Below are positions 1 through 64,000 of a stretch of DNA of 64,000 bases, piece by piece (within the stretch, counting starts at the first letter, position 1; every line of letters begins with the position of its first letter). The notes beneath the pieces were generated by a model, which saw only the letters and a list, made by a program, of their open reading frames with translations, ran no database searches and was not told the DNA's origin. The DNA comes from Rhizobium indicum (GTDB taxonomy: Bacteria > Pseudomonadota > Alphaproteobacteria > Rhizobiales > Rhizobiaceae). The position numbers and the translations under genes were made by a program. Location: assembly GCF_005862305.2 (NCBI RefSeq), contig NZ_CP054021.1, forward strand, positions 248,001 through 312,000. Reading direction: 5' to 3'.

Positions 1-138
1 GCGCGGATGAACGTGGAGCTCCGCAGCGCCGGCAGCGACCGAAGCCGTGGCATCACGCACCATGGCATCAATCGTCAGCGGAAGGAGCGGATGGAAATCG
101 CTCGGCCGCGCGCCGTTGATGCAAGCTTGAACGATCAT
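1..138 (-). CDS. BKACE / 3-keto-5-aminohexanoate cleavage family protein, N-terminal part (cut by window edge)
   Basis: Reading the minus strand from ATG at 138 gives 46 codons that run off the left edge. The protein starts MIVQACINGARPSDFHPLLP and reaches AAGAAELHVHPR, which is the typical opening of beta-keto acid cleavage enzymes (old name DUF849). The final HVHPR contains the first metal-binding His-x-His of these Zn-dependent TIM-barrel proteins. Members condense a beta-keto acid with acetyl-CoA to give acetoacetate and a new acyl-CoA; the substrate cannot be told from this fragment. A GAGG stands about 9 bases before the ATG. Most of the gene lies outside the window. Confidence 0.8.
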   Translation of the reverse strand, partial: MIVQACINGARPSDFHPLLPLTIDAMVRDATASVAAGAAELHVHPR

Positions 139-632
139 AAAGGAGCCTCGCGCTTGTTGGGCCGCTTAAGACGCCGGGTATACCAAATTGGAAACCTGAA
201 GACTTAGGGGCGCTGCTGACAAAGTCATTTCCCTTGCCGTTACAGCCCCAATAATATCAAAACAGTCGAGATAGGCGACTGCTGCTCTCGTGCAGGGTCA
301 AGCTGTGCGGACGCCGACTAGAGGACGGCCACGTGATCTCGTGGCAGCGACGTGACGTCAATCTGCCGCCCGACCCCATTCTTAAGTTAATGGCGGTCGC
401 GTCCTGTTGCTGCCTGTACATCATCTCATCGTCGACGCAAAGGAGGAGGGTGAAACTCATCTGTTGCCCTCAGGGAAGGCCAACCTTCCTGAGGTACAAA
501 ACCGCAACTTTCGGAAAACGACGGATGGCGGAAGGGTCGCGAACTCTACGACATCGAAATTCTTAGCTCAGCTCACGGCAGGCAGCGGCGAACAGTCGTT
601 GACCCGGCCATCGAACCCATCACCGGCTGATC
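139..632. other. Stretch without a recognisable gene
   Basis: About 490 bases between the BKACE start and the HNH remnant. Short overlapping open frames exist on both strands, for example near 257-460 (minus) and 407-721 (plus). None has a convincing ribosome binding site, family resemblance or third-position bias. It probably holds the promoter for the leftward BKACE gene and degraded sequence next to the broken HNH gene. Confidence 0.4.
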
Positions 633-943
633 ATGACCTGCCACATTCAGAACCGCATCAAGATACGCGAGAAACAGGGCGGCCGCTGCTGCTACTGCCT
701 CCAGCCTATGGTTCTGAGTGACAAACCGCCACATAAGCAGCCGCGGAATGCCGAAACCCTTGAGCACCCGGGTGCCGCTCTGATGGCGGCCGCAACAATC
801 GAGACAACATCGCTTTGGCGTGCAAGCGTTGCAACGAAGAGCGCCGCGGCATGGACTGGCTCCTGTACACGAGCTACCGCCGCGGAGAGATTTGGGAACT
901 AATCGAATGCGCGCCGCCCTGTGCGCATCGGCGTGGGTCGTAG
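633..943 (+). pseudogene. HNH endonuclease, frameshifted
   Basis: From ATG 633 the frame reads a zinc-ribbon start (REKQGGRCCYCLQPM) and NAETLEH, where the conserved ETxEHL-P block of HNH nucleases begins. The expected continuation RSDGGRNNRDNIALACKRCN and NEERRGMDWLLYTSYRRG appears in another frame from about 776 and runs to the stop TAG at 941-943. Joining the two needs one base added near 771-776, so the gene carries a one-base deletion, or the base call is wrong. The unshifted frame stops at 902. Intact relatives are small HNH proteins of about 100 residues, common as orphan genes in Rhizobiales. Both Cys pairs and the NN-RDN region are visible, so the assignment is good even though the product is broken. 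Confidence 0.75.
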
Positions 944-1120
944 ACCTGCGCTAGCCAGCTGCCGAGCCGCATCGACGGCGGGACCAACACCATAGGCCGG
1001 CGCGATCACCATCCGCGACCACACCAGCGGCACGCAGGCCGGTGTTTTCTGGGATGCTCGCACCGTTCATCGGAGGTTAATGCTTATTAACCCAGAATCG
1101 CAGCCTGAAAGGATGCGCCG

Positions 1121-1435
1121 ATGAAGATGCTCTTTACCTCACTTGCAGCCATGATCTTGTCTGCATCTTTCGCCCTGCCGCTGAACGCCGCGCCGATCGT
1201 CGTGCCGAACGCAGTACATATGCATACCTCCGACGTCGAGCAGGTCAAACACCGTCGCCACGGTAATGGACATGCGTATGGCCACCGGAAGAAACACCGG
1301 TACGCTTACCGCGACTGTCGGTATTACGGCTCGTGCTATCGTCCGCGGTATTACGGCAGTCGCGACTATTACGGCTATCGCGACCGTTACCCCTATCGTC
1401 GTCGGTCAGGTGTGACCGTGTATTTCGATTTTTAG
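1121..1435 (+). CDS. Small exported Arg/Tyr-rich protein
   Basis: The 104-residue product has a Sec signal peptide (about residues 1-23, cleavage after LPLNA). The mature part is dominated by His, Arg, Tyr and Gly (HRRHGNGHAYGHRKKH, then repeated YYG and YRDRY units) and ends in VTVYFDF. Small basic Tyr-rich secreted proteins of this kind are frequent in rhizobia and are usually left as hypothetical or placed near BA14K-like proteins. AAAGGA lies about 7-12 bases before the ATG, and a clean terminator follows at 1479-1505, so the gene looks monocistronic. The specific function is unknown. Confidence 0.75.
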   Translation: MKMLFTSLAAMILSASFALPLNAAPIVVPNAVHMHTSDVEQVKHRRHGNGHAYGHRKKHRYAYRDCRYYGSCYRPRYYGSRDYYGYRDRYPYRRRSGVTVYFDF

Positions 1436-1478
1436 CCGGCAGCGCCACTGAAACCAACCTTGGTGCTCAACAAATGCG

Positions 1479-1505
1479 CCGCCAGCCTCACCAGCTGGCG
1501 GTTTT
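1479..1505 (+). terminator. Rho-independent terminator
   Basis: A perfect 8-bp stem, CCGCCAGC (1479-1486) with GCTGGCGG (1494-1501), closes a 7-base loop and is followed directly by TTTT. It sits 43 bases after the stop of the small exported protein gene and probably ends that transcript. Confidence 0.8.
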
Positions 1506-1583
1506 CATACCAGAAGCGGGTTTATGACAAGCGTGCAATTCTCGCGCGGAAAGCGGAAATTGTGCAATAAAATCAATATAAGA

Positions 1584-1673
1584 TGGCGGAAGAGGTGGGA
1601 TTCGAACCCACGGTACGGTTTCCCGCACGCCGGTTTTCAAGACCGGTTCCTTAAACCACTCGGACACTCTTCC
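1584..1673 (-). tRNA. tRNA-Ser (anticodon UGA)
   Basis: On the minus strand the 90-base sequence starts GGAAGAG, pairs with CTCTTCC at its 3' end, and finishes GCCA, so CCA is encoded. The anticodon stem CCGGT/ACCGG closes the loop CTTGAAA with anticodon TGA, which reads UCN serine codons. The long variable arm typical of serine tRNAs follows, then the T loop GGTTCGAATCCC. Confidence 0.95.
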
Positions 1674-1750
1674 ATCTGATTGAAAAGGTTGAGACATCAA
1701 CATGCTGTTGATTTCTACGAACCGGTCATTGCTACCGATTTGCGACCCAA

Positions 1751-1880
1751 TCACTCGATGGCTGGCTTTTTAGCAGCTTTGGTAGCAGCGTCAACGTGCT
1801 CTGCAGCATTTGCCAGCATCTTCGCCACGACGTGCGACTAGCTCGAGAGAGCCGACCTTCAGCTGTTCTTCAGCCTGCGC
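1751..1880 (-). pseudogene. Phasin family C-terminal remnant
   Basis: The minus strand just past the GGDEF gene reads AQAEEQLKVGSLELV and then, after a frame change, VVAKMLANAAEHVDAATK followed by AAKKPAIE and a stop at 1751-1753. The amphipathic, Ala/Lys-rich ending resembles phasins, the polyhydroxyalkanoate granule coat proteins of rhizobia. No start or N-terminal part is visible, because the GGDEF gene occupies that place, and the frame is broken. I read it as the surviving 3' end of a phasin gene cut off by a rearrangement. Confidence 0.55.
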
Positions 1881-3045
1881 GAGCCGGTAGAGGTTCCGGC
1901 GCAAGGACGCTGGAGGTCAACCCGACGCTGCTGAACAACTCAACCCTGTTGCGACCCTTGTTTTTGGCAATGTAGAGCGCCTGATCTGCACGCTTCTGGA
2001 CGTCTTGTTCGGTTAGACCCGCTTCCCAAAGTGCCACACCTGCACTGACGGAAGGTGTGACCTGATTTCCTTCGAAGACAAGGCTCAGGGCGTTGACAGC
2101 CTCGCGTATCCGCTCAGCGAGCGCAAAAGCGGAGGCTGCCGTTTGGCCGCGAAAAAAGAGGCTGAACTCCTCGCCGCCCAACCGACCTAGCACGCAGGAA
2201 GTGGGGGCACTCTGAGCAATCGTCCGAGCAACATTTATGAGAACGACATCACCTTTGTCGTGTCCGTACATATCGTTAACACGCTTGAAAAAGTCGATAT
2301 CGATGAGGACGAAGGCGTCCCCGGGGCTGAGGCTTTTCGGAAGGGAATTGAAGAAATGCTGCCGGTTGGGAATGCCGGTCAGCATATCGGTGTTTGCAAG
2401 TCTGATAAGCTTTTCTTCGGCTCTTTCCTGCACGAGGACGAGCACGAACAGAGCCACTGCGAAATGACAGATGATCAGCAGAAAGAATGCGTAGCGCGGG
2501 GGAAGAGGCGCATCGTTCGGAAAGACGAAGCCAATGACGACCAAAGCCGAGAGAGACGTCGCCACCCATATGGATGCGGAAAGCCCGAGCCGCGCGGTAA
2601 GACGCTCATGGAAGAAGTCGCGGGCGATCACGAAACCTGACAAGGCAAGCAGGATGGCGGCGTTGCCATTGAACACCGATGCTCTCAATCCATTGTTTAA
2701 ATACCATGGCGTGATCGCCGCACTCAGCATCAGGACGACGGGCAGGAGCAATGGCCACCAATCTCGTATAGAATTTTGACGCCGGCTGAGGCCGAAAAGA
2801 CCAACCGCCATCAGCCCGTAACCATTGGCGCCCAGCGCAAAACTCCAGAACGTCCTGGCATTATCGGACATGTGAAGGCTCTCGTCCCACCCAGCCAGCG
2901 TTGAGGCGATCGCGAGCAAAGTAAAACCAACTGCAAGTACGCCGAGCCCCGGCGTCGCTCCGGAACGCCATCTCACATAGAAGAAGCAGATCGCTCCGAC
3001 AATGAAGGAAGACTTGTGTAGAAGAAGGACTGTCGCAAGATCCAT
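1870..3045 (-). CDS. Membrane-anchored GGDEF protein (probable diguanylate cyclase)
   Basis: The 391-residue protein begins with an array of hydrophobic segments (roughly residues 5-210, about seven helices) and ends with a GGDEF domain. In that domain LTGIPNR, FVLIDIDFFKRVND and the active-site loop GRLGGEEF are all visible, so the signature is GGEEF, a form compatible with making cyclic di-GMP from two GTP. The RxxD product-inhibition site expected just before the signature is absent (the residues are SCVLGRL), so feedback inhibition is unlikely. No EAL domain is present. The gene stands alone, and its 3' end overlaps the phasin remnant. Confidence 0.85.
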   Translation of the reverse strand: MDLATVLLLHKSSFIVGAICFFYVRWRSGATPGLGVLAVGFTLLAIASTLAGWDESLHMSDNARTFWSFALGANGYGLMAVGLFGLSRRQNSIRDWWPLLLPVVLMLSAAITPWYLNNGLRASVFNGNAAILLALSGFVIARDFFHERLTARLGLSASIWVATSLSALVVIGFVFPNDAPLPPRYAFFLLIICHFAVALFVLVLVQERAEEKLIRLANTDMLTGIPNRQHFFNSLPKSLSPGDAFVLIDIDFFKRVNDMYGHDKGDVVLINVARTIAQSAPTSCVLGRLGGEEFSLFFRGQTAASAFALAERIREAVNALSLVFEGNQVTPSVSAGVALWEAGLTEQDVQKRADQALYIAKNKGRNRVELFSSVGLTSSVLAPEPLPARAG

Positions 3046-3255
3046 TGCCGGAACCCGATGTGAGAGAAGCGGGGTCCGAATAACGGCTAAAATCTACTTT
3101 TCGATGAACGCCGCGCGACCTTCTGACGGCGGAACTCGCTGCTCTTCCGGAGACTGCCGACCGAGATCGTTGGGACCCCGTCCATATATTGGAAATGACT
3201 CGCGTTCTCCCCGGCTTGAGCGTTAACTGTGTTGTTCTGGCGGAGGAAACAAACC

Positions 3256-3582
3256 ATGGCCATGTATCTCACGCGCTTCAGCTACACGCCCGAGACCTGG
3301 GCGCGGATGATCGAAAATCCCGAGGATCGCCGAGAGGCGGCACGCAGTTACATTGAATCCGTGGGCGGAAAGCTGCATGGCTTCTGGTACGCCTTCGGCG
3401 AGCATGATGGTTGGAATCTGTGGGAGGCGCCCGATAACGTATCGATGGCGGCCGTCGCACTTGCGATCGGTGCAGGAGGTGCACTCAGCTCCATGGAGAC
3501 CACTGTCCTCCTCAGCGTCGAGGATACGATCGCAGCCTTGGAAAAGGCGAAGTCGGTACGCTATCGTCCACCGGCAGCATAG
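3256..3582 (+). CDS. GYD domain protein
   Basis: The 108-residue product starts MAMYLTRFSYTPETWARM and carries the GYD-type ferredoxin-like fold pattern, including GKLHGFWYAFGEHDGW and a C-terminal SVEDTIAALEKA. ATG 3256 was chosen because GGAGG lies nine bases upstream; an earlier in-frame start lacks a ribosome binding site. GYD proteins are small cytosolic proteins of unknown activity, often next to stress genes in rhizobia. No partner gene is evident here. Confidence 0.8.
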   Translation: MAMYLTRFSYTPETWARMIENPEDRREAARSYIESVGGKLHGFWYAFGEHDGWNLWEAPDNVSMAAVALAIGAGGALSSMETTVLLSVEDTIAALEKAKSVRYRPPAA

Positions 3583-3681
3583 GCGGCGGCCCACGGCTTC
3601 CCATCCACGTCGAAGATCAGCGCTTTGCGCTTCTCGTTCCGGCGCAAACTTTCTGTGAATTGCGCCGGAGACATGACAGAC

Positions 3682-3885
3682 TTAGCTTCCGTCAGATCCA
3701 AGGCCCTTCGGACCGTTGAGCTGGTTCATATCCTCGCCGAGAGATCGAACCGCCTCCATCGTCACGGCGAGGGCCGACATCAGGATTGCGATGTCGTTGT
3801 CTTTATCCGGCTGGGAAAGCGCGCGAGATCGAGCGTGCAACTGCCGGCTGACCGTGTCGAGCTGCGTCAGGGTTTCATCGTTCAT
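3682..3885 (-). CDS. Small hypothetical protein
   Basis: The 67-residue product starts MNDETLTQLDTVSRQLHARS and reads as amphipathic helices (SALAVTMEAVRSLGEDMNQL). GGAGGATCACC stands directly before the ATG at 3885, which supports this start over a longer in-frame one at 3930. I recognise no family. It is convergent with the GYD gene. Confidence 0.65.
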   Translation of the reverse strand: MNDETLTQLDTVSRQLHARSRALSQPDKDNDIAILMSALAVTMEAVRSLGEDMNQLNGPKGLGSDGS

Positions 3886-4283
3886 GGTGATCCTCCAAAG
3901 GTCTAAACCTTCAAAGCTCGCGGCGGACAATTCGTTCCCATACAGAATGAAGCGCCACCCCGCTGCGGCGCATCAAATCGGGCGGTGTTTCAATATGGAG
4001 CTTTGGGGGCGTCCGGAAGCGCCCGGATGTTCACCATATGCCCCGCATCGGCACGTTGATTTCTGGCCTCATTGCGGCGATGGAATGGCAGGCGGGAGGG
4101 CTCGCGTTAGTGATTTATAAACCATAACCCTCAGAATTGTCGCTATCGCTGCGAAATTGTTCGTAAAATTGCCACGAACTTAGCAAGATTAAAGCCTCGT
4201 TAGGCGGGCGGGAATAAGGCGCTATTGCCCCAAGATGGGGCAGGGTTCCTTAACCATAACGATCTTTGAGCGGCGTGGGGCAC
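3886..4283. other. Intergenic region upstream of rlpA
   Basis: About 400 bases without a supported gene. The right half is AT-richer than its surroundings (4115-4195) and should hold the rlpA promoter. A short hairpin, TGCCCC (4226-4231) with GGGGCA (4237-4242), lies about 40 bases before the rlpA start and could be a leader structure. Confidence 0.4.
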
Positions 4284-5390
4284 ATGAAACTGGATTACGG
4301 GGCGGCGTCTTTCGCAACGACAGCACGGTGGCTGGCGATCTCGGCGATGTGTGCGACGGTTGCGGCTTGCGGCACGACGCAGGCGGTGCCGAAGAAAAAA
4401 GCCCACGGCAAAGAGTATTTCTCCGAATCCGAATATGGCGTGAAGGCGAGCCCGCGGGTCGCCACCGGCAACAATATCCCGAAGGGCGGCGGCCGCTACA
4501 TCGTCGGCAACGCTTACGAGGTGAAGGGCAAGTGGTATTATCCGAAGGAAGATTTCGCCTATAACAAGGTCGGCGTCGCCTCCTGGTATGGCTCGGCCTT
4601 TCACGGGCGCCTGACGGCGAACGGCGAAGTCTACGACCAGATGCATCTTTCCGCCGCACATCCGACCTTCCCGCTGCCGAGCTATGCGCGCGTCACCAAT
4701 CTCGAAAGTGGTTCTTCCGTCATCGTGCGCGTCAACGATCGCGGCCCCTATCACGAAGGCCGTATCATCGACCTTTCCAACAAGACGGCCGACATGCTGG
4801 ATCTGCAGCACAGCGGCACCGGCAAGGTGCGCGTGCAATATGTCGGCCGCGCCCGCATGGACGGCCACGACATGCCCTATCTGATGGCCTCCTACGCGCC
4901 GAAGGGCAGCCGCATTCCCGGCGTCAATCCGGAAGGGCAGATCGCAAGCGGCGTGATGGTCGCCTCCAACAGCCGAAAGATCACCCGCGACCAGCTGCAG
5001 AGTTCGGAAAACTACGAGACGCCGGCCAACGTGCCGGTGCCGAGGTCGGCCACCTCCTATGCCGGCTCGACGCCGAGCGCCCGCAACAATGCGGCAGCCG
5101 CCGCCGCACCCGCTCTGGCCCCGGCTGCCCATGTTCTGGTCGCGCCATCGGCACCGTCCTTCAACAATGGCGCGCAGGCCATGGACCAGATGGTCGTGCT
5201 GCCGGAGATCGGTCCGATGCCCTACGAGCGGCCCCAGAATTCGCTGGCGCTCGGCTACCAGAGCGAAGAGGTGAAGACGGTGACCGTCGATCTCGCCTTC
5301 GACGCGGTGATGGTGCGCAATGACGGGCTGACGCAAGAGTCCATCCTTGCCTCGGCCAAGCGCCATCAGGCAAAGTTCGCCCAGCGCTGA
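4284..5390 (+). CDS. rlpA: RlpA septal ring lytic transglycosylase-like lipoprotein
   Basis: The 368-residue product has a signal peptide ending in a lipobox (TVAACG), so it is probably an outer-membrane lipoprotein. The double-psi beta-barrel follows: GVASWYGSAFHGRLTANGE, then LPSYARVTNL and VIVRVNDRGPYHEGRIIDLS, with the catalytic-type Glu and Asp in place. RlpA enzymes cleave denuded glycan strands at the division site. No SPOR domain is present; the C-terminal third is Ala/Pro-rich and low in complexity. The ATG at 4284 places the signal peptide at the N-terminus; an upstream TTG at 4266 is less likely. It precedes the D,D-carboxypeptidase gene, as in other rhizobia. Confidence 0.9.
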   Translation: MKLDYGAASFATTARWLAISAMCATVAACGTTQAVPKKKAHGKEYFSESEYGVKASPRVATGNNIPKGGGRYIVGNAYEVKGKWYYPKEDFAYNKVGVASWYGSAFHGRLTANGEVYDQMHLSAAHPTFPLPSYARVTNLESGSSVIVRVNDRGPYHEGRIIDLSNKTADMLDLQHSGTGKVRVQYVGRARMDGHDMPYLMASYAPKGSRIPGVNPEGQIASGVMVASNSRKITRDQLQSSENYETPANVPVPRSATSYAGSTPSARNNAAAAAAPALAPAAHVLVAPSAPSFNNGAQAMDQMVVLPEIGPMPYERPQNSLALGYQSEEVKTVTVDLAFDAVMVRNDGLTQESILASAKRHQAKFAQR

Positions 5391-5461
5391 ACTGGCAATT
5401 GCATCGGATTTCCTCGCGTTCTAACCTCCTGAAATACGCCGCTCGATCAATGGAAATTGCG

Positions 5462-6655
5462 ATGCTGAAGCCCGCGCTTCGCCTGCTTGCATGCCTGATG
5501 CCGTTCGCCTCCGGAGCCTTTGCAGCCGATGGCGGTGCCGCCGGCTTCGCCACCAAGGCGGCGCAGGCCTATATGATCGAGGCTACCACCGGCACGGTGC
5601 TTCTCGCCAAGAACGAGGATCAGGGCTTTTCGCCGGCTTCGCTCGCCAAGCTGATGACGATGGATCTCGTTTTCGAGGCGCTGACCAAGGGCCAGATCAC
5701 GCTCGATACCGAATATCCCGTTTCCGAATATGCCTGGCGGACAGGCGGCGCGCCATCGCGGACGGCAACGATGTTTGCCAGCCTCAAATCGCGCGTGCGC
5801 GTCGAGGACCTGATCAAGGGCGTCGCCATCCAGGGCGCCAATGACAGCTGCATCATCCTCGCCGAGGGCATGGCCGGAAGCGAACAGCAATTTGCCGTGT
5901 CGATGACGCGCCGCGCCCGCGAGCTCGGCATGGAGAAGGCCGAGTTCGGCAATTCCACCGGCCTTCCCGACGGCAAGAGCAAGGTGACCGCACGCGAGAT
6001 GGTGACGCTTGCCGCCGCCCTTCAGCAGACCTATCCGAACCTTTACCCCTATTTCGCGCAGCCGGATTTCGAGTGGAACAAGATCTTCCAGCGCAACCGC
6101 AACCCGCTGCTCGGGCTCGATCTCGGCGCCGATGGGCTGGCGACCGGCTTTACCGAGGGCGAGGGCTATTCGATCGTTGCTTCGGTCCAGCGCGACGGCC
6201 GGCGGCTGTTTGTGGCTCTTGCCGGCATCGCTTCCGACAAGGAGCGGACGGAGGAAGCTAAGCGCGTGCTCGAGTGGGGACTGACGGCCTTTGAGAACCG
6301 GCAGATCTTCGCCGACAAGGAAGTGATTGGCGCCGCCAGCGTCTACGGCGGCACGTCGCGCACGGTCGACCTCGTCGCCAAGGCGCCGGTCAGCGTCTAT
6401 ATCCCGATCAGCAATCCCGACCGGTTGTCGGCGCGCATCATCTATCGCTGGCCGCTGACGGCGCCGGTCAAGCCGGATACCCAGGCAGGCACGCTGAGGA
6501 TTTTCGCCGGCAGCCGGCTGCTCAGGGAAGTGCCGCTCTATACCGTGCACGCGGTCGGCGAAGGCTCACTCAGCAGCCGGGCGATCGACGCCATGCTGGA
6601 ACTCGGCGAATCGCTGTTCTTCTCCTGGCTCTGGGACAAGCCCGCGCCCGTCTGA
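5462..6655 (+). CDS. D-alanyl-D-alanine carboxypeptidase family protein (serine peptidase S11)
   Basis: The product of about 397 residues has a signal peptide (LKPALRLLACLMPFASGAFA) and a penicillin-binding transpeptidase fold. The nucleophile motif S60-L-A-K63 is intact. The other two motifs are altered: the SxN position reads G125-A-N127 within IQGANDSC, and the KTG position reads A227-T-G229 within GADGLATGFTEGEGYS. A C-terminal PBP5-like beta domain follows. Intact family members trim the terminal D-Ala of periplasmic stem peptides. Start 5462 has GGA seven bases upstream; ATG 5450 and 5399 are in-frame alternatives. It lies between rlpA and tmk on the same strand. Confidence 0.85.
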   Translation: MLKPALRLLACLMPFASGAFAADGGAAGFATKAAQAYMIEATTGTVLLAKNEDQGFSPASLAKLMTMDLVFEALTKGQITLDTEYPVSEYAWRTGGAPSRTATMFASLKSRVRVEDLIKGVAIQGANDSCIILAEGMAGSEQQFAVSMTRRARELGMEKAEFGNSTGLPDGKSKVTAREMVTLAAALQQTYPNLYPYFAQPDFEWNKIFQRNRNPLLGLDLGADGLATGFTEGEGYSIVASVQRDGRRLFVALAGIASDKERTEEAKRVLEWGLTAFENRQIFADKEVIGAASVYGGTSRTVDLVAKAPVSVYIPISNPDRLSARIIYRWPLTAPVKPDTQAGTLRIFAGSRLLREVPLYTVHAVGEGSLSSRAIDAMLELGESLFFSWLWDKPAPV

Positions 6656-6756
6656 CGAGCTGTTTCCAATGCAATTTGCCGGGAAAGGTGAATATGTCGC
6701 CGCGGCGAAAGGTTTTCCTCCCTGATATCTTCGGATAGATAGAAGGAGCGGGGCGC

Positions 6757-7467
6757 GTGCGGCGCCTGGAATGCGGGAAGTTGTCATTGTCATCCGGTAC
6801 GGGATTGTTCGTTACGTTTGAAGGCGGGGAAGGCGCTGGGAAATCCACGCAGATCCGCCGCCTCGCCGAGGCGCTGAAGGGCGAAGGTCACGACGTGCTG
6901 ATGACGCGCGAACCAGGCGGATCGCCGGGCGCCGAAGCCGTGCGCCACGTGCTGCTGTCGGGGGCTGCCGAAGCCTTCGGCACGCGGATGGAGGCAATCC
7001 TCTTTGCCGCGGCCCGCAACGACCATGTCGAAGAGGTGATCCGGCCGGCCCTGGCCGCAGGCAAGGTCGTGCTCTGCGACCGCTTCATGGATTCCTCCCG
7101 CGTCTACCAGGGTATTACCGGTAATCTCGAGCCCGATTTCATCGAGACGCTGCAGCGCATCGCCATCAACGGCGTGATGCCGGATTGCACCGTGATCCTC
7201 GACATCCCCGCCAAGGTCGGGCTGGAGCGGGCGCAGAAGCGCGCCGCGACCGATGCTCCCGATCGCTTCGAGAAGGAGCGGCTGGAAACGCACGAGAAAC
7301 GGCGCGAGGCCTTTCTCGATATCGCTGCCCGCGAGCCGGAGCGCTGCCACGTCGTCAACGCCATGCAGACAGAGGAGGCGATCGCCGCCGAGATCCTGGC
7401 GATCATCCAACAACTGCTGTCGCCGGCAGGCCGTGCGCGAATGCCGGAAGCCGCCCATCATGAGTGA
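6757..7467 (+). CDS. tmk: Thymidylate kinase
   Basis: The enzyme phosphorylates dTMP to dTDP with ATP in the cytosol. The 236-residue protein shows the P-loop [11 protein letters not shown], the nucleotide-binding [11 protein letters not shown], the DRF motif ([14 protein letters not shown]) and a LID segment with arginines ([14 protein letters not shown]), the type II arrangement. The GTG at 6757 is preceded by AGAAGGAG; a TTG at 6781 would give a more usual N-terminus ([15 protein letters not shown]). Its end nearly touches holB, so the two are probably co-transcribed, a standard arrangement in alphaproteobacteria. Confidence 0.95.
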
Positions 7468-7475
7468 AGCCCATT

Positions 7476-8501
7476 ATGAGTGAGGAAAGGCCCGGACTGC
7501 TCGACGGCGCCATCTGGCCGGGGGAAAATACCAGGCTGTTCGGGCATGCGGAGGCGGAAGCCTTCCTTGCGCAGTCCTACCGGTCCGGCAAGGGCCACCA
7601 TGCCGTCCTGATCGAAGGGCCGGAAGGCATCGGCAAGGCGACGCTCGCCTTCCGCTTCGCCAATCACGTGCTCTCACATCCCGATCCCGAGACAGCGCCG
7701 GAGACGATCGGCGATCCGGATCCTGCCTCTCCCGTCAGCCGGCAGATCGCGTCTGGCGCCTCGCACAATCTGCTGCACCTTGCCCGGCCGATGGACGAAA
7801 AGACCGGCAAGGTGAAATCGGCGATAACAGTCGACGAGGTGCGCCGCGCCGGCAAATTCTTCTCGCAGACATCCGGCACCGGCAACTGGCGGATCGTCAT
7901 CATCGATCCGGCCGACGACATGAACCGCAATGCTGCCAACGCCATCCTGAAGATCCTGGAAGAACCGCCGAAGCGGGCGCTGTTCCTGGTGCTGTCGCAT
8001 GCGCCGGGACGGCTGCTGCCGACAATCCGCTCACGCTGCCTGCCGCTGAAGCTGGCGCCGCTTGCCGATGATGAACTCGTCGCGGCCCTTGCCCATCTCG
8101 GCATATCAGGCGAAGGCGCGGCGGTGCTTGCCGCCGCCAAGGGCAGCGTCGGCGAGGCGCTGAAACTCATGAACTACGGCGGCGGCGAGATCATCGCTGC
8201 CTATGACGAGATGCTTGCCGCCGAGGGACCGACAGCCCGCAAGGCAATGCATCGGCTGGCCGACGCGCTTTCGGGTCGGGAGAGCGACACGATCTTCGAT
8301 TTCTTCGTCAGCCATGTCGGCGACGACATCATGAACCGCGCGCGCGCGGCAGCCGGCGAGGGGCGGATCGCGGCGGCGGAGCGGCTGGCGCGGCTCTATT
8401 CCGAAATCACCGAGCGGCTGACCATTTCCGATGGTTACAACCTCGACCGCAAGCAGACGATCATCAGCATTCTCGCCGATATCAAGCAGCCGGGCCTTTA
8501 A
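7476..8501 (+). CDS. holB: DNA polymerase III subunit delta'
   Basis: This clamp-loader subunit helps place the sliding clamp on DNA. The product of about 341 residues has an AAA+ core with Walker A GPEGIGKAT, the Walker B region WRIVIIDPADDMN, the sensor stretch NAANAILKILEEPP and the SRC arginine-finger motif TIRSRCLPLKL. No Cys4 zinc module is seen. ATG 7476 starts MSEERPGLLDG; a GTG at 7464 overlapping the tmk stop is possible. The junction contains two near-identical ATGAGTGA words (7460 and 7476). Confidence 0.92.
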   Translation: MSEERPGLLDGAIWPGENTRLFGHAEAEAFLAQSYRSGKGHHAVLIEGPEGIGKATLAFRFANHVLSHPDPETAPETIGDPDPASPVSRQIASGASHNLLHLARPMDEKTGKVKSAITVDEVRRAGKFFSQTSGTGNWRIVIIDPADDMNRNAANAILKILEEPPKRALFLVLSHAPGRLLPTIRSRCLPLKLAPLADDELVAALAHLGISGEGAAVLAAAKGSVGEALKLMNYGGGEIIAAYDEMLAAEGPTARKAMHRLADALSGRESDTIFDFFVSHVGDDIMNRARAAAGEGRIAAAERLARLYSEITERLTISDGYNLDRKQTIISILADIKQPGL

Positions 8502-8509
8502 AGCGCGTC

Positions 8510-8537
8510 ACCGCTGACACTTTCGGCACCGTGCTCT
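8510..8537. repeat. Degenerate RIME-like repeat fragment
   Basis: The sequence between the convergent holB and TauE genes (ACCGCTGACACTTTCGGCA, then CCGTGCTCT) closely matches the second hairpin of the element at 61240-61350 (ACCGCTCACACTTTTCGGCA, then TCATGCTCT). Only this half is recognisable. It fits a decayed copy of the intergenic palindromic repeat family. Confidence 0.5.
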
Positions 8538-8539
8538 GA

Positions 8540-9328
8540 TCAGCCGGTCAGCAGCTTGACTGCGACAACAGCAAGCGTGGCGGCAAGGACGATGCGGATG
8601 GTGCGTTCGTGCAGCTTCGGCGCCAGAAGGCTGCCGATGATGATGCCGGGGATAGAGCCGATCAGCAGGGCAAACAGCATCGGCCAGTCGATCTCGCCGA
8701 TCAGCCAATAGCCCGTGCCGCCGATCAACGTGAGCGGTACTGCATGAACGATATCGGAACCGACGATCTCGCGCACATCGAGCCTGGGATAAAGGACCAG
8801 CAGGATCGTCACACCCAGCGCGCCGGCACCGACCGAGGTCAAGGTGACGAGGACGCCGAGAACGAATCCGAGAATGACGGTGAGGGCGAGGATGGTCGTC
8901 GGCTTCGGCGGTGTGCGATCGCCGATGGCGCGGCGCGCCAGTTCGAGGATCGGGCCACGGAAGACCAGCATGATCGCGGTCATGACCAGAAGCCAGCCGA
9001 GCGCCGTGGTGATCGTATTGGTCACGCCGATGCTTTTGCGATCGACGCCGGCCAGCAGCCACAGCATCAGCAGGGCGGCCGGCAGGCTGCCGGCCGCGAG
9101 GCTGCCGACGATCTTCCAGTTGACCCGCCCATGCATGCCGTGAACGGCGGTACCGGCCGTCTTGGTGATCGCCGCGTAGAGAAGATCGGTGCCGACGGCG
9201 GTGGCGGGATGGACGCCGAAGAGCAGCACCAACAGCGGCGTCATCAGCGAACCGCCGCCAACGCCGGTGATGCCGACGAGCGCGCCGACGAACAGGCCGG
9301 AAAGCGAATAGAGCGGTTCGAATGTCAA
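8540..9328 (-). CDS. TauE/SafE family membrane permease
   Basis: The product of about 262 residues is hydrophobic, with about eight predicted membrane helices. The family hallmarks are the N-terminal GALVGITGVGGGSLMTPLL and its internal counterpart LVTLTSVGAGALGVTILL, which form the two inverted repeats of TauE/SafE (TSUP) proteins. Members move sulfur-containing anions or organic sulfonates; the substrate here is unknown. The TTG at 9328 begins just before the first helix. A longer frame from ATG 9412 adds a soluble tail that does not look like this family. No substrate-linked gene is adjacent. Confidence 0.8.
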   Translation of the reverse strand: MTFEPLYSLSGLFVGALVGITGVGGGSLMTPLLVLLFGVHPATAVGTDLLYAAITKTAGTAVHGMHGRVNWKIVGSLAAGSLPAALLMLWLLAGVDRKSIGVTNTITTALGWLLVMTAIMLVFRGPILELARRAIGDRTPPKPTTILALTVILGFVLGVLVTLTSVGAGALGVTILLVLYPRLDVREIVGSDIVHAVPLTLIGGTGYWLIGEIDWPMLFALLIGSIPGIIIGSLLAPKLHERTIRIVLAATLAVVAVKLLTG

Positions 9329-9562
9329 ACAAGCGCCCCTGACGGCGCGCGGCCACGACAAATCCGATAGATGAAAACTCGCACTTCGTTCTTGTCCCGC
9401 CCTCTTTCCCAAGACGGGTAGATTGGGCGAGAAGCTGAGTCAAGTTCACGCCCCCATCGTCCCGGAAATCATCGACGACTGGAAAGTTGAGGTTTCGCTT
9501 GACGGTGACATGCGCTAAGAGCGGCTGACCATTTTTATAGAGTTAGCCGGACATTGGCCGCC

Positions 9563-11113
9563 ATGACAGACAAGACACCCTTCTACATCACCACCGCGAT
9601 TTCCTACCCTAACGGCAAGCCGCATATCGGCCATGCCTATGAGCTGATCGCGACCGATGCGATGGCGCGTTATCAGCGCCTGGATGGCAAGGATGTCTTC
9701 TTCCTGACCGGCACCGACGAACACGGCCAGAAGATGCAGCAGACGGCCCGCGCCGAGGGCATCACCGCGCAGGCGCTCGCCGACCGAAACTCCGGCGAAT
9801 TCCAGGCGATGGCGACGCTGCTCAACGCCTCGAATGATGATTTCATCCGCACCACGCAGGAGCGTCATCACGAGACGTCGCGCAACATCTGGAAGCTGAT
9901 GGCCGACAATGGCGACATCTACAGGGACAGCTATGCCGGCTGGTATTCGGTGCGCGACGAGGCCTACTACCAGGAAAACGAGACGGAGCTGCGCGCCGAC
10001 GGCGTGCGCTACGGGCCGCAGGGCACACCCGTCGAGTGGGTGGAAGAGGCAAGCTATTTCTTCAAGCTCTCCGAATACCAGGAGAAGCTGCTTGCGCATT
10101 ATGAGGCGAACCCCGACTTCATCGGTCCGGCCGAGCGCCGCAACGAGGTGATCTCCTTCGTCAAGTCGGGACTCAAGGACCTCTCGGTCTCGCGCACGAC
10201 CTTCGACTGGGGCATCAAGGTGCCGGACGATCCGGCCCACGTGATGTATGTCTGGGTCGATGCGCTGACCAATTACATCACCGCGACAGGCTATATCGAG
10301 GACCGGAACGGCCCGCGGGCGAAATACTGGCCGGCTGACGTGCACATCATCGGCAAGGACATCATCCGCTTCCACGCCGTCTACTGGCCGGCCTTCCTGA
10401 TGTCGGCGAAGCTGCCGCTGCCGAAGCGCGTCTTTGCCCACGGCTTCCTGCTCAACAAGGGCGAGAAGATGTCGAAGTCGCTCGGCAATGTCGTCGATCC
10501 GGTCAATCTGGTGAACCATTTCGGCCTCGACCAGGTGCGCTACTTCTTTCTGCGTGAAGTGTCCTTCGGCCAGGACGGCAGCTACAGCGAAGAGGCGATC
10601 GGCACTCGCATCAACTCCGACCTCGCCAACGGCATCGGCAATCTCGCCAGCCGCTCGCTATCGATGATCGTCAAGAATTGCGACGGCAAGATCCCGGAAT
10701 GCGGCGCGCTCAGCGACGAGGACAAGGCGATGCTGGCTGAGGTCGATGCGCTGCATGCCTCGACCCGCGAGGATATGGGCAAGCAGCAGATCCACCGGGC
10801 GCTCGCCTCGATCATTTCGGTCGTTTCCGAGACTGACCGTTATTTCGCCGGTCAGGCGCCGTGGGCGCTGAAGAAGACCGATCCGGAGCGGATGGGCACC
10901 GTGCTTTACGTGACTGCCGAAGTCGTGCGCCAGATTGCCATCCTGCTGCAGCCCTTCATGCCGGACTCATCGGCCAAGCTGCTCGATCTGGTCGCAGCAC
11001 CCGAAGACAAGCGCGACTTTGCTGCCCTCGGCGAAGCCGGCCGTCTCATTGCCGGAACGACGCTCGAAGCGCCGACGCCGGTCTTCCCGCGCTACGTGGC
11101 TCCGGAGGCTTGA
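9563..11113 (+). CDS. metG: Methionyl-tRNA synthetase
   Basis: The enzyme charges tRNA-Met. The 516-residue protein is a class Ia synthetase with HIGH motif [10 protein letters not shown] and KMSKS motif [10 protein letters not shown]. It also has TDEHGQK near the active site, VWVDALTNY and [19 protein letters not shown]. It lacks the zinc-knuckle cysteines and the C-terminal tRNA-binding extension of the E. coli enzyme, matching the short form usual in alphaproteobacteria. ATG 9563 gives the usual N-terminus [18 protein letters not shown]. tatD follows after four bases. Confidence 0.96.
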
Positions 11114-11117
11114 GGCC

Positions 11118-11900
11118 GTGCTGATCGACACGCATTGCCATCTTGATTTCGCCGACTTCGAGGCCGAGCGGGACGAGATCGTCGCGCGCGCCCATCAAGC
11201 TGGCGTCGCGCAGATGGTGACGATCTCGACGCGGGTGCGCAAGCTCGGCGCGTTGCTTGCTATCACAGAGAAGTATCCCTCGGTATTCTGCTCGGTCGGC
11301 ACGCATCCGAACAATGCCGACGAAGAGCTGGAGATCCAGACGGAAGAGCTGGTGCGTCTCGCCAATGCCCATGAGAAGGTGGTCGCGATCGGCGAGGCCG
11401 GTCTCGACTATTTCTACGATACGCAAAAGCCTGAGGACCAGCAGACCGGCTTCCGCCGCCATATCGCCGCGGCGCGCGAGACCCGGCTGCCGCTCGTCAT
11501 CCACAGCCGCAGCGCGGACGAGGACATGGCTGACATACTAACCGAGGAAACCGGGAAGGGGGCCTTCCCCTTCATTCTCCATTGTTTCTCGGCAGGCCCG
11601 GAGCTTGCCAAGACTGGCGTCGCGCTTGGCGGCTACATTTCCTTCTCGGGCATCCTGACCTTCCCGAAGTCGGAAGAGCTGCGGGAGATCGCCAAGACGA
11701 TCCCGCAGGATCGGCTGCTTGTGGAAACGGACGCGCCCTATCTGGCGCCGAAGCGCTGGCGCGGTAAGCGCAATGAGCCGTCCTATGTCGTCAACACGGC
11801 CGAAGTGCTCGCCGAGACGATCGGCCTTGCTACCGAAGAGGTCGCACGGATCACGACAGAGAACGCTTTCCGGCTGTTCTCGAAGATGCCGAGGATCTAG
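11118..11900 (+). CDS. tatD: TatD family metal-dependent hydrolase (3'-5' DNase)
   Basis: The 260-residue TIM-barrel protein starts with the metal site IDTHCHLDF (His-x-His) and continues with AIGEAGLDYFY (Glu ligand), PLVIHSRSADEDM (His ligand), ILHCFSAGPE (His ligand) and LLVETDAPYLAP (Asp ligand), so all ligands of the TatD metal centre are present. Family members degrade DNA ends and may act in quality control. The GTG at 11118 begins four bases after the metG stop, and the next gene begins four bases after this stop. The three genes form a tight operon. Confidence 0.93.
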   Translation: MLIDTHCHLDFADFEAERDEIVARAHQAGVAQMVTISTRVRKLGALLAITEKYPSVFCSVGTHPNNADEELEIQTEELVRLANAHEKVVAIGEAGLDYFYDTQKPEDQQTGFRRHIAAARETRLPLVIHSRSADEDMADILTEETGKGAFPFILHCFSAGPELAKTGVALGGYISFSGILTFPKSEELREIAKTIPQDRLLVETDAPYLAPKRWRGKRNEPSYVVNTAEVLAETIGLATEEVARITTENAFRLFSKMPRI

Positions 11901-11904
11901 CGGC

Positions 11905-12723
11905 GTGCTCTACCGGCGGCGTTTCACCATTCTCGGCTGTTCGTCGTCACCGGGCGTGCCGCGCATCACCGGCGACTGGGGTGCCTGCAATCCCGACAAT
12001 CCGAAGAACCGGCGCACGCGCGCTGCCTTCATGGTGCAGCAATTCGCACCCGATGGCGGTGTCACGACCGTCGTCATCGATACCGGGCCGGACTTCCGCG
12101 AGCAGATGATCAGGGCAGGGGCCGACCATGTCGATGCCGTGCTCTACAGCCATCCGCATGCCGATCATATTCATGGCATCGACGATCTGCGCGGCTATTT
12201 TCACAATACGCGCCGCCGGGTGCCGATCTTTGCCGACCAATTTACGATGGACAGGTTGCGGGAAGCCTTCGGCTATTGCCTGGAAACGCCGCCGGGCAGC
12301 AACTACCCGCCGATCGTGCTGCCTGTTGTCATCGAAAACCTCGACGCGCCCGTGGAAATCCATGGTCCCGGCGGAACGATCGCCTTCCATCCGCATATCC
12401 AGCAGCATGGGGATATCCACTCGCTCGGCTTCCGCATCGGCGATGTGGCTTATTGCAGCGATATTAGCGATTTCCCGCCGCAGACCGTCGAAAAGCTTCA
12501 GAACCTCGACATGCTGATTATCGACGCGCTGCAATATACCTACCATCCGAGCCACCTGTCGCTGGAACAGTCGCTCGACTGGATCGGCCGGCTGAAGCCG
12601 AAACAGGCGATCCTCACCCATATGCACACGCCGCTCGATTACGACGTGGTGATGGCTGAGACGCCGGACCATGTGGTGCCGGCGTATGACCAGATGAGCT
12701 TCGAGACCGAGGTCAGGCTCTAA
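11905..12723 (+). CDS. Metallo-beta-lactamase-fold hydrolase (PhnP-like phosphodiesterase)
   Basis: The 272-residue protein has the metallo-beta-lactamase motif SHPHADHIHGIDDLR, a later His in PHIQQHGDIHSLGF, the metal-bridging Asp in VAYCSDISDFP and the final His in AILTHMHTPLDY. The early LGCSSSPGVPRI and WGACNPDNPKN are typical of the PhnP/RNase Z-like subgroup, which cleaves phosphodiesters. The GTG start at 11905 and the tight spacing tie it to metG-tatD. Its stop overlaps the stop of the convergent TerC-like gene. The natural substrate is not known. Confidence 0.88.
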   Translation: MLYRRRFTILGCSSSPGVPRITGDWGACNPDNPKNRRTRAAFMVQQFAPDGGVTTVVIDTGPDFREQMIRAGADHVDAVLYSHPHADHIHGIDDLRGYFHNTRRRVPIFADQFTMDRLREAFGYCLETPPGSNYPPIVLPVVIENLDAPVEIHGPGGTIAFHPHIQQHGDIHSLGFRIGDVAYCSDISDFPPQTVEKLQNLDMLIIDALQYTYHPSHLSLEQSLDWIGRLKPKQAILTHMHTPLDYDVVMAETPDHVVPAYDQMSFETEVRL

Positions 12724-13346
12724 AGCTTTAACCCGCTCGCTTGCACGTACGGCCACAGTTCGACGCCACCGCGGTGGATCATGTCGAGCGAGACGTAGAG
12801 GATGATCAGCAGGCCGACATAGGCGATCCAGCGATGGTTGGTGAGCAACCGGGCGATAAAGTTTGCGGCAATACCCATTAGCGCGATCGACAGGGCAAGA
12901 CCGATGACTAGCACGCTCGGATGTTCGCGCGCAGCACCGGCAACGGCCAGCACGTTGTCGAGGGACATCGAGACGTCAGCAATGACGATTTGGGTCGCCG
13001 CCTGGAAGAAGGTCTTTCTCGGCGCGCCTTCGGCACCCACCGCTCCGTGATTCTCGCCATGGCCGGCGCGAAGCTCGCGCCACATCTTCCAGCAGACCCA
13101 GAGCAGCAACAGGCCGCCGGCCAGCAGCAGGCCGACGATCGCCAGCAGATAGACTGCGACGCTGGCAAAGAGAATACGCAGAACGGTCGCGGCCACAATG
13201 CCGACGATGATCGCCTTGCGGCGCTGCGTCGCCTCGAGGCCGGCAGCAGCAAGACCGATAACCACGGCGTTGTCGCCGGCGAGAACGAGGTCGATAGCAA
13301 TGACCTGCAGCAAAGCCGTCATACCGGCTGCCGTAAACATGTCCAT
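12720..13346 (-). CDS. TerC/YjbE family integral membrane protein
   Basis: The 208-residue protein has about seven hydrophobic segments. It carries paired acidic motifs typical of TerC proteins, LVLAGDNAVVIGLAA near the N-terminus and VSMSLDNVLAVAGAA after the central loop. Related proteins (YkoY, YjbE, MntX-like) are linked to manganese export or metal loading of exported enzymes. The central hydrophilic loop is His-poor and Gly/Ala-rich. ATG 13346 is preceded by TTGGGGAT. I found no yybP-ykoY riboswitch core upstream. Confidence 0.85.
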   Translation of the reverse strand: MDMFTAAGMTALLQVIAIDLVLAGDNAVVIGLAAAGLEATQRRKAIIVGIVAATVLRILFASVAVYLLAIVGLLLAGGLLLLWVCWKMWRELRAGHGENHGAVGAEGAPRKTFFQAATQIVIADVSMSLDNVLAVAGAAREHPSVLVIGLALSIALMGIAANFIARLLTNHRWIAYVGLLIILYVSLDMIHRGGVELWPYVQASGLKL

Positions 13347-13614
13347 ATGAATTATCCCCAATGCGTCAAAGCCGTGCTAGCGTCTCGAAGGTTTGACGTC
13401 AACCGCTGAGAGATTTCGCAAGCGGCGTATTTGCGAGTCTGCGCGCCGAAATGGCAGGCGGCAATGAAACAGCAAGCGATGCAGTGGAGCATCGCCATTC
13501 CCCTGGAACATTCAACTCAGCCGACGGTTCTTCAAGTCAGGAAACCAGACACCGGTCAATCATCGGCCAAACTTCGCATTGGCGGCTGGATCTGCACATC
13601 GAGAGGAGAGTCCC

Positions 13615-14292
13615 ATGGGCAGCATTTACAACGATACCAACCCGACTTTTTCAGGCCCGACAGGCGGCAGCAGCCTTGCCGCATTTTTTGACAACCGATC
13701 GGACGCCGAATCCGCCGTCTCCCGTCTTGAGGACGCAGGCGTGCCGGTTGCGAGAATAAGGCTGATGCCCGGATATGAGGCGGGCGCAAAAAATACCGGC
13801 GCAATGAGCGAAGACCGCAGCGGCTTCTTCGACGCGCTGGCCGACTTCTTCCTCCCAGACGAGGATCGCGCGGTCTACGCAGAAGGGCTGCGGCGAGGTG
13901 GATTCCTCGTCCAGGTCAATGATATCGATGACGCGCTCTACGAGACCGTCCACGATATTCTGGACGACGAGGGCAGCATCGACATGGATGAGCGGGCGGA
14001 TCTCTGGTCGTTGGAAGACAGACAGCAAGGCGCGTCCAATACCGGTTTTGCCGGATCGGCCCAGGGCGGCAAAGCCTCGGAAAACCTCGCCGTGTCCGAG
14101 AGTGCATTTGACGATGCGCGCCCGGTGGCAATGCGGGACACCGCGCATGGAAGCGCCAAGGTGCGTGCCTATACCTTCCCCGAGCCTGGCACCACGTCAT
14201 CGGACGAAACCAATCGCCAATCCCAAGGCCAGTCCCAAACCCAATCGCAAGGCGGATCTCACCAGAGCCAGGGTTTCCGGCGCGACCATTAA
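13615..14292 (+). CDS. General stress protein 17M-like protein with Gln/Ser-rich tail
   Basis: The 225-residue cytosolic protein starts MGSIYNDTNPTFSGPTGGSS. Residues about 20-60 (AAFFDNRSDAESAVSRLEDA, then GVPVARIRLMPG) resemble the GSP17M/YflT domain, in which a helix follows a beta strand with an RSDAExAV pattern. A second alpha/beta unit follows (GFLVQVNDIDDALYETVHDI). The tail is low in complexity (repeated SQ and QSQ pairs). GAGAGGAGAG precedes ATG 13615. A strong terminator follows at 14297-14326. It is probably stress-related; no biochemical role is established. Confidence 0.75.
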   Translation: MGSIYNDTNPTFSGPTGGSSLAAFFDNRSDAESAVSRLEDAGVPVARIRLMPGYEAGAKNTGAMSEDRSGFFDALADFFLPDEDRAVYAEGLRRGGFLVQVNDIDDALYETVHDILDDEGSIDMDERADLWSLEDRQQGASNTGFAGSAQGGKASENLAVSESAFDDARPVAMRDTAHGSAKVRAYTFPEPGTTSSDETNRQSQGQSQTQSQGGSHQSQGFRRDH

Positions 14293-14296
14293 TATT

Positions 14297-14326
14297 ATGA
14301 GGCCCGGCCGCAATGCCGGGCCTCAT
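14297..14326 (+). terminator. Strong hairpin terminator
   Basis: An 11-bp perfect stem, ATGAGGCCCGG (14297-14307) with CCGGGCCTCAT (14316-14326), closes an 8-base loop and is followed by TTCCTCT. It lies five bases after the stop of the stress-protein gene, so the next gene at 14360 probably depends on read-through or its own promoter. Confidence 0.8.
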
Positions 14327-14359
14327 TTCCTCTCGCTCAACCTATTCGAGGACATGTCG

Positions 14360-14737
14360 ATGCAATCATCCATCAACCGCCACGGCCTTCCCCCAGATCC
14401 CGACGAACTGATCGCAGAAGGTGAGCCGCCTTTTGCCGATGCCGCGGAGCAGACGGCGCGTGAAAAGGCCGACGAAAGCCTGAATGCCCTGCAACATGAG
14501 GTCAGACTGCTGAATGCCCGCATGGGCGTGCTGCGCGAGGATGCGGAAGCAGCGCTGAAAGCCAAGGCCACATCGGTCGATGCGAGTGCCCATGTGCAGC
14601 TCGGCGATTACCCCTGGCTGAAACTTGCCGCGGCAATCGGCGCAACCTTCATTGCAGCCAGACTGGTTCGGCGTCTTCCGCTCGGTGTGCTGCTTGCGGG
14701 ATTTGCCGGCCATATCCACGAAGTGAGACGGCAATGA
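14360..14737 (+). CDS. Small membrane-anchored protein of rhizobia
   Basis: The 125-residue product has a charged helical N-terminal half (AEQTAREKADESLNALQHEV, then RLLNARMGVLRED) likely to form a coiled coil. One C-terminal hydrophobic segment follows (LAAAIGATFIAARLVRR and LPLGVLLAGFAGHIHEVRRQ). The layout resembles DUF883/ElaB-type membrane anchors, but this is not a firm assignment. ATG 14360 has GAGG eight bases upstream; ATG 14354 is too close to it. The last 15 codons are echoed at 20418-20465. Confidence 0.65.
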   Translation: MQSSINRHGLPPDPDELIAEGEPPFADAAEQTAREKADESLNALQHEVRLLNARMGVLREDAEAALKAKATSVDASAHVQLGDYPWLKLAAAIGATFIAARLVRRLPLGVLLAGFAGHIHEVRRQ

Positions 14738-14929
14738 CGGTTTGAGCGTGCTCCTGGCATAGGCGCCGCTTGACCCTGTCGCGCAGGTTAGCCTGCTGCG
14801 GCACGTCGGCGGCCGGCGTGATTTGGCACCGCCGCTGTTAGCCACTCGCATGATCCTTGGAGGCACTCCGTAGCGCTACGATCGCATTCGGCGCCTCGAT
14901 ATAAGAGAGGCAGCAAGCTCGTCCCCGTT

Positions 14930-16033
14930 TTACGCCGAAGTCAGATGCTGCCCGAAAAAGTCGCTGAGCTTCGCGATTGCAGGCCCGACGAATTGCGGCT
15001 TGTCATAGAGGTCGACGTGGGTCGCACCATCCACAACGAAGAGTTCCTTAGGCTCCCTGGCCTTTTCATAGACCTGGTCGCTCCAGAATTTTGTCTCGGC
15101 TTTGGAACCCGCGATCACCAGAAGAGGCCGAGGCGAAATTGTCTCGATCATCTCGAACGGGTAGAATGCCATCTGCTGAGGCAAGCTCGAGAATATATAG
15201 CGATTAACGGAATTCGGATGCTGACCGCGAGCCGTGCGGTAGTATTCATAACCCTCCCTGTACATGACGGGAGTCGCTGGCGTGAAGTCGTCGGGAGAAT
15301 TGGCCACAACAGGCACAAGGCGAACTGGTTCGCCACGCGCTTCACGGCTGCGCTGCTCGCCGGCATCCTTCAGCCGCTTGACGCGCTCTTCATAGGAGAT
15401 GGAGTTCGAAAGTCCCTCGCGACGACCCTGGCCAATATCGAAAGTGCTCACGGCTGCGACGGCCCTTACGCGGTGCTCGTGCTGTGCGTGGTTCAACGCG
15501 TAGCTGCCGCCGATGCAAATTCCCAATGAGCCGATCCGCACCGGATCGACCTGCGGATGCTGAACCAGGAAATCAATGGCGCAACTGATATCATCCACGC
15601 GCTGTGCCGGCACTTCCATAAGACGCGGCTCGCCGCCACTTTCGCCTTGATAGGATGCATCATAGGCCAGGCCGATAAATCCCGCTTCGGCAAGGCGCTG
15701 GGCATAGAGACCGGAGGACTGTTCCTTTACGGCGCCGAACGGATGGGTCACCACAACTGCCGCATACTTCCTGCTGCTGTCGAAATTGGCGGGCTTAAAC
15801 AAGTTAGCGACAATGTTCGTGCCCATGTTCCGTGCAGGGTAGGTGACACGTTCAATCGTCACGCCTTTGTCGTTCGGGTAGTTGACAACAGCGGGTCCTT
15901 TGACCTTAGCAGATTGACCCGACGCCGCGGCGTTTCCAGCCAGTACTGAGCCGGCGACGGCAGCGCCAGACAAGACAAGCGCAGACGTTCCGAGAAACTG
16001 CCGCCGCTTCTCATCGATAAATTCATTGTCCAT
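14930..16033 (-). CDS. Tat-exported alpha/beta hydrolase, dienelactone-hydrolase-like
   Basis: The 367-residue protein begins with a twin-arginine-type signal (EKRRQFLGTSALVLSGAAVA), so it is probably exported folded to the periplasm. The alpha/beta fold shows VVVTHPFGAVKEQSSG (oxyanion region), the nucleophile elbow GSLGICIGGSYAL with Cys in place of the usual Ser, as in dienelactone hydrolases, PLLVIAGSKAETKFWSD and the catalytic His in GATHVDLYDKP. Related proteins are annotated as hydrolases or acetyl-xylan-esterase-like enzymes. The substrate is unknown. About 290 bases separate it from the upstream cyclase locus. Confidence 0.82.
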   Translation of the reverse strand: MDNEFIDEKRRQFLGTSALVLSGAAVAGSVLAGNAAASGQSAKVKGPAVVNYPNDKGVTIERVTYPARNMGTNIVANLFKPANFDSSRKYAAVVVTHPFGAVKEQSSGLYAQRLAEAGFIGLAYDASYQGESGGEPRLMEVPAQRVDDISCAIDFLVQHPQVDPVRIGSLGICIGGSYALNHAQHEHRVRAVAAVSTFDIGQGRREGLSNSISYEERVKRLKDAGEQRSREARGEPVRLVPVVANSPDDFTPATPVMYREGYEYYRTARGQHPNSVNRYIFSSLPQQMAFYPFEMIETISPRPLLVIAGSKAETKFWSDQVYEKAREPKELFVVDGATHVDLYDKPQFVGPAIAKLSDFFGQHLTSA

Positions 16034-16323
16034 TGTAAAACTCCCTTGCTAGCGATCTGATTTGGAAGGATCAACGCGCTCATTTGGCGGTGATCTTTGT
16101 TCTTCTTGGTGCCAAGAATCGAATTCAACTTGTCGATCTCTCCTTGGTGAATGAGCCGCGGGAATTAGGTTCAGTCCCGCCTTGTGAAGGCGATCTCCCT
16201 GAACGGGCATTCCCCCGACAGTAAAGATGATGTGCTGCTTGAGCCGGACCTCAGATATTGATACGGCACTCCGGCGGCTCCGCTCCTTCAACGTTTTCAT
16301 GCGCGACGATCTTTGGAATGACC

Positions 16324-18206
16324 CTATACGGCTGTGTCTGGGGCCTTAGCGCGCTCCAGGTCCGCGAGAAACTGCCGCATTAAGGGGGAATCTCCAAACC
16401 GGCGATAGTCGCGTTCCGATTTTAGCGAAAACTCGGGATTTTCCCTGACAAGGTCGGCCATTGTCGTTTGGGCATCGCCCAGATCGTCCCTCGCAGCCTG
16501 CAGCGCGGTTTGGATTAACAAGCAATTTGCGTCTTGCGGCGACCGGATCAGGCATTCGCGGATGACATTTGCTGCCTCGTCGCGGCGACCGGCCGCGTAG
16601 AGAGCCTGCCCATGCACGTAAGCATAATATTCGGGGGCAATTGGATGAAGGCGGCGCGCGCGTCGGCATTCGAAACAGCAGCCGCATAGTCTCCAAATCG
16701 AACTTGTGCCTTGGCTAGCGCCATTAGGCTATCTGGGGCGTTCGGGTTGAGCTCCACGGATCGTTTCGCGGCCTGTAGCGCGCCGGGATAGTCGCCGGCG
16801 GCGGACAGGCCGAAGCTGAGCACCTGGTAACCGATCGCCAGATTTGGGTCGAGGCGGATAGACTGGCGCGCCTCGCTCAAACCGATTTCCACGTCTCTTT
16901 CCGTCGCCCGACCGGTGACCCGTTGCGTCATGTCGAAGATGTACGTCATACCGAGGCTGGCGCGCGCGACCGCATAGGACGGGTCCAGTTCCAGCGCCTT
17001 CTGGTAAAGTCCGCGTGCGGCCAGGAGTCCCTCGATATCCTTCGCGTCGTGCTTGAACCGATTTCGGGCCTGCAGGACAACATCGTAGGCCTGCAGGTTC
17101 TTCGTCGGGCGCCGGATCGCCACTTCTTGCTCCGTTCTGCCGACATAAGACACGAGACTGGCGACGATCTGGGATGTCAGTTCGCTTTCAACGGAGAAAA
17201 TATCCTCGACATTCCGGTCATAACTTTGTGTCCAGAGATGTGCTCCGCTTTTCACGTCGATCAGCTGCGCGGCGATACGAAGCTGATCACCGACACGACG
17301 CGCGCTTCCATCGACTACATAGGCAACATTCAAGCGGTCACCAATCGTTCGAATGTTACCCGCATCATCCCGCACTGCAGATGTAGAGTCCGGGTCGATC
17401 ACCTGGAGATCAGGATTGCGCCCAAGCTGGGTCGTAATGTCCTCGGTAAGGCCATCGGCAAAGTAGGCCTGCGCGGGGTCGCCACTCATATTGTCGAAAG
17501 GCATCACCGCTACGGACGGTCGCGGATCGATTCTTTCCGCGTTCGCTAGCATGGTAAAGTCGGACGGTATCCCGGCGATCATCGCAGACAGTGGAATTGG
17601 CTGAAGCGAAAGCCCGATCCCGAGCGAAATTGCCCCGACCCCATAGGCGAGCCGAACGCCCACGTGGGGCACGAAGGAACGCACGCGGCTCCAACGTCGA
17701 TTTCGCCGGCTCGGTCGTTTGACGGCGTAGACGTCGAGGCGTTCGGGAATGTTCTTCGCCGTTCGGCGCCCAATATGGGAAAAGCTCTTGCCGCGGCTGC
17801 GGTCGGCGCTCAGCACCACCGCGTTACTGACAAAAATGCTACCCGGGTCGGCCATGGCTTCGAGCCGGGAAGCCACGTTGACGCCGTCGCCATAAATGTC
17901 GCCATTGTCCTCAATGACATCGCCGAGATTGACGCCGATCCGGAACTCGAATCGTTGGTTCTCGAAGCCGTTCTGGATCTTTACTGCCGCATCCAGCGCG
18001 TCGTTGACACTGGGGAAGGTTGCGAGAAAACCGTCGCCAGTGCTTTTGAACGTTCGTCCGCCATGTTGGCTGACAGTCGGTTCGATCAGGTCGTCGAATA
18101 CAGAGCGGAGCTCTGCGTAAGTTGTCGCCTCGTTTTCAGCCATGAGACGACTGTAGCCAACAATGTCTCCGGCCATGATCGCCGCAAGCTTACGTTCCAT
18201 CGCCAC
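16324..18206 (-). pseudogene. Class III adenylate cyclase with TPR region, frameshifted
   Basis: From ATG 18206 the frame encodes an N-terminal cyclase domain: metal Asp14 in MAGDIVGYSR, second Asp58 in FKSTGDGFLATF, and YGDGVNVASRLE with the transition-state Asn and Arg. The Lys/Asp pair points to ATP as substrate. A membrane segment follows, then a TolB-like module (RPSVAVMPFDNMSGDPAQAY) and TPR repeats. Near 16654-16662 the frame is lost in a CG dinucleotide run. Removing one CG unit restores NADARRLHPIAPEYYAYVHG and joins the remaining TPR region to a stop at 16324. Without this the product ends at 16548 after a foreign tail. Intact, the locus would encode about 627 residues. Confidence 0.8.
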
Positions 18207-18342
18207 GGCGGCCGCGCCAGTTAACGCCAGAGCCGCCGAGCAGGTGTCTCCTGTTCAAGTCAACACAGCGGTCCGGCATGTTCGTAATCCTCTAGGGTCG
18301 ATGCGGAAAAAGGGGCATCCTTGTTTAAAATGGTCGTCCTGT

Positions 18343-19443
<1,101 letters not shown>

Positions 19444-19486
19444 TTAGTCGCTATAATCGGAATGAGCCTATGTCAGGAGTGGATAA

Positions 19487-20383
19487 ATGCGGCGGCAGGA
19501 TTTTGGAGAACTGAATGCCTTCATGGTGGTTGCGGAAGAGCGCAGTTTCACACGGGCGGCGGCGAAGCTGGGCACGTCCCAGTCCACGCTCAGCCAGACG
19601 ATACGGCGCCTAGAGACGCGCCTCGGCCTTAGATTGCTGACTCGCTCGACCCGAAGCGTTGCGCCGACCGAGGCGGGAGAGCGTCTTCTCGAAACGTTGC
19701 GCCCCGCCTTCGACGATATCGACGACAGGCTCGCGGCACTGACCGAGTTCCGCGAGAAACCCGCTGGAACGGTTCGAATCAACGCCACTGACCAGGTTGC
19801 CGAATCCCTTCTCTGGCCCGCGTTAAAGCGGTTGCTGGCAGATTATCCCGACATTCAGATCGAGCTGACCGCCGAGTCCGGGCTCACCGATATCGTGGCT
19901 GGTCGTTACGACGCAGGCGTTCGTCTGGGCGAACTCGTCGATAAGGACATGATCGCCGTGCGCATCGGACCGGAAATGCGCATGGTGGCTGTCGCTTCAC
20001 CCGCATATTTCGCCCGCAATCCGACACCGCTGACCCCACACGATCTCGCGAAACATGAGTGCATCAACCTGCGCCTGCCTTCCCTTGGCGGGCTATACGC
20101 CTGGGAATTCGAGAAGGACGGGCATGAGCTGCGTGTCCGGGTAGAAGGGTCGTTGGCATTTAATAGTGGTAGATTGATCATTGCCGCGGCCCTTGATGGC
20201 TTTGGCATAGGCTACGTGACAAGTGATTACGCCGACAAGCCAGTCAAAGACGGACGATTGATGAGCGTGCTGGAGGACTGGTCGCCCCCGTTTGCAGGCT
20301 ACCATCTCTACTATCCCAGCCGCCGACAGCTAACGCCCGCGTTTGCGCTCGTCGTGGACGCGCTCCGCTATCGCCGTGTCTAG
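19487..20383 (+). CDS. LysR family transcriptional regulator
   Basis: The 298-residue protein has the N-terminal winged helix (FMVVAEERSFTRAAAKLGTS, then QSTLSQTIRRLE) and a periplasmic-binding-type effector domain (AGTVRINATDQVAESLLWP, GRYDAGVRLGELVDKDMI), the layout of CrgA-like LysR proteins. AGGAGT lies seven bases before ATG 19487. It is divergent from the aldo/keto reductase gene, the usual sign that it controls that gene and itself. The AT-rich stretch 19425-19460 between them is the likely binding region. Confidence 0.92.
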   Translation: MRRQDFGELNAFMVVAEERSFTRAAAKLGTSQSTLSQTIRRLETRLGLRLLTRSTRSVAPTEAGERLLETLRPAFDDIDDRLAALTEFREKPAGTVRINATDQVAESLLWPALKRLLADYPDIQIELTAESGLTDIVAGRYDAGVRLGELVDKDMIAVRIGPEMRMVAVASPAYFARNPTPLTPHDLAKHECINLRLPSLGGLYAWEFEKDGHELRVRVEGSLAFNSGRLIIAAALDGFGIGYVTSDYADKPVKDGRLMSVLEDWSPPFAGYHLYYPSRRQLTPAFALVVDALRYRRV

Positions 20384-20417
20384 GCCAGTTCGATAGAGTA
20401 TTTATTCATTTCAGCTC

Positions 20418-20465
20418 ATGCTTGCCGGATTTGCTGGTCATCTCTCGGAGGTGAGACGGCAGTGA
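20418..20465 (+). pseudogene. Orphan 3' tail of a paralogue of the 14360 gene
   Basis: Sixteen codons read MLAGFAGHLSEVRRQ and stop, against LLAGFAGHIHEVRRQ and stop at the end of the 14360-14737 gene. The DNA matches too (GGATTTGC-GG-CAT and GTGAGACGGCA). Nothing upstream matches the rest of that gene, so this is a leftover 3' end of a duplicated or recombined copy. Confidence 0.6.
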
Positions 20466-20583
20466 TGATCGTTGATGGGGCTGCCTATGCGGACGAATAT
20501 CGTTCCACGAACCGAAGGCAAATCGCTTGATAGGTCGCCTTCTGCTTGAGAATGGAGCCGGTGATCGATATGCGAACAAGCGC

Positions 20584-21846
20584 TCATGCTAGCAGCAGGC
20601 CAGCAATTCCGGCCAAAGTCGCGACACCGCCGGCGATCGCGAAACGAACCGCATAGGCGATGCTCCCCATACTTGCAGCAAGAACGGCTTTTGCAAGAAA
20701 GTTGGCGAAAGCGGCGACCGCTATGGCGCGAGCGGCCGCATCCGCGGGCACCTGGATGGATGGCAATTTCGCCACGGCAAGCGTTATCGCATCGAGATCG
20801 CCCAGTCCTGTGATGAACGCAAGCGCGATCAGCGACTGAGTTCCAAAGACGGTCAAGGTCATTCGCGTTAGGACTGTCACGACGGCGAGAACGAGTGCGA
20901 AGCGCAGCACGACCATCACCTCGAGCGGGTTTCGGGGTGAAAAATCGGTGCTATCATCCGGGCGTTGCAGCAATGCGGCGAAGCCGCCAGCTATGGCGAG
21001 GATAGCGGCAGCCGGAGCGAGGGATAGAGCAAGATCCCTGAAAATGGCTGGTGCAATGACGCTGCAAATCAAAAGCACGCGGGCGAGAGAAACGGCTCCC
21101 GCCAGCATTGCGCCCGCCGAGAGGAGTGGCGAGAGGGCAGGCATCTGCTTCGATTGACGGGCAAAGGAAAGCGTCAGGGCCGTCGAGGAGACGATGCCAC
21201 CGCTGGTCCCGGTCAGCAATATTCCGGCTCGGGCGCCGCTCAGCTTGATCAGGATATAACCGGCAAAGGAAACGGCTCCCACGAGGATCGTCATCATCCA
21301 AAGCTCGAAAGGATTGATTGCCTGCCAAGGATCAATCGGCCTGTTGGGAAGGATCGGGAGGATGACGATGGTCATCGTCAAGAGGATCAGGGCGGCCCTG
21401 AGCTCAAGCCAGGTCAATCGGCGAAGAAATCCATGCAACGGTTCCCGCGCTGCAAGAAGGGCGGTTATTGCCACAGCGCTTGCGGCCGTTACCGTCATAT
21501 CCGCCACAACCGCACCAAAGCCCAGCGCAAAGACCGCCAGGGCCGCAATGGTGCCGGTGGCGCTGTAATCCTCTTCTTGTGCCGCCTGCATGCGGCTGAA
21601 GAGGAGAACCGTGATGCAAAAGAATATAAAGATAGCTGTCGGCAGAATCGGTCCTGTCACAGGCTGCAGGAAACCGCAGAAACCGCCAAGGAAACTTGAC
21701 AGGCCATAGGTGCGGATACCGGCTACTCTTTTGCCTGGCGCAGCCTCACGATCCCGCCAGCCGCGCTCAATGCCGACAAGGATGCCGATTGCAAGCGCCA
21801 GGCTGAGGCGCTGGAATGCTTCCGTCGTTACCAATGATGTCATCAT
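20584..21846 (-). CDS. MgtC/SapB and DUF4010 membrane protein
   Basis: The 420-residue protein has 11-13 hydrophobic segments. The N-terminal part (LALAIGILVGIERGWRDRE, AGIRTYGLSSFLGG) matches the MgtC/SapB domain. The larger C-terminal part (ARAGILLTGTSGGIVSSTAL, FITGLGDLDAITLAVA) matches DUF4010. Such fusions are inner-membrane proteins of unclear transport activity, sometimes linked to Mg2+ limitation or stress. The gene is divergent from the UspA-family gene at 22161, with about 310 bases between. Confidence 0.85.
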   Translation of the reverse strand: MMTSLVTTEAFQRLSLALAIGILVGIERGWRDREAAPGKRVAGIRTYGLSSFLGGFCGFLQPVTGPILPTAIFIFFCITVLLFSRMQAAQEEDYSATGTIAALAVFALGFGAVVADMTVTAASAVAITALLAAREPLHGFLRRLTWLELRAALILLTMTIVILPILPNRPIDPWQAINPFELWMMTILVGAVSFAGYILIKLSGARAGILLTGTSGGIVSSTALTLSFARQSKQMPALSPLLSAGAMLAGAVSLARVLLICSVIAPAIFRDLALSLAPAAAILAIAGGFAALLQRPDDSTDFSPRNPLEVMVVLRFALVLAVVTVLTRMTLTVFGTQSLIALAFITGLGDLDAITLAVAKLPSIQVPADAAARAIAVAAFANFLAKAVLAASMGSIAYAVRFAIAGGVATLAGIAGLLLA

Positions 21847-22160
21847 CCGATGGGTCCAAGCGCGCCAGCTGATTCATCGAAGGCAGTTGCGCCGTATATG
21901 CCATTGCTGTTCATCCGCAAGCTGCTGCTCGGCGGCGTCCGGACGGGTTTGCGCCGCGAAGTGCTGATATTCAATCGCGCTTCGCATTTCATCGCTTAAC
22001 ATAGATCGTTGCCGCTTCGCCCAACGAATTCCGCTTGCTTCCTGATGAGGACGGTCAATATCACGCTCGCGCTTTCGCGGTGGAGCGACCTTGATCTTCG
22101 TCAAAGCGCGGGAGACACCTCTGCGCTATGATACCTCCAATCATCGGGAGGACATCAGCC
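21847..22160. other. Divergent intergenic region
   Basis: 314 bases between the starts of the MgtC/DUF4010 gene (leftward) and the UspA gene (rightward). A 76-codon minus-strand frame (21874-22104) begins with TTG, lacks a ribosome binding site and has no recognised family, so I do not call it. The region should contain both promoters. Confidence 0.4.
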
Positions 22161-22982
22161 GTGAAAGCACAATTCCATTTACCGCTGGCCACCTATCCAG
22201 ACGCAAGCTCCTTCTCGCTCCTTCAGAACGCTGTCGCTGTTTCCCTTCACCAGAAGGCCGGGTTGACGGCAAGTATACCGCTGGTCAGGATCGAACCCTT
22301 TCAGCCGCGATTTCCATCACTCCTTGACGTAGACAAAATGCGTGCGGAGGCGGAGCGATTGAGTAAAGACAATGGAACCGTTCTCGGGCAGACGCTCCAT
22401 GATTATGCGAAAAAAGCCGAGGTCGAGGTCGAGATCCAGCCATTCGATGCGAGGGAGCCATTTGTCGCACAAACTCTTGCCGAGTTGTCGCGCGTATACG
22501 ATCTTTCCATTTTGGAAGCATCTGTGCTGATGAGGCCGCTGATCGAGAGCGTGCTGTTTGAAAGCGGGAGACCGCTCCTGCTTTTCCCCCCGGATAATTT
22601 CTGCGGCCGGATCGATGCTGTCGCCGTCGCCTGGGATGGAGGAGCCACCGTCGCGCGGGCACTGGCGGGTGCCAGGTTCTTGCTGGAACGGGTATCGCGT
22701 GTCGTCCTGATTTCCGTCACCGATGATAAGCAGATTGACGAGCGCAGCCGAGATCACCTTGCGGCTGCGCTTCGGAAGGCTGGTCTTGCCGTCGATGTCG
22801 CAGCCGTGCAAGCGAAGGGAGATTCGCCAGCCAGCGTCATTCAAGCTGCCGCCCTGGAACACAAGGCAGATTTGCTCGTCGCCGGCGCATTCGGTCATTC
22901 GAGACTACGCGAATTCCTCTTGGGAGGGGTGACACGGTCGCTGTTGACCCACCTCGAAATGCCCACTCTCCTTTGTCACTAA
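22161..22982 (+). CDS. Universal stress protein (UspA family)
   Basis: The 273-residue product ends with a complete UspA domain. The nucleotide-binding signature G-2x-G-9x-G is visible in LLVAGAFGHSRLREFLLGG followed by VTRSLLTHLEMPTLLC. The N-terminal half resembles a degenerate second Usp domain (tandem type, as in UspE). The GTG at 22161 is preceded by GGGAGGAC. ATP-binding Usp proteins are cytosolic stress and growth-arrest factors. It is divergent from the MgtC/DUF4010 gene. Confidence 0.87.
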   Translation: MKAQFHLPLATYPDASSFSLLQNAVAVSLHQKAGLTASIPLVRIEPFQPRFPSLLDVDKMRAEAERLSKDNGTVLGQTLHDYAKKAEVEVEIQPFDAREPFVAQTLAELSRVYDLSILEASVLMRPLIESVLFESGRPLLLFPPDNFCGRIDAVAVAWDGGATVARALAGARFLLERVSRVVLISVTDDKQIDERSRDHLAAALRKAGLAVDVAAVQAKGDSPASVIQAAALEHKADLLVAGAFGHSRLREFLLGGVTRSLLTHLEMPTLLCH

Positions 22983-23067
22983 TTCAGAGTGCGCGCGGCG
23001 CGTCGCCGATAGCAGCAATATCGCCATCACCGAAAGTCTGATGCCACAACCAACGCTTTGGAAGGAA

Positions 23068-23592
23068 TCAATGAACCTGCGCGACGTCTGAAGGCATCGG
23101 CTTGGCAAGCTCCTTGACGATCGCTTCAAGCGCATCGGCCGTCGTCCGCAGGCCGGATGACCGCGCAATTTTCAGTGCCGCTTTGCAATGAGCGGACAAT
23201 TCGTCTTGCTCCCCGTGATCATTCGTCGGGAAGACGATGCCCGCATATTGCGACGGGTTTCCGGCTTCATCCCTGAAGCAGCGGCCCAAGGCCGCGACGC
23301 CGACTATTTGCCCGCTTCGATCAAATACCCGATAATCACAGCGATACGGATTTCCTGTGATCACCGATTCTGAAATTGCCTTGGCCACGGATGGCTTGTC
23401 GTCCGGATGAATCCGGTCGAGGTATCTGATGACCGGCAGCCCCGTGAGAGTCTCTTCGGGATCAAGCCCAAAGAGGTTTGCCAGCGCCGAATCCGCATAA
23501 ACCTTGTCGGTCGCCAAGTCCCAGGTGAAAATGCCAGGCTCTTCGGTAAAAGAAAATTCGGACGTTCCCAAAGCTCTGTTGACAAGACTCAT
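23068..23592 (-). CDS. Single PAS domain protein
   Basis: The 174-residue product begins MSLVNRALGTSEFSFTEEPG and contains one PAS fold: GIFTWDLATDKVYADSALAN, LFGLDPEETLTGLPV, the HPDDKPSVAKAI segment and YRCDYRVFDRSGQIVGVAAL. The C-terminal tail (about residues 125-174) is helical and carries no kinase, GGDEF or other output domain, so it may act by protein contact. The pattern is like heme- or flavin-free PAS_3 sensors. ATG 23592 was preferred over an upstream start at 23829 whose extension looks non-coding. Confidence 0.72.
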   Translation of the reverse strand: MSLVNRALGTSEFSFTEEPGIFTWDLATDKVYADSALANLFGLDPEETLTGLPVIRYLDRIHPDDKPSVAKAISESVITGNPYRCDYRVFDRSGQIVGVAALGRCFRDEAGNPSQYAGIVFPTNDHGEQDELSAHCKAALKIARSSGLRTTADALEAIVKELAKPMPSDVAQVH

Positions 23593-23894
23593 TCCGCATC
23601 CCCGGTCTGCACGCCAATGCTGCCGGGTGGCTAGGTCACCTGGCTCTTGAAAGAATACGACGCGCTCGATCAGCGACAGGGCGGTCGACCATTTCACCCC
23701 CGATTTTAGCCACGTTTCCATCGGACGCAACTGCAAGGACAATCCACGGGCCTGCGACCACCAGACACGCTCGTTGCGCGCAACCAGCGGCGTCGTTTTC
23801 TTGACGGGAACGGCGAAGATGTGCTCCACCTCGGCTTCGACTTTCCAGAATGCGACGAAGCTGACAAGACCGGCGCGAAGGGTTGACGGAAATC
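23593..23894. other. Divergent intergenic region
   Basis: About 300 bases between the PAS gene and pxpA, which diverge. A leftward open frame continues the PAS frame up to 23829, but its translation has no family features. No strong hairpin or palindrome was noticed. It presumably holds the pxp promoter. Confidence 0.35.
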
Positions 23895-24674
23895 ATGACG
23901 AAAATCGATCTCAATTCTGATCTGGGGGAGGCGTTTGGACCCTGGCGCATGGGCGACGACAAGGCGATCCTTGACGTCGTTACCAGTGCGAACATCGCAT
24001 GCGGCGGGCACGCCGGAGATCCCGCGACCATGGTGGAGACGCTCGCGCTCGCAAGCGAACGGGGTGTCGTCGCCGGAGCCCATCCGGGCTTTGCAGATCG
24101 CGAGGGCTTCGGGCGACGTCTGATCCCCTTGAGCATCCGGGAAGTGGAGCAGCTTGTGGCGACGCAGACAGGCGCGCTGATGGGAGCTGCGGCTCTGGCG
24201 GGCGCCCGCGTCCGCTACGTCAAACCACACGGCGCACTCGCCAATTGGGCGGCCGACGAACGGCCGGTCGCCGACGCCATCATACGCGCAACCCGAGCGG
24301 TTTCGCCGGAACTTGCCATACTGGCGATCTCCGGGACAGAGCTGGAGCATGCGGCCCGCGATGCCGGGATGACCGTCTTCAGCGAGATTTTTGCCGACCG
24401 CGGCTACCTCTCCACGGGTCGGCTCGTTCCGCGCAACTTGCCGGGAGCGATGATCGATGATCCCGCGGAGGCGGCTTCGAGATTGATCGGGTACCTGTCC
24501 AGCGGCCTCATGCCGACGGTCGACGGCGTTCCGATCCCTCTCGATGTGCATTCGATCTGCGTTCACGGGGACAGCCCAGGAGCGCTCGCCATGGCCGTCC
24601 ACGTGCGCCAGGAACTGCAAAAGGCAGGCATCGAGGTGGCACCATTCCTCCAGCCGACACAGGAAAACAGGTGA
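23895..24674 (+). CDS. pxpA: 5-oxoprolinase subunit PxpA (LamB/YcsF family)
   Basis: The 259-residue protein starts MTKIDLNSDLGEAFGPWRMG and includes VTSANIACGGHAGDP, VVAGAHPGFADREGFGRR, YVKPHGALANWAAD and ICVHGDSPGALAMA, the conserved blocks of the LamB/YcsF family. With PxpB and PxpC it forms the ATP-dependent enzyme that opens 5-oxoproline to glutamate, removing a damage product of glutamine and glutathione metabolism. ATG 23895 is favoured by the family N-terminus. It leads an operon in which a collapsed DUF1330 frame overlaps its stop codon. Confidence 0.93.
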   Translation: MTKIDLNSDLGEAFGPWRMGDDKAILDVVTSANIACGGHAGDPATMVETLALASERGVVAGAHPGFADREGFGRRLIPLSIREVEQLVATQTGALMGAAALAGARVRYVKPHGALANWAADERPVADAIIRATRAVSPELAILAISGTELEHAARDAGMTVFSEIFADRGYLSTGRLVPRNLPGAMIDDPAEAASRLIGYLSSGLMPTVDGVPIPLDVHSICVHGDSPGALAMAVHVRQELQKAGIEVAPFLQPTQENR

Positions 24675-24784
24675 TGGCCAAAGGCTATCTTATCGCCCAG
24701 GTTACCGTCACCGATCCGGAAGCCTACGGGACCTGCGCGCGGGCAGCGGATGCGGATTTCATTCTGATCGAAGGCGCCGACTGA
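24674..24784 (+). pseudogene. DUF1330 gene collapsed by internal deletion
   Basis: A 36-codon frame overlaps the pxpA stop (TGATG). It reads MAKGYLIAQVTVTDPEAYGT, the start of DUF1330 proteins, then at once CARAADADFILIEGAD and a stop, resembling the end of the same family (a DAxFIxxEG-type tail). Full members have about 95 residues, so around 60 central residues seem to be missing with the frame kept. It may still be translated by coupling, but cannot form the dimeric alpha/beta fold. Confidence 0.6.
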
Positions 24785-24785
24785 G

Positions 24786-25493
24786 GTGCCACAGGACCCG
24801 TCCGCATCGCCCGGCAGCGTTCCGACCTACCGCCCGGTGGGCGGGCACGCGGTGCTCGTCGAATTCGGCGCGACCATCGATAAATGGATCCACGATCAGG
24901 TCGTCAAGCTGGATGCCGCCTTGAAGGCGGCACCCTTTGAAGGATTCGTCGAAGCCGTTCCGGCCTATGCCAGCATTCTCGTATGCTTCGATCCGCTCGT
25001 GGCCGATCACCGGACAACGGAGGCGGCCATTGAGGAGCTTCTGGGGGCTGAGGTTCCAGAGACGATCGGAGCGATGCGCGAAGTCGAAGTCTGCTACGAT
25101 CCTGATCTTGCGCCCGATCTTGCCGCCGTCGCCGAGGCAAGCGGATTATCGCCGGAAGACGTTATATCCGCCCATCTCTCCGGCGACTACAGCGTCTTCA
25201 TGTACGGCTTCGCTCCAGGATACGCTTACCTCGCAGGCGTGCCCAAAGCCATTCAGCAGCCGAGGAAGCCGGCGCCTATTCGCGGCATCGCCGCCGGAAG
25301 CGTGCTGATCGCCGGTCCGCAATGCCTGGTGAGCACGCTCACCATGCCGACCGGCTGGTGGATCATCGGCCGCTCGCCGACGAAGATCCTCGACGCCGCG
25401 TCCAACGACCGTCCGTTCCTCTTCGACGTCGGCGACGCGGTGCGTTTCCGCCGCATATCGAGGGCCGAATTCGACGCGAGGTGCCTCGCATGA
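24786..25493 (+). CDS. pxpB: 5-oxoprolinase subunit PxpB (KipI family)
   Basis: The 235-residue product matches allophanate hydrolase subunit 1/KipI: VGGHAVLVEFG near the start, EVEVCYDPDLAPDLAAVA in the middle and FMYGFAPGYAYLAGVP with the conserved IAGPQCLVSTLTMPTGWWII near the end. It is one half of the KipI-KipA-type pair that works with PxpA. The GTG at 24786 follows the DUF1330 remnant by one base, and the stop overlaps the pxpC start (ATGA), so the genes are translationally coupled. Confidence 0.92.
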   Translation: MPQDPSASPGSVPTYRPVGGHAVLVEFGATIDKWIHDQVVKLDAALKAAPFEGFVEAVPAYASILVCFDPLVADHRTTEAAIEELLGAEVPETIGAMREVEVCYDPDLAPDLAAVAEASGLSPEDVISAHLSGDYSVFMYGFAPGYAYLAGVPKAIQQPRKPAPIRGIAAGSVLIAGPQCLVSTLTMPTGWWIIGRSPTKILDAASNDRPFLFDVGDAVRFRRISRAEFDARCLA

Positions 25494-26425
25494 GCGAAGC
25501 GGTCCTTGCAATCAACTTCGCAGGCCCTCACGTCGCTGTCCAGGACGGAGGACGTCGCGGATTGATGCGTTACGGCGTCCCGGCCTCCGGTCCCATGGAC
25601 AGGACCTCGTTTGCCGCCGCCAACGTCGCCGTCGGCAATCCTGCCTGTCAGCCCGCAATCGAAGTCTCTATGGGCGGCCTGGTTCTCGACTGCGTGTCGG
25701 GGGAGGTTACGTTCGCCGTCGCGGGAGGGGGATTCATCGTAGAGCATGCCGGCGACAAGCGCGGCGCATGGATGGTCGCCACCTTGAGGGCCGGCGAGCG
25801 ACTGGCAGTTCGTCCGGGACACTGGGGAAGCTGGACGTATCTGGCCTTCGCCGGTCATATCGAGGCGAAGACCTGGCTGGGCAGCATGTCGACGCACAGT
25901 CTCTCCGGCCTCGGCGGCGGGCGCCTTGCAGCCGGGCAGACCATCACCGTCGCCGACCCGGAAGTGCGAGACGATCGACATGGTCCGATTACATGTCCGG
26001 TCATCGCAAGACCGCGATCCGAGCTGCGTGTGGTGGTCGGTCCACAGGATCGGTTCTTCTCGAAAGGAACCTTGTCGAATTTCCTTTCGTCGCCCTTCCG
26101 CCTGAGCGACGCCTATGACCGCATGGGTGTACGTCTTCAAGGTCCGTCGCTTGCACCAAGCGTCGCGTTGGACATGCCGTCGGAAGCGATCGTGCGGGGC
26201 TCGGTGCAGGTCGCCGGAGACGGTGTTCCCACCATTCTGCTGGCCGACCACCAGACGACCGGAGGATATCCCAAGATCGCCACGGTGGTGGATTCGGATC
26301 TGGACGCCTTCGTCCAGCTACGCCCACGCGACCATATCGGTTTCCTGGCCGTGACACCGCAGCAGGCGATCGAACACATTCGGCTTCGGGCTTCGACGGT
26401 GTCCCGTTACCTCGCGGCGCTGTAG
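25490..26425 (+). CDS. pxpC: 5-oxoprolinase subunit PxpC (KipA family)
   Basis: The 311-residue product begins [20 protein letters not shown] and includes [44 protein letters not shown] and [18 protein letters not shown], the conserved order of KipA/allophanate hydrolase subunit 2. It completes the pxpABC set. ATG 25490 overlaps the pxpB stop. A toxin-antitoxin module follows after about 50 bases, so the end of this gene probably marks the operon end. Confidence 0.92.
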
Positions 26426-26476
26426 AGGACCTCGCCAGGTTTTTCATGCGCGAAAAGCTTGGCAAGACTGTCAGGC

Positions 26477-26497
26477 TGGTGGTAATCTTTACCACCA
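26477..26497. promoter_or_regulatory. parDE operator palindrome
   Basis: A perfect inverted repeat with arms TGGTGGTAA (26477-26485) and TTACCACCA (26489-26497) and a 3-base spacer lies 21 bases before the antitoxin start. ParD-type ribbon-helix-helix antitoxins bind such sites as dimers to repress their own operon, so this is the expected autoregulatory operator. Confidence 0.75.
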
Positions 26498-26517
26498 CAA
26501 GAGTCTGGAGGTGCCAC

Positions 26518-26799
26518 ATGGCCAATGTTGAAAAGATCAGCGTCTCAATGACGCCGCAGCAGGCGGACCTGCTTCGCGACGCGGTCAAGAGCGGTGCCTA
26601 TGCCAGCAGCAGCGAAGTAATCCGCGAAGCCATGCGTGACTGGTCAGCCAAATGGGAAACCCGCAAGGGCGACATCCAGCGTCTGCGGACCCTGTGGTCC
26701 GAAGGCAAGGCGAGTGGCACGGCCATCCCGGCCGACTTTGATGATGCGCTTGAAGAGGCGCGCCAGGAAGCCAAGTCTACCGCCTCGCATGCCCGCTAA
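26518..26799 (+). CDS. ParD-type antitoxin
   Basis: The 93-residue protein starts [20 protein letters not shown] and has the ribbon-helix-helix pattern (SVSMTPQQ strand, then [13 protein letters not shown] helix) of CC2985-type ParD antitoxins. The C-terminal part ([13 protein letters not shown]) is the toxin-wrapping region. CTGGAGG stands before ATG 26518; an upstream frame from 26446 is rejected because it overlaps the operator. Its 3' end overlaps the toxin start by 11 bases. Confidence 0.87.
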
Positions 26800-27100
26800 G
26801 CTGATCTGGACACCCGCCGCCCGTGCCGGCGCGAAGAAAATTTACGTCGACATCGCCCGCGAGCAGCCCCAGGCGGCCGAGCGGTATTTCCAGCGGTTCC
26901 GTATCAAGGCCACGTCGCTGATCGAGCAGCCGCGCCTGGGCCAGCGTCATCCGGAGATCCATCCGGCCGCCCGCATGCTGGTCGAGGCGCCCTATGTGAT
27001 CCTCTATCAAACTCATCCCAACACGGATGACGGTCCCATCGAGATCGTGGAGATCGTTCACGTCGTCGATGGCCGGCGTGATTTGGCAGCGCTCTACTAG
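26789..27100 (+). CDS. ParE/RelE-family toxin
   Basis: The 103-residue basic protein starts [20 protein letters not shown]. It carries the ParE pattern: helical hairpin ([20 protein letters not shown]), [27 protein letters not shown] and the terminal [17 protein letters not shown]. ParE toxins poison DNA gyrase. The conserved Arg near the C-terminus is present. It overlaps the antitoxin gene, the usual order for this family. Confidence 0.88.
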
Positions 27101-27256
27101 CCAAGCGGCACGATTAGAAGGGCACTCTTTCCCTTGGCCAATGTCGCGGGCGTAGTCAGCGCCGCCGACGCCCGCGATACCGCCACCGTATACGCTTGGA
27201 GCTGCCGTTAGCTCGAAGTAGTGTTCAGGAAAATCCAGATTCAATTCGGGGGCACC

Positions 27257-27949
27257 ATGGATTTTCTGAACGTCGCGGCTATCGTTTTCTTCCTTCTCGT
27301 CTGGGTGGCGGTCGAGCCTTTGATGGCAGCGGGATGGCCGAGAAGGAACGATAGCCTTTCCGTCGATATGGTGCGCATTCGCACAGCCTGGATGCGCGAG
27401 GTTCTGACGCGTGACAACAACTTCATCGGCGACGCCGCGATCCTCGGGCACACGATCAATTCGGCATCCTTCTTCGGCTCCGCCAATCTCATCGTCATCG
27501 TTGGCCTGAGCGGCGCGCTGTTCATGGAGCCGAACTATGGGTCGGGTGGCGGGCTGATCGCAATGTTTGCGGCTCAGGACCCAGCGTGGTTTTTCCAGTG
27601 CAAAGTCCTCCTGATCATGGCGACGCTGCTGCGGGGACTATCCGATTTCATCTGGGCGGTCCGGCAGATCAACTACTGTCTGGCGGCGATCGGGGCCAGC
27701 CCATCCCGGGATGAAGACAGGGACATCGCCGGTTGGACAAACGCCCTGACTCTCGTTTTGAACCCTGCGCTTCGATCGTTCAGCGTCGGTGTCCGATCTT
27801 ACTACTTCACCTTTGCAGCCGCTTTCTGGTTTCTCGGGCCGATCCCCTTCGCTGTTGCCACCATCCTCAGCGTCGGCATTTTGATCTGGCGTCAATCCTG
27901 GTCGGATGCTGCAAAAGGGATCATGGCCATACGGAAGCTGCTTGACTAG
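27257..27949 (+). CDS. DUF599 family membrane protein
   Basis: The product of about 230 residues has four or five membrane helices. It includes WMREVLTRDNNFIGDAAILG, HTINSASFFGSANLIVIVGL, DFIWAVRQINYCLAAIGA and YYFTFAAAFWFLGPIPF, matching DUF599 (YuiA-like) proteins of unknown function that are widespread in Rhizobiales. ATG 27257 has CGGGGGC upstream; a longer frame from 27221 adds an unlikely N-terminus. A RIME-like hairpin follows its stop directly. Confidence 0.82.
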   Translation: MDFLNVAAIVFFLLVWVAVEPLMAAGWPRRNDSLSVDMVRIRTAWMREVLTRDNNFIGDAAILGHTINSASFFGSANLIVIVGLSGALFMEPNYGSGGGLIAMFAAQDPAWFFQCKVLLIMATLLRGLSDFIWAVRQINYCLAAIGASPSRDEDRDIAGWTNALTLVLNPALRSFSVGVRSYYFTFAAAFWFLGPIPFAVATILSVGILIWRQSWSDAAKGIMAIRKLLD

Positions 27950-28015
27950 AACAGGATGATTTTAGGCCAGGTCGGCCTAAAAACTGAATCCTGTTATAAA
28001 TTTAAGAGTTAGAGC
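27950..28015. repeat. RIME-like intergenic palindrome (first half only)
   Basis: AACAGGAT (27950-27957) pairs with ATCCTGTT (27988-27995), enclosing TTAGGCC/GGCCTAA. The same sequence with few changes starts the element at 61240. Here the second hairpin is missing and only the linker ending AGAGTTAGAGC remains. It lies next to the DUF599 stop and may also act as a 3' hairpin. Confidence 0.75.
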
Positions 28016-28065
28016 CGAGCCTTAGGCCGGGCTGAACAGAAGCGGTATCTTACTGGCGGTGTCCG

Positions 28066-28977
28066 ATGGATCGTCTCGAAGCGATGCGCATATTGCTGGC
28101 GGTCGTCGACGCCGGGAGCATCTCGGCCGGCAGCAGGAAGCTCAACGCGCCGCTACCCAGCGTCAGCCGCAAGGTGGCCGAACTTGAGCGACATCTTGGG
28201 GCAAACCTCATCGTCCGCACCAGCCGCAATCTGCAGCTGACCGATGCCGGACGCGACTATGTCGATGCCGCCCGAAAGATCATGGCGGATCTCGATGAGG
28301 CCGAACGAAGGGCGTCCGGGGAATACCAGACGCCCAGAGGCGTGCTGACGATCACGATACCGATCGAATACGGCAGCCGCTACGTGCTGCCCGTTGCGCT
28401 GAGCTTCATGGACAAATACCGGGAGGTGTCGCTGAACCTTCTGTCGCTCGACCGCACGGTCGATCTCGTGTCCGAGCAGGTGGATATCGCGATCCGTCTC
28501 GGCGAGCTCGCCGACAGCGCCCTCCATGCCGTCAAGATCGGTGAATTCCGCCTGCTGACCTGTGCGAGCCCTGCCTATCTCAAGCGGCATGGCATGCCGG
28601 AGCGTCCCGGCGACCTCATCGATCGCGACGGAATCATCTTCAACAAGCGAACATTCTTCTGGACCTTCGACGTCGACGGCACGCCGATTGAGGCGGTGCC
28701 CCGCAACCGGCTGGAGGTGAATACGGCGGCGAATTGTGTTGCGGCGGCGGTCGGCGGGGCGGGGATCGCGCGGCTGTTCGATTATCAGGTTCCCGACGAG
28801 CTGGCGTCTGGCGCGCTCGTTCCCATCCTTCGCGATTTTGACGGGCCACCTCAGCCGATACATATCGTCTACGCGCGACAGGGGCTTCTTGCGTTGAAGG
28901 TACGGGCTTTCGTCGACTGGGCATTGCCGCGGCTGCGGGCGCGTCATCACGAAGATAATCAAACATTATCTGAATGA
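28066..28977 (+). CDS. LysR family transcriptional regulator
   Basis: The 303-residue protein shows the LysR winged helix (LLAVVDAGSISAGSRKLNAP, PSVSRKVAELERHLG) and an effector domain of the CrgA type (GVLTITIPIEYGSRYVLPVA, VDIAIRLGELADSALHAVKI). The ATG at 28066 is supported by the family N-terminus (MDRLEAMRILLAVVD). Its 3' end overlaps the end of the convergent alpha/beta hydrolase gene by 12 bases. It is a candidate regulator of the hydrolase, VOC and epoxide-hydrolase genes to its right. Confidence 0.92.
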   Translation: MDRLEAMRILLAVVDAGSISAGSRKLNAPLPSVSRKVAELERHLGANLIVRTSRNLQLTDAGRDYVDAARKIMADLDEAERRASGEYQTPRGVLTITIPIEYGSRYVLPVALSFMDKYREVSLNLLSLDRTVDLVSEQVDIAIRLGELADSALHAVKIGEFRLLTCASPAYLKRHGMPERPGDLIDRDGIIFNKRTFFWTFDVDGTPIEAVPRNRLEVNTAANCVAAAVGGAGIARLFDYQVPDELASGALVPILRDFDGPPQPIHIVYARQGLLALKVRAFVDWALPRLRARHHEDNQTLSE

Positions 28978-29913
28978 TGTGCGGATCTCTTCGACCATTT
29001 GTTTCGGATTATGAAGATGCGGGAAGTGGCCGATACCTGAGAGGATATCGACTTTTGCACCGATCTTGGCGGCGAACTCGATGCCCATCTCTCTTGTGAT
29101 ATAGATGTCTTTCTCGCCCCAGATCACCTTCACGGGCGTCTTCAGCCAGGTGAGGTTGGCCTCGAGATAATGCTGATCGCCGGTGAAATTCGCGTAGTAG
29201 TGGGCGAAGGCATCCGCTGAAGTCATTCCGTCAAGGCTCCACGAACGGGTCATGTCCTGCTGGACGTCAGCCGGCAGATCGAATTGCTCATCGGGCGAGA
29301 GGCCGCGCCTGTGCACGTTCTGAAGGATCTCGTCGCTTGTCTTGTTCATGTAGGCACGGGTCGGCGAGGCGGTCGGCTCGGCTTTGAGGTTCTGCAGGTT
29401 CTCCCACATGTATTGCGGCCGGTCGAACGGCGCGAAGTCTCCGACGATGATCTGCCTGGCGATCGTCGGCTCGTCGAGAGCAAGCAGCAGGACGGGCAGG
29501 GCACCGATGTCAGTCGCGTAGATCACGAGCTTCGACCGGTCGATGCCTGCCCGGTCGATATAGGCCTTCAACACCTGGGCGTACGCCCTCGGCGCATAGG
29601 AAAACCGTTCCGAAGCCGGGCGCGACGATTGCCCGTAGCCCGGCCAATCGAAGGCATGGACGTCGTAGTCGTGAGCAAGCGTTGTCGCGATGCCGTTCCA
29701 CACCGTCAGTGTTTCCGGAAACCCATGGAGGAAAAGCACGGTGCCTTTTGGCGCGGGGGCGCGGATTGCCATCCTCCTCAGCGTCAGGACTTCGTCGATC
29801 TCGATGAAGCCGACGGCGTCGTGCGCGGCTTGCGTACAAGCGAAGGCTTCAGACGACTGGGAAGCGGGAGTTGCCGCGACTGATGCAGCATTTACGGTTT
29901 TGTCCTTAGACAT
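28966..29913 (-). CDS. Alpha/beta hydrolase with Asp-type nucleophile elbow
   Basis: The product of 315 residues has an alpha/beta fold: oxyanion motif VLFLHGFPETLTVWN, FDWPGYGQSSRP, nucleophile elbow VIYATDIGALPVLL with Asp at the nucleophile position, KVIWGEKDIYI with an acidic residue, and His in GIGHFPHLHNP. An Asp nucleophile is typical of epoxide hydrolases and haloalkane dehalogenases. The first 40 residues are low in complexity. ATG 29913 has AGAAAGGAC upstream; a longer frame to 30402 crosses the palindromic promoter region and is rejected. It is divergent from the VOC gene. Confidence 0.82.
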   Translation of the reverse strand: MSKDKTVNAASVAATPASQSSEAFACTQAAHDAVGFIEIDEVLTLRRMAIRAPAPKGTVLFLHGFPETLTVWNGIATTLAHDYDVHAFDWPGYGQSSRPASERFSYAPRAYAQVLKAYIDRAGIDRSKLVIYATDIGALPVLLLALDEPTIARQIIVGDFAPFDRPQYMWENLQNLKAEPTASPTRAYMNKTSDEILQNVHRRGLSPDEQFDLPADVQQDMTRSWSLDGMTSADAFAHYYANFTGDQHYLEANLTWLKTPVKVIWGEKDIYITREMGIEFAAKIGAKVDILSGIGHFPHLHNPKQMVEEIRTSFR

Positions 29914-30216
29914 AGGATGTCCTTTCTGAACGGCGGTCAGCCAAAGCCCAAAAGCCGGCTGTCTGCACAAATAATTGAGCATGGCGTCAGCTCGCGGTAG
30001 CCGGAGAAAGTGAGAGGAACCCTCTCTACGGCGGCAGCGCGGCAACCCGGCTGCCCAAGGCTGACAGCTGAACGAGAGGGTGCCTCTCAATTTCCCGAGG
30101 TGCCGGCCGGCCGTCGACCCGCCCAAATATCCACCAGCCGCCGATTTGCGACAGCTCGTTGGCGTTTGCGTGCGGAAGGCAGAGCGTCGACCACGACAAT
30201 ATAAGGAAGAACTGAT
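29914..30216. other. Divergent promoter region
   Basis: 303 bases separate the leftward hydrolase gene from the rightward VOC gene, with no gene inside. The two palindromes at 30012-30026 and 30074-30088 are its main structure. AAGGAAGAAC just before 30217 is the ribosome binding site of the VOC gene. Confidence 0.5.
30012..30088. promoter_or_regulatory. Pair of identical GAGAGG-N3-CCTCTC palindromes
   Basis: Two copies of the same inverted repeat, GAGAGG-AAC-CCTCTC (30012-30026) and GAGAGG-GTG-CCTCTC (30074-30088), lie with centres 62 bases apart, close to six helical turns. They stand between divergent genes, where a repressor or activator dimer would bind. Identical arms with different spacers point to a specific protein site. 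The protein is unknown. Confidence 0.6.
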
Positions 30217-30660
30217 ATGAACGATATTACCCAAAGCAGACAGGTTGCGGCCGCCCCCGACAAGGTCCGCAGCCTCCCGGGCCACGCCACTGTCGGCACC
30301 AATGATCTGAATGCCGCGTCGGTATTCTACGACAAGCTTCTGGCCGTGTTCGGGATCGGACGAGTCCTCGTCCAGCCCAACCGGGCCATCTACTACGGTC
30401 ATCGCACGCTCGAATTCGGCATCATCAAGCCGTTCGATGGCCGCCCTGCCACCGTCGGCAACGGTGGAATGATTGCTTTCGAAGCTCCGTCCCGTTCAAA
30501 GGTTGACGAAGCCCATGCAACGGCATTGGCGGCGGGTGGCTCGGACGAAGGAGCTCCTGGTCCGCGTGGCGAGAACGGTACGGGTCCTTACTGCGCCTAT
30601 TTTCGCGATCCCGAAGGCAACAAGTTTCTGGTCTTTCGTTCCGGAGCGGACGAGGCCTGA
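30217..30660 (+). CDS. VOC family (glyoxalase-like) protein
   Basis: The 147-residue protein has the vicinal-oxygen-chelate layout: HATVGTNDLNAASVFYDKLL with a His ligand, ALAAGGSDEGAPGPRGEN, then YCAYFRDPEGNKFLVFRSG with the Asp-Pro-Glu-Gly-Asn motif. Such proteins are metal-dependent lyases, dioxygenases or binding proteins; the substrate is unknown. It is followed after 67 bases by the epoxide hydrolase gene on the same strand. Confidence 0.87.
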   Translation: MNDITQSRQVAAAPDKVRSLPGHATVGTNDLNAASVFYDKLLAVFGIGRVLVQPNRAIYYGHRTLEFGIIKPFDGRPATVGNGGMIAFEAPSRSKVDEAHATALAAGGSDEGAPGPRGENGTGPYCAYFRDPEGNKFLVFRSGADEA

Positions 30661-30727
30661 CATTTTCGGCATTGAAGCGGGCAGGGCATCTTTTCCTCTC
30701 CTCGACATCACGAAAGGACACGGCATC

Positions 30728-32038
30728 ATGGCAATGCTGAACGTTTTGAAACACCGCGACGTATCGCGCCGTTCGCTGCTATCAGGCTTTGCCGCGGCCG
30801 GCATAACCGCCGTTCTCCTTCCGCGCACGTCCAGCGCCGCTGATGTTGTCGGCGTCGCGTCCGAGGAGATTCAACCGTTCAAGGTTGAGGTCTCCGAGGC
30901 GGCGCTCGCGGACCTCAGGCGGCGTCTTGCCGAGACCCGATGGCCCGACGGCGAAACCGTTGTGGATCGCTCGCAGGGTGTGCAGCCCGACAGGCTGAAG
31001 GAACTGGTGAGCTACTGGCAGTCGTCCTATGACTGGCGGAAGGCGGAGAGCAGGCTGAATGCATTTCCGCAGTTTCTCACCAATATCGACGGACTGGACA
31101 TCCATTTTGTCCATGTCCGTTCCCGCCACGAAAACGCGCTGCCGCTGATCATGACCCATGGCTGGCCAGGGTCAGTCTTCGAACTGCTTGATGTCATCGG
31201 GCCGCTCACGGATCCGACGGCGCATGGCGGCATGGCTGATGATGCCTTCCATCTGGTGATCCCTTCGATTCCAGGATTTGGCTTTTCCGGGAAACCGCCA
31301 GCAACGGGTTGGAACCCCCAGCGGATAGCGGCTGCCTGGGACGTCCTGATGAAGCGGCTTGGCTATGACCGCTATGTCTCGCAAGGCGGCGACTGGGGCG
31401 CGATCATCAGCGACGCCTTGGGTCGCCAGGCGCCCGATGGGCTGCTCGCGATCCACGTCAACAGGGTCGAGCGTGCCACGACCTTCCCAGCGGACGCAGC
31501 GCAGGCTCTTAAAAATGGAGAGCCGGCTCCTGATAGCTTGTCTCCGGATGAGAAGGTCGTCTTCGACGAGGCCCGGGACTTCCTCAACAACGGCTTCGGT
31601 TTCGCAGCGATCATGAGCACGCGGCCGGAGACGGTCGGCTATGGTATTGCGGATTCTCCGGTCGGCTTGGCTGCCTGGCTTTACGACAAGATCGCCGACT
31701 GGGTGTATACACGCGGCGATCCCGAACAGGCTCTTGGCAAAGATGCCATCCTCGACAACATCACGCTGTACTGGCTGACGAACACTGGCCCTTCGAGTGG
31801 TCGCATCTATTGGGAGAATGCCATGTCGGGCGCAAAACTCACGCCCGTCAAAGTCCCGGTCGCCGTCACGGTGTTTCCCGGAGAGGTTTACAAGCCGCCA
31901 AAGCACTGGCTGTCGAAGGCCTATCCGAAGCTCGTCTACTACAACCGCGTCTCCAAGGGCGGTCACTTCGCAGCCTGGGAGGAGCCAGAACTTTTCAGCC
32001 AGGAGATCAGGGATGCCTTCAGAAGCTTGCGGTCTTGA
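30728..32038 (+). CDS. Exported epoxide hydrolase (EHN domain, alpha/beta fold)
   Basis: The 436-residue protein begins with an RR-type signal (DVSRRSLLSGFAAAGITAVL) consistent with Tat export. The epoxide hydrolase N-terminal domain follows (FKVEVSEAALADLRRRLAET, RLNAFPQFLTNIDGL), then the alpha/beta domain: oxyanion motif THGWPGSVFEL, nucleophile Asp in VSQGGDWGAIISDAL, and catalytic His in KGGHFAAWEEPELF. It should convert epoxides to diols. GAAAGGACAC precedes ATG 30728; a longer frame from 30473 is rejected because it overlaps the VOC gene. Confidence 0.87.
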   Translation: MAMLNVLKHRDVSRRSLLSGFAAAGITAVLLPRTSSAADVVGVASEEIQPFKVEVSEAALADLRRRLAETRWPDGETVVDRSQGVQPDRLKELVSYWQSSYDWRKAESRLNAFPQFLTNIDGLDIHFVHVRSRHENALPLIMTHGWPGSVFELLDVIGPLTDPTAHGGMADDAFHLVIPSIPGFGFSGKPPATGWNPQRIAAAWDVLMKRLGYDRYVSQGGDWGAIISDALGRQAPDGLLAIHVNRVERATTFPADAAQALKNGEPAPDSLSPDEKVVFDEARDFLNNGFGFAAIMSTRPETVGYGIADSPVGLAAWLYDKIADWVYTRGDPEQALGKDAILDNITLYWLTNTGPSSGRIYWENAMSGAKLTPVKVPVAVTVFPGEVYKPPKHWLSKAYPKLVYYNRVSKGGHFAAWEEPELFSQEIRDAFRSLRS

Positions 32039-32177
32039 CGCCGTCTGGCCTTCGGTTCGCAGTCTGCGTCCCCGAGACTGGTTCGTCGATTGACGTTGGT
32101 CGTGCAACGCTTCACAAAGTCCGAAGTTTCGACCAACCCAGCTAAAGCGACGACACCGTCGCGGGGGCCACGGCTAC

Positions 32178-34328
32178 ATGCGCATCAACGACGACCGTCA
32201 TCCCCGCCGCAGAGTGTGCGCATTCCTGACGCTGGTATTTTCAACGCTTCTGCTGGCGAGCACAAACCCCGCCTCGGCGGCTGAGCCGACTAATTCCTCG
32301 GCGCCGATCCGGGTTATTATCGAATTGCCGAATGATGATTCCGGACGAGCGCTGGTCGATCGGATCGTCCCCCGCAATCAGGAACCGGCGCAGCCGGTTG
32401 CAGTCTCGCAAGAGGCGGCACCGCCGTCGATTGCCACGTCACTACAGGATTTGCGCCAGAGGTTGCTCACACTCGTCGATGCCGTTCCAACCCTTCCCGG
32501 GCAGATCCAGTCGGCGATCCGGGTCTTCCAGACGGATGATCGTATCGAGCCTGTCGGGCTGATCTTGGCGGTCATACTCTTCGTAGCAGGCGGGTTCGTT
32601 GCGCAGCGCCTTGCCTGGTGGTCGGGGCGAGGGCTTCTCCATTTTGTGCTGAATGCGCCTGCCGACACCGTCCGGCAGCGGATCAAGCTCCACGCCGCCC
32701 GGCTTTCAATGGGTCTTCTCGCATTGGTCGGTTACCTGATCGGAAGTCTCGGTGCCTTTATCCTCTTTCCATGGCCCGCCGTGTTTCGCGATATCGCACT
32801 CATCCTGCTATCGGCCGCGCTCATGGTGCGCCTTGGCGTGCTTGTGGGCCGTATTGTCATCGCGCCAGGCGCCCGTCTACCGCATATGCGGCTTCTGACG
32901 CTTGTCACCTCGCTTGCCTGGTTCTGGTACTACTGGCTCCTCGGAATCGCCGCAGTGCTGGCGGCTGGCTGGGCGACCATTGCAGTGATCAGGACGATCG
33001 GGGCTTCACCGATCTTGGTCGACCTCTTTACCGCAGCATGGCTCGGTGTCGTTTCAATCGCTCTGATCGTTATGATCTGGCTGCGGCACTTTCGTTCTGA
33101 AGGGCCGCCGGTGAGCCGGCTGGTCTGTGTCGGCTTCAGCGCGAGCATCCTGTTATCGTGGCTGTTATGGGTGTCCGGTCTCCACGGGGCATTCTGGACC
33201 GTGATCATCATTACGCTTCTGCCTCTTACCGTTTCGGTGGCTCGTGATATTATTCGTCGCATTATTCAATCCGGGGAGGGGCAGGCGGTCGAAGATCCGG
33301 CCATCGTCGGTTGGTCCGCTGTCATCATGCAAACGCTGCGGAACGGCCTCATTGTGGTCGCTGCGCTGCTCATTGCCCGCGCCTGGAATGTCAATCTCAG
33401 TGACCTCGCCGCAGCCGAAACGGTGACCACGCGTCTGATCCGCGCAGGAATCCGCATTGTTATCGTGCTGCTGGTGACCGACGTTATCTGGAAGCTCGCA
33501 AGCACTCTGATCGACAGCCAGATGGCGGTGGCGTCGCGAAGCGTGCAGGCAGGGCATCAGGACGGACCCGACGCGCGCCGGCGTCAGCGGTTGAATACCC
33601 TTCTTCCCATTCTTCGCAATGTGCTGTTCCTGGCGATCGGAGCCGTCGGCTTCCTGATGATTCTGGATGCCGTTGGCATTCAGATCGGACCGCTGCTGGC
33701 GGGCGCCGGGGTCGTCGGCATAGCCGTCGGCTTCGGTGCCCAAACACTCGTCAAGGACATCATCTCCGGCGTCTTCTATCTGTTCGACGATGCCTTTCGC
33801 ACCGGCGAATACATCCAGGCGGCAAAATATAAAGGGACGGTCGAAGGTTTCTCACTGCGTTCGATCCGCTTGCGCCATCACCGCGGTCCGGTCACGATCG
33901 TTCCCTTCGGCGAACTCGGCGCGGTGCAAAACCTCAGCCGCGACTGGGTCATCGACATCATTACGCTCACCCTGAACTATGACAGCGATCTTGAAGAGGT
34001 CCGCAAGACCATCAAGCGCATCGGCGTTGAGCTTTTAGAGGATGCTGAACTCCGGCCCAACATCATCGAGCCCTTGAAAATGCAGGGGATCGAGCAGATG
34101 GCGGACTACGGTGTGCAGATACGGCTGAAGTTCATGACGAAACCCGGCGAACAGTTCGGGGTTCGCCGAAAGGCGCTTGCCATGCTCAAGAAGACATTCG
34201 CGGAAAAAGGCATCCAGTTTGCAACGCCGACCGTCCATGTTTCCGGCGGTCCCGCCGATGCAGCGGCAACCGCTGCCGCCTCGGAGCTGCAAAGACCATC
34301 GAAAGTCATCCCGACACTTGAGGAATAG
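32178..34328 (+). CDS. MscS family mechanosensitive channel (large type)
   Basis: The 716-residue protein has a signal peptide, a periplasmic segment (about residues 35-120), many membrane helices and a C-terminal MscS core. The pore region reads LLAGAGVVGIAVGFGAQTLV, followed by KDIISGVFYLFDDAFRTGEY, and the cytosolic beta domain includes GTVEGFSLRSIRLRHHRGPV and VPFGELGAVQNLS. It resembles the YbiO/YnaI group of E. coli. Such channels open under membrane tension to release osmolytes. It starts 140 bases after the epoxide hydrolase gene. Confidence 0.9.
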   Translation: MRINDDRHPRRRVCAFLTLVFSTLLLASTNPASAAEPTNSSAPIRVIIELPNDDSGRALVDRIVPRNQEPAQPVAVSQEAAPPSIATSLQDLRQRLLTLVDAVPTLPGQIQSAIRVFQTDDRIEPVGLILAVILFVAGGFVAQRLAWWSGRGLLHFVLNAPADTVRQRIKLHAARLSMGLLALVGYLIGSLGAFILFPWPAVFRDIALILLSAALMVRLGVLVGRIVIAPGARLPHMRLLTLVTSLAWFWYYWLLGIAAVLAAGWATIAVIRTIGASPILVDLFTAAWLGVVSIALIVMIWLRHFRSEGPPVSRLVCVGFSASILLSWLLWVSGLHGAFWTVIIITLLPLTVSVARDIIRRIIQSGEGQAVEDPAIVGWSAVIMQTLRNGLIVVAALLIARAWNVNLSDLAAAETVTTRLIRAGIRIVIVLLVTDVIWKLASTLIDSQMAVASRSVQAGHQDGPDARRRQRLNTLLPILRNVLFLAIGAVGFLMILDAVGIQIGPLLAGAGVVGIAVGFGAQTLVKDIISGVFYLFDDAFRTGEYIQAAKYKGTVEGFSLRSIRLRHHRGPVTIVPFGELGAVQNLSRDWVIDIITLTLNYDSDLEEVRKTIKRIGVELLEDAELRPNIIEPLKMQGIEQMADYGVQIRLKFMTKPGEQFGVRRKALAMLKKTFAEKGIQFATPTVHVSGGPADAAATAAASELQRPSKVIPTLEE

Positions 34329-34331
34329 CAA

Positions 34332-34570
34332 CGGCGAGCTTCCCGTCGAATCCCGTCAATGCTCAACACTCTGACCCGGACGTTATCGCCAAGCACGCGT
34401 CGTCCGAGACACGGGTTTCGGAAGAGTTTGTTGGCTGGGATCAGCTGTTCTATGAGGGCACGTCTGCAGGTCAACTCGTCGATGTGCTGGATCGTCAAGA
34501 TGCAAATTCGAGCAGGCCGATTTCAAAAGAGTGGGCCTCTGAGATGGATGAGGAAGGTATGCCATTGTAA
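34332..34570 (+). other. Possible decayed coding fragment
   Basis: An open frame without a start codon runs from just after the MscS gene to TAA at 34568-34570. It reads HASSETRVSEEFVGWDQLFY, then GTSAGQLVDVLDRQDANSS and ISKEWASEMDEEGMPL, a plausible acidic soluble C-terminus. I recognise no family. It may be the 3' part of a gene lost when the neighbouring transposon entered. Confidence is low because the only support is open length and composition. Confidence 0.25.
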
Positions 34571-34762
34571 TCAAACAGCATCATTATGTTCCATAATCTA
34601 TCTTATGCGATAAATGTATGTAGGGGCTATTTAGTAATGCGACACAGTTGGGCCAGTTAGAGATGCGACAGTCTCGCCTCTCGACGCGCTGGTCAATGCC
34701 AACGTTGGGAGCAAGGATGACGACCTTCAGCCTGGTCGAGACAATGAGCGGTCGGAGTCGTC

Positions 34763-35185
34763 ATGTCCTTTATGATCACCATGTCGCAGAAAGAATTGCA
34801 TCGCCTCGAAGTTATTCAGAAGATCCGTGATCAGCGCCTGAGCGTCGTCCAGGCCGCCGAACTGCTTGGGCTCAGCCGAAGTCAGGTCCACAGGCTGCTG
34901 CAGGCCTATGATGAGTCCGGTGCAGCCGGGCTGGTTTCGAAGAAGCGATCGCGGCCGAGCAATCGGCGCCACAGCGAGGATTTCCGCAATGCGGCGCTGG
35001 ATCTAATCCGCGAGCGCTATCTGGATTTCGGGCCGACATCGGCGCGCGAGAAGCTGATCGAGCTGCACCGGATCTCGGTGGCGTCGCGAGCGTAAGAAGC
35101 GGGTTTTCCAACCGCGCGGCCGGCGCGACTGTTTTGGTGAACTCGTGCAGATCGATGGGTCGGCGCCCTCACCCGCCCCGATCTG
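34763..35185 (+). pseudogene. Truncated helix-turn-helix transposase (ISNCY/IS481-like)
   Basis: ATG 34763 starts MSFMITMSQKELHRLEVIQK, and RLSVVQAAELLGLSRSQVHR is a transposase helix-turn-helix, continuing to REKLIELHRISV. The frame then breaks at TAA 35093. A second frame carries ERKKRVFQPRGRRDCFGELV and QIDG, the start of the catalytic core (the QID Asp), before the similarity ends near 35185. A deletion has removed the part between and all of the remaining core, so the element is dead. TTAGTAATGCGACA and TTAGAGATGCGACA words at 34630-34670 look like the left terminal region. Confidence 0.75.
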
Positions 35186-35248
35186 ATCTTGCAAAACGGA
35201 CTATCTCAACGGGCCAAGGTCACGACACGCATGGCCCCATCCACTGAC

Positions 35249-36274
35249 CTAGTCCTGATTGGCAACCACTGGCAAACTGCCTTCGTTCGAAAGACGGGTT
35301 TCGGTCTGCCGGGCGGCGGCGACAACGCGGCGCTTTGCGCGGATCGCGTGCCATTGTTGGTCGATCAGGACGCCGATGAGGATCACCCCACCCATGACAG
35401 CGAAATTCAACGACGAGGGGATACCAAGGAGATTCACGAGATTCTGCAATTCCTGGAGCAGGACCGTGCCCAGCACGACGCCGACGATCGACCCCTCGCC
35501 GCCGCGGAGCGAAAAGCCGCCAAGCACGGCTGCGGCAATCGCGTAGAGTTCGTAGAACTGGCCATGGCTCGCCGGCGAGATCGAGCGCGTGTACATGGCG
35601 AAATAAATCGCCGAAAGCGCCGTCAGCAGCCCGCAAATGACATAGGCCGACATGATCATGCGGCCGGTACGGATACCGGAATAACGGGCCGCCTCCTCGT
35701 TCTTCCCGATTGCGTAAAGATAACGCCCGAAGACAGAGCGATGCAGCATGATCCACATGACCACAGCAATGATGACGAGTGCGATGAAGGTGTTGGGAAC
35801 GCCGTAAAACCGTCCGGCGGTCAGGAATTCGAGGTCGGGGAAATTTTGGCCGAAGGCAAAACCCGCAGTTCCGTCGGCCGTATAGAAGCGCGCTGCCCCA
35901 CGATAAATCAGGAGGCCGCAGAGGGTGACGACGAAGGGCTGCAGGTTGAGCCGGGTGATCAGCCAGCCGTGGACGGCGCCTATGACCGCGCCGAGCGCGA
36001 GAATGAGCGGCAGCGCCAGCATCCAGGACATATCCTGGACCGCGATGAAGTCGACAAACAGCACACCGAGAAGCGCGACGAGCGAGCCCACGGAAAGCTC
36101 GATACCGCCTGTGATGATGACAAAGGCCTGGCCGATCGACAGAATGCCGAACAGGCCGATCAGGTTGGCAGTGTTGGCCAGGTTGATCGGCAGCAGGAAG
36201 CGCGGATTGATGATGGCGACGACGATGCCGACGACGACGATCAAAAGCAGCAGTCCGAGATCTTTTTTGATCAT
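35249..36274 (-). CDS. Ribose-type ABC transporter permease
   Basis: The 341-residue protein has 8-10 membrane helices and matches the RbsC family: IGQAFVIITGGIELSVGSLV (the diagnostic GGIDLSVGS-like motif) and AAAVLGGFSLRGGEGSIVG (the permease-ATPase contact). It would form the inner-membrane pore of a sugar or polyol importer with the ATPase and binding protein upstream. The start is 44 bases after the ATPase stop, so it is the third gene of a single operon. Confidence 0.92.
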   Translation of the reverse strand: MIKKDLGLLLLIVVVGIVVAIINPRFLLPINLANTANLIGLFGILSIGQAFVIITGGIELSVGSLVALLGVLFVDFIAVQDMSWMLALPLILALGAVIGAVHGWLITRLNLQPFVVTLCGLLIYRGAARFYTADGTAGFAFGQNFPDLEFLTAGRFYGVPNTFIALVIIAVVMWIMLHRSVFGRYLYAIGKNEEAARYSGIRTGRMIMSAYVICGLLTALSAIYFAMYTRSISPASHGQFYELYAIAAAVLGGFSLRGGEGSIVGVVLGTVLLQELQNLVNLLGIPSSLNFAVMGGVILIGVLIDQQWHAIRAKRRVVAAARQTETRLSNEGSLPVVANQD

Positions 36275-36318
36275 TCGAGATCCATCCCCGATACCTTATT
36301 TTATATTGGCCGCAGCCG

Positions 36319-37860
36319 CTATTTTACCCTTTTGCCGACAGCAAGCAAAAGGACGCTTTCCTGGCTGATTTCGTCCTCTTCCAATATGCCGGCGATCTGG
36401 CCCTCGTGCATGACGGCGATGCGGCCAGAAACGCCGATCACCTCTTCCATATCGCTGGAGATCATCAGGATCGCCACTCCGGCATCGGCAAGCGCTCGCA
36501 TCAGACCGTAGATCTCGTTCTTCGCGCCGATATCGATGCCGCGTGTCGGCTCGTCGAAGATCATCACCTTCGGGCTCATCGACAACCACTTGGCAAGCAC
36601 CACCTTCTGCTGGTTGCCGCCGGACAGAGTGCCGGTTCGCGTCGAAACGGAGGGCGCCTTGATACCAAGGCGAAGGCGCTGCTTTTCGGCCGTCGCCCTC
36701 TCCCGCTCGGCAGAAAGCATGAAGCGGCTGGAGAGCTTGGGGAGATCGGCAAGGCTTATGTTCTGGGCGATCGGGAAATCAAGAAGAATACCGTTGCGCT
36801 TGCGATCCTCCGGGACAAGGAAAATGCCGCGAGCGACGGCGTCGCGGGCAGAATTGACCGCAATTTGCCGCCCGTCCTGCAGAATGGCTCCGCCGTAGCT
36901 CCGGTCGATGCCGAAGAGTACTTTTGCAAGCTCGGTGCGGCCCGATCCCACGAGCCCTGCAAGCCCCATGATTTCGCCATACCGGATTTCCAGATCAACG
37001 GGACGGCCGGGATAGGCCTCGGTGCGCACGCCGCTTGCCTTCAGCGCAACCGAGCCGGGCGAGCGCTGCGGTTTTGCGGTCCGGGCCGCAAGCACCCGGC
37101 CGATCATCAGCTTGACCATCTGGTCGTGGCCGATGTCTTTCTTGGCGAGAGTGCCCGCAAGCGTGCCGTCGCGCAGGACCACGACGCGGTCTGCGACGCG
37201 CTCAACCTCGTGGAGGCGATGCGAGATGAAAATGACACTGATGCCATCCGCTTTCAGCGATTTGATAATGCTCAAGAGCCGCTCGGTTTCGGCCAGCGGC
37301 AGGCTGGACGTGGGTTCGTCGAAGATGACGAGCCTGGCGTTGATGGACAGCGCCTTGGCGATTTCCACCATCTGCTGCTCGGCAAGGGAAAGCGATGCCA
37401 CGGGTGTGTCGGCGGAAAAATGAGCCCCTACCCGCTTCAAGAGCGGCTTCACCATGTCTCGCAGCCGATCGCGATCGACGAGTTTGAAAGGTCCGGCCTT
37501 CAGCGGTTCGCGGCCCAGAAAGATATTGGCGGCAACGTCGAGATTCTCAAAGAGATTGAGTTCTTGGTGCACAAAGGCGATGCCGGATGCGATGCTCGAT
37601 TCCACAGTGAGGAAACGAAGCTCTGCGCCGTCGAGCAGGATTGTGCCTCGGTCGGGTGCGATCACGCCGCCGAGAATCTTCATCAGCGTCGATTTTCCAG
37701 CCCCGTTCTCGCCGACGAGGCCGATGACCTCGCCCGGCATGATGTCGATCGACAGGCCCTCAAGCGCAACGACGCCCGGATAGGTCTTGCCAACGCCGGA
37801 AAGCGAAAGGAACGGCGTTGCAAGTGGGTCCGGTGACGGGATGTCGGAGCTATGGTTCAT
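36319..37860 (-). CDS. Ribose-type ABC transporter ATPase (two domains)
   Basis: The 513-residue RbsA-like protein has two nucleotide-binding domains. The first has Walker A GLVGENGAGKSTLMK, the reduced signature LSLAEQQMVEIAKAL and Walker B LVIFDEPTSSL. The second has a non-canonical Walker A (GLVGSGRTEL), the full signature LSGGNQQKVVLAKWL and Walker B VMIFDEPTRGID. This asymmetry is usual in the family. It energises import of the substrate delivered by the binding protein encoded just upstream. Confidence 0.94.
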   Translation of the reverse strand: MNHSSDIPSPDPLATPFLSLSGVGKTYPGVVALEGLSIDIMPGEVIGLVGENGAGKSTLMKILGGVIAPDRGTILLDGAELRFLTVESSIASGIAFVHQELNLFENLDVAANIFLGREPLKAGPFKLVDRDRLRDMVKPLLKRVGAHFSADTPVASLSLAEQQMVEIAKALSINARLVIFDEPTSSLPLAETERLLSIIKSLKADGISVIFISHRLHEVERVADRVVVLRDGTLAGTLAKKDIGHDQMVKLMIGRVLAARTAKPQRSPGSVALKASGVRTEAYPGRPVDLEIRYGEIMGLAGLVGSGRTELAKVLFGIDRSYGGAILQDGRQIAVNSARDAVARGIFLVPEDRKRNGILLDFPIAQNISLADLPKLSSRFMLSAERERATAEKQRLRLGIKAPSVSTRTGTLSGGNQQKVVLAKWLSMSPKVMIFDEPTRGIDIGAKNEIYGLMRALADAGVAILMISSDMEEVIGVSGRIAVMHEGQIAGILEEDEISQESVLLLAVGKRVK

Positions 37861-37905
37861 CGCCTGTCCATGGCAGCTGATGCTGTGTCGGCATGACTCG
37901 TCTGT

Positions 37906-37933
37906 CGCGGCAGCGGCGAGTGCCGCCGCCGCG
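37906..37933 (-). promoter_or_regulatory. Stem-loop between binding-protein and ATPase genes
   Basis: Twelve-base arms, CGCGGCAGCGGC (37906-37917) and GCCGCCGCCGCG (37922-37933), pair with one mismatch around a GAGT loop, in the 81 bases between the binding-protein stop and the ATPase start. Hairpins in this place commonly protect the upstream mRNA or thin out read-through, so the binding protein is made in excess. Confidence 0.6.
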
Positions 37934-37941
37934 AAGAAGGG

Positions 37942-38904
37942 TTATTTTCCAGACATAGCCTTCAGGCTGGCGGCATACTTGTCAACGTCATCCTTGCCGA
38001 TGATCACTGTCGGGATGATGATCAAGCCATTGCTGGGAACGCCTGATTTGTCGCCCTTGAGGTAGGCCGCCATCAGCTTCATGCCCTGATAAGCCCATTC
38101 GAACGGTTGCTGCACGACGGTCGCCGCGATCGTGCCTTCCTTGACACCGCCGAGCGTGATCGGATCGTCATCGAAGCCGACGACGGTGATCTGGCCGAGT
38201 TTGCCGGCGTCGCGCAGCGCCTCATAGATGCGCGGCGTATTGTAGGAGTAGAAGCCGACCATGCAGGTGACGTCTGGGCTGGCCACCAGCGCATCCTCGA
38301 CATTCTTCTTTGCACGCGTCTGGTCGATATCGTCACCGCGTACATCCGTCAGCTCGATCTTCGTGCCTTTCAGGCCGTCCTTCATGCCCTGGATGCGCTC
38401 CTTGGCATTGTCGGCGCCAAGCAGGCCGACAAAGCCGATGCATTTGCCGCCGTCCGGCATCGCTTTCTTGGCGATCTCGGCGGCCTGCATGCCGGCGTCG
38501 ATGTTGGATGAGCCGATATAGGCGACGCGGTTGGTCTTCGGTGCGTCGCTGTCTGTGGTGAAGAGTGCCGTCTGCGAGCCGATCTTGTTGAGGCCGTCCG
38601 TCTGGGTCTTGGGGTCGACCGCGGAGACCATGATCCCCTTGACGCCGGCGCTGACGAGATCCTCCATGAGACGCTGCTGAATGGCGACAGCCGCCTGCTC
38701 AGGGTATTTAAGTTCCATCTGGTAGTCCGGCATCTCGCTCTGCGCCTTCTTCACGCCCGCCTCTGCAGCTTTCCAGAAGTCGGACGCTCCGTTGACGACG
38801 AATGCAAGTGTCGGTTTGTCGGCGGCATGTGATACGGCAATCGGCGCCGCGCTCAGCATCAGCCCGGCGAAGAACAAGGCTGTATTGCGTTTCAGCTGTT
38901 TCAT
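37942..38904 (-). CDS. Ribose-type ABC transporter substrate-binding protein
   Basis: The 320-residue periplasmic protein has a signal peptide (KQLKRNTALFFAGLMLSAAP, cleavage near SHAADK) and a type I binding-protein fold of the RbsB kind: FVVNGASDFWKAAEAGVKKA, VSAVDPKTQTDGLNK, RVAYIGSSNIDAG and VVGFDDDPITLGGVKEG. GGGAGGTG precedes ATG 38904; a longer frame to 38934 is rejected. It is the first gene of the importer operon and is divergent from the LacI gene. The sugar or polyol is not identified. Confidence 0.92.
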   Translation of the reverse strand: MKQLKRNTALFFAGLMLSAAPIAVSHAADKPTLAFVVNGASDFWKAAEAGVKKAQSEMPDYQMELKYPEQAAVAIQQRLMEDLVSAGVKGIMVSAVDPKTQTDGLNKIGSQTALFTTDSDAPKTNRVAYIGSSNIDAGMQAAEIAKKAMPDGGKCIGFVGLLGADNAKERIQGMKDGLKGTKIELTDVRGDDIDQTRAKKNVEDALVASPDVTCMVGFYSYNTPRIYEALRDAGKLGQITVVGFDDDPITLGGVKEGTIAATVVQQPFEWAYQGMKLMAAYLKGDKSGVPSNGLIIIPTVIIGKDDVDKYAASLKAMSGK

Positions 38905-39253
38905 AATACACCTCCCGAGGGGCCGCAGTTGCATGGGCCCGTTTGCGATTTACGGCCGGCCGGATGCGCGCCCCCTCCTAGGGCCGTCGCAAAGCGACGA
39001 GTGGCATAGGTTCCGATCGCCCCCTGACGGTATACAAGAAATTTAATTAGTAAATAGTATTATCAATGCAGATCAAAACATTTCATCGCGCAGTGGCTCG
39101 GATGGCAATTTTGTACTGGCATTTGCCAATAACTGACGGCATTGCAACAATTCATGCAATTGCCAGCGCTTTCAGATAGATGCTAATATTAATTACCCAA
39201 ACCGACGATCAGTCACCCTGACCCGTTATCACAAGCAGAGACAGTTTCCACGA
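38905..39253. other. Divergent region between the ABC operon and LacI gene
   Basis: 349 bases without a gene. The part 39035-39215 is clearly AT-rich and contains palindromic words at 39117-39164. It should hold the promoters of the ABC operon (leftward) and of the LacI-type regulator (rightward). Confidence 0.55.
39117..39164. promoter_or_regulatory. Candidate LacI-type operators
   Basis: Two symmetric words lie close together: TGGCATTTGCCA (39117-39128, 5-bp arms) and ATTGCA-N8-TGCAAT (39141-39160) set within GGC...TGCC. LacI proteins bind such pseudo-palindromes with TTGC/GCAA half-sites. Their place between the divergent regulator and transporter genes fits an operator, but the assignment is an inference. 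Confidence 0.5.
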
Positions 39254-40342
39254 ATGCGAAAACCAAAGACCCCAAATAAGCCTGTGCGCGTGACGATGAT
39301 GGACATCGCCGCGGCGGCTGGCTGCTCGCAGGCGGCCGTCTCCTTCGTCCTCAACGACACGCCCGGCACCCGCATCTCACAGCAAACACGCGATCGCGTA
39401 TTGGAGGCGGCGCGGGCGCTCGGCTATATGGAGAAGACCTATGCGACGAAGGCCTCTTATTCGGGACTGGACAACGTCATCGGTTTCGCCGTGGATCAAC
39501 TCGCCACCAGCCCGGAAGCGATCGTTGCGATCGAAGGCGCGCGGCAAGCCTCCTGGAACGCCGGCAATGTCCTTCTGGTAACCCAGACGCTCAGTGACCC
39601 CGTCATGGAGCCGAAGGCAATCGAGGCGTTGACGAGCGGAGGCATATCGGCGCTCATCTATATGACAATCTATACCCGCCAGGTGGAGCTTCCATCCTAT
39701 GTCAGCAAGCTCAACATCCCGACGGTCCTGCTGAACTGTTATACGGCAGACCATGCCTTTCCCGCCGTGGTGCCGAGCGAGATCGCGGGAGGGCAGAGTT
39801 CCACCCGGCATCTGATCATGCACGGACACCATCGTATCGCGACGATCACCGGCGAAATCTGGATGCAGGCGGCGCAGGACCGGTTGACGGGATATCGCCG
39901 CGCGCTGGCGACCGCCGATATACCCTTCGATCCGGAATTGGTCATTGAGGGCGACTGGTCGGCCGGTGCCGGCTATGCTTCCACGATGAAACTGCTTGCT
40001 CTGAAAGAGCCGCCCACCGCGATCTTCTGCCAGAACGACCGCACCGCCATCGGGTGCTATGAAGCGCTCAAGGATGCAGGGCTTCGCATTCCCCAGGACA
40101 TGTCGGTGGTGGGTTATGACGACGAAGAAATTTCACGACATCTTGTACCCCCGCTGACGACTTCGGTCCTTCCACATCTTGCCATGGGGCAATGGGCGAT
40201 CGAACATCTCAACCCGGAAAGTACACCCGGCAAGCGCTATCCCATTGCGAAGCTCGAATGCTCGCTCGTTAAGCGTCATTCCGTCGCCGCGCCGCGGGCC
40301 GAGGCGCGGCAGATCTTCGATGGCGCACATACCTCGCCATAG
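39254..40342 (+). CDS. LacI family transcriptional regulator
   Basis: The 362-residue protein has the LacI helix-turn-helix and hinge (VTMMDIAAAAGCSQAAVSFV, LNDTPGTRISQQTRDRVLEA) and a periplasmic-binding-type effector domain ending in VVGYDDEEISRHLVPPLTTS. The divergent layout with the ribose-type ABC operon strongly suggests that it represses that operon and releases DNA when the transported sugar binds. ATG 39254 gives an N-terminal extension of about 11 residues before the helix-turn-helix. Confidence 0.92.
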   Translation: MRKPKTPNKPVRVTMMDIAAAAGCSQAAVSFVLNDTPGTRISQQTRDRVLEAARALGYMEKTYATKASYSGLDNVIGFAVDQLATSPEAIVAIEGARQASWNAGNVLLVTQTLSDPVMEPKAIEALTSGGISALIYMTIYTRQVELPSYVSKLNIPTVLLNCYTADHAFPAVVPSEIAGGQSSTRHLIMHGHHRIATITGEIWMQAAQDRLTGYRRALATADIPFDPELVIEGDWSAGAGYASTMKLLALKEPPTAIFCQNDRTAIGCYEALKDAGLRIPQDMSVVGYDDEEISRHLVPPLTTSVLPHLAMGQWAIEHLNPESTPGKRYPIAKLECSLVKRHSVAAPRAEARQIFDGAHTSP

Positions 40343-40523
40343 GACTTGGGTTCGCGGGCGATAGAACGGGCAGATGCCTTTGGTCGATAGGTTGCGAGCG
40401 GTTCGTCACCTGCCCTTGCCTCGTCACTGACGAACCACTGATCTCAAATATTCTCAACCACAGATACAATCTGCGCAGAGACGACGTTGACGACGTGTAG
40501 ATTTGGAGCTAGCTCTATCGCCC

Positions 40524-40580
40524 ATGAAAATCACAATGGTTCTCGTAGTGGTGATATCGCGCATGGGCAGGACGGTCTGA
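40524..40580 (+). CDS. Branched-chain amino acid leader peptide of an attenuator
   Basis: An 18-codon frame reads MKITMVLVVVISRMGRTV and stops. Seven of its residues are Val, Leu or Ile, with the run V-L-V-V-V-I in the middle. It lies 102 bases before the acetolactate-synthase-like gene and is followed by a long hairpin and a terminator, the classical layout of a leader peptide that senses charged tRNA for branched-chain amino acids. A Shine-Dalgarno sequence is not obvious. A TTGACG at 40487 suggests that transcription may start close to the ATG, as known for the leaderless trpL of Sinorhizobium meliloti. Confidence 0.75.
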   Translation: MKITMVLVVVISRMGRTV

Positions 40581-40636
40581 TCGTTCGGCAATAGCCACCC
40601 ATGCGCCGAAAACAGGTCCCTGACGGGGCCTTTTTT
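40559..40636 (+). terminator. Transcription attenuator (hairpin 1:2 and terminator)
   Basis: GCGCATGGG (40559-40567), inside the end of the leader peptide frame, pairs perfectly with CCCATGCGC (40598-40606). A nested TTCGGC/GCCGAA pairing overlaps it. Just after stands a terminator: AGGTCCC (40614-40620), TGAC loop, GGGGCCT (40625-40631), then six T. The 1:2 hairpin would be disturbed by a ribosome stalled on the leader, which would allow another structure and read-through into the downstream gene. Confidence 0.7.
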
Positions 40637-40681
40637 CATGCCCCGTCGCACCCATCACTTCACTTACGACGGAACCCAGAT

Positions 40682-42388
40682 ATGACCGGCGAGAAAGCCA
40701 ACTTTTCCCTCAATACGCCTTCTGATCGTCTCATGAACGGAGGCGAGATCGTTCTGCAGGCGCTACGCGACAACGGTGTCGAACACATTTTCGGTTACCC
40801 CGGCGCCGCGGTGCTGCCGATCTATGACGAAATATTCCAACAAGAGGACATCAAACATTTCCTGGTGCGCCACGAGCAAGGCGCCGGACACGCAGCCGAA
40901 GGCTATGCCCGTTCGACGGGACGAGTTGGCGTCATGCTGGTGACATCGGGACCGGGCGTTACAAATGCGGTCACGGCGCTGCAGAATGCCCTTATGGACT
41001 CCGTTCCGATCGTCTGCCTCTCCGGTCAGGTGCCGACAAATCTGATCGGCACGGACGCTTTTCAGGAATGCGATACGGTCGGCATCACCCGCCCCTGCAC
41101 AAAGCACAATTTCCTGGTCAACCACATCGACGATCTGGCCAAAACGATTCATCTGGCTTTCCGGATTGCGGCGGCGGGTCGACCCGGCCCTGTTCTCGTC
41201 GACATGCCGAAGGACGTGCTCTTCGCCAGTGGGGCCTATGTCTCACCCGACCAGGTATCTCCGCTGCCGAGCTACCAGCCCGCGGTGCAAGGCGATCAGA
41301 ATGCGATCCGGGCGACTGTCGCATTGATGGCCGAAGCCCGACGACCCATCATCTATACAGGCGGCGGCGTCATCAATTCGGGACCGGAGGCGTCGCGATT
41401 GTTGCGCGAACTCGCCGACCTCACCGGCTTCCCGGTCACCTCCACGCTCATGGGTCTTGGAGCCTATCCGGCCACCGGACCGAGTTGGCTGCGAGTCGCC
41501 GGACAGGACGGCTCGCATGAAGCCAATACGGCAATTGGCGATTGCGACCTGATGATCGCCATCGGCGCGCGGTTTGACGATCTCCCAATCTCGCGCGTCC
41601 ATGAGTTTTCGCCTCAATCGAAGAAAATCCATATCGATATCGATGCCTCGTCGATCAACAAACGCGTTCCCGTCGATATCGGCATTCAAGGCGACGCCGC
41701 GCATGTGCTGGCGGATATGGTCCATGCCTGGCGGTCACTTTCCACCGCCCCCGACCAGAAGCGGTTGCGGGCGTGGTGGACACAGATCGACCTTTGGCGA
41801 GCCCATCATTCGTTTTCCTACGAGCGGCTGGACCATGCAATCATGCCGCAACATGCCTTGGAGCGCCTGCATGCGCTGACAAAGTCGCACGACCCCATCA
41901 TCGCCACGGAGATCGGTCAGCAGACGTGGGTGGCGCAGTTCTTCGGTTTTGACAGGCCAAATCGCTGGATTATCTCAGGGCGATTGGGAACTATGGGCTT
42001 CGGTCTTCCTGCCGCGCTGGGGGCGCAGCTCGCAAATCCCGGCCGCCTTGTCATCGACATTGCCGGCGACGCGTCGGTGCAGACGACGATGAAAGAGCTG
42101 TCGACGGCGATACAGCATCAAGCGCCGATCAAGATCTTCATCTTGAGCGATGAGCATCCGGGCATGGCGCGAGAATGGGGTCAGGTACCGGATGACAATG
42201 GTCGATCGCGCGCTTATTCGGCCTCGCTGCCCGATTTCACCAAGCTCGCGGAAGCCTATGGCGCCGTCGGCCTTCGCTGCGAGAGCCCGAGCGAACTCGA
42301 TGCCAGGATCGAGGAGATGATCAACGTGGACCGGCCGGTGCTCCTTCACTGCCGAGTTGCAAGGCTCGCCGACACCCTTCGGCAGTAA
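40682..42388 (+). CDS. Acetolactate-synthase-like ThDP enzyme (large subunit type)
   Basis: The 568-residue protein has the three-domain ThDP-enzyme layout. The N-terminal catalytic Glu lies in FLVRHEQGAGHAAEGYARST; the central domain includes GAYPATGPSWLRVAGQDGSH; the C-terminal cofactor motif starts GDASVQTTMKELSTAIQ. Acetolactate synthases make the first common precursor of valine and isoleucine. The usual NN pair that closes the Mg-ThDP motif reads SD here (FILSDEHPGMAREWGQ), and no small regulatory subunit gene follows. ATG 40682 lies after the attenuator terminator; an earlier frame from 40601 would pass through it. The leader links the gene to branched-chain amino acid supply. Confidence 0.85.
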   Translation: MTGEKANFSLNTPSDRLMNGGEIVLQALRDNGVEHIFGYPGAAVLPIYDEIFQQEDIKHFLVRHEQGAGHAAEGYARSTGRVGVMLVTSGPGVTNAVTALQNALMDSVPIVCLSGQVPTNLIGTDAFQECDTVGITRPCTKHNFLVNHIDDLAKTIHLAFRIAAAGRPGPVLVDMPKDVLFASGAYVSPDQVSPLPSYQPAVQGDQNAIRATVALMAEARRPIIYTGGGVINSGPEASRLLRELADLTGFPVTSTLMGLGAYPATGPSWLRVAGQDGSHEANTAIGDCDLMIAIGARFDDLPISRVHEFSPQSKKIHIDIDASSINKRVPVDIGIQGDAAHVLADMVHAWRSLSTAPDQKRLRAWWTQIDLWRAHHSFSYERLDHAIMPQHALERLHALTKSHDPIIATEIGQQTWVAQFFGFDRPNRWIISGRLGTMGFGLPAALGAQLANPGRLVIDIAGDASVQTTMKELSTAIQHQAPIKIFILSDEHPGMAREWGQVPDDNGRSRAYSASLPDFTKLAEAYGAVGLRCESPSELDARIEEMINVDRPVLLHCRVARLADTLRQ

Positions 42389-42597
42389 CGGCCGGTGATC
42401 GAACACCCCAAAAGCAAGCCGTGCGATCCTGCAGCCCGCAGTCATCGTCTATGCTTGCCCAGGACCTCATGATCGAGGCTGGCGTCTCGGTCATGTATTT
42501 ATGCCGCTCTATGAGATCGATTTTCTTCAGGCCGCAGAGAAGCCGAATGCGGTCCGAGGAATTCCAGGTACGCGCCGTTCCGACCAAAGATAGTATG

Positions 42598-42948
42598 TCA
42601 CGACTCTTTGTTTGAAAGAGCGGCCAGGTCCTCTTTAAGCCGCACCGGTAAATCCATCCGTTCGTGAAGAATGCTCATGACGCCAAGATCACCGTTCTCA
42701 AGTTCACGAAAGAACAGGTAGTGATGCTCATAGCGGCTGAAATAGGCCCGACGCCTGATGTCAGCGGGAACTGCCAACCGTTGCGGAAGCCGTCGCCAGA
42801 TCAGGCGATCCTCGCATAAACGCTGCAAATAAACGTGCAGCCCGAGAATGTACGCATCTGCCTGTTTTTCTCCCCACGCCTCGAAAGTGTCACGCCAAAT
42901 CTTGTCCTGCGCGGCGTCAGCGCGTGGATAAAACCGATAGGCTACCAT
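42598..42948 (-). CDS. RelE/ParE-family toxin
   Basis: The 116-residue basic protein starts MVAYRFYPRADAAQDKIWRD and has the RelE/ParE fold pattern: helical part (TFEAWGEKQADAYILGLHVY, RLCEDRLIWRRLP) and sheet part (RRAYFSRYEHHYLFFRELEN), then LGVMSILHERMDLP. The His/Arg-rich end matches this superfamily. It starts two bases after the stop of the preceding antitoxin gene. Whether it cuts mRNA or targets gyrase cannot be said. Confidence 0.82.
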   Translation of the reverse strand: MVAYRFYPRADAAQDKIWRDTFEAWGEKQADAYILGLHVYLQRLCEDRLIWRRLPQRLAVPADIRRRAYFSRYEHHYLFFRELENGDLGVMSILHERMDLPVRLKEDLAALSNKES

Positions 42949-42950
42949 GC

Positions 42951-43202
42951 TCAGCGGCGCTTGTTGCGGCGGATAACGTCTTCAGCGGAAACGACGACAA
43001 ACTCGCTGTCGTCGGCACGCATCGCGGGTGCAAGTTCCTTTTGCAGGGCATCCCATGCCTCGTCGCGCGTTTGCAAGTCGCGTCGGATCAGTGCGCGAAT
43101 GTACTCGCTCGCATTCTCATAGAGGCCGTCGTCACCGATCTGCTGCTGAATGTGATCTTGCAGCACGCCGCTGACCTTCACATGAATGCTGCCCGATGCC
43201 AT
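42951..43202 (-). CDS. Antitoxin (ParD/CopG-like, ribbon-helix-helix)
   Basis: The 83-residue protein starts MASGSIHVKVSGVLQDHIQQ and continues GLYENASEYIRALIRRDLQT, the ribbon-helix-helix pattern of ParD-type antitoxins. The C-terminal tail (DSEFVVVSAEDVIRRNKRR) would wrap the toxin. ATG 43202 is used; a longer frame to 43247 has no added support. The antitoxin-first order and close spacing with the toxin, plus the palindrome upstream, support a functional module. Confidence 0.82.
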   Translation of the reverse strand: MASGSIHVKVSGVLQDHIQQQIGDDGLYENASEYIRALIRRDLQTRDEAWDALQKELAPAMRADDSEFVVVSAEDVIRRNKRR

Positions 43203-43247
43203 CGGCCTACCCTTTCGTTCTTCCTCTAACGTGGGGCAGCGTAGCAT

Positions 43248-43260
43248 ATATTGTCAATAT
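43248..43260. promoter_or_regulatory. Palindromic operator of the second toxin-antitoxin operon
   Basis: ATATTGTCAATAT is a perfect 6+1+6 palindrome, about 46 bases upstream of the antitoxin ATG on the minus strand and inside an AT-rich patch. TTGACA-like words here may be the -35 region. Antitoxins of this kind repress their own operon, so this is a likely operator. Confidence 0.6.
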
Positions 43261-43465
43261 TCATCACAAAGAATTTGATCGTGACATGGTTTCTCGAACC
43301 TCACTCTGCGACCTGGCTGTCTTAAGATCTTCTGACCAGGATCATCCTAGTCGTTCCGCCGCTTGTGTTTAGTGCTTGCGGGCCTGGGGCAGCAGGTTCA
43401 TGCTTGTCCCCTGTCTGAGGCCTGCTGGTTGCGGCTGAAATAGCCGTACATCGGGGTTTCGTGAG

Positions 43466-46400
43466 ATGCGTCCGATGGAGTGCAGCGGCTGCGGGTTCGA
43501 TGTTCAGAGCGGTTTTGCTTTCTGTCCGCGATGCGGCGCAAGGCAACCGATATCGTGCGCCGCCTGCGGCTATCCTTGTCAGCCCGATTTTGCCTTCTGC
43601 CCCCAATGTGGCGCGCCGATATCCGGTAAAGTCCAACCCGCAACGAAGCCGAAGATTGAGGCGCTAGCTCAATCGGAGGGCGATGCCGACCGGCGGCCGG
43701 TGACCGTGCTCTTTGCCGATCTCTGCGGCTTCACGACCCTGAGCGAGCAGATCGATCCTGAAGTCATGCGGGTGCTGCAGAACGAATTGTTCGAAGAGAT
43801 GACCCAGGCGGTCGAAGCCTATGGCGGCTTCGTCGACAAGTTCGTCGGCGATGCACTGCTGGCGCTGTTCGGCGCGCCGGTCGCCCATGAGGACGATCCG
43901 GTCCGGGCGCTTGGTGCTGCACTCGATATGATCGGTCGGGCGACGCAGGTCGGCGAGCGCTGGCACGCCCGCGCCGGCGTGCCGCTGCGTCTGCATATCG
44001 GCATCAATAGCGGCCCTGTCGTTACCGGCGGCTTTGGTGCGGTCAGTACAAAATCCTATTCCGTGACCGGCGACACGGTAAACACCGCCCAACGCCTGCA
44101 ATCCATGGCCGGCGAAAACGATATCCTTGTCGGGCCGCTGACCTATCGCCTCACCCGCCATGCCTTTGCCTTCGACAGTCTCGGCGCGCAGACGTTGCGC
44201 GGCAAAAGCGGAAACGTCCTTGTCCATCGGCTGACAGGGCTGTCGGAAGCGCCGCATACGGCGCGCGGGCTTGAAAGTTTCGGCCTTCGGGCGCCGATGA
44301 TCGGACGGGATACGGAGTTGTCGGGGTTGCTGACATGCCTCGACCTTGCCTGCGGCGGCGCAGCGCAGCTTGTCCGGCTGATCGGCGAAGCCGGTATCGG
44401 CAAGTCGCGGCTGGTCAACGAATTCGTCGCAACCGCCGGCAATGCCGCCCGTTTCCAGGGCCTCGCCATCCGCAAAGCGACCTGCTCTCCGCTCGGCGAA
44501 CAATCCTATGGTACGCTCGGCGCGGTCGTACGCATCGCCTACGGCATCGGCGAGCGGGACGATCTCGACAGGGCGCGGCAATTGCTGGCAACGGGGTTCC
44601 GCGCGCTCGATCTGGCGCAGGAGGAGGTCGAGGGGCTTCTGCCGCTCTTTCTGCATGTCCTGGGCCTCGGCGATCCCGATGGCGCGTTGCGGCACATCGA
44701 GCCAGAGCAGTTGCGGCGGCAGATCTTCTATGGCATCCGCACCGTCTTTGAGCGGCGGCTGGCGCAAGGTCCCCTGCTGCTTGTCATCGAGGATCTGCAC
44801 TGGGCCGACGCCGCCTCGCTGGAAGTGCTTCGCTTCATGATGGACCGGCTGGAGCGCAGCCGGTTGATGCTGCTGGCGATCTACCGGCCGACATCGCAGA
44901 CCGACCCACTGGACTCCAATCGTGTCAGTGTCACCGTGCAGCGTCTTGCCCCACTCTTTGCCGCCGACGGGCAGAAGCTGCTTGCTGCGTTTTTTGGCGT
45001 GGATCATGGCAAGTTGCCGGTAACGATGCGCAAGCGCATCCTCGACCGCGCTGGCGGCAATCCGCTTTTCATCGAAGAAATCCTTCGGGCACTGATCGAC
45101 ATGGGCACGTTGCACAATGACGGCCAACGCTGGCATGTCGCAGCAGAAGACACGGATGTCGATATCCCGGTGAACCTGCAAGCCCTGTTGCTTGCCCGCG
45201 TCGATCGTCTACCACAGGACATCAGACGGCTGGCGCAAGAGGCGGCGGTGGTCGGCCCGAAGTTCGATACCGCCCTGCTCCGCACTATCGCCACCGACCC
45301 GGCCGCCATCGATGCTGCATTGGATCATCTCTGCGATGCCAATATCATCGAGGAATTGCGCGGGCCCGATGCCGGCAGCTCGCCTGGCTATCGCTTCAGC
45401 CAAACGCTGATGCACGACGTCATCTACCACAATCTCCTGCTGCAACGGCGCATGGAGCTTCATCAACGGATCGGCCGGGTTCTGGAACGTCAATATGGCG
45501 TAGCGCCCGACCGGCCCGAGCATCTGGCGCAGCTCGGCCATCACTTCAGCCTGACCACTGAAAAGGCCAAGGGGGCCAGCTATCTGATGGCGGCGGGCGA
45601 TCTGGCGCGCAAAACCTACGCCAATGACGATGCGATGCGCCTCTACCGTCAGGCCCTTGCGGCCTTCGCAAACGAGGCGGAGGTTACACCAGAGCAACTC
45701 GCGCTTCTCGAGCGTCTTGCCGATCTCTGTGGCCCTGCCGGCCTCCGCGACGCCGCCGTAAACCATTATCAACGAGCGCTTGCGATTCACCGGACCAAAG
45801 ACAACCCTATTGCCGCAGCGCGGATATTGCGCAAGGTCGGCCGTTTGCATCTTGATGCAGGACGCCGCGATCAAGCGGAGACACATTTGGCCGAAGCCGA
45901 AGCGATAATCGCAACAATCGATGCGCCGGTCGAACGTGCACATGTCCTGCAGGAGCGCGGCCATCTGGCCTTCCGCATGGGGGATCAGGCCGCTGCCGCC
46001 GAGTGGGCGACGCAGGCATTGCAATGCCTGCAAACGCTGCCGATCGACGGGACGACCGAGACCGGACGGGAGACAGCGCGAGCGATGGCGGAGGCGCTGA
46101 ACACCAAGGGGGCGGCCTTTGCGCGGCTCGGGCGTCGCCGCGAGGCCGTGCAGGAAGTGGAGCGCAGCCTCTCGGTCGCTGAAAAAGCCGATCTGCAAAG
46201 TGCCGCCTGTCGCGCCTATTCCAATCTCGGCGTTCTCTACACGATTGTCGACCCGGCCAACGCCATCAAGATCTGCCGGCGCGGGCTGGAGCTTGCGACC
46301 CGTATCGGCGATCTCGGCTTCCAGGCGCGGCTTCTCGCCAACCTCGCCGTTGCCTGCTGCACCTTCACCGATCGCTGCGCCGCCGAGGGTGTACCGGCCG

Positions 46401-46717
46401 CGGAAAAAGCCGTCGAAATCGACCGGGCGCTCGATCAGCGCGACCATCTCTCCGTGCCGCTGATCGTGCTGGGCCAAATTCATCAATGCCACGGGCAGCC
46501 GAAGCTAGCCCGTAAGTATTACGAGGAAGCCCTTGAGGTCGCGAAGGAAATTGACGAGCCGCAACTGCTGTTTCCGTGCTATGATGGCTTGGCGACACTC
46601 AGCCTCGAGCATGACGACATGGACGAGGCAGAACGGTATTTCACGCTGGCACAGGATGTGTGCATCCGCCACAACCTCGATCCAGGCACGCTCGTCGTCC
46701 TGCCGTTTCTCGACTGA
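43466..46717 (+). CDS. Zinc ribbon - class III cyclase - AAA ATPase - TPR protein
   Basis: The 1083-residue protein starts with two zinc ribbons (CSGCG...FCPRCG and CAACG...FCPQCG, residues 6-48). A class III nucleotide cyclase follows (Asp85 in LFADLCGFTTL, Asp129 in KFVGDALLALFG, Asn206 and Arg210 in VNTAQRLQSM), then an AAA/STAND-like ATPase (Walker A GEAGIGKS at 307-314, Walker B LLLVIEDLHWADA) and about 350 residues of TPR repeats to the end. Such proteins couple nucleotide cyclase activity to ATP-driven assembly and protein binding. The combination is common in rhizobia, but the signal is unknown. ATG 43466 is in line with the zinc ribbon; the ribosome binding site is weak. No partner gene is adjacent. 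Confidence 0.88.
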   Translation: MRPMECSGCGFDVQSGFAFCPRCGARQPISCAACGYPCQPDFAFCPQCGAPISGKVQPATKPKIEALAQSEGDADRRPVTVLFADLCGFTTLSEQIDPEVMRVLQNELFEEMTQAVEAYGGFVDKFVGDALLALFGAPVAHEDDPVRALGAALDMIGRATQVGERWHARAGVPLRLHIGINSGPVVTGGFGAVSTKSYSVTGDTVNTAQRLQSMAGENDILVGPLTYRLTRHAFAFDSLGAQTLRGKSGNVLVHRLTGLSEAPHTARGLESFGLRAPMIGRDTELSGLLTCLDLACGGAAQLVRLIGEAGIGKSRLVNEFVATAGNAARFQGLAIRKATCSPLGEQSYGTLGAVVRIAYGIGERDDLDRARQLLATGFRALDLAQEEVEGLLPLFLHVLGLGDPDGALRHIEPEQLRRQIFYGIRTVFERRLAQGPLLLVIEDLHWADAASLEVLRFMMDRLERSRLMLLAIYRPTSQTDPLDSNRVSVTVQRLAPLFAADGQKLLAAFFGVDHGKLPVTMRKRILDRAGGNPLFIEEILRALIDMGTLHNDGQRWHVAAEDTDVDIPVNLQALLLARVDRLPQDIRRLAQEAAVVGPKFDTALLRTIATDPAAIDAALDHLCDANIIEELRGPDAGSSPGYRFSQTLMHDVIYHNLLLQRRMELHQRIGRVLERQYGVAPDRPEHLAQLGHHFSLTTEKAKGASYLMAAGDLARKTYANDDAMRLYRQALAAFANEAEVTPEQLALLERLADLCGPAGLRDAAVNHYQRALAIHRTKDNPIAAARILRKVGRLHLDAGRRDQAETHLAEAEAIIATIDAPVERAHVLQERGHLAFRMGDQAAAAEWATQALQCLQTLPIDGTTETGRETARAMAEALNTKGAAFARLGRRREAVQEVERSLSVAEKADLQSAACRAYSNLGVLYTIVDPANAIKICRRGLELATRIGDLGFQARLLANLAVACCTFTDRCAAEGVPAAEKAVEIDRALDQRDHLSVPLIVLGQIHQCHGQPKLARKYYEEALEVAKEIDEPQLLFPCYDGLATLSLEHDDMDEAERYFTLAQDVCIRHNLDPGTLVVLPFLD

Positions 46718-46789
46718 CTGTCCCCGTTCAACAACCGCAGGAGATCGATTAGGCAAATCGATTCAAAAGCATAAAGGGAGGAACGAAAC

Positions 46790-47470
46790 ATGCAGGAGAA
46801 CCACGCCGCAAGACCGTTGCAGCCGGGAGATCGCGCGCCGAACGTGGTGCTGGATGCGATCACCCGCCAGGGCAAGGTTGCCATCGACGATTTTCGCGGC
46901 CAGAAGCCGGTGTTCGTCGGGTTGTTCCGCGGATTGCATTGCCCCTTCTGTCGCCGGCAGATCGCCGCCATGGCCGAACTCACCGACGCATTGCAGGAGA
47001 AAGGCATCGATAGCCTGACCATCGTCAACACGCCGATCGAGCGCGCTCGCCTCTATTTCCGCTACCATCCGCTTCCCAATCTGCTGGCGGCGTCAGACCC
47101 GGAACGGGTATCGCACAGGGCCTTCGGCCTGCCGAATCTTCAATTCACCGAAGATGAGAATGAGTGGCCGCGCAAAGTCAGCATGAACACGGTGATGTCG
47201 ATGCGCATCGACATGCCGGGCGAGCTTCCAGCGCCTATGGACCCGATGGCGGCGTCGGAATTCCTCGACAAGGCGGACGGCTATGAAATCACCGAGGATG
47301 ACAAGCAGATGATCGCCACCGGCCACGGCCAACTCGTCGGCGAATTCCTGCTCGATCGGGATGGCGTCGTGCGCTGGTGTTTCACGGAAGTCGAGGAGGA
47401 TGGTCGCCATATGTTCGGCGGTCCCGCCCCTCGGGAAGTGATGTCGGCTGCGTCGAACATGGCTGTTTGA
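46790..47470 (+). CDS. Peroxiredoxin-like (AhpC/TSA thioredoxin-fold) protein
   Basis: The 226-residue protein has a thioredoxin fold: PLQPGDRAPNVVLDAITRQG, then VFVGLFRGLHCPFCRRQIAA with a CxxC (CPFC) instead of a single peroxidatic Cys context, and GEFLLDRDGVVRWCFTEVEE near the end. Such proteins are thiol peroxidases or disulfide reductases of the cytosol. AAAGGGAGGAACG precedes the ATG. Its last codons (SAASNMAV) are repeated in modified form at 52865-52893, and the copper cassette begins just beyond. Confidence 0.85.
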   Translation: MQENHAARPLQPGDRAPNVVLDAITRQGKVAIDDFRGQKPVFVGLFRGLHCPFCRRQIAAMAELTDALQEKGIDSLTIVNTPIERARLYFRYHPLPNLLAASDPERVSHRAFGLPNLQFTEDENEWPRKVSMNTVMSMRIDMPGELPAPMDPMAASEFLDKADGYEITEDDKQMIATGHGQLVGEFLLDRDGVVRWCFTEVEEDGRHMFGGPAPREVMSAASNMAV

Positions 47471-47479
47471 AGCGAATGA
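47450..47479 (+). repeat. Left copy of a 30-base direct repeat flanking the copper cassette
   Basis: This segment covers the last codons and stop of the peroxiredoxin gene. It starts GCGTCGAACATGGCTG and ends GCGAATGA. The same sequence occurs at 52865-52893 with one T fewer and one G-to-A change, about 28 of 30 positions alike, at the other end of the copper genes. Confidence 0.65.
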
Positions 47480-47543
47480 GGCCGTGCTTGAAAGGTCGGA
47501 CGATTGAACAAGGCGAGCAATTCCCGGTCCCGCGTGATCGCCC

Positions 47544-47651
47544 TTATTCCATCCTGAACTTGGCGTGGCAGGTCGTGCAGGTCTGGAGCATGAGGTGGAA
47601 CGCGCGTTCCGCCGGCATTGCCAGCAGTCTGGAACACGCTGGTCGCCCGTG
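47544..47651 (-). pseudogene. Cytochrome c'-like C-terminal remnant
   Basis: On the minus strand a frame ends ACSRLLAMPAERAFHLMLQ, then TCTTCHAKFRME and a stop (47544-47546). A CxxCH heme motif followed by F-R near the C-terminus is the mark of cytochrome c' and related exported c-type cytochromes. Nothing upstream in frame supplies the rest of the protein or a signal peptide. It is the end of a gene that has been cut away. Confidence 0.5.
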
Positions 47652-47692
47652 ACGAGACGGTCGACCGGATGGTGTTCTCGCGCCGGAAACGA

Positions 47693-47803
47693 TCAGCCGA
47701 GAATTTCTAGAGTTGCCAGCGTCAGCACGACATAGCGGCCGGTCTTGGCGACGAACACCAGGATCGTGAACGGGATGAGCGGCTCCGTGCCACATAAAGG
47801 ACT
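47693..47803 (-). pseudogene. C-terminal remnant of a membrane protein (YqaA/DedA-like)
   Basis: The minus strand ends EPLIPFTILVFVAKTGRYVV, then LTLATLEILG and a stop at 47693-47695. This is a hydrophobic C-terminal helix with a K-x-x-R-Y pattern seen at the ends of YqaA-like (DedA-related) proteins. No start is found. With the cytochrome c' piece beside it, this marks the left edge of the copper cassette as a region of gene decay. Confidence 0.4.
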
Positions 47804-47875
47804 CGAACATCGACGACAGATGAGTCGCAATTGAAATCGAACTGCTTTGCATGTAGTTCGAGGAGCATGGGCAAG

Positions 47876-48280
47876 ATGTACCGAATCGCAATGAGCAGGC
47901 TGCTCGTGATGATGCGGCTGGTGATCATCGTATCACTGGCGGGGTACTCGCTGTCGAACGCCAGCGCCGCCATGCATGGCTCCTCGTTCCCCGAAATGGC
48001 AGCGGTCGTGTCCGAAACCGATGCTGTGCAGCATCACGATAGCCATGACATGACGAAGATGGCTGTTCATGACCACTCCCAGGGCGACGTCAGTGACGAC
48101 GCAGATGGCGCATCGAAGCCTGTCAAGCAAGAATGCTGCAAGGATTTCTGTGGCGGGCTCGGCATCATTTGTGAAGGCCAGGATGTCGGCGGACCCGTCG
48201 TAACCTCGATCCGGCAGTTCATCGACGATCGAACAACCGTTGGCGAGCTGCCGCCCCTCCACCGTCCCCCGAATATCTGA
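47876..48280 (+). CDS. Small exported His/Cys-rich protein, probably metal-related
   Basis: The 134-residue product (MYRIAMSRLLVMMRLVIIVS) has a signal-anchor start. The mature part is rich in His and acidic residues (HHDSHDMTKMAVHDHSQGD) and then has a cysteine cluster, KQECCKDFCGGLGIICEG. These are typical metal ligands. It resembles no family that I can name firmly, but fits the CopL-like or metal-sensing small proteins often found with multicopper oxidases. ATG 47876 has GAGGAG at a good distance; ATG 47867 is possible. It is the first intact gene of the copper cassette. Confidence 0.6.
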   Translation: MYRIAMSRLLVMMRLVIIVSLAGYSLSNASAAMHGSSFPEMAAVVSETDAVQHHDSHDMTKMAVHDHSQGDVSDDADGASKPVKQECCKDFCGGLGIICEGQDVGGPVVTSIRQFIDDRTTVGELPPLHRPPNI

Positions 48281-48373
48281 ATAGAGACGTACCCGTTTGA
48301 TCGGGTCTAGTCGGACGCTTGCCTGCTTCGGGGCGAGCGGCCCGTAGGCTATCTCCTATTCGGAAATTTCATA

Positions 48374-48601
48374 ATGAAACCCTCGCTTTTCGTGGTGGGG
48401 CTGCCGCTTATCGTCGGCGGCTGCGCATCCACACTTCCTCCCGACGTGGTGGCGTCTCCCACCGCGGTCGACCAGCCGTCCGCACTTCCGGCGGCATACA
48501 GGTCGCCGATCGCAGGCTATGTCGCCCGGCAGCCGGTCGATCCCAAACGCTGGCGCAGACAGAACGATCTGCAGTCTCCCATGAATGGAGACGACTCATG
48601 A
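48374..48601 (+). CDS. Small lipoprotein of the copper cassette
   Basis: The 75-residue product has a signal peptide and lipobox (LIVGGCAST), then a short polar mature part rich in Pro and Ala (LPAAYRSPIAGYVARQPVDP). It overlaps the next gene by four bases (ATGA), so the two are coupled. Its role is unknown; it may support the TolC-type lipoprotein that follows. Confidence 0.65.
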   Translation: MKPSLFVVGLPLIVGGCASTLPPDVVASPTAVDQPSALPAAYRSPIAGYVARQPVDPKRWRRQNDLQSPMNGDDS

Positions 48602-50064
48602 TCGGCACCACAAGACTGATCGCGGCGCTGGCACTCCCGCTCGCCTTGAGCGGCTGCGTTACAGGCGCCGACTATTCCCGCAAAGAGGCGGGTTTCACCT
48701 CCGTTGCCAACAAAACCGCCATTGTCACGGCGAAAGAGACCGTCTGGATCCAGAACCAGAACCAGGCCCGATCGGCGGCCGCGCAGGTCAAAAGTCTGCT
48801 TGCTCGGACGAAGCCTCTCGACGTCGAGACGGCCGTCCAGATCGCGTTGCTCAACAACAAGGGCCTCCAAGCCGCCTATGCCGACCTTGGCGACAGCGCC
48901 GCCGACGCTTGGCAGTCGACGATGTTCATCAACCCGACCGTCTCCATCGGCACGACCGGGATCGGAACTCCGGAACTGCAGGCGTTCAAAACGATCGAAG
49001 GGATGATCACGACGAACATCCTGGCGCTCGCCACGAAGAACAGGGACATGGCGATCGCCGACACCCGCTTCCGGCAAGCGCAATTGACCTCGGCGGTGAA
49101 GACACTTCAGGTCGCCGCCGACACCCGGCGCGCCTGGATCGGCGCGGTGGCGTCATGGGAGACCGTCGGGCAGCTCCAGCGTGCCCAGGCGACCGCCGAC
49201 GCAGCCTCAGAACTCGCGGAGAAGCTTGGCGAGACCGGCGCAATGACCAAGGGCGCTCAAGCCCGTGAACATGTCTTCGTCGCCGAACTCGCCGGAGAAA
49301 CGGCGAAGGCCCGCCTGTCCGCCCGTCTTGCCAAGGAGGAGTTGACGCGGCTGATGGGTCTATGGGGCTCCGATCTGGACTATCAGGTCCCGAACAGCCT
49401 GCCGCCGCTCCCCAACTCCGTCGTCAGACGCAATACCATCGAGGCCGAGGCTCTCAGGAACCGCATCGATCTGCAGATCGCAAAGCTCGACCTTGAGGCC
49501 ACGGCCAAGTCCTACGGCCTCACCGAGGCGACACGCTATGTGACCGACCTCGAAGTCCTGACCGGTTTCGAAACGGAACGCGAAATCGAGGACGACGAGA
49601 CGAAAACGCGAACCACCGCGCAGGTCGAGCTTGAATTCGCCATTCCGATCTTCGACACCGGCAAGGCCCGGATGCGCAAGTCCGAGCTGGCCTACATGCG
49701 GGCGGCGAACCTCTTGGCGGAGAAAGCCGTCAACGTCCGCTCGGAAGCACGCTCCGCCTACGAGGCTTACCGCTCGAACTACGATATCGCGCGGCACTAC
49801 CGCAATAGCGTCGTGCCGTTGCGCACCAAGGTCGAGGAAGAATCCCTGCTGACCTACAACGGCATGATCTCGAACACCTTCGAGCTGCTGACAGACACCC
49901 GCGACAAGATCAACTCCATCCTGCTCTCCGTCAACGCGAAGCGAGATTTCTGGCTGGCCGAAGCCGATCTGGCGCCTGCGATCTACGGCGGCGGCGCGAC
50001 GAAGGCGTCGGCAGAGACCGAGGTCGCCGCTGCTTCCGAAAGCAGCGCTGGCGGCGGTCATTGA
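48598..50064 (+). CDS. TolC-type outer-membrane efflux lipoprotein
   Basis: The 488-residue protein has a signal peptide with lipobox (LALSGCVTG) and two OEP (outer membrane efflux) domains dominated by coiled-coil helices: KPLDVETAVQIALLNNKGLQ, AAYADLGDSAADAWQSTMFI, later IEAEALRNRIDLQIAKLDLE and PIFDTGKARMRKSELAYMRA. Such proteins form the outer-membrane duct of tripartite pumps. No RND pump or periplasmic adaptor gene is in the cassette, so it may work with a partner encoded elsewhere. The C-terminal tail is Ala/Ser/Gly-rich. Confidence 0.85.
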   Translation: MIGTTRLIAALALPLALSGCVTGADYSRKEAGFTSVANKTAIVTAKETVWIQNQNQARSAAAQVKSLLARTKPLDVETAVQIALLNNKGLQAAYADLGDSAADAWQSTMFINPTVSIGTTGIGTPELQAFKTIEGMITTNILALATKNRDMAIADTRFRQAQLTSAVKTLQVAADTRRAWIGAVASWETVGQLQRAQATADAASELAEKLGETGAMTKGAQAREHVFVAELAGETAKARLSARLAKEELTRLMGLWGSDLDYQVPNSLPPLPNSVVRRNTIEAEALRNRIDLQIAKLDLEATAKSYGLTEATRYVTDLEVLTGFETEREIEDDETKTRTTAQVELEFAIPIFDTGKARMRKSELAYMRAANLLAEKAVNVRSEARSAYEAYRSNYDIARHYRNSVVPLRTKVEEESLLTYNGMISNTFELLTDTRDKINSILLSVNAKRDFWLAEADLAPAIYGGGATKASAETEVAAASESSAGGGH

Positions 50065-50077
50065 GAAAGGACACTCC

Positions 50078-51424
50078 ATGTTCAACAGACGACAACTCTT
50101 TGGAGCCAGCGCCGCTCTGCTCACCGCAGCCGCCTGGACGAAGACGGCGGCGATGGGCCTGCCCGACGCACCGACCATGGAATCGGCGGACATGCAGCCG
50201 CCACTCCACCCTGCCTCAGGTCCAGACTATCAGCCCGTGGTCACCCTCAACGGCTGGACCCTGCCGCACAGGATGAACAATGGCGTCAAGGAGTTCCACC
50301 TGGTCGCCGAACCGGTCGAACGCGAGATGGCAGACGGCATGACCGCCTATCTGTGGGGCTACAACGGACAGTCACCGGGACCGACGATCGAGGCGGTCGA
50401 GGGAGATCGCGTCCGCATCTTCGTCACCAACAAGCTGCCGGAGCACACGACGATCCACTGGCACGGCATGATCCTGCCCTCGGGCATGGACGGCGTCGGC
50501 GGACTGACACAGCCGCATATTCCAGTTGGCAAGACCTATGTGTACGAGTTCGACCTCGTGAAATCCGGCACCTTCATGTACCACCCGCATTCCGACGAGA
50601 TGGTGCAGATGGCCATGGGCATGATGGGTTTCTTCGTGATCCATCCGAAAGATCCCAAGTTCATGCGCGTCGACCGAGACTTCGTCTTCCTGCTCAACGC
50701 CTACGACATCGACCCCGGCTCCTACGTGCCGCGGATCATGGAGATGACCGACTTCAACATGTGGTGCTGGAACAGCCGCGTGTTTCCGGACATCAGCCCG
50801 CTGGTCGTGTCGAAGAACGACAGGGTGCGGGTCCGCGTCGGCAACCTGACGATGACCAACCATCCGGTCCACATGCATGGCTACGATTTCGAGGTGACCT
50901 GTACCGACGGCGGCTGGGTGCGGCCGGAAGCGCGGTGGCCGGAGGTGAGCATCGACATCCCTGTCGGCGCGATGCGTGCCTACGAGTTCGACGCCAAGTA
51001 TCTCGGCGACTGGGCGATCCACTGCCACAAGTCGCACCACACGATGAACGCCATGGGTCACGACATTCCAACCTTCATAGGTGCGGACAAATCGAAGGTC
51101 GCCGAAAAGATCAGGAAGCTGCAGCCGGAATACATGCCCATGGGCACCAAGGGCATGGCCGACATGGGCGAAATGGAAATGCCCATCCCCGAAAACACCG
51201 TTCCGATGATGACCGGCTGGGGGCCGCATGGTCCGATCGAAATGGGCGGCATGTTCTCGGTCGTGAAGGTCCGCGAGGGGATTTCGGCGGACGATTACTC
51301 AGATCCTGGCTGGTACGAAAACCCGCCCGGAACGCAGGCCTTCGAGTGGACCGGAGAACTTCCGGACGTGACCAAGGCCAAAGATGCAAAAACGCAAATC
51401 ACGCCGAAGCCGACAAACGGCTGA
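50078..51424 (+). CDS. Multicopper oxidase (CopA/CumA-like), Tat-exported
   Basis: The 448-residue protein begins with a twin-arginine signal (NRRQLFGASAALLTAAAW). The four copper-binding motifs are present: HWHGMILP, YHPHSDEM, NHPVHMHGYDF and HCHKSHHTMNAM, the last giving the type 1 Cys with the T1 His and Met ligands. Met-rich stretches (VQMAMGMMG, GEMEMP) fit copper handling. It probably oxidises Cu(I) to Cu(II) in the periplasm. It starts 13 bases after the TolC-type gene, in one operon. Confidence 0.93.
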   Translation: MFNRRQLFGASAALLTAAAWTKTAAMGLPDAPTMESADMQPPLHPASGPDYQPVVTLNGWTLPHRMNNGVKEFHLVAEPVEREMADGMTAYLWGYNGQSPGPTIEAVEGDRVRIFVTNKLPEHTTIHWHGMILPSGMDGVGGLTQPHIPVGKTYVYEFDLVKSGTFMYHPHSDEMVQMAMGMMGFFVIHPKDPKFMRVDRDFVFLLNAYDIDPGSYVPRIMEMTDFNMWCWNSRVFPDISPLVVSKNDRVRVRVGNLTMTNHPVHMHGYDFEVTCTDGGWVRPEARWPEVSIDIPVGAMRAYEFDAKYLGDWAIHCHKSHHTMNAMGHDIPTFIGADKSKVAEKIRKLQPEYMPMGTKGMADMGEMEMPIPENTVPMMTGWGPHGPIEMGGMFSVVKVREGISADDYSDPGWYENPPGTQAFEWTGELPDVTKAKDAKTQITPKPTNG

Positions 51425-51456
51425 GATCTGATCTCAACATCGAAAAGGAATTACGG

Positions 51457-51936
51457 ATGAAAAATTATCTTATGGCATTGGCCCTCGCAGCACTCGCGTC
51501 GCCAGCACTTGCCTCCGGCAATCATGCCGGCGGCCACGGCGAGAAGATGGCTATCGGAGAACCCGGCGACAAGGCCAAGGCGACACAGACCATCCGCGTC
51601 ACGATGAAGGAAACCGACGACGGAAAGATGCTGTTTACTCCCGCAGCCTTCAACGTCCGCAAGGGGCAGACGGTCAAGATCGCGATCAAGAATGCCGGAA
51701 CGATCGACCACGAATTCGTGCTCGATCAGGAAGACAAGATTCTGGAGCACAAGAAGATCATGGAGAAGTTCCCGGAAATGGAACACGCCGACGCCAATTC
51801 CATCCGCCTTCCGGCTGGTCAATCCGGCGAGATCGTCTGGAAGTTCACTACCGACGGCGAATTCAAGTTCGCCTGCCTGATCCCCGGCCATTACGAAGCC
51901 GGCATGCACGGCGACGTCACCGTCGCTGGGAAATAA
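51457..51936 (+). CDS. Periplasmic cupredoxin
   Basis: The 159-residue protein has a signal peptide (KNYLMALALAALASPALA) and a cupredoxin fold. The copper ligands are visible: His in GTIDHEFVLDQ, and Cys-His-Met in FACLIPGHYEAGMHGDV. It should carry a type 1 copper and could pass electrons or copper to the multicopper oxidase encoded just upstream. AAAAGGAA precedes ATG 51457. Confidence 0.9.
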   Translation: MKNYLMALALAALASPALASGNHAGGHGEKMAIGEPGDKAKATQTIRVTMKETDDGKMLFTPAAFNVRKGQTVKIAIKNAGTIDHEFVLDQEDKILEHKKIMEKFPEMEHADANSIRLPAGQSGEIVWKFTTDGEFKFACLIPGHYEAGMHGDVTVAGK

Positions 51937-51958
51937 TCCGCAAAAAGGAGCTACGAAC

Positions 51959-52246
51959 ATGAAAACTGTCATGATCAAAATCAGCGTGGCCGTCCTGCTC
52001 TCTGCCAGCGCGGCCTTTGGTGCGTTCGCCCAGGAATTCACCAAGGGTGTCGTCAACAAGGTCGACGCCAAAACGAACAAGGTGACCATCAAGCATGAGG
52101 ACCTGAAGAACCTCGACATGCCTGCGATGACGATGGTTTTCCGGGTCGAAGACCCGGCTCTGCTCGAAAGGCTGAAGGAAGGTTCGAAGATCGAGTTCGT
52201 CGCCGAACGCGTGAATGGCAAGCTGACCGTCACCGAAGTAAAATAG
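51959..52246 (+). CDS. CusF-like periplasmic copper-binding protein
   Basis: The 95-residue protein has a signal peptide and a small beta-barrel: GVVNKVDAKTNKVTIKHEDL then NLDMPAMTMVFRVEDPALLE, with the conserved His and the M-P-A-M-T-M pair used by CusF to hold Cu(I). The tail repeats GSKIEFVAERVNGKLTVTEV, the family's last strand. CusF hands copper or silver to an efflux pump or oxidase. It starts 22 bases after the cupredoxin gene, in the same operon. Confidence 0.9.
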   Translation: MKTVMIKISVAVLLSASAAFGAFAQEFTKGVVNKVDAKTNKVTIKHEDLKNLDMPAMTMVFRVEDPALLERLKEGSKIEFVAERVNGKLTVTEVK

Positions 52247-52253
52247 GGGGCTC

Positions 52254-52282
52254 CTGCCGCCCGGTCTCGATCCGGGCGGCAG
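52254..52282 (+). terminator. Hairpin between cusF-like and DUF411 genes
   Basis: CTGCCGCCCGG (52254-52264) pairs perfectly with CCGGGCGGCAG (52272-52282) around a 7-base loop, eight bases after the CusF stop. There is no T run, so it may limit read-through or protect the upstream mRNA rather than end transcription fully. Confidence 0.6.
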
Positions 52283-52302
52283 GACATCAAGGAGTGGAGA
52301 CG

Positions 52303-52764
52303 ATGCACAGGAGAAGCTTTATTACAATGGCGGCATCCGCCCTGGCGTTCCTTGGCGGAGGGACACGCGCCGCCGCGCCGGCGAAGATGACCGTCTACAA
52401 GGATCCAAACTGCGGCTGCTGTCATGAATGGTCGAAGGCGATGGCAGCGGCAGGATTTACCCTCGACGCTCGCGACACCGACGACCTTGCAGCGGTCAAG
52501 GCGCGGTTGGGCGTGCCGGCCGACATGCAGGGATGCCACACCGCCGTCGTCGAGGAATATTACGTCGAGGGACACGTGCCGCTCGAGGCCGTCCAGCGCC
52601 TGTTGCAGGAGCGACCGCCGGTCCGAGGGCTGGCCGTGCCGGGCATGCCGTCCGGCTCGTTGGGAATGGGCGACGACCCGCAGGCGTCCTATGACGTGTA
52701 TGCGATCCCCTCGGGAACCGGCGCGCCATACGTATTCCTGGAGGTCCGTCCCCGGAAGGGCTGA
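52303..52764 (+). CDS. DUF411 metal-binding protein
   Basis: The 153-residue exported protein starts MHRRSFITMAASALAFLGGG (possible Tat/Sec signal). The DUF411 core carries YKDPNCGCCHEWSKAM with a CxCC-H cluster, then MQGCHTAVVEEYYVEGHVPL and a second Cys-His, followed by DVYAIPSGTGAPYVFLEVRP. DUF411 proteins are periplasmic and recurrent in copper resistance clusters. AAGGAGTGGAG precedes ATG 52303. It closes the copper cassette. Confidence 0.88.
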   Translation: MHRRSFITMAASALAFLGGGTRAAAPAKMTVYKDPNCGCCHEWSKAMAAAGFTLDARDTDDLAAVKARLGVPADMQGCHTAVVEEYYVEGHVPLEAVQRLLQERPPVRGLAVPGMPSGSLGMGDDPQASYDVYAIPSGTGAPYVFLEVRPRKG

Positions 52765-52864
52765 CGTCGCGATCGATCAGGCCAGAGCCGGCGGCCGATC
52801 AGGGAACCGGAGCGGAATCGCGCTGCGCCAGACTGAGACTGATCGACCGGTTGCCGCGTCGACG

Positions 52865-52893
52865 GCGTCGAACATGGCTGTTGAAACGAATGA
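52865..52893 (+). repeat. Right copy of the direct repeat flanking the copper cassette
   Basis: Matches 47450-47479 with one T missing and one G-to-A change. In this copy the frame reads through as ASNMAVETNDL and stop, without the extra T that creates the stop in the left copy. It therefore looks like the native end of the peroxiredoxin gene, left beyond the inserted copper genes. Confidence 0.6.
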
Positions 52894-52898
52894 TCTTT

Positions 52899-52938
52899 AA
52901 AGCGCGCCGCATCGAATTGGATTCATGCGACGCGCTTT
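52899..52938 (+). terminator. Long hairpin after the right repeat
   Basis: AAAGCGCGCCGCAT (52899-52912) pairs with ATGCGACGCGCTTT (52925-52938), 14 bases with one mismatch and a 12-base loop. It follows the right copy of the repeat and would be the natural terminator of the peroxiredoxin gene if the copper cassette were removed. Confidence 0.6.
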
Positions 52939-53050
52939 CGATGAGACGAACGACACGTTCGGCGCCCTCACCGAGCCCTCTTACCTCAAGGAACAAATCT
53001 CGCATGGCGATGTTGTCATTACGATAAACATAGGATCATGGGAGGAACTC

Positions 53051-53392
53051 ATGCGGAAATCTCTTCAGTTCGTACTGGTCGGCTTGGCTGCGATAAGCGG
53101 CTTGACGATCTCGCCGACGATCGCGGCAGCGCAGGACTTGGAGTTGCGGGTCGGCCCCGGTGGCGTCGGGGTTTACGATCGTAATCTCGATCGTGACAGA
53201 TATGACGGATATGATCGGCGCGGACGGCGCGGATGCGACCCGGATGATGCTCTCGACATCGCACGTAGCGAAGGACTTCGCAGAGCGCAGATCGTACGCA
53301 TGTCTCCCCGCAGTATCGTCGTGCAGGGGATGACTCGCCGTGGACCGGAACGAATGACCTTTGCAAACCGCCGAGGCTGCCCGGAAATCTGA
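53051..53392 (+). CDS. Small exported hypothetical protein
   Basis: The 113-residue protein has a signal peptide (RKSLQFVLVGLAAISGLTIS, cleavage near AAAQD). The mature part is Gly/Arg/Asp-rich (VGPGGVGVYDRNLDRDRYDG) and ends in an alpha/beta stretch (CDPDDALDIARSEGLRRAQI, then VRMSPRSIVVQG). GGAGGAACTC precedes ATG 53051. Similar small periplasmic proteins are common in Rhizobiales; the function is unknown. Confidence 0.7.
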   Translation: MRKSLQFVLVGLAAISGLTISPTIAAAQDLELRVGPGGVGVYDRNLDRDRYDGYDRRGRRGCDPDDALDIARSEGLRRAQIVRMSPRSIVVQGMTRRGPERMTFANRRGCPEI

Positions 53393-53563
53393 CCGCGGCG
53401 TGAGCAAATGAAGTGGGACAGCTGGCCTTCGAGATCGTCGAACGGTCAGCCGTGAGCCCTTGTTTTCAAAGCGGCGGAACCTTTGGCCCCTCTGGACATT
53501 GCTGCCCATGCAGCGCCCTACTTTGGGTCGCGTGCACCTTGGAGCACCATAGGAGGATTCATC

Positions 53564-54097
53564 ATGATGAGCGGTCAATTGAAGGCGCTTCTCGCCGTCC
53601 TTGCCGTTGCCGGCTACCAAAACAGAGACAAGATCGGAGAGCTCCTACGGGGCATCCAGAACCCCCAGCAGGCTGGCGCGGGAAACCAGCAGCCCGGCGG
53701 GCTTGGCGGCCTTCTTGGCGGACTGACCGGTTCGGGTGGTCTCGGCGGCCTTCTGGGCGGGTTGACATCAGGCAGCATCGTCAGCGGCGGTCTCGGCGAT
53801 CTGCTGAAGACGTTTCAGCAGAATGGTCACGGTGACAAGGCGGAGTCGTGGGTACAGCCCGGTCCAAATGCCGACATCGATGACGGCCAGCTCGCGGAAG
53901 CACTGGGGCCGGAGGTTCTCAACGAGATCGCTGCCAATACCGGCCTTTCGCATCAAGAGATTCTTGAGCGGCTGAAGCGCGATCTTCCCAAAGCGGTCGA
54001 CGACCTGACACCAAACGGAAAACTGCCCACCGCCGAAGAGGATTTTTTGTCTTCCGAGAGCCAGTTCACCACCTCCACGCGGCCCGGCACCATCTAA
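53564..54097 (+). CDS. YidB/DUF937 family protein
   Basis: The 177-residue protein opens with a short helix (MMSGQLKALLAVLAVAG), then glycine-rich repeats (GGLGGLLGGLTGSGGLGGLL), and a helical C-terminal half (AEALGPEVLNEIAANTGLSH, QEILERLKRDLPKAVDDLTP) that fits the DUF937/YidB fold. Its role is unknown. AGGAGG lies seven bases before ATG 53564. It is convergent with the winged-helix gene at 54122. Confidence 0.78.
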   Translation: MMSGQLKALLAVLAVAGYQNRDKIGELLRGIQNPQQAGAGNQQPGGLGGLLGGLTGSGGLGGLLGGLTSGSIVSGGLGDLLKTFQQNGHGDKAESWVQPGPNADIDDGQLAEALGPEVLNEIAANTGLSHQEILERLKRDLPKAVDDLTPNGKLPTAEEDFLSSESQFTTSTRPGTI

Positions 54098-54121
54098 TCA
54101 CGGGCCGTCTTGAGGCACGCG

Positions 54122-55639
54122 TCACTCCGGAAGTCCCGCCTTGCGGTAGCCGTCAACGAAATGCTCAAGCGTCCGAGCGTCGCGGAATGGCTCGGTCGCC
54201 GCCCAGTGGCGGGTTGAAAAATGCGGGTTGGCGACGAGAAACAGTTCGGCCTCGGCGCGTGCCTCGTCGAGCCGGCCGAGTTGGGCAAGACTTGCCGCCA
54301 GGAAACGGCGTGAGCTCGTGCGATAGGTCTCGTCGTTGCGCAGCGTCTCGACAGCGGTTGCGTATTGGCCGGCAGCATATTGCGCCTGGCCGAGCGCCAG
54401 ATAGTACCAGCTTGCCGGAAACGGGTTCAACCGGAAGGCCTTGGCGATATGCTCGAGGCCCTCCCCGACCCGCCCGGCCAGGACCGCGATGTCGGATAGC
54501 GCCGCGAAGGTGTCGGCCTCGTTCGGGTCGAGTTCGATCGCCTTGGCAAATTCCGCTTCCGCCTCGTCGAAGCTGCGCTCATAGGCAAGTAGATAAGCCA
54601 GTATCCAGCGGCAGCCGGCATCGTTGGGATCGATCGCGACAGCCTTGCGCGCCAGCCCCAAAGCAAGGTCACGGGTGGGTTGCGTTGGTCCGCCGCTATG
54701 CACCTCTCCCATCCAGTGGTTCATGGCAAGCCAGCGATAGGCCTCGGCATAATCAGGATCGAGGACAATCGCGCGCGTCAGCATCAGATGCGCTTCCCGC
54801 GCCGTCTGCGGCGTATCGTCCATCAGCCTGCGCGCCCGCACGCAGAGATCGTAAGCCTCGAGATTTTTGGGCCGGTTGCGCGGCGGCGGTACGCGCAGCC
54901 GGCCGAGCAGCGCCTCCACGATCTTGGCCGTCACCTCGTCCTGAACGGCAAAGATATCGTCCAGGCTGCGATCGAAGCGTTCCGCCCATAGATGATCGCC
55001 ACTTGCCGCATCGACCAGTTGGGCGTTGATGCGCACCTGTCCCGCTGCCCGTCTTGCGCTACCCTGCAGCAGGTAACGCACGCCGAGTTCCTCGGCGATC
55101 TCGCGCACGTCCCTCGCCTTGCCTTTGTAGGCGAAAGCCGAGTTGCGGGCGATGACGAACAGGCCCGGCATCCTGGAGAGGTCGGTGATCAGGTCTTCGG
55201 TCAGCCCATCCGCGAAGGATTCCTGCTCGGGATCGTTGCTGATATTCACGAAGGGCAGCACTGATATCGATGGTTTGTCGGGCAGCGGCAAAGGTTTTCG
55301 TTTGACGCCGCCGAGCTGATTGATGGCACCTATGAAGCGGTAGCCGACGCGCGGAACCGTGGAGATCCATTCACCGCCGTCGGCGGCCGGACCAAGCAGC
55401 TTGCGCAGCTGTGCGATCTGGACGGTTAGGTTGCCTTCCTCGACTGATATGCCCGGCCACGCCGCGTCCATCAACTCGGCCTTGCCGAGGATTTCGCCGG
55501 ATCGTTCGACGAGTGCTGCAAGCAGCTTCAGCCCGCGATGGCCGACTGCGACGGGATCATCGTTCCGAAGGAGCGTTCCCGCCACCGGATCAAGCACGAA
55601 CGGACCAAAGGCAAAGCGCGATCCCTGCATGGGGCGCAT
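54122..55639 (-). CDS. Winged-helix (OmpR/CadC-type) regulator with TolB-like and TPR regions
   Basis: The 505-residue protein starts with a C-terminal-response-regulator-type winged helix (LLAALVERSGEILGKAELMD, then NLTVQIAQLRKLL and STVPRVGYRF). A TolB-like module follows (PSISVLPFVNISNDPEQESF, ADGLTEDLITDLSRMPGLFV) and then TPR repeats to the end. No membrane helix is evident, unlike CadC. The middle part is homologous to that of the broken cyclase at 16324-18206. Its targets are unknown; the divergent MFS gene is one candidate. Confidence 0.85.
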   Translation of the reverse strand: MRPMQGSRFAFGPFVLDPVAGTLLRNDDPVAVGHRGLKLLAALVERSGEILGKAELMDAAWPGISVEEGNLTVQIAQLRKLLGPAADGGEWISTVPRVGYRFIGAINQLGGVKRKPLPLPDKPSISVLPFVNISNDPEQESFADGLTEDLITDLSRMPGLFVIARNSAFAYKGKARDVREIAEELGVRYLLQGSARRAAGQVRINAQLVDAASGDHLWAERFDRSLDDIFAVQDEVTAKIVEALLGRLRVPPPRNRPKNLEAYDLCVRARRLMDDTPQTAREAHLMLTRAIVLDPDYAEAYRWLAMNHWMGEVHSGGPTQPTRDLALGLARKAVAIDPNDAGCRWILAYLLAYERSFDEAEAEFAKAIELDPNEADTFAALSDIAVLAGRVGEGLEHIAKAFRLNPFPASWYYLALGQAQYAAGQYATAVETLRNDETYRTSSRRFLAASLAQLGRLDEARAEAELFLVANPHFSTRHWAATEPFRDARTLEHFVDGYRKAGLPE

Positions 55640-55766
55640 CTATAATCGGTTTGGACGTTTTTGAGAACTTTTTGGGAAAGCTTAAGTACGACGCTCACCC
55701 TATCCTGCAGAATTCATCCTCTTTCAGGTGAAAGGCCCCGGCCCTTCAAACCCTATGGAGGTTGCT

Positions 55767-56975
55767 GTGAACGATATTTCCTGCGTGGAACCGGTTGACC
55801 TGTCGCATCGGCACTTGCACGGCACGACATCGCTGCGAGCGGAGCGGATCCCATGGGCCGCGATGGCGGGCATCATCGCGACGGTCACGGTGTTCGCCGT
55901 GGCACAGGGGCTGACCTATCCGCTGCTCAGCTTCATCCTGGAACGGCAGGGAACGACATCGGGCCTGATCGGCTTGTCGGCGGCTATGACGCCGCTCGGT
56001 TTCATTCTATCGGCGCCCTTCATTCCGGCGCTTTCGCGGCGCGTGGGTGGGGCGCGGTTGGCGATCTTGTGTTCGATCCTGGCCGCCCTCGCCCTGATTG
56101 CGATCGCCTGGACTGAGGACGTGTGGGCCTGGATGCCATTGCGCTTCCTGCTCGGCGTCTTCGCCAATCCGCTTTACGTGATCAGCGAAACCTGGCTGGT
56201 CACGATCACGCCAGCGCCGCGCCGGAGCCGGATCATGGGTCTCTATTCGTCGATCGTTTCGGGCGGCTTCGCCATCGGCCCGCTGTCGCTCTGGCTCACC
56301 GGCACTGAGGGTTGGCCGCCCTTCCTGATCGGTATTGCGGCCCTCCTCCTCTGCGGCCTGATCGTGCTTGCGGTCGTCCCACGCCTGCCTGAGATGCCTG
56401 ACGAAGGCGAGGCAACATCGGTCGGCGGCTTCTTCGCACTGGCGCCGCTGCTGTTGTTCGCGGTTTTCACGGCTGCCGCCTTCGAGCAGACCCTGCTTTC
56501 CCTCTTCGCGGTCTATGGCGCAGCCCTCGGCAGCGCCGAGGGGCGTATCGCTTCGCTGATCACCTGTTTCATCGCCGGCAATGCCGTGCTGCAGATTTTG
56601 CTCGGGCGCTTGGCCGAACGGTTCAGCTCGACGCGGATGATGCTCTTCTGTGTCCTGGCTTGCCTCGCCAGTTGCCTGCTGCTGCCGTCGGCCTTCAATT
56701 CGTGGCTTATCTGGCCGCTCGTTTTCGTCTGGGGCGGGGTCTCGTTCGGGATCTACACCTTGTCGCTGATCCAGCTCGGCGAGCGTTTCACCGGCCAGGC
56801 CCTGATCGCCGGAAATGCGACCTTCGCCTTGGTATGGGGCATCGGCGGCATCGTCGGATCGCCCGCGACAGGACTGGCGATGCAACTGATCGGACATCAG
56901 GGTTTGCCATTGTCCCTTGGCCTGCTCAGCTGTGTGCTGGCGGTGTTTCTGGTGGCCAGGAGATGGCGGGGCTGA
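55767..56975 (+). CDS. MFS transporter
   Basis: The 402-residue protein has 12 predicted membrane helices and MFS motifs, including the loop 2-3 stretch PALSRRVGGARLAILCSILA and RFLLGVFANPLYVISETWLV, where the R-x-x-x-G of helix 4 appears. It resembles YcaD-type MFS proteins. The GTG at 55767 has GGAGG upstream; longer frames begin without a ribosome binding site. Substrate unknown; it is divergent from the winged-helix regulator. Confidence 0.85.
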   Translation: MNDISCVEPVDLSHRHLHGTTSLRAERIPWAAMAGIIATVTVFAVAQGLTYPLLSFILERQGTTSGLIGLSAAMTPLGFILSAPFIPALSRRVGGARLAILCSILAALALIAIAWTEDVWAWMPLRFLLGVFANPLYVISETWLVTITPAPRRSRIMGLYSSIVSGGFAIGPLSLWLTGTEGWPPFLIGIAALLLCGLIVLAVVPRLPEMPDEGEATSVGGFFALAPLLLFAVFTAAAFEQTLLSLFAVYGAALGSAEGRIASLITCFIAGNAVLQILLGRLAERFSSTRMMLFCVLACLASCLLLPSAFNSWLIWPLVFVWGGVSFGIYTLSLIQLGERFTGQALIAGNATFALVWGIGGIVGSPATGLAMQLIGHQGLPLSLGLLSCVLAVFLVARRWRG

Positions 56976-57051
56976 TCGAGGCACTTGCTCGTGCCGCCCT
57001 GCCCCGGCTTCACCTGCCGGCCCTTTGCTCAGAAGAATTGCCATTTAATGC

Positions 57052-57070
57052 ATAACATGTTATATAACAT
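57052..57070. promoter_or_regulatory. Overlapping palindromes before the MarR gene
   Basis: ATAACATGTTAT (57052-57063) and ATGTTATATAACAT (57057-57070) are both perfect palindromes, and they share ATGTTAT. They end nine bases before the MarR start. MarR dimers bind sites of this size and symmetry, so this is the likely autoregulatory operator, where two dimers could overlap on the same stretch. Confidence 0.65.
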
Positions 57071-57079
57071 CCCATACAA

Positions 57080-57583
57080 ATGGAGATCGGCATGGTCGAG
57101 GATGTGGTCCGAACGCTGGGGTTTCTGTGCATGGGCAGCCGGCTGCGGCGCATCGGAGAAAGGCTGCAGGCCGATACCCAGCAGGTCATCGACGAGGCCG
57201 GTCTCGGCATTCAGGCGGGCCAATATCCATTCCTTGCAGCGATCGATCGGTCTGGGCCGCTGACGATCGGCGAGCTCGCACAGGCGGTGGGCATCACCCA
57301 GCCCGGCGCAACCCGCACCATCGGCCAGCTTCTCGAACTCGGTTACGTCGACATGCAGCCGGCCCCGGATGATCAGCGCCGGAGACTGGTCTCGCTGACC
57401 GACAAGGGACAGGACCTCGTCGATTATTCGAAAAAGGTGATCTGGCCGCGCATCGCCGCCGCCGTTGCGGATCTCTGCGGCGATCTCGACGGGCCGATCC
57501 TCGAACAGCTCGCGGCCATCGAGGACGGGCTTGCGGCGGTGCCGCTTGCGCGCCGCAACGCCGCCAAGGAGGAAACACAATGA
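57080..57583 (+). CDS. MarR family transcriptional regulator
   Basis: The 167-residue protein has the MarR winged helix: PFLAAIDRSGPLTIGELAQA, VGITQPGATRTIGQLLELGY, VDMQPAPDDQRRRLVSLTDK with the wing Asp-Arg. The N- and C-terminal helices should dimerise. ATG 57080 or 57092 (MVEDVVRTLGF) are possible. The stop overlaps the next gene (ATGA), so the N-acetyltransferase is coupled. The upstream palindromes are its probable operator. Confidence 0.9.
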   Translation: MEIGMVEDVVRTLGFLCMGSRLRRIGERLQADTQQVIDEAGLGIQAGQYPFLAAIDRSGPLTIGELAQAVGITQPGATRTIGQLLELGYVDMQPAPDDQRRRLVSLTDKGQDLVDYSKKVIWPRIAAAVADLCGDLDGPILEQLAAIEDGLAAVPLARRNAAKEETQ

Positions 57584-58260
57584 AACATATTCTCGACCGA
57601 CCGATCTGGAGCGCGTTGGAGACCGCGCATGCCGATCTTGCCGAAGGTGGCATGTCCGCGCGGCGGTACCCACCCTCCATCGTTCCTTTCGCGGCGTCAG
57701 CCGACGATACGCCGGAGAGCCTCGACGCCCTGGAGAACCTGCCTTCGCCGGAGGAGAGCATGATTCTCGTCGAATCCGGGCCGATCGCCATTCCACCGGG
57801 TCTTGCCGTCGTCACGGAGGCATCAGTGGTCCAGATGGTTGCCGAGCGACACCATGAGAGGATTTCGGATTCTCGCATCCAGCCGCTGACGGAGGCCGAT
57901 GCCGCCGACATGCTTGATTTGGCGACACTGACCAAACCTGGGCCGTTCACATTGCGAGCCCAGAGCCTCGGCAGCTTCTGGGGGATCAAGAGCGAAGGCC
58001 GCCTGGTGGCGATGGCCGGGCAACGGATGCGGCAGACAGGCTTCATCGAGCTCAGCGGGCTTTGCACCCATCCCGATTTCCAGGGACGCGGCCTCGGCAC
58101 CCTGCTCTTTCGCTTCGTTGCCGGCGAAATCGCATCGAGCGGCGACACCGCCTATCTGCACGCCTATGCGGCGAACACGTCGGCCATTTCGCTCTACAAG
58201 ACACATGGTTTTGCGCTTCGCGCGGAGATGAACATGCGCGTGGTCAAACGCCGTTCCTGA
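57580..58260 (+). CDS. GNAT family N-acetyltransferase
   Basis: The 226-residue protein has a C-terminal GNAT domain: RIQPLTEADAADMLDLATLT, VAMAGQRMRQTGFIELSGLC, the acetyl-CoA-binding HPDFQGRGLGTLLFRFVAG (motif A, Q/R-x-x-G-x-G) and AYAANTSAISLYKTHGFALR. The first 80 residues form a separate region of unclear role. It is translated together with the MarR gene, which suggests that its substrate is linked to the compound sensed by MarR. The substrate is unknown. Confidence 0.88.
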   Translation: MKHILDRPIWSALETAHADLAEGGMSARRYPPSIVPFAASADDTPESLDALENLPSPEESMILVESGPIAIPPGLAVVTEASVVQMVAERHHERISDSRIQPLTEADAADMLDLATLTKPGPFTLRAQSLGSFWGIKSEGRLVAMAGQRMRQTGFIELSGLCTHPDFQGRGLGTLLFRFVAGEIASSGDTAYLHAYAANTSAISLYKTHGFALRAEMNMRVVKRRS

Positions 58261-58274
58261 GCCGTGCCCACGAC

Positions 58275-61121
58275 CTATCGCACCGGCGGCGGCAGCACTT
58301 CGAATTTCCAGAATTTTTCCGGGCTGAAATAAGTCGCGGCAAACGCGCGGATATCTGCGGCGGCGACCTTGTCGTAGCCGCTGAGATTGTCGCGTATCCG
58401 GTCTAAGCCGCGCGAATCCGTCTGAGCGCCGCGCAAATATTCAATCCAATATTCGTTACCCTGCTGCTGATGCTTCAGTGTCTCGATGATGGGTTCCCGG
58501 GCGCGCGCAAGTTCGTCCGGGGAGACATCATGCGACCGCAGATCCTCGGCGATCTCGTCGACGAGTGCGTAGAAGCGCGCGACCTTTGCCGGGTCTGTCT
58601 CGGCGTAGAAATATGCGTAGCCGTAGCCAGGGACTTCACTTGACAGGTCAGCATCGCCCTCCAGCACATAACCTGCTCCTTCTGCGATGCGAAACTGGTC
58701 GATCAACCTGTTTTGGAAAATCTGGGTGGCGAGATTGGCGGCGAAGGACCGCGGCAGGTCGGAAAGCAAATCACCAATCGGAGCCCCTACCGCGGCGGCG
58801 GCGTTATCTGCCCTGCCGTTATGGGTCTCCACAACGGGCTTCTCGTTCGTCACCGGAAAACGCACCTCGTTCCGATCGTCGCTCGACATCATCTCCGGGC
58901 GCGGCGGCAAGGCGCCAAAGGTTTCAGCCGTCAGCCGGATCGCGTCATCCACCGCCACGTCGCCGACAATGGTGATATCGATCGGGCCGTTGGAGATCAT
59001 AGGTTGGAATAGCGCCTCGAAATCGTCTGGATGAGCGGCCGACAACTGCGCGCGATCGGGGAAGGTCCAGCGCGGGTCGCCCGAATGCACGAGACCTGGG
59101 AAATCGCGGCTGACAATGCCGCCGGGCGTCGCCTCATACTGATCGAGACCGCTCAAATAGGCTTGCTGCACGCGCTTGAACGCCTCGGGGCGATAGGCAG
59201 GATCGGAGGTGTATGCGGTCATGAGCTGCAGTTGCGTCGCAAGATCTTCAGTCCTTGTATGACCGTCGAACCTGAAGGAGCTGTCGCCTACCGAAAAATC
59301 GATGCTGACGATGTTGGCCGTCAGCGCTTTCTGGATATCCTGGTAATCCATGGCCTGCACGCCGGACAGCACGACGGCCGGAGATGCCCAGATCGGAGCG
59401 GAACGGTCGTGCGGCAGGTGCAGCCGACCGCCGCCGATATCTTCACGCACCAGCACTTCGTTGGCACGCAGCTTGGTTGGCTTGACGGTAAGCCGCACGC
59501 CGTTGGAAAAGCGCACCATGGTCAAGCCGAGATCGTCGATGGCGCGGCGTTCGACCACAGCGCCCGGCGCGCCGAAATGGGCGTAGGGCCAGGCGACGTC
59601 AGTTGCACTGGATAGTGCCGAGACGGCAACGGCATTTGACGCATCGTAGACTTGCCGAACCGCGTCGGCTCCGCCCTCAGGTGATTGGGCCGTCTGTAGC
59701 ACGACCTGCGGACCGTTGCCGGAGAAAGCATGCTGCAGCGCCTGATTGACCTCGGCCGCCGTGACGCCGTTCGTCATCGTCTCGAACAGCGAGAGTTCTT
59801 CGGTAGGCGAGGTGAAGACTTGATCGTCATCGACGCTGCTCGCCAACATGGAAGCGACGTCGGTGGTCGTGCGCGTCGCGGCTCCGGCCGCAGCAGCCTG
59901 CAGGGCCGAGCGATAGTCGAGAATTTCGCGATCGATTTCCGCCTGCGTAGCGCCGAACTCCTGGATACGACGCTGTTCCTGGTCAATGCCCGTGAGCGCC
60001 GCCTGCCATTTGTCCGGCTCGGAGTTCGCCGCGATCAGGACGACATGAGCGGAATCGAGGAGATCTTGAGAGCCGATGCCCGCACTGATGAATGGAGCAT
60101 CCGCCTTGCCGGCGATGGTGCTAACCCGGCGATTGAGCACGATGAGACCGAGATTTTCAATAAGCTCAGCGCGGCGCTTGGCGAAGGTGTCAGGCGCGGC
60201 GTCATAGAGACGTGTCCAGGCGACCTGTACGCTCGTCATGCCGCCGGGAACAACGATGAGGTTGGCGCTTTCGCCTTTCGTCACCAGCGTGCCGAGATCC
60301 GGTTTTGTCGGCGTCGGATCCACAGCCTTCCAGTCGCCGAAGCGCTGCCGGATTTCCGTTTCCATGGCGACGGGGTCGACATCGCCCACCACCACCAGCG
60401 TTGCCCGATCGGGTCGGTAATTGGCCCGGTAATAATCACGGACAAGGGCCACAGGCGCATTGCTGATGATGTCGGCTTTACCGATCGGTGCCCGCATGGT
60501 CGCGCGCTTGCCGGCGAGCAACGAATTCATGATTTCGAGCGCCGCGCGATACTGCGGCGTGTCGCGCAGCCGCTCCTCCGACAGGATGACGCCGCGTTCG
60601 CGATCGAAGGCGCCGGCGTCGAGGGTCAGCTCGCTCGCCGTTTCTCGCATCAGCATCAGGCCCGTCGAAACCGTGTCTGCATCGACCTCGGGCAGATCGA
60701 GTGCATAGACAGTCTCGTCATAAGAGGTATGGGCGTTGGTGTCCGGCCCGAAAGCCAAACCCTTGCGCTGCAAGATACGGATCATCTCCCCTTCGGCGAC
60801 ATGTGTCGAACCCTTGAAGGCCATGTGCTCAAGAAAATGCGCCAGACCCTGCTGGTTGTCGTTTTCGTCGAGCGAACCTGAGCCAATGCGAAAGCGGATC
60901 GCTGCCTGTCCGGGCGGCGTGACATTGCGCATAGTCGCAAACCGCATGCCGTTGGCGAGCATGCCGAAACGCACATGAGGGTCGGCTTTGATGTCGCTTT
61001 GCGTTTGTGGCCAGGGCACGGACAGGCTGTTCGCATAGGCTGGCGACGTGAAGCTTGCGACGAGGGAGACCGTCGCGAGAAACCAGCACACCGTGGAGCA
61101 TTCCATTTTTTTATGAGACAT
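58275..61121 (-). CDS. M16 family zinc peptidase (insulinase-like), exported
   Basis: The 948-residue protein has a signal peptide (CSTVCWFLATVSLVASFTSP, cleavage near YANS) and two M16 halves. The active half has the inverted zinc motif HFLEHMAFKG (HxxEH) and a downstream Glu in GVILSEERLR. The second half (about residues 500-948) lacks the motif, as usual for the inactive partner domain. Such peptidases degrade small peptides in the periplasm. ATG 61121 has GGACAAGA upstream; an earlier frame to 61196 is less likely. It stands alone, next to a RIME element. Confidence 0.9.
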   Translation of the reverse strand: MSHKKMECSTVCWFLATVSLVASFTSPAYANSLSVPWPQTQSDIKADPHVRFGMLANGMRFATMRNVTPPGQAAIRFRIGSGSLDENDNQQGLAHFLEHMAFKGSTHVAEGEMIRILQRKGLAFGPDTNAHTSYDETVYALDLPEVDADTVSTGLMLMRETASELTLDAGAFDRERGVILSEERLRDTPQYRAALEIMNSLLAGKRATMRAPIGKADIISNAPVALVRDYYRANYRPDRATLVVVGDVDPVAMETEIRQRFGDWKAVDPTPTKPDLGTLVTKGESANLIVVPGGMTSVQVAWTRLYDAAPDTFAKRRAELIENLGLIVLNRRVSTIAGKADAPFISAGIGSQDLLDSAHVVLIAANSEPDKWQAALTGIDQEQRRIQEFGATQAEIDREILDYRSALQAAAAGAATRTTTDVASMLASSVDDDQVFTSPTEELSLFETMTNGVTAAEVNQALQHAFSGNGPQVVLQTAQSPEGGADAVRQVYDASNAVAVSALSSATDVAWPYAHFGAPGAVVERRAIDDLGLTMVRFSNGVRLTVKPTKLRANEVLVREDIGGGRLHLPHDRSAPIWASPAVVLSGVQAMDYQDIQKALTANIVSIDFSVGDSSFRFDGHTRTEDLATQLQLMTAYTSDPAYRPEAFKRVQQAYLSGLDQYEATPGGIVSRDFPGLVHSGDPRWTFPDRAQLSAAHPDDFEALFQPMISNGPIDITIVGDVAVDDAIRLTAETFGALPPRPEMMSSDDRNEVRFPVTNEKPVVETHNGRADNAAAAVGAPIGDLLSDLPRSFAANLATQIFQNRLIDQFRIAEGAGYVLEGDADLSSEVPGYGYAYFYAETDPAKVARFYALVDEIAEDLRSHDVSPDELARAREPIIETLKHQQQGNEYWIEYLRGAQTDSRGLDRIRDNLSGYDKVAAADIRAFAATYFSPEKFWKFEVLPPPVR

Positions 61122-61423
61122 TCTTGTCCAGGTGATGAGAATGAATGGGGTAGATGGCGTCAATCTGACTATTCCACAGGTTGCATTTCCCATCAACTTC
61201 CATGTGTGTAACGAATAAGAAGTAGATAACTCTGCCCAGAACAGGATGATTTTAGGCCCGGTCGGCCTAAAATCTGAATCCTGTTCTCAATTAAAGAGTT
61301 AGAGCATGATGTCGTCCGAAAACCGCTCACACTTTTCGGCATCATGCTCTAGGTGTCAGACCAATGTCATCGAACCCGCCTAAGGGATTGCGCCTCGATG
61401 CAGTCACCAGGAGGCGTTTTTCG
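61122..61423. other. Divergent region with a full RIME-like element
   Basis: About 300 bases between the M16 peptidase gene (leftward) and the LacI gene (rightward). Positions 61240-61350 are the two-hairpin repeat described separately. The parts on each side should carry the promoters. No gene was seen. Confidence 0.5.
61240..61350. repeat. Full RIME-like element with two hairpins
   Basis: The first hairpin, AACAGGAT ... ATCCTGTT with TTAGGCC/GGCCTAA inside (61240-61285), matches the element at 27950. After a linker ending AAAGAGTT comes the second hairpin, AGAGCATGATG (61301-61311) with CATCATGCTCT (61340-61350), with CCGAAAA/TTTTCGG inside. Repeats of this structure occur in many intergenic regions of Rhizobiaceae (RIME-type elements). 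This is the most complete copy in the window. Confidence 0.85.
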
Positions 61424-62404
61424 ATGGCGACATTGGAGCAGGTCGCGTTCCGAGCAGGATGCTCGCTGGCGACCGCAAGCAGGGTTCTCAACCGCAACGG
61501 ACCGGCCAGCGACCTGATGGTGCGCAAGGTGCGCCGTGCGGCCGCCGAACTCGGCTATCGCCCGGCCGGTCTGTCTGCTGGGCGGCTCGGACGCAGGCCC
61601 GTCATCGGCGTGCTGATCCCGAGCATCACCAATCCGGTCTTTGCCTCGTCGCTGTCGAGCATCCAGAACCGCATGCTGGTGGCCGGGCATGGTGTCTTGA
61701 TCGCCCAGTCGAATTACGATCCGGCGCGCGAGGCCGATGCCGTCGCAGCACTCTTGAACGACCGGCCGACCGGGCTGATCCTCACCGTCTGCGATCCATC
61801 CACCAGCAAGGCGCTGCTTGCGAAGCTCCCGCCGACCGTGCTGCTCAACAACCTGCCGACGGCGCAGTTTCCGGCGGCTGTTACCGCCGACAATCGCGGC
61901 GCCGGCCGCGAGATCACGACCTTCCTGATCGGCATGGGCCATCGCCGCATTCTGTTTCTCTCCGGTAATTTTGCCGCCTCCGACCGCGCCCACCTTCGCT
62001 ACCGCGGTTACCTCGACGCCATGGCCGTGAGCGGGCTGACACCCCTCGATGCCGTGCAGATCCCGTTCGTCAGCGGCTATGACCAGCTCGATCTTGGCGT
62101 CGCGATGACTTCGCTTGCGCCGACGGCGATCATCGCCTCCAACGATCTGCTGGCGCTCGGCGTCATCGGCGCGCTGAAGCGCGAGGGGCTGTCGGTGCCT
62201 GGGGATGTTTCGGTCGCCGGCTTCGACGGCATCGCCATCGGCCGGCTGATCGATCCACCCCTGACGACCATTGAAATGCCGGATGCCAGCATGGGGGCAA
62301 CGGCCGCCTCGCTGCTTCTCGACATGGCGGAGAATGCCGCCCCTGCCCGTCATCTCGATGTCGCCTATACGCTTCGCCGCGGCGGCACCGTGCGCGCCAT
62401 CTGA
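61424..62404 (+). CDS. LacI family transcriptional regulator
   Basis: The 326-residue protein has the LacI helix-turn-helix (TLEQVAFRAGCSLATASRVL, NRNGPASDLMVRKVRRAAAE) and a sugar-binding-type effector domain (VIGVLIPSITNPVFASSLSS, PTGLILTVCDPSTSKALLAK, VSVAGFDGIAIGRLIDPPLT). AGGAGG lies nine bases before ATG 61424; a longer frame to 61364 is not needed. It is convergent with the sugar ABC operon to its right and may control it, although convergent placement is weaker support than divergent. Confidence 0.9.
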   Translation: MATLEQVAFRAGCSLATASRVLNRNGPASDLMVRKVRRAAAELGYRPAGLSAGRLGRRPVIGVLIPSITNPVFASSLSSIQNRMLVAGHGVLIAQSNYDPAREADAVAALLNDRPTGLILTVCDPSTSKALLAKLPPTVLLNNLPTAQFPAAVTADNRGAGREITTFLIGMGHRRILFLSGNFAASDRAHLRYRGYLDAMAVSGLTPLDAVQIPFVSGYDQLDLGVAMTSLAPTAIIASNDLLALGVIGALKREGLSVPGDVSVAGFDGIAIGRLIDPPLTTIEMPDASMGATAASLLLDMAENAAPARHLDVAYTLRRGGTVRAI

Positions 62405-62419
62405 CGCTTGCGAAACAAG

Positions 62420-62450
62420 AAGGCCGCCACGCGCTCGGCGTGGCGGCCTT
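62420..62450. terminator. Bidirectional terminator
   Basis: AAGGCCGCCACGC (62420-62432) pairs perfectly over 13 bp with GCGTGGCGGCCTT (62438-62450) around a GCTCG loop. It is placed between the convergent LacI gene and the sugar-binding-protein gene and should end both transcripts. Confidence 0.85.
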
Positions 62451-62475
62451 GCCCTGTTCCCAATCGGGAAGCCGA

Positions 62476-63741
62476 TCAGCTGCGCGGCAGCATGCCCTCG
62501 ACATCGGCGGCTGCGTCATCGAGCGCTTCCTTCGGCTCGGCCGACTGGTCGACGATGCGCGAGAGATTGTCGACGATCGTCTGCGTGACCTTGACGCCGT
62601 TCGAGCCTGGGAAGGCATACCAGGGGATCATCACCGGCATCTGGCTGAGGCCTGCCTGGAACAGCGGGTTCTGCTTGTAGAAATCGCCGAGATAATCGGC
62701 CGACTTTGCGGCGAGTTCGTTGTTCGGGACATAACCGGTGCCGGGCACGACGACGGAAGCGCCATAAGGGCCGGCGGCGAATTTGGCGAACTTCCAGGCG
62801 GCATCCTGCTTGGCGGCGTCATGCGTCAGGATGACGACGGCGTTGCCGCCGGTCGGCAGGCGGCCATTCACCGGATCGATCAATGGGATCTTGGCGGTGC
62901 GCAGATCGAATTTGTTGCCGACATTCTTGATCGTGTTGCGCAGCGCGCCTGTGGTCTGGAATTCGAAACCGACCTTGCCGGCTGCGAAAGCCTGTTCGCC
63001 GGCGGCCTTGGTGAACACAGGCATGCCGCCCTCGGTGACCAGGCGATGCAGGACCTCGACGGCCTTCTGACCTTCCGGGCCGTTGAAGGCGACCTTGCTT
63101 TCGTCGTCGCTCAGCATCTTGCCGCCGGCCCCGAAGAGCAGTGCCGAAAACATCCAGTCATCACCCTGCCAACGGAAATCGATGCCGTCGACGCCATCGC
63201 CGAGCGCCTTGATCTTGCCGCCGAGCGCGATGACCTCATCCCAGGTCTTCGGCGGATTTTCTGGGTCGCCACCGGCCGCCTTCACGAGATCGGCGTTGTA
63301 ATACATGATCGGGTTGGAAGTCGCGAAAGCCAGGCCCACCTGCTTGCCCTTGACCTGGGCGAGCTTGAGGATCGTGTCGGAGAAGCCCTGCTCGGCCATA
63401 TTGCCGTCCTTCTGGACGAGCGGGCCGAGGTCGACGGCGATGTCGCGTTCGTCGAGCATGCGCAGGCGGTTGAGGCCGATGAAGGTGATATCGGGCATTG
63501 CGCTGGTGCCGACCTGGCGAAGGATCGTCTGGATGCCTTCTTCATAGGTCGCCGACGGGCTGGCGAACTGGATCTTGATATCGGGATTTTCTTCCATGAA
63601 CTTCTTCGAGATCGTATCCATCACGTCTTTGAAGAAGCCCGGCATCGGGTAATGAACCGTCAGCGTCGTCTCGGCATGCGCGGGAAGCGCGATTGCCATC
63701 GAGACGGCCGCTGCGGCGAGAAGCTGGGTGATATGTTTCAT
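62476..63741 (-). CDS. Sugar ABC transporter substrate-binding protein (UgpB/MalE type)
   Basis: The 421-residue periplasmic protein has a signal peptide (KHITQLLAAAAVSMAIALPA, cleavage near AHAET). It shows a type II binding-protein fold: KFMEENPDIKIQFASPSATY, LKLAQVKGKQVGLAFATSNP, MYYNADLVKAAGGDPENPPK (the CUT1-type signature) and VTEGGMPVFTKAAGEQAFAA. AGGAGAACGAGCG precedes ATG 63741. Here the binding-protein gene is last in the operon, after the permease. The ligand is probably a sugar or glycerol-phosphate. Confidence 0.92.
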   Translation of the reverse strand: MKHITQLLAAAAVSMAIALPAHAETTLTVHYPMPGFFKDVMDTISKKFMEENPDIKIQFASPSATYEEGIQTILRQVGTSAMPDITFIGLNRLRMLDERDIAVDLGPLVQKDGNMAEQGFSDTILKLAQVKGKQVGLAFATSNPIMYYNADLVKAAGGDPENPPKTWDEVIALGGKIKALGDGVDGIDFRWQGDDWMFSALLFGAGGKMLSDDESKVAFNGPEGQKAVEVLHRLVTEGGMPVFTKAAGEQAFAAGKVGFEFQTTGALRNTIKNVGNKFDLRTAKIPLIDPVNGRLPTGGNAVVILTHDAAKQDAAWKFAKFAAGPYGASVVVPGTGYVPNNELAAKSADYLGDFYKQNPLFQAGLSQMPVMIPWYAFPGSNGVKVTQTIVDNLSRIVDQSAEPKEALDDAAADVEGMLPRS

Positions 63742-63767
63742 CGCTCGTTCTCCTGGGTTGAAACCGG

Positions 63768-64000
63768 TCAGCCTTTGAGACCGGTCATGGTGATGCCCTC
63801 GACGAAGCGCTTCTGCGCAAGCAGGAAGGCGATGACGAGGGGAAGGGTAATGATGAGGGTCGCCGCCATCAGCGCGCCGTAGTCGTCGCCGGCCTCGGCG
63901 GCGCGGAAATACATCAGACCGAGCGGCGGCGTAGCGTAGTCCTGCTTGCTGATGACAATCAGCGGCCAGTAGAGATCGTTCCAATGGGCGACGACCGAAA
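63768..64000 (-). CDS. Sugar ABC transporter permease (MalG/UgpE type), C-terminal part (cut by window edge)
   Basis: The minus strand from the window edge reads AHWNDLYWPLIVISKQDYAT, PPLGLMYFRAAEAGDDYGAL, MAATLIITLPLVIAFLLAQK and RFVEGITMTGLKG, then a stop at 63768. This is the usual C-terminus of CUT1 inner-membrane permeases of the MalG/UgpE kind, with the last membrane helices. The EAA loop and N-terminal helices lie beyond position 64000. It precedes the binding-protein gene by 26 bases. Confidence 0.9.
   Translation of the reverse strand, partial: SVVAHWNDLYWPLIVISKQDYATPPLGLMYFRAAEAGDDYGALMAATLIITLPLVIAFLLAQKRFVEGITMTGLKG

Follow-up and report, generated by a model that had tools for sequence, protein, structure and literature searches.

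A probable second ilvIH-type leader-peptide attenuator in front of a diverged acetolactate synthase gene of Rhizobium indicum

Why should a gene for the large subunit of acetolactate synthase (ALS) lie apart from any small-subunit gene and yet carry in front of it a leader with a run of branched-chain codons? This question is raised by a locus in a 64,000-nucleotide stretch of Rhizobium indicum DNA, hereafter the window. The sequence-only reading of the locus had proposed classical tRNA-sensing attenuation of an orphan synthase-like gene beside a sugar importer. From the comparisons described below, window 40487-42388 very probably represents a diverged second copy of the ilvIH leader-peptide attenuator together with a diverged duplicate of ilvI, responding to starvation.

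Features of the leader and of the synthase gene in the window
Feature	Position	Strand	Remarks
TTGACG, probable -35 box	40487..40492	+	Spacing conserved in relatives' leaders
CTAGCT, candidate -10 box	40509..40514	+	Lined up by eye against CTATCA in the ilvI leader; spacer of 16 nt
Leader ORF MKITMVLVVVISRMGRTV	40524..40580	+	ATG at 40524, TGA at 40578-40580; six Val/Leu/Ile among the seven codons before Arg-Met-Gly
5' arm of 9-bp outer helix GCGCATGGG	40559..40567	+	Within the leader ORF; predicted fold
Inner stem-loop, 7 bp	40570..40586	+	Contains the stop codon; predicted fold, compensatory changes in relatives
Small inner stem-loop GGCAATAGCC, 3 bp	40587..40596	+	Predicted fold
3' arm of 9-bp outer helix CCCATGCGC	40598..40606	+	Predicted fold
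Intrinsic-terminator-like hairpin AGGTCCCTGACGGGGCC and T run	40614..40636	+	Predicted fold, conservation in relatives
ALS large-subunit paralog, type B, 568 aa	40682..42388	+	68% identity to the genome's IlvI

With a covariance model the leader was matched to the Rfam family RF02502 (Atu_C8) at window 40526-40647 (+), scoring 105.4 bits against a cutoff of 50 and covering model positions 1-122. The terminal helix of the family, which spans the terminator, is not kept in the window, 3 of its 4 pairs being non-standard; the other helices fit. A chance hairpin is ruled out by the Rfam score and by conservation. The Val/Leu/Ile run and the terminator preceding the synthase gene were both found as described earlier, the codon run being kept in the relatives' leaders. 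The perfect 9-bp hairpin of the sequence-only reading is a real helix; in the predicted fold, however, it encloses two inner stem-loops and so forms a more complex structure than a plain hairpin. The ALS start at 40601 in the ORF list falls inside the leader and was rejected; the ATG at 40682 (MTGE...) is common to the relatives' sequences compared.

RF02502 has exactly two matches in this genome and none in 14 control genomes. The other copy (120.1 bits) lies 5' of an intact ilvI followed by ilvH, and its leader is MKIATALIVVGKRMGRMV. The description of the window gene as an orphan holds in that ilvH is missing, but the gene is not an isolated case: its leader duplicates the ilvIH leader of the same genome and the pattern is genus-wide. 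The absence of a small subunit beside the window ALS was borne out, since the next ORFs are a ParE-like and a cyclase-domain gene and ilvH was found at the canonical locus. Immediately downstream, the ParE-toxin-like ORF (PF05016; 42598-42948, minus strand) lies between the ALS paralog and the large cyclase gene (43466-46717, plus strand), which encodes a 1083-aa protein with zinc-ribbon, guanylate-cyclase, AAA and TPR domains. The importer reported next to the locus is also present: it is an ABC system with a periplasmic binding protein and lies upstream, together with a regulator of the LacI family. Sugar genes accompany type B in genome G026. A tie to the sugar importer was rejected, because the pump, type A and type C genes that follow related leaders sit in other neighbourhoods.

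The leader was compared in other Rhizobium genomes. Its start codon, Val/Leu/Ile codons, stem, terminator and TTGAC box are conserved there. The homology, the kept codons and the constant spacing of the promoter box together give good support to a branched-chain leader-peptide attenuator. The mean number of Val/Leu/Ile codons 5' of the Arg-Met-Gly codons is 5.4 in 47 ilvI leaders, 6.1 in 14 type B leaders and 5.6 in 66 leaders that precede an efflux pump, with a minimum of 2 branched-chain codons in some pump leaders. In the five branched-chain codons of the 66 pump leaders the third position is by far the most variable, with 87 minority letters out of 330, against 23 at the first position and 18 at the second. 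The second letter is T in 312/330, and the last codon of the run is Val in all 66, as GTG or GTA. Two-sided changes in the inner stem amount to 42 cells over 6 pairs in 132 distinct leaders, a count made without a shuffle control. Covariation gives no evidence for the outer helix, which hardly changes from leader to leader.

In 143 of the 147 leaders that could be parsed, the TTGAC box precedes the Arg-Met-Gly codons by 71-75 nt, in agreement with the TTGACG noticed earlier upstream of the leader; the distance from TTGACG to the ATG is 37 nt in both the window leader and the genome's ilvI leader. The missing Shine-Dalgarno sequence also proved to be a general trait, such words occurring in 4/147 leaders (three of type B and one pump leader, the window copy not being among those listed). 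The parsed set leaves out seven ilvI leaders from other families (L076-L082), which fail the seed profile, and pump leader L153 is unparsed owing to a Gly to Asp change in the Arg-Met-Gly motif. Judged by homology, codon conservation and promoter spacing, the leader ORF is probably leaderless or nearly so. A comparable leader without a 5' untranslated stretch has been published for trpL of Sinorhizobium meliloti (PMC10117765).

Family membership, the conserved codons, the stem, the terminator, the promoter box and the duplication are properties of the sequence itself, and they suggest the following course of events. A leaderless transcript would start near the ATG at 40524. When charged Val, Leu and Ile tRNAs are plentiful, the ribosome would reach the stop codon and transcription would end at the terminator (40614-40636), the product being a short RNA like the sRNA Atu_C8 listed in Rfam. 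When these tRNAs are scarce, the ribosome would stall on the corresponding codons, the stop-codon stem would be disturbed and more transcripts would reach the ALS gene. As for the attenuation being classical, the leader codons and the terminator agree with the term, but neither single leaders folded under a 5' mask nor consensus folds of five leader classes revealed a conserved antiterminator. We therefore infer stalling and read-through from homology and from known attenuators. Masking of the 5' part, which mimics a stalled or a terminating ribosome, hardly altered the mean terminator probability: that of type B leaders went from 0.77 to 0.80 and 0.75, and that of ilvI leaders from 0.95 to 0.93 and 0.94. 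When the first 42 nt of the window copy are masked, 83% of the terminator 5' arm is paired with upstream sequence by the time the 3' arm is transcribed. The effect of masking on terminator pairing is local, is seen in single sequences only and is not conserved.

How far such leaders have spread was assessed over the family, in which RF02502 is matched once or more in 193 of 199 genomes. For the genus 148 genomes were compared, 30 with one leader, 116 with two and 2 with three; 120 extra copies are thus carried by 118 of them. Outside the genus two leaders were seen in just 4 of 195 genomes (G233, G318, G349 and G352). Behind the second leader lies a second ALS in G233 and G318 and a pump in G352; the second match of G349 (29.6 bits) was discarded as being under the cutoff. 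The next gene could be identified for 109 of the 120 extra leaders. It is an ALS paralog in 33 cases (15 of type B, 13 of type A and 5 of type C), a Bcr/CflA-like MFS protein in 75, of which 7 rest on coordinates rather than read sequence, and another MFS protein in 1. The 11 leaders not traced to a gene come from ten type C genomes and G139 (contig ends). At the chosen cutoffs an ALS paralog or a pump is present in 116 of the 118 extra-leader genomes, and in the remaining two, G081 and G085, an ALS paralog lies behind the extra leader. Neither gene was found in 26 of the 30 single-leader genomes. The others hold a type A paralog (G033), a partial pump (G067) or distant pump relatives (G098 and G116), with no leader in the stretches searched.

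This linkage bears on a further explanation, namely that the terminated RNA or the 18-aa peptide acts in trans in the manner of rnTrpL/peTrpL, the downstream gene being secondary. Rfam does list the family as an sRNA, and peTrpL is a precedent (PMC7298713). An RNA acting in trans would not, however, need to adjoin so few kinds of gene in 109/109 cases or to keep its pump in at least four neighbourhoods, and we regard this explanation as very unlikely.

The target genes may have been exchanged behind the leader within the genus. A tree built from 146 leaders separates the second copies from 45 of 47 ilvI leaders (SH-aLRT 94), the other two belonging to different genera and sitting on long branches; the tree is short and many of its forks are unresolved. 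Pump genes occupy at least four distinct neighbourhoods, and the flanking genes differ among types A, B and C. In G112, a pump leader (L137, G112:C6:131806-131926) is nested among type B ALS leaders (support 95). It is of type B including its promoter region, yet it is followed by an MFS pump and not by ALS. At the level of sequence, this is a swap of targets behind one leader.

The proteins behind the extra leaders were then compared with IlvI. The window ALS passes TIGR00118 (653.9 against 538.35 bits) and misses its closest family, PRK09107 (895.6 against 974). Ser-Asp replaces the NN motif that binds the cofactor, the C-terminal arm is lost and the protein ends about 33 residues early. These are traits of type B, in which Ser-Asp stands for the cofactor-binding Asn-Asn in 13/14 sequences and the arm is absent. 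Type A keeps the catalytic motifs, including the NN motif, and the C-terminal arm. In type C the stretch around yeast Trp586 is missing in 4/4. Each of the types A, B and C is monophyletic; B is the sister group of A (100/100), and the grouping of all three is weak (92/51). Outside the genus, both second synthases belong to genus g87: that of G233 (behind L128) is a 377-aa remnant, and that of G318 (behind L130) is full length with several positions of the inhibitor pocket changed.

The features kept in type A, the TIGR00118 score of the window protein and the leader codons would be expected of a spare biosynthetic isozyme that boosts branched-chain synthesis during starvation. The changed cofactor residues and missing arm of type B and the loss around Trp586 in type C argue against it, as does the absence of a dedicated small subunit, and the pumps behind the same leader would be left unexplained. 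A spare isozyme is therefore an unlikely answer.

Alternatively, leader and paralog could be functionless relics of an ilvI duplication. Median dN/dS climbs from 0.065 in ilvI to 0.123 in type A, 0.189 in type B and 0.292 in type C. Together with the lost cofactor residues, the C-terminal truncation and the three changes in the window copy at positions invariant in 44 relatives, this rise fits decay. Broken genes also occur: a type B frame in G085, the G233 remnant and, despite its leader, the pump of G012, which has an internal stop. Against decay, dN/dS within type B ranges from 0.123 to 0.282 over 91 pairs, well under 1; the reading frame is unbroken in 14 of the 15 type B genes; and the leader codons stay branched-chain through synonymous change. 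The selection acting on the paralogs is relaxed and far from neutral, and on the sequence comparisons the type found in the window is under purifying selection. We consider plain decay improbable.

The three changes of the window ALS lie within 41920-42000, at positions invariant in 13 type B, 14 type A and 17 IlvI sequences; one of them is Gly to Arg at yeast position 521. They perhaps represent further decay in this strain.

A tentative reading that covers both kinds of target is a portable protection triggered by starvation. The second leader would drive one of two targets, an efflux pump or an ALS whose inhibitor pocket is altered, and an inhibitor of branched-chain synthesis would thereby induce its own countermeasure through uncharged tRNA. 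This would add a purpose to the attenuator and would not replace it. Inhibitors of branched-chain synthesis act by depletion of these amino acids (PMC6843678), and a tRNA-sensing leader joined to a pump or an altered ALS thus fits a countermeasure. The protective reading is in keeping with the targets themselves, since all 109 identified next genes are ALS paralogs (33) or MFS proteins (76, of which 75 are Bcr/CflA-like), and with the G112 pump leader nested among ALS leaders. The two kinds of target are also nearly exclusive. Both occur in one genome of 148 (G104) against 22.6 expected from 44 and 76 of 148; the Fisher test on this exclusion ignores phylogeny.

For the ALS paralogs the protective reading turns on the inhibitor pocket. 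Yeast position 116, which we take to be an inhibitor-resistance position and the equivalent of rice G95, is Ala in 34/34 paralogs and Gly in 17/17 IlvI. It is one of seven positions that are invariant in IlvI and altered in all 34 paralogs, and Gln254Leu and Gln558Lys are as uniform among the 34 as Gly116Ala, which weakens the argument. G318 is altered in addition at 192, 354 and 586. For excess changes at ten listed sites the uncorrected p values were 0.175 for type A, 0.0086 for type B, 1.7e-5 for type C, 0.0027 for G318 and 0.083 for G233. The values for types B and C are confounded because their C-terminal part decays generally; those for type A and G233 are not significant, and a clean enrichment is seen only for the intact G318, a single sequence. 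The remaining listed sites are presumed resistance positions, and the numbering equivalences are likewise presumed. A literature search for AHAS resistance sites in yeast gave no result. Published support covers rice Gly95Ala, which gives resistance to bispyribac-sodium (PMC13170792), and Pro197, Asp376 and Trp574 as resistance sites in plants (PMC6504096).

The other target is the pump. The best NCBIfam match of one such protein, from G031, is to TIGR00710, Bcr/CflA efflux (183.2 bits against a cutoff of 200.9), and as the score is under the cutoff the pump is called Bcr/CflA-like. Of 24 leader-linked pumps, 21 carry in full the motif GxxxxPxxGPxxGG, presumably that of an antiporter; 2 have a shortened form of it and 1 lacks it. 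Median dN/dS of the pumps is 0.212 over 149 pairs.

In its full form the protective reading holds that the Rhizobium ilvIH attenuator has become a portable sensor of uncharged Val/Leu/Ile tRNA, through which natural ALS inhibitors or branched-chain analogues induce a paralog with an altered inhibitor pocket or an efflux pump of the proton-antiport type, the targets being exchanged in evolution; in the lineage of the window the paralog may since have taken on a non-catalytic role, for example that of a binding decoy. We hold this to be possible but doubtful, because the window's own paralog looks catalytically impaired.

Part of this picture is familiar. The ilvIH/ilvB leader peptide of alphaproteobacteria was reportedly described by Vitreschak in 2004. 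The ilvIH leader is a listed element in PMC2573895 and is mentioned in PMC1273637, Vitreschak 2004 being cited for it. The window shares with that leader homologous sequence and structure, leader codons, a terminator and a position upstream of an ALS large-subunit gene; it differs in being a second copy, in front of a diverged ALS without ilvH, and in having relatives followed by MFS pumps. With rnTrpL/peTrpL of S. meliloti it shares a rhizobial leader ORF at or near the RNA 5' end and a ribosome-dependent attenuator (PMC10117765 and PMC7298713); there the codons are for Trp, and the sequence is unrelated as far as is known. Ribosome-mediated attenuation of an auxiliary, resistant synthetase gene is the subject of a title in the reference list of PMC4787780. 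A duplicate, inhibitor-resistant target under an amino-acid leader is the logic proposed here, although enzyme, amino acid and phylum are different and function was tested there. In bmrB-bmrCD of Bacillus subtilis a multidrug transporter is under ribosome-mediated transcriptional attenuation, but it is an ABC transporter induced by ribosome-targeting antibiotics and has no branched-chain codon sensor (PMC4191407). Mobile attenuators are general according to Naville and Gautheret 2010, who describe a His leader common to hisS paralogs; theirs is another family, and the main text contains neither "rhizob" nor "ilv" (PMC2965389).

The open-licence literature yielded no report of this leader upstream of an ALS paralog or a pump. 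PMC3738593 makes no mention of ilvI, acetolactate or Atu2036, and no pairing of a leader peptide and MFS transporter with a branched-chain attenuator is described in the available part of the review found. The ilvIH leader and gene-hopping attenuators are thus already known, and what appears new, from sequence comparison, is the leader in front of ALS paralogs or pumps. If the protective reading is true, an attenuator of the classic amino-acid type now serves as an alarm that responds when the pathway is attacked chemically, and either of two outputs can be joined to it. Natural ALS inhibitors, so far undescribed, would be expected in soil and around roots, and a large set of Rhizobium MFS genes would gain a first function. 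The movement of an attenuator between genes would then be visible inside one genus, with 148 species comparable.

A further kind of captured gene was seen in G099, where the third leader (L151, G099:C79:32902-33020) precedes a different MFS protein (PF07690/PF05977).
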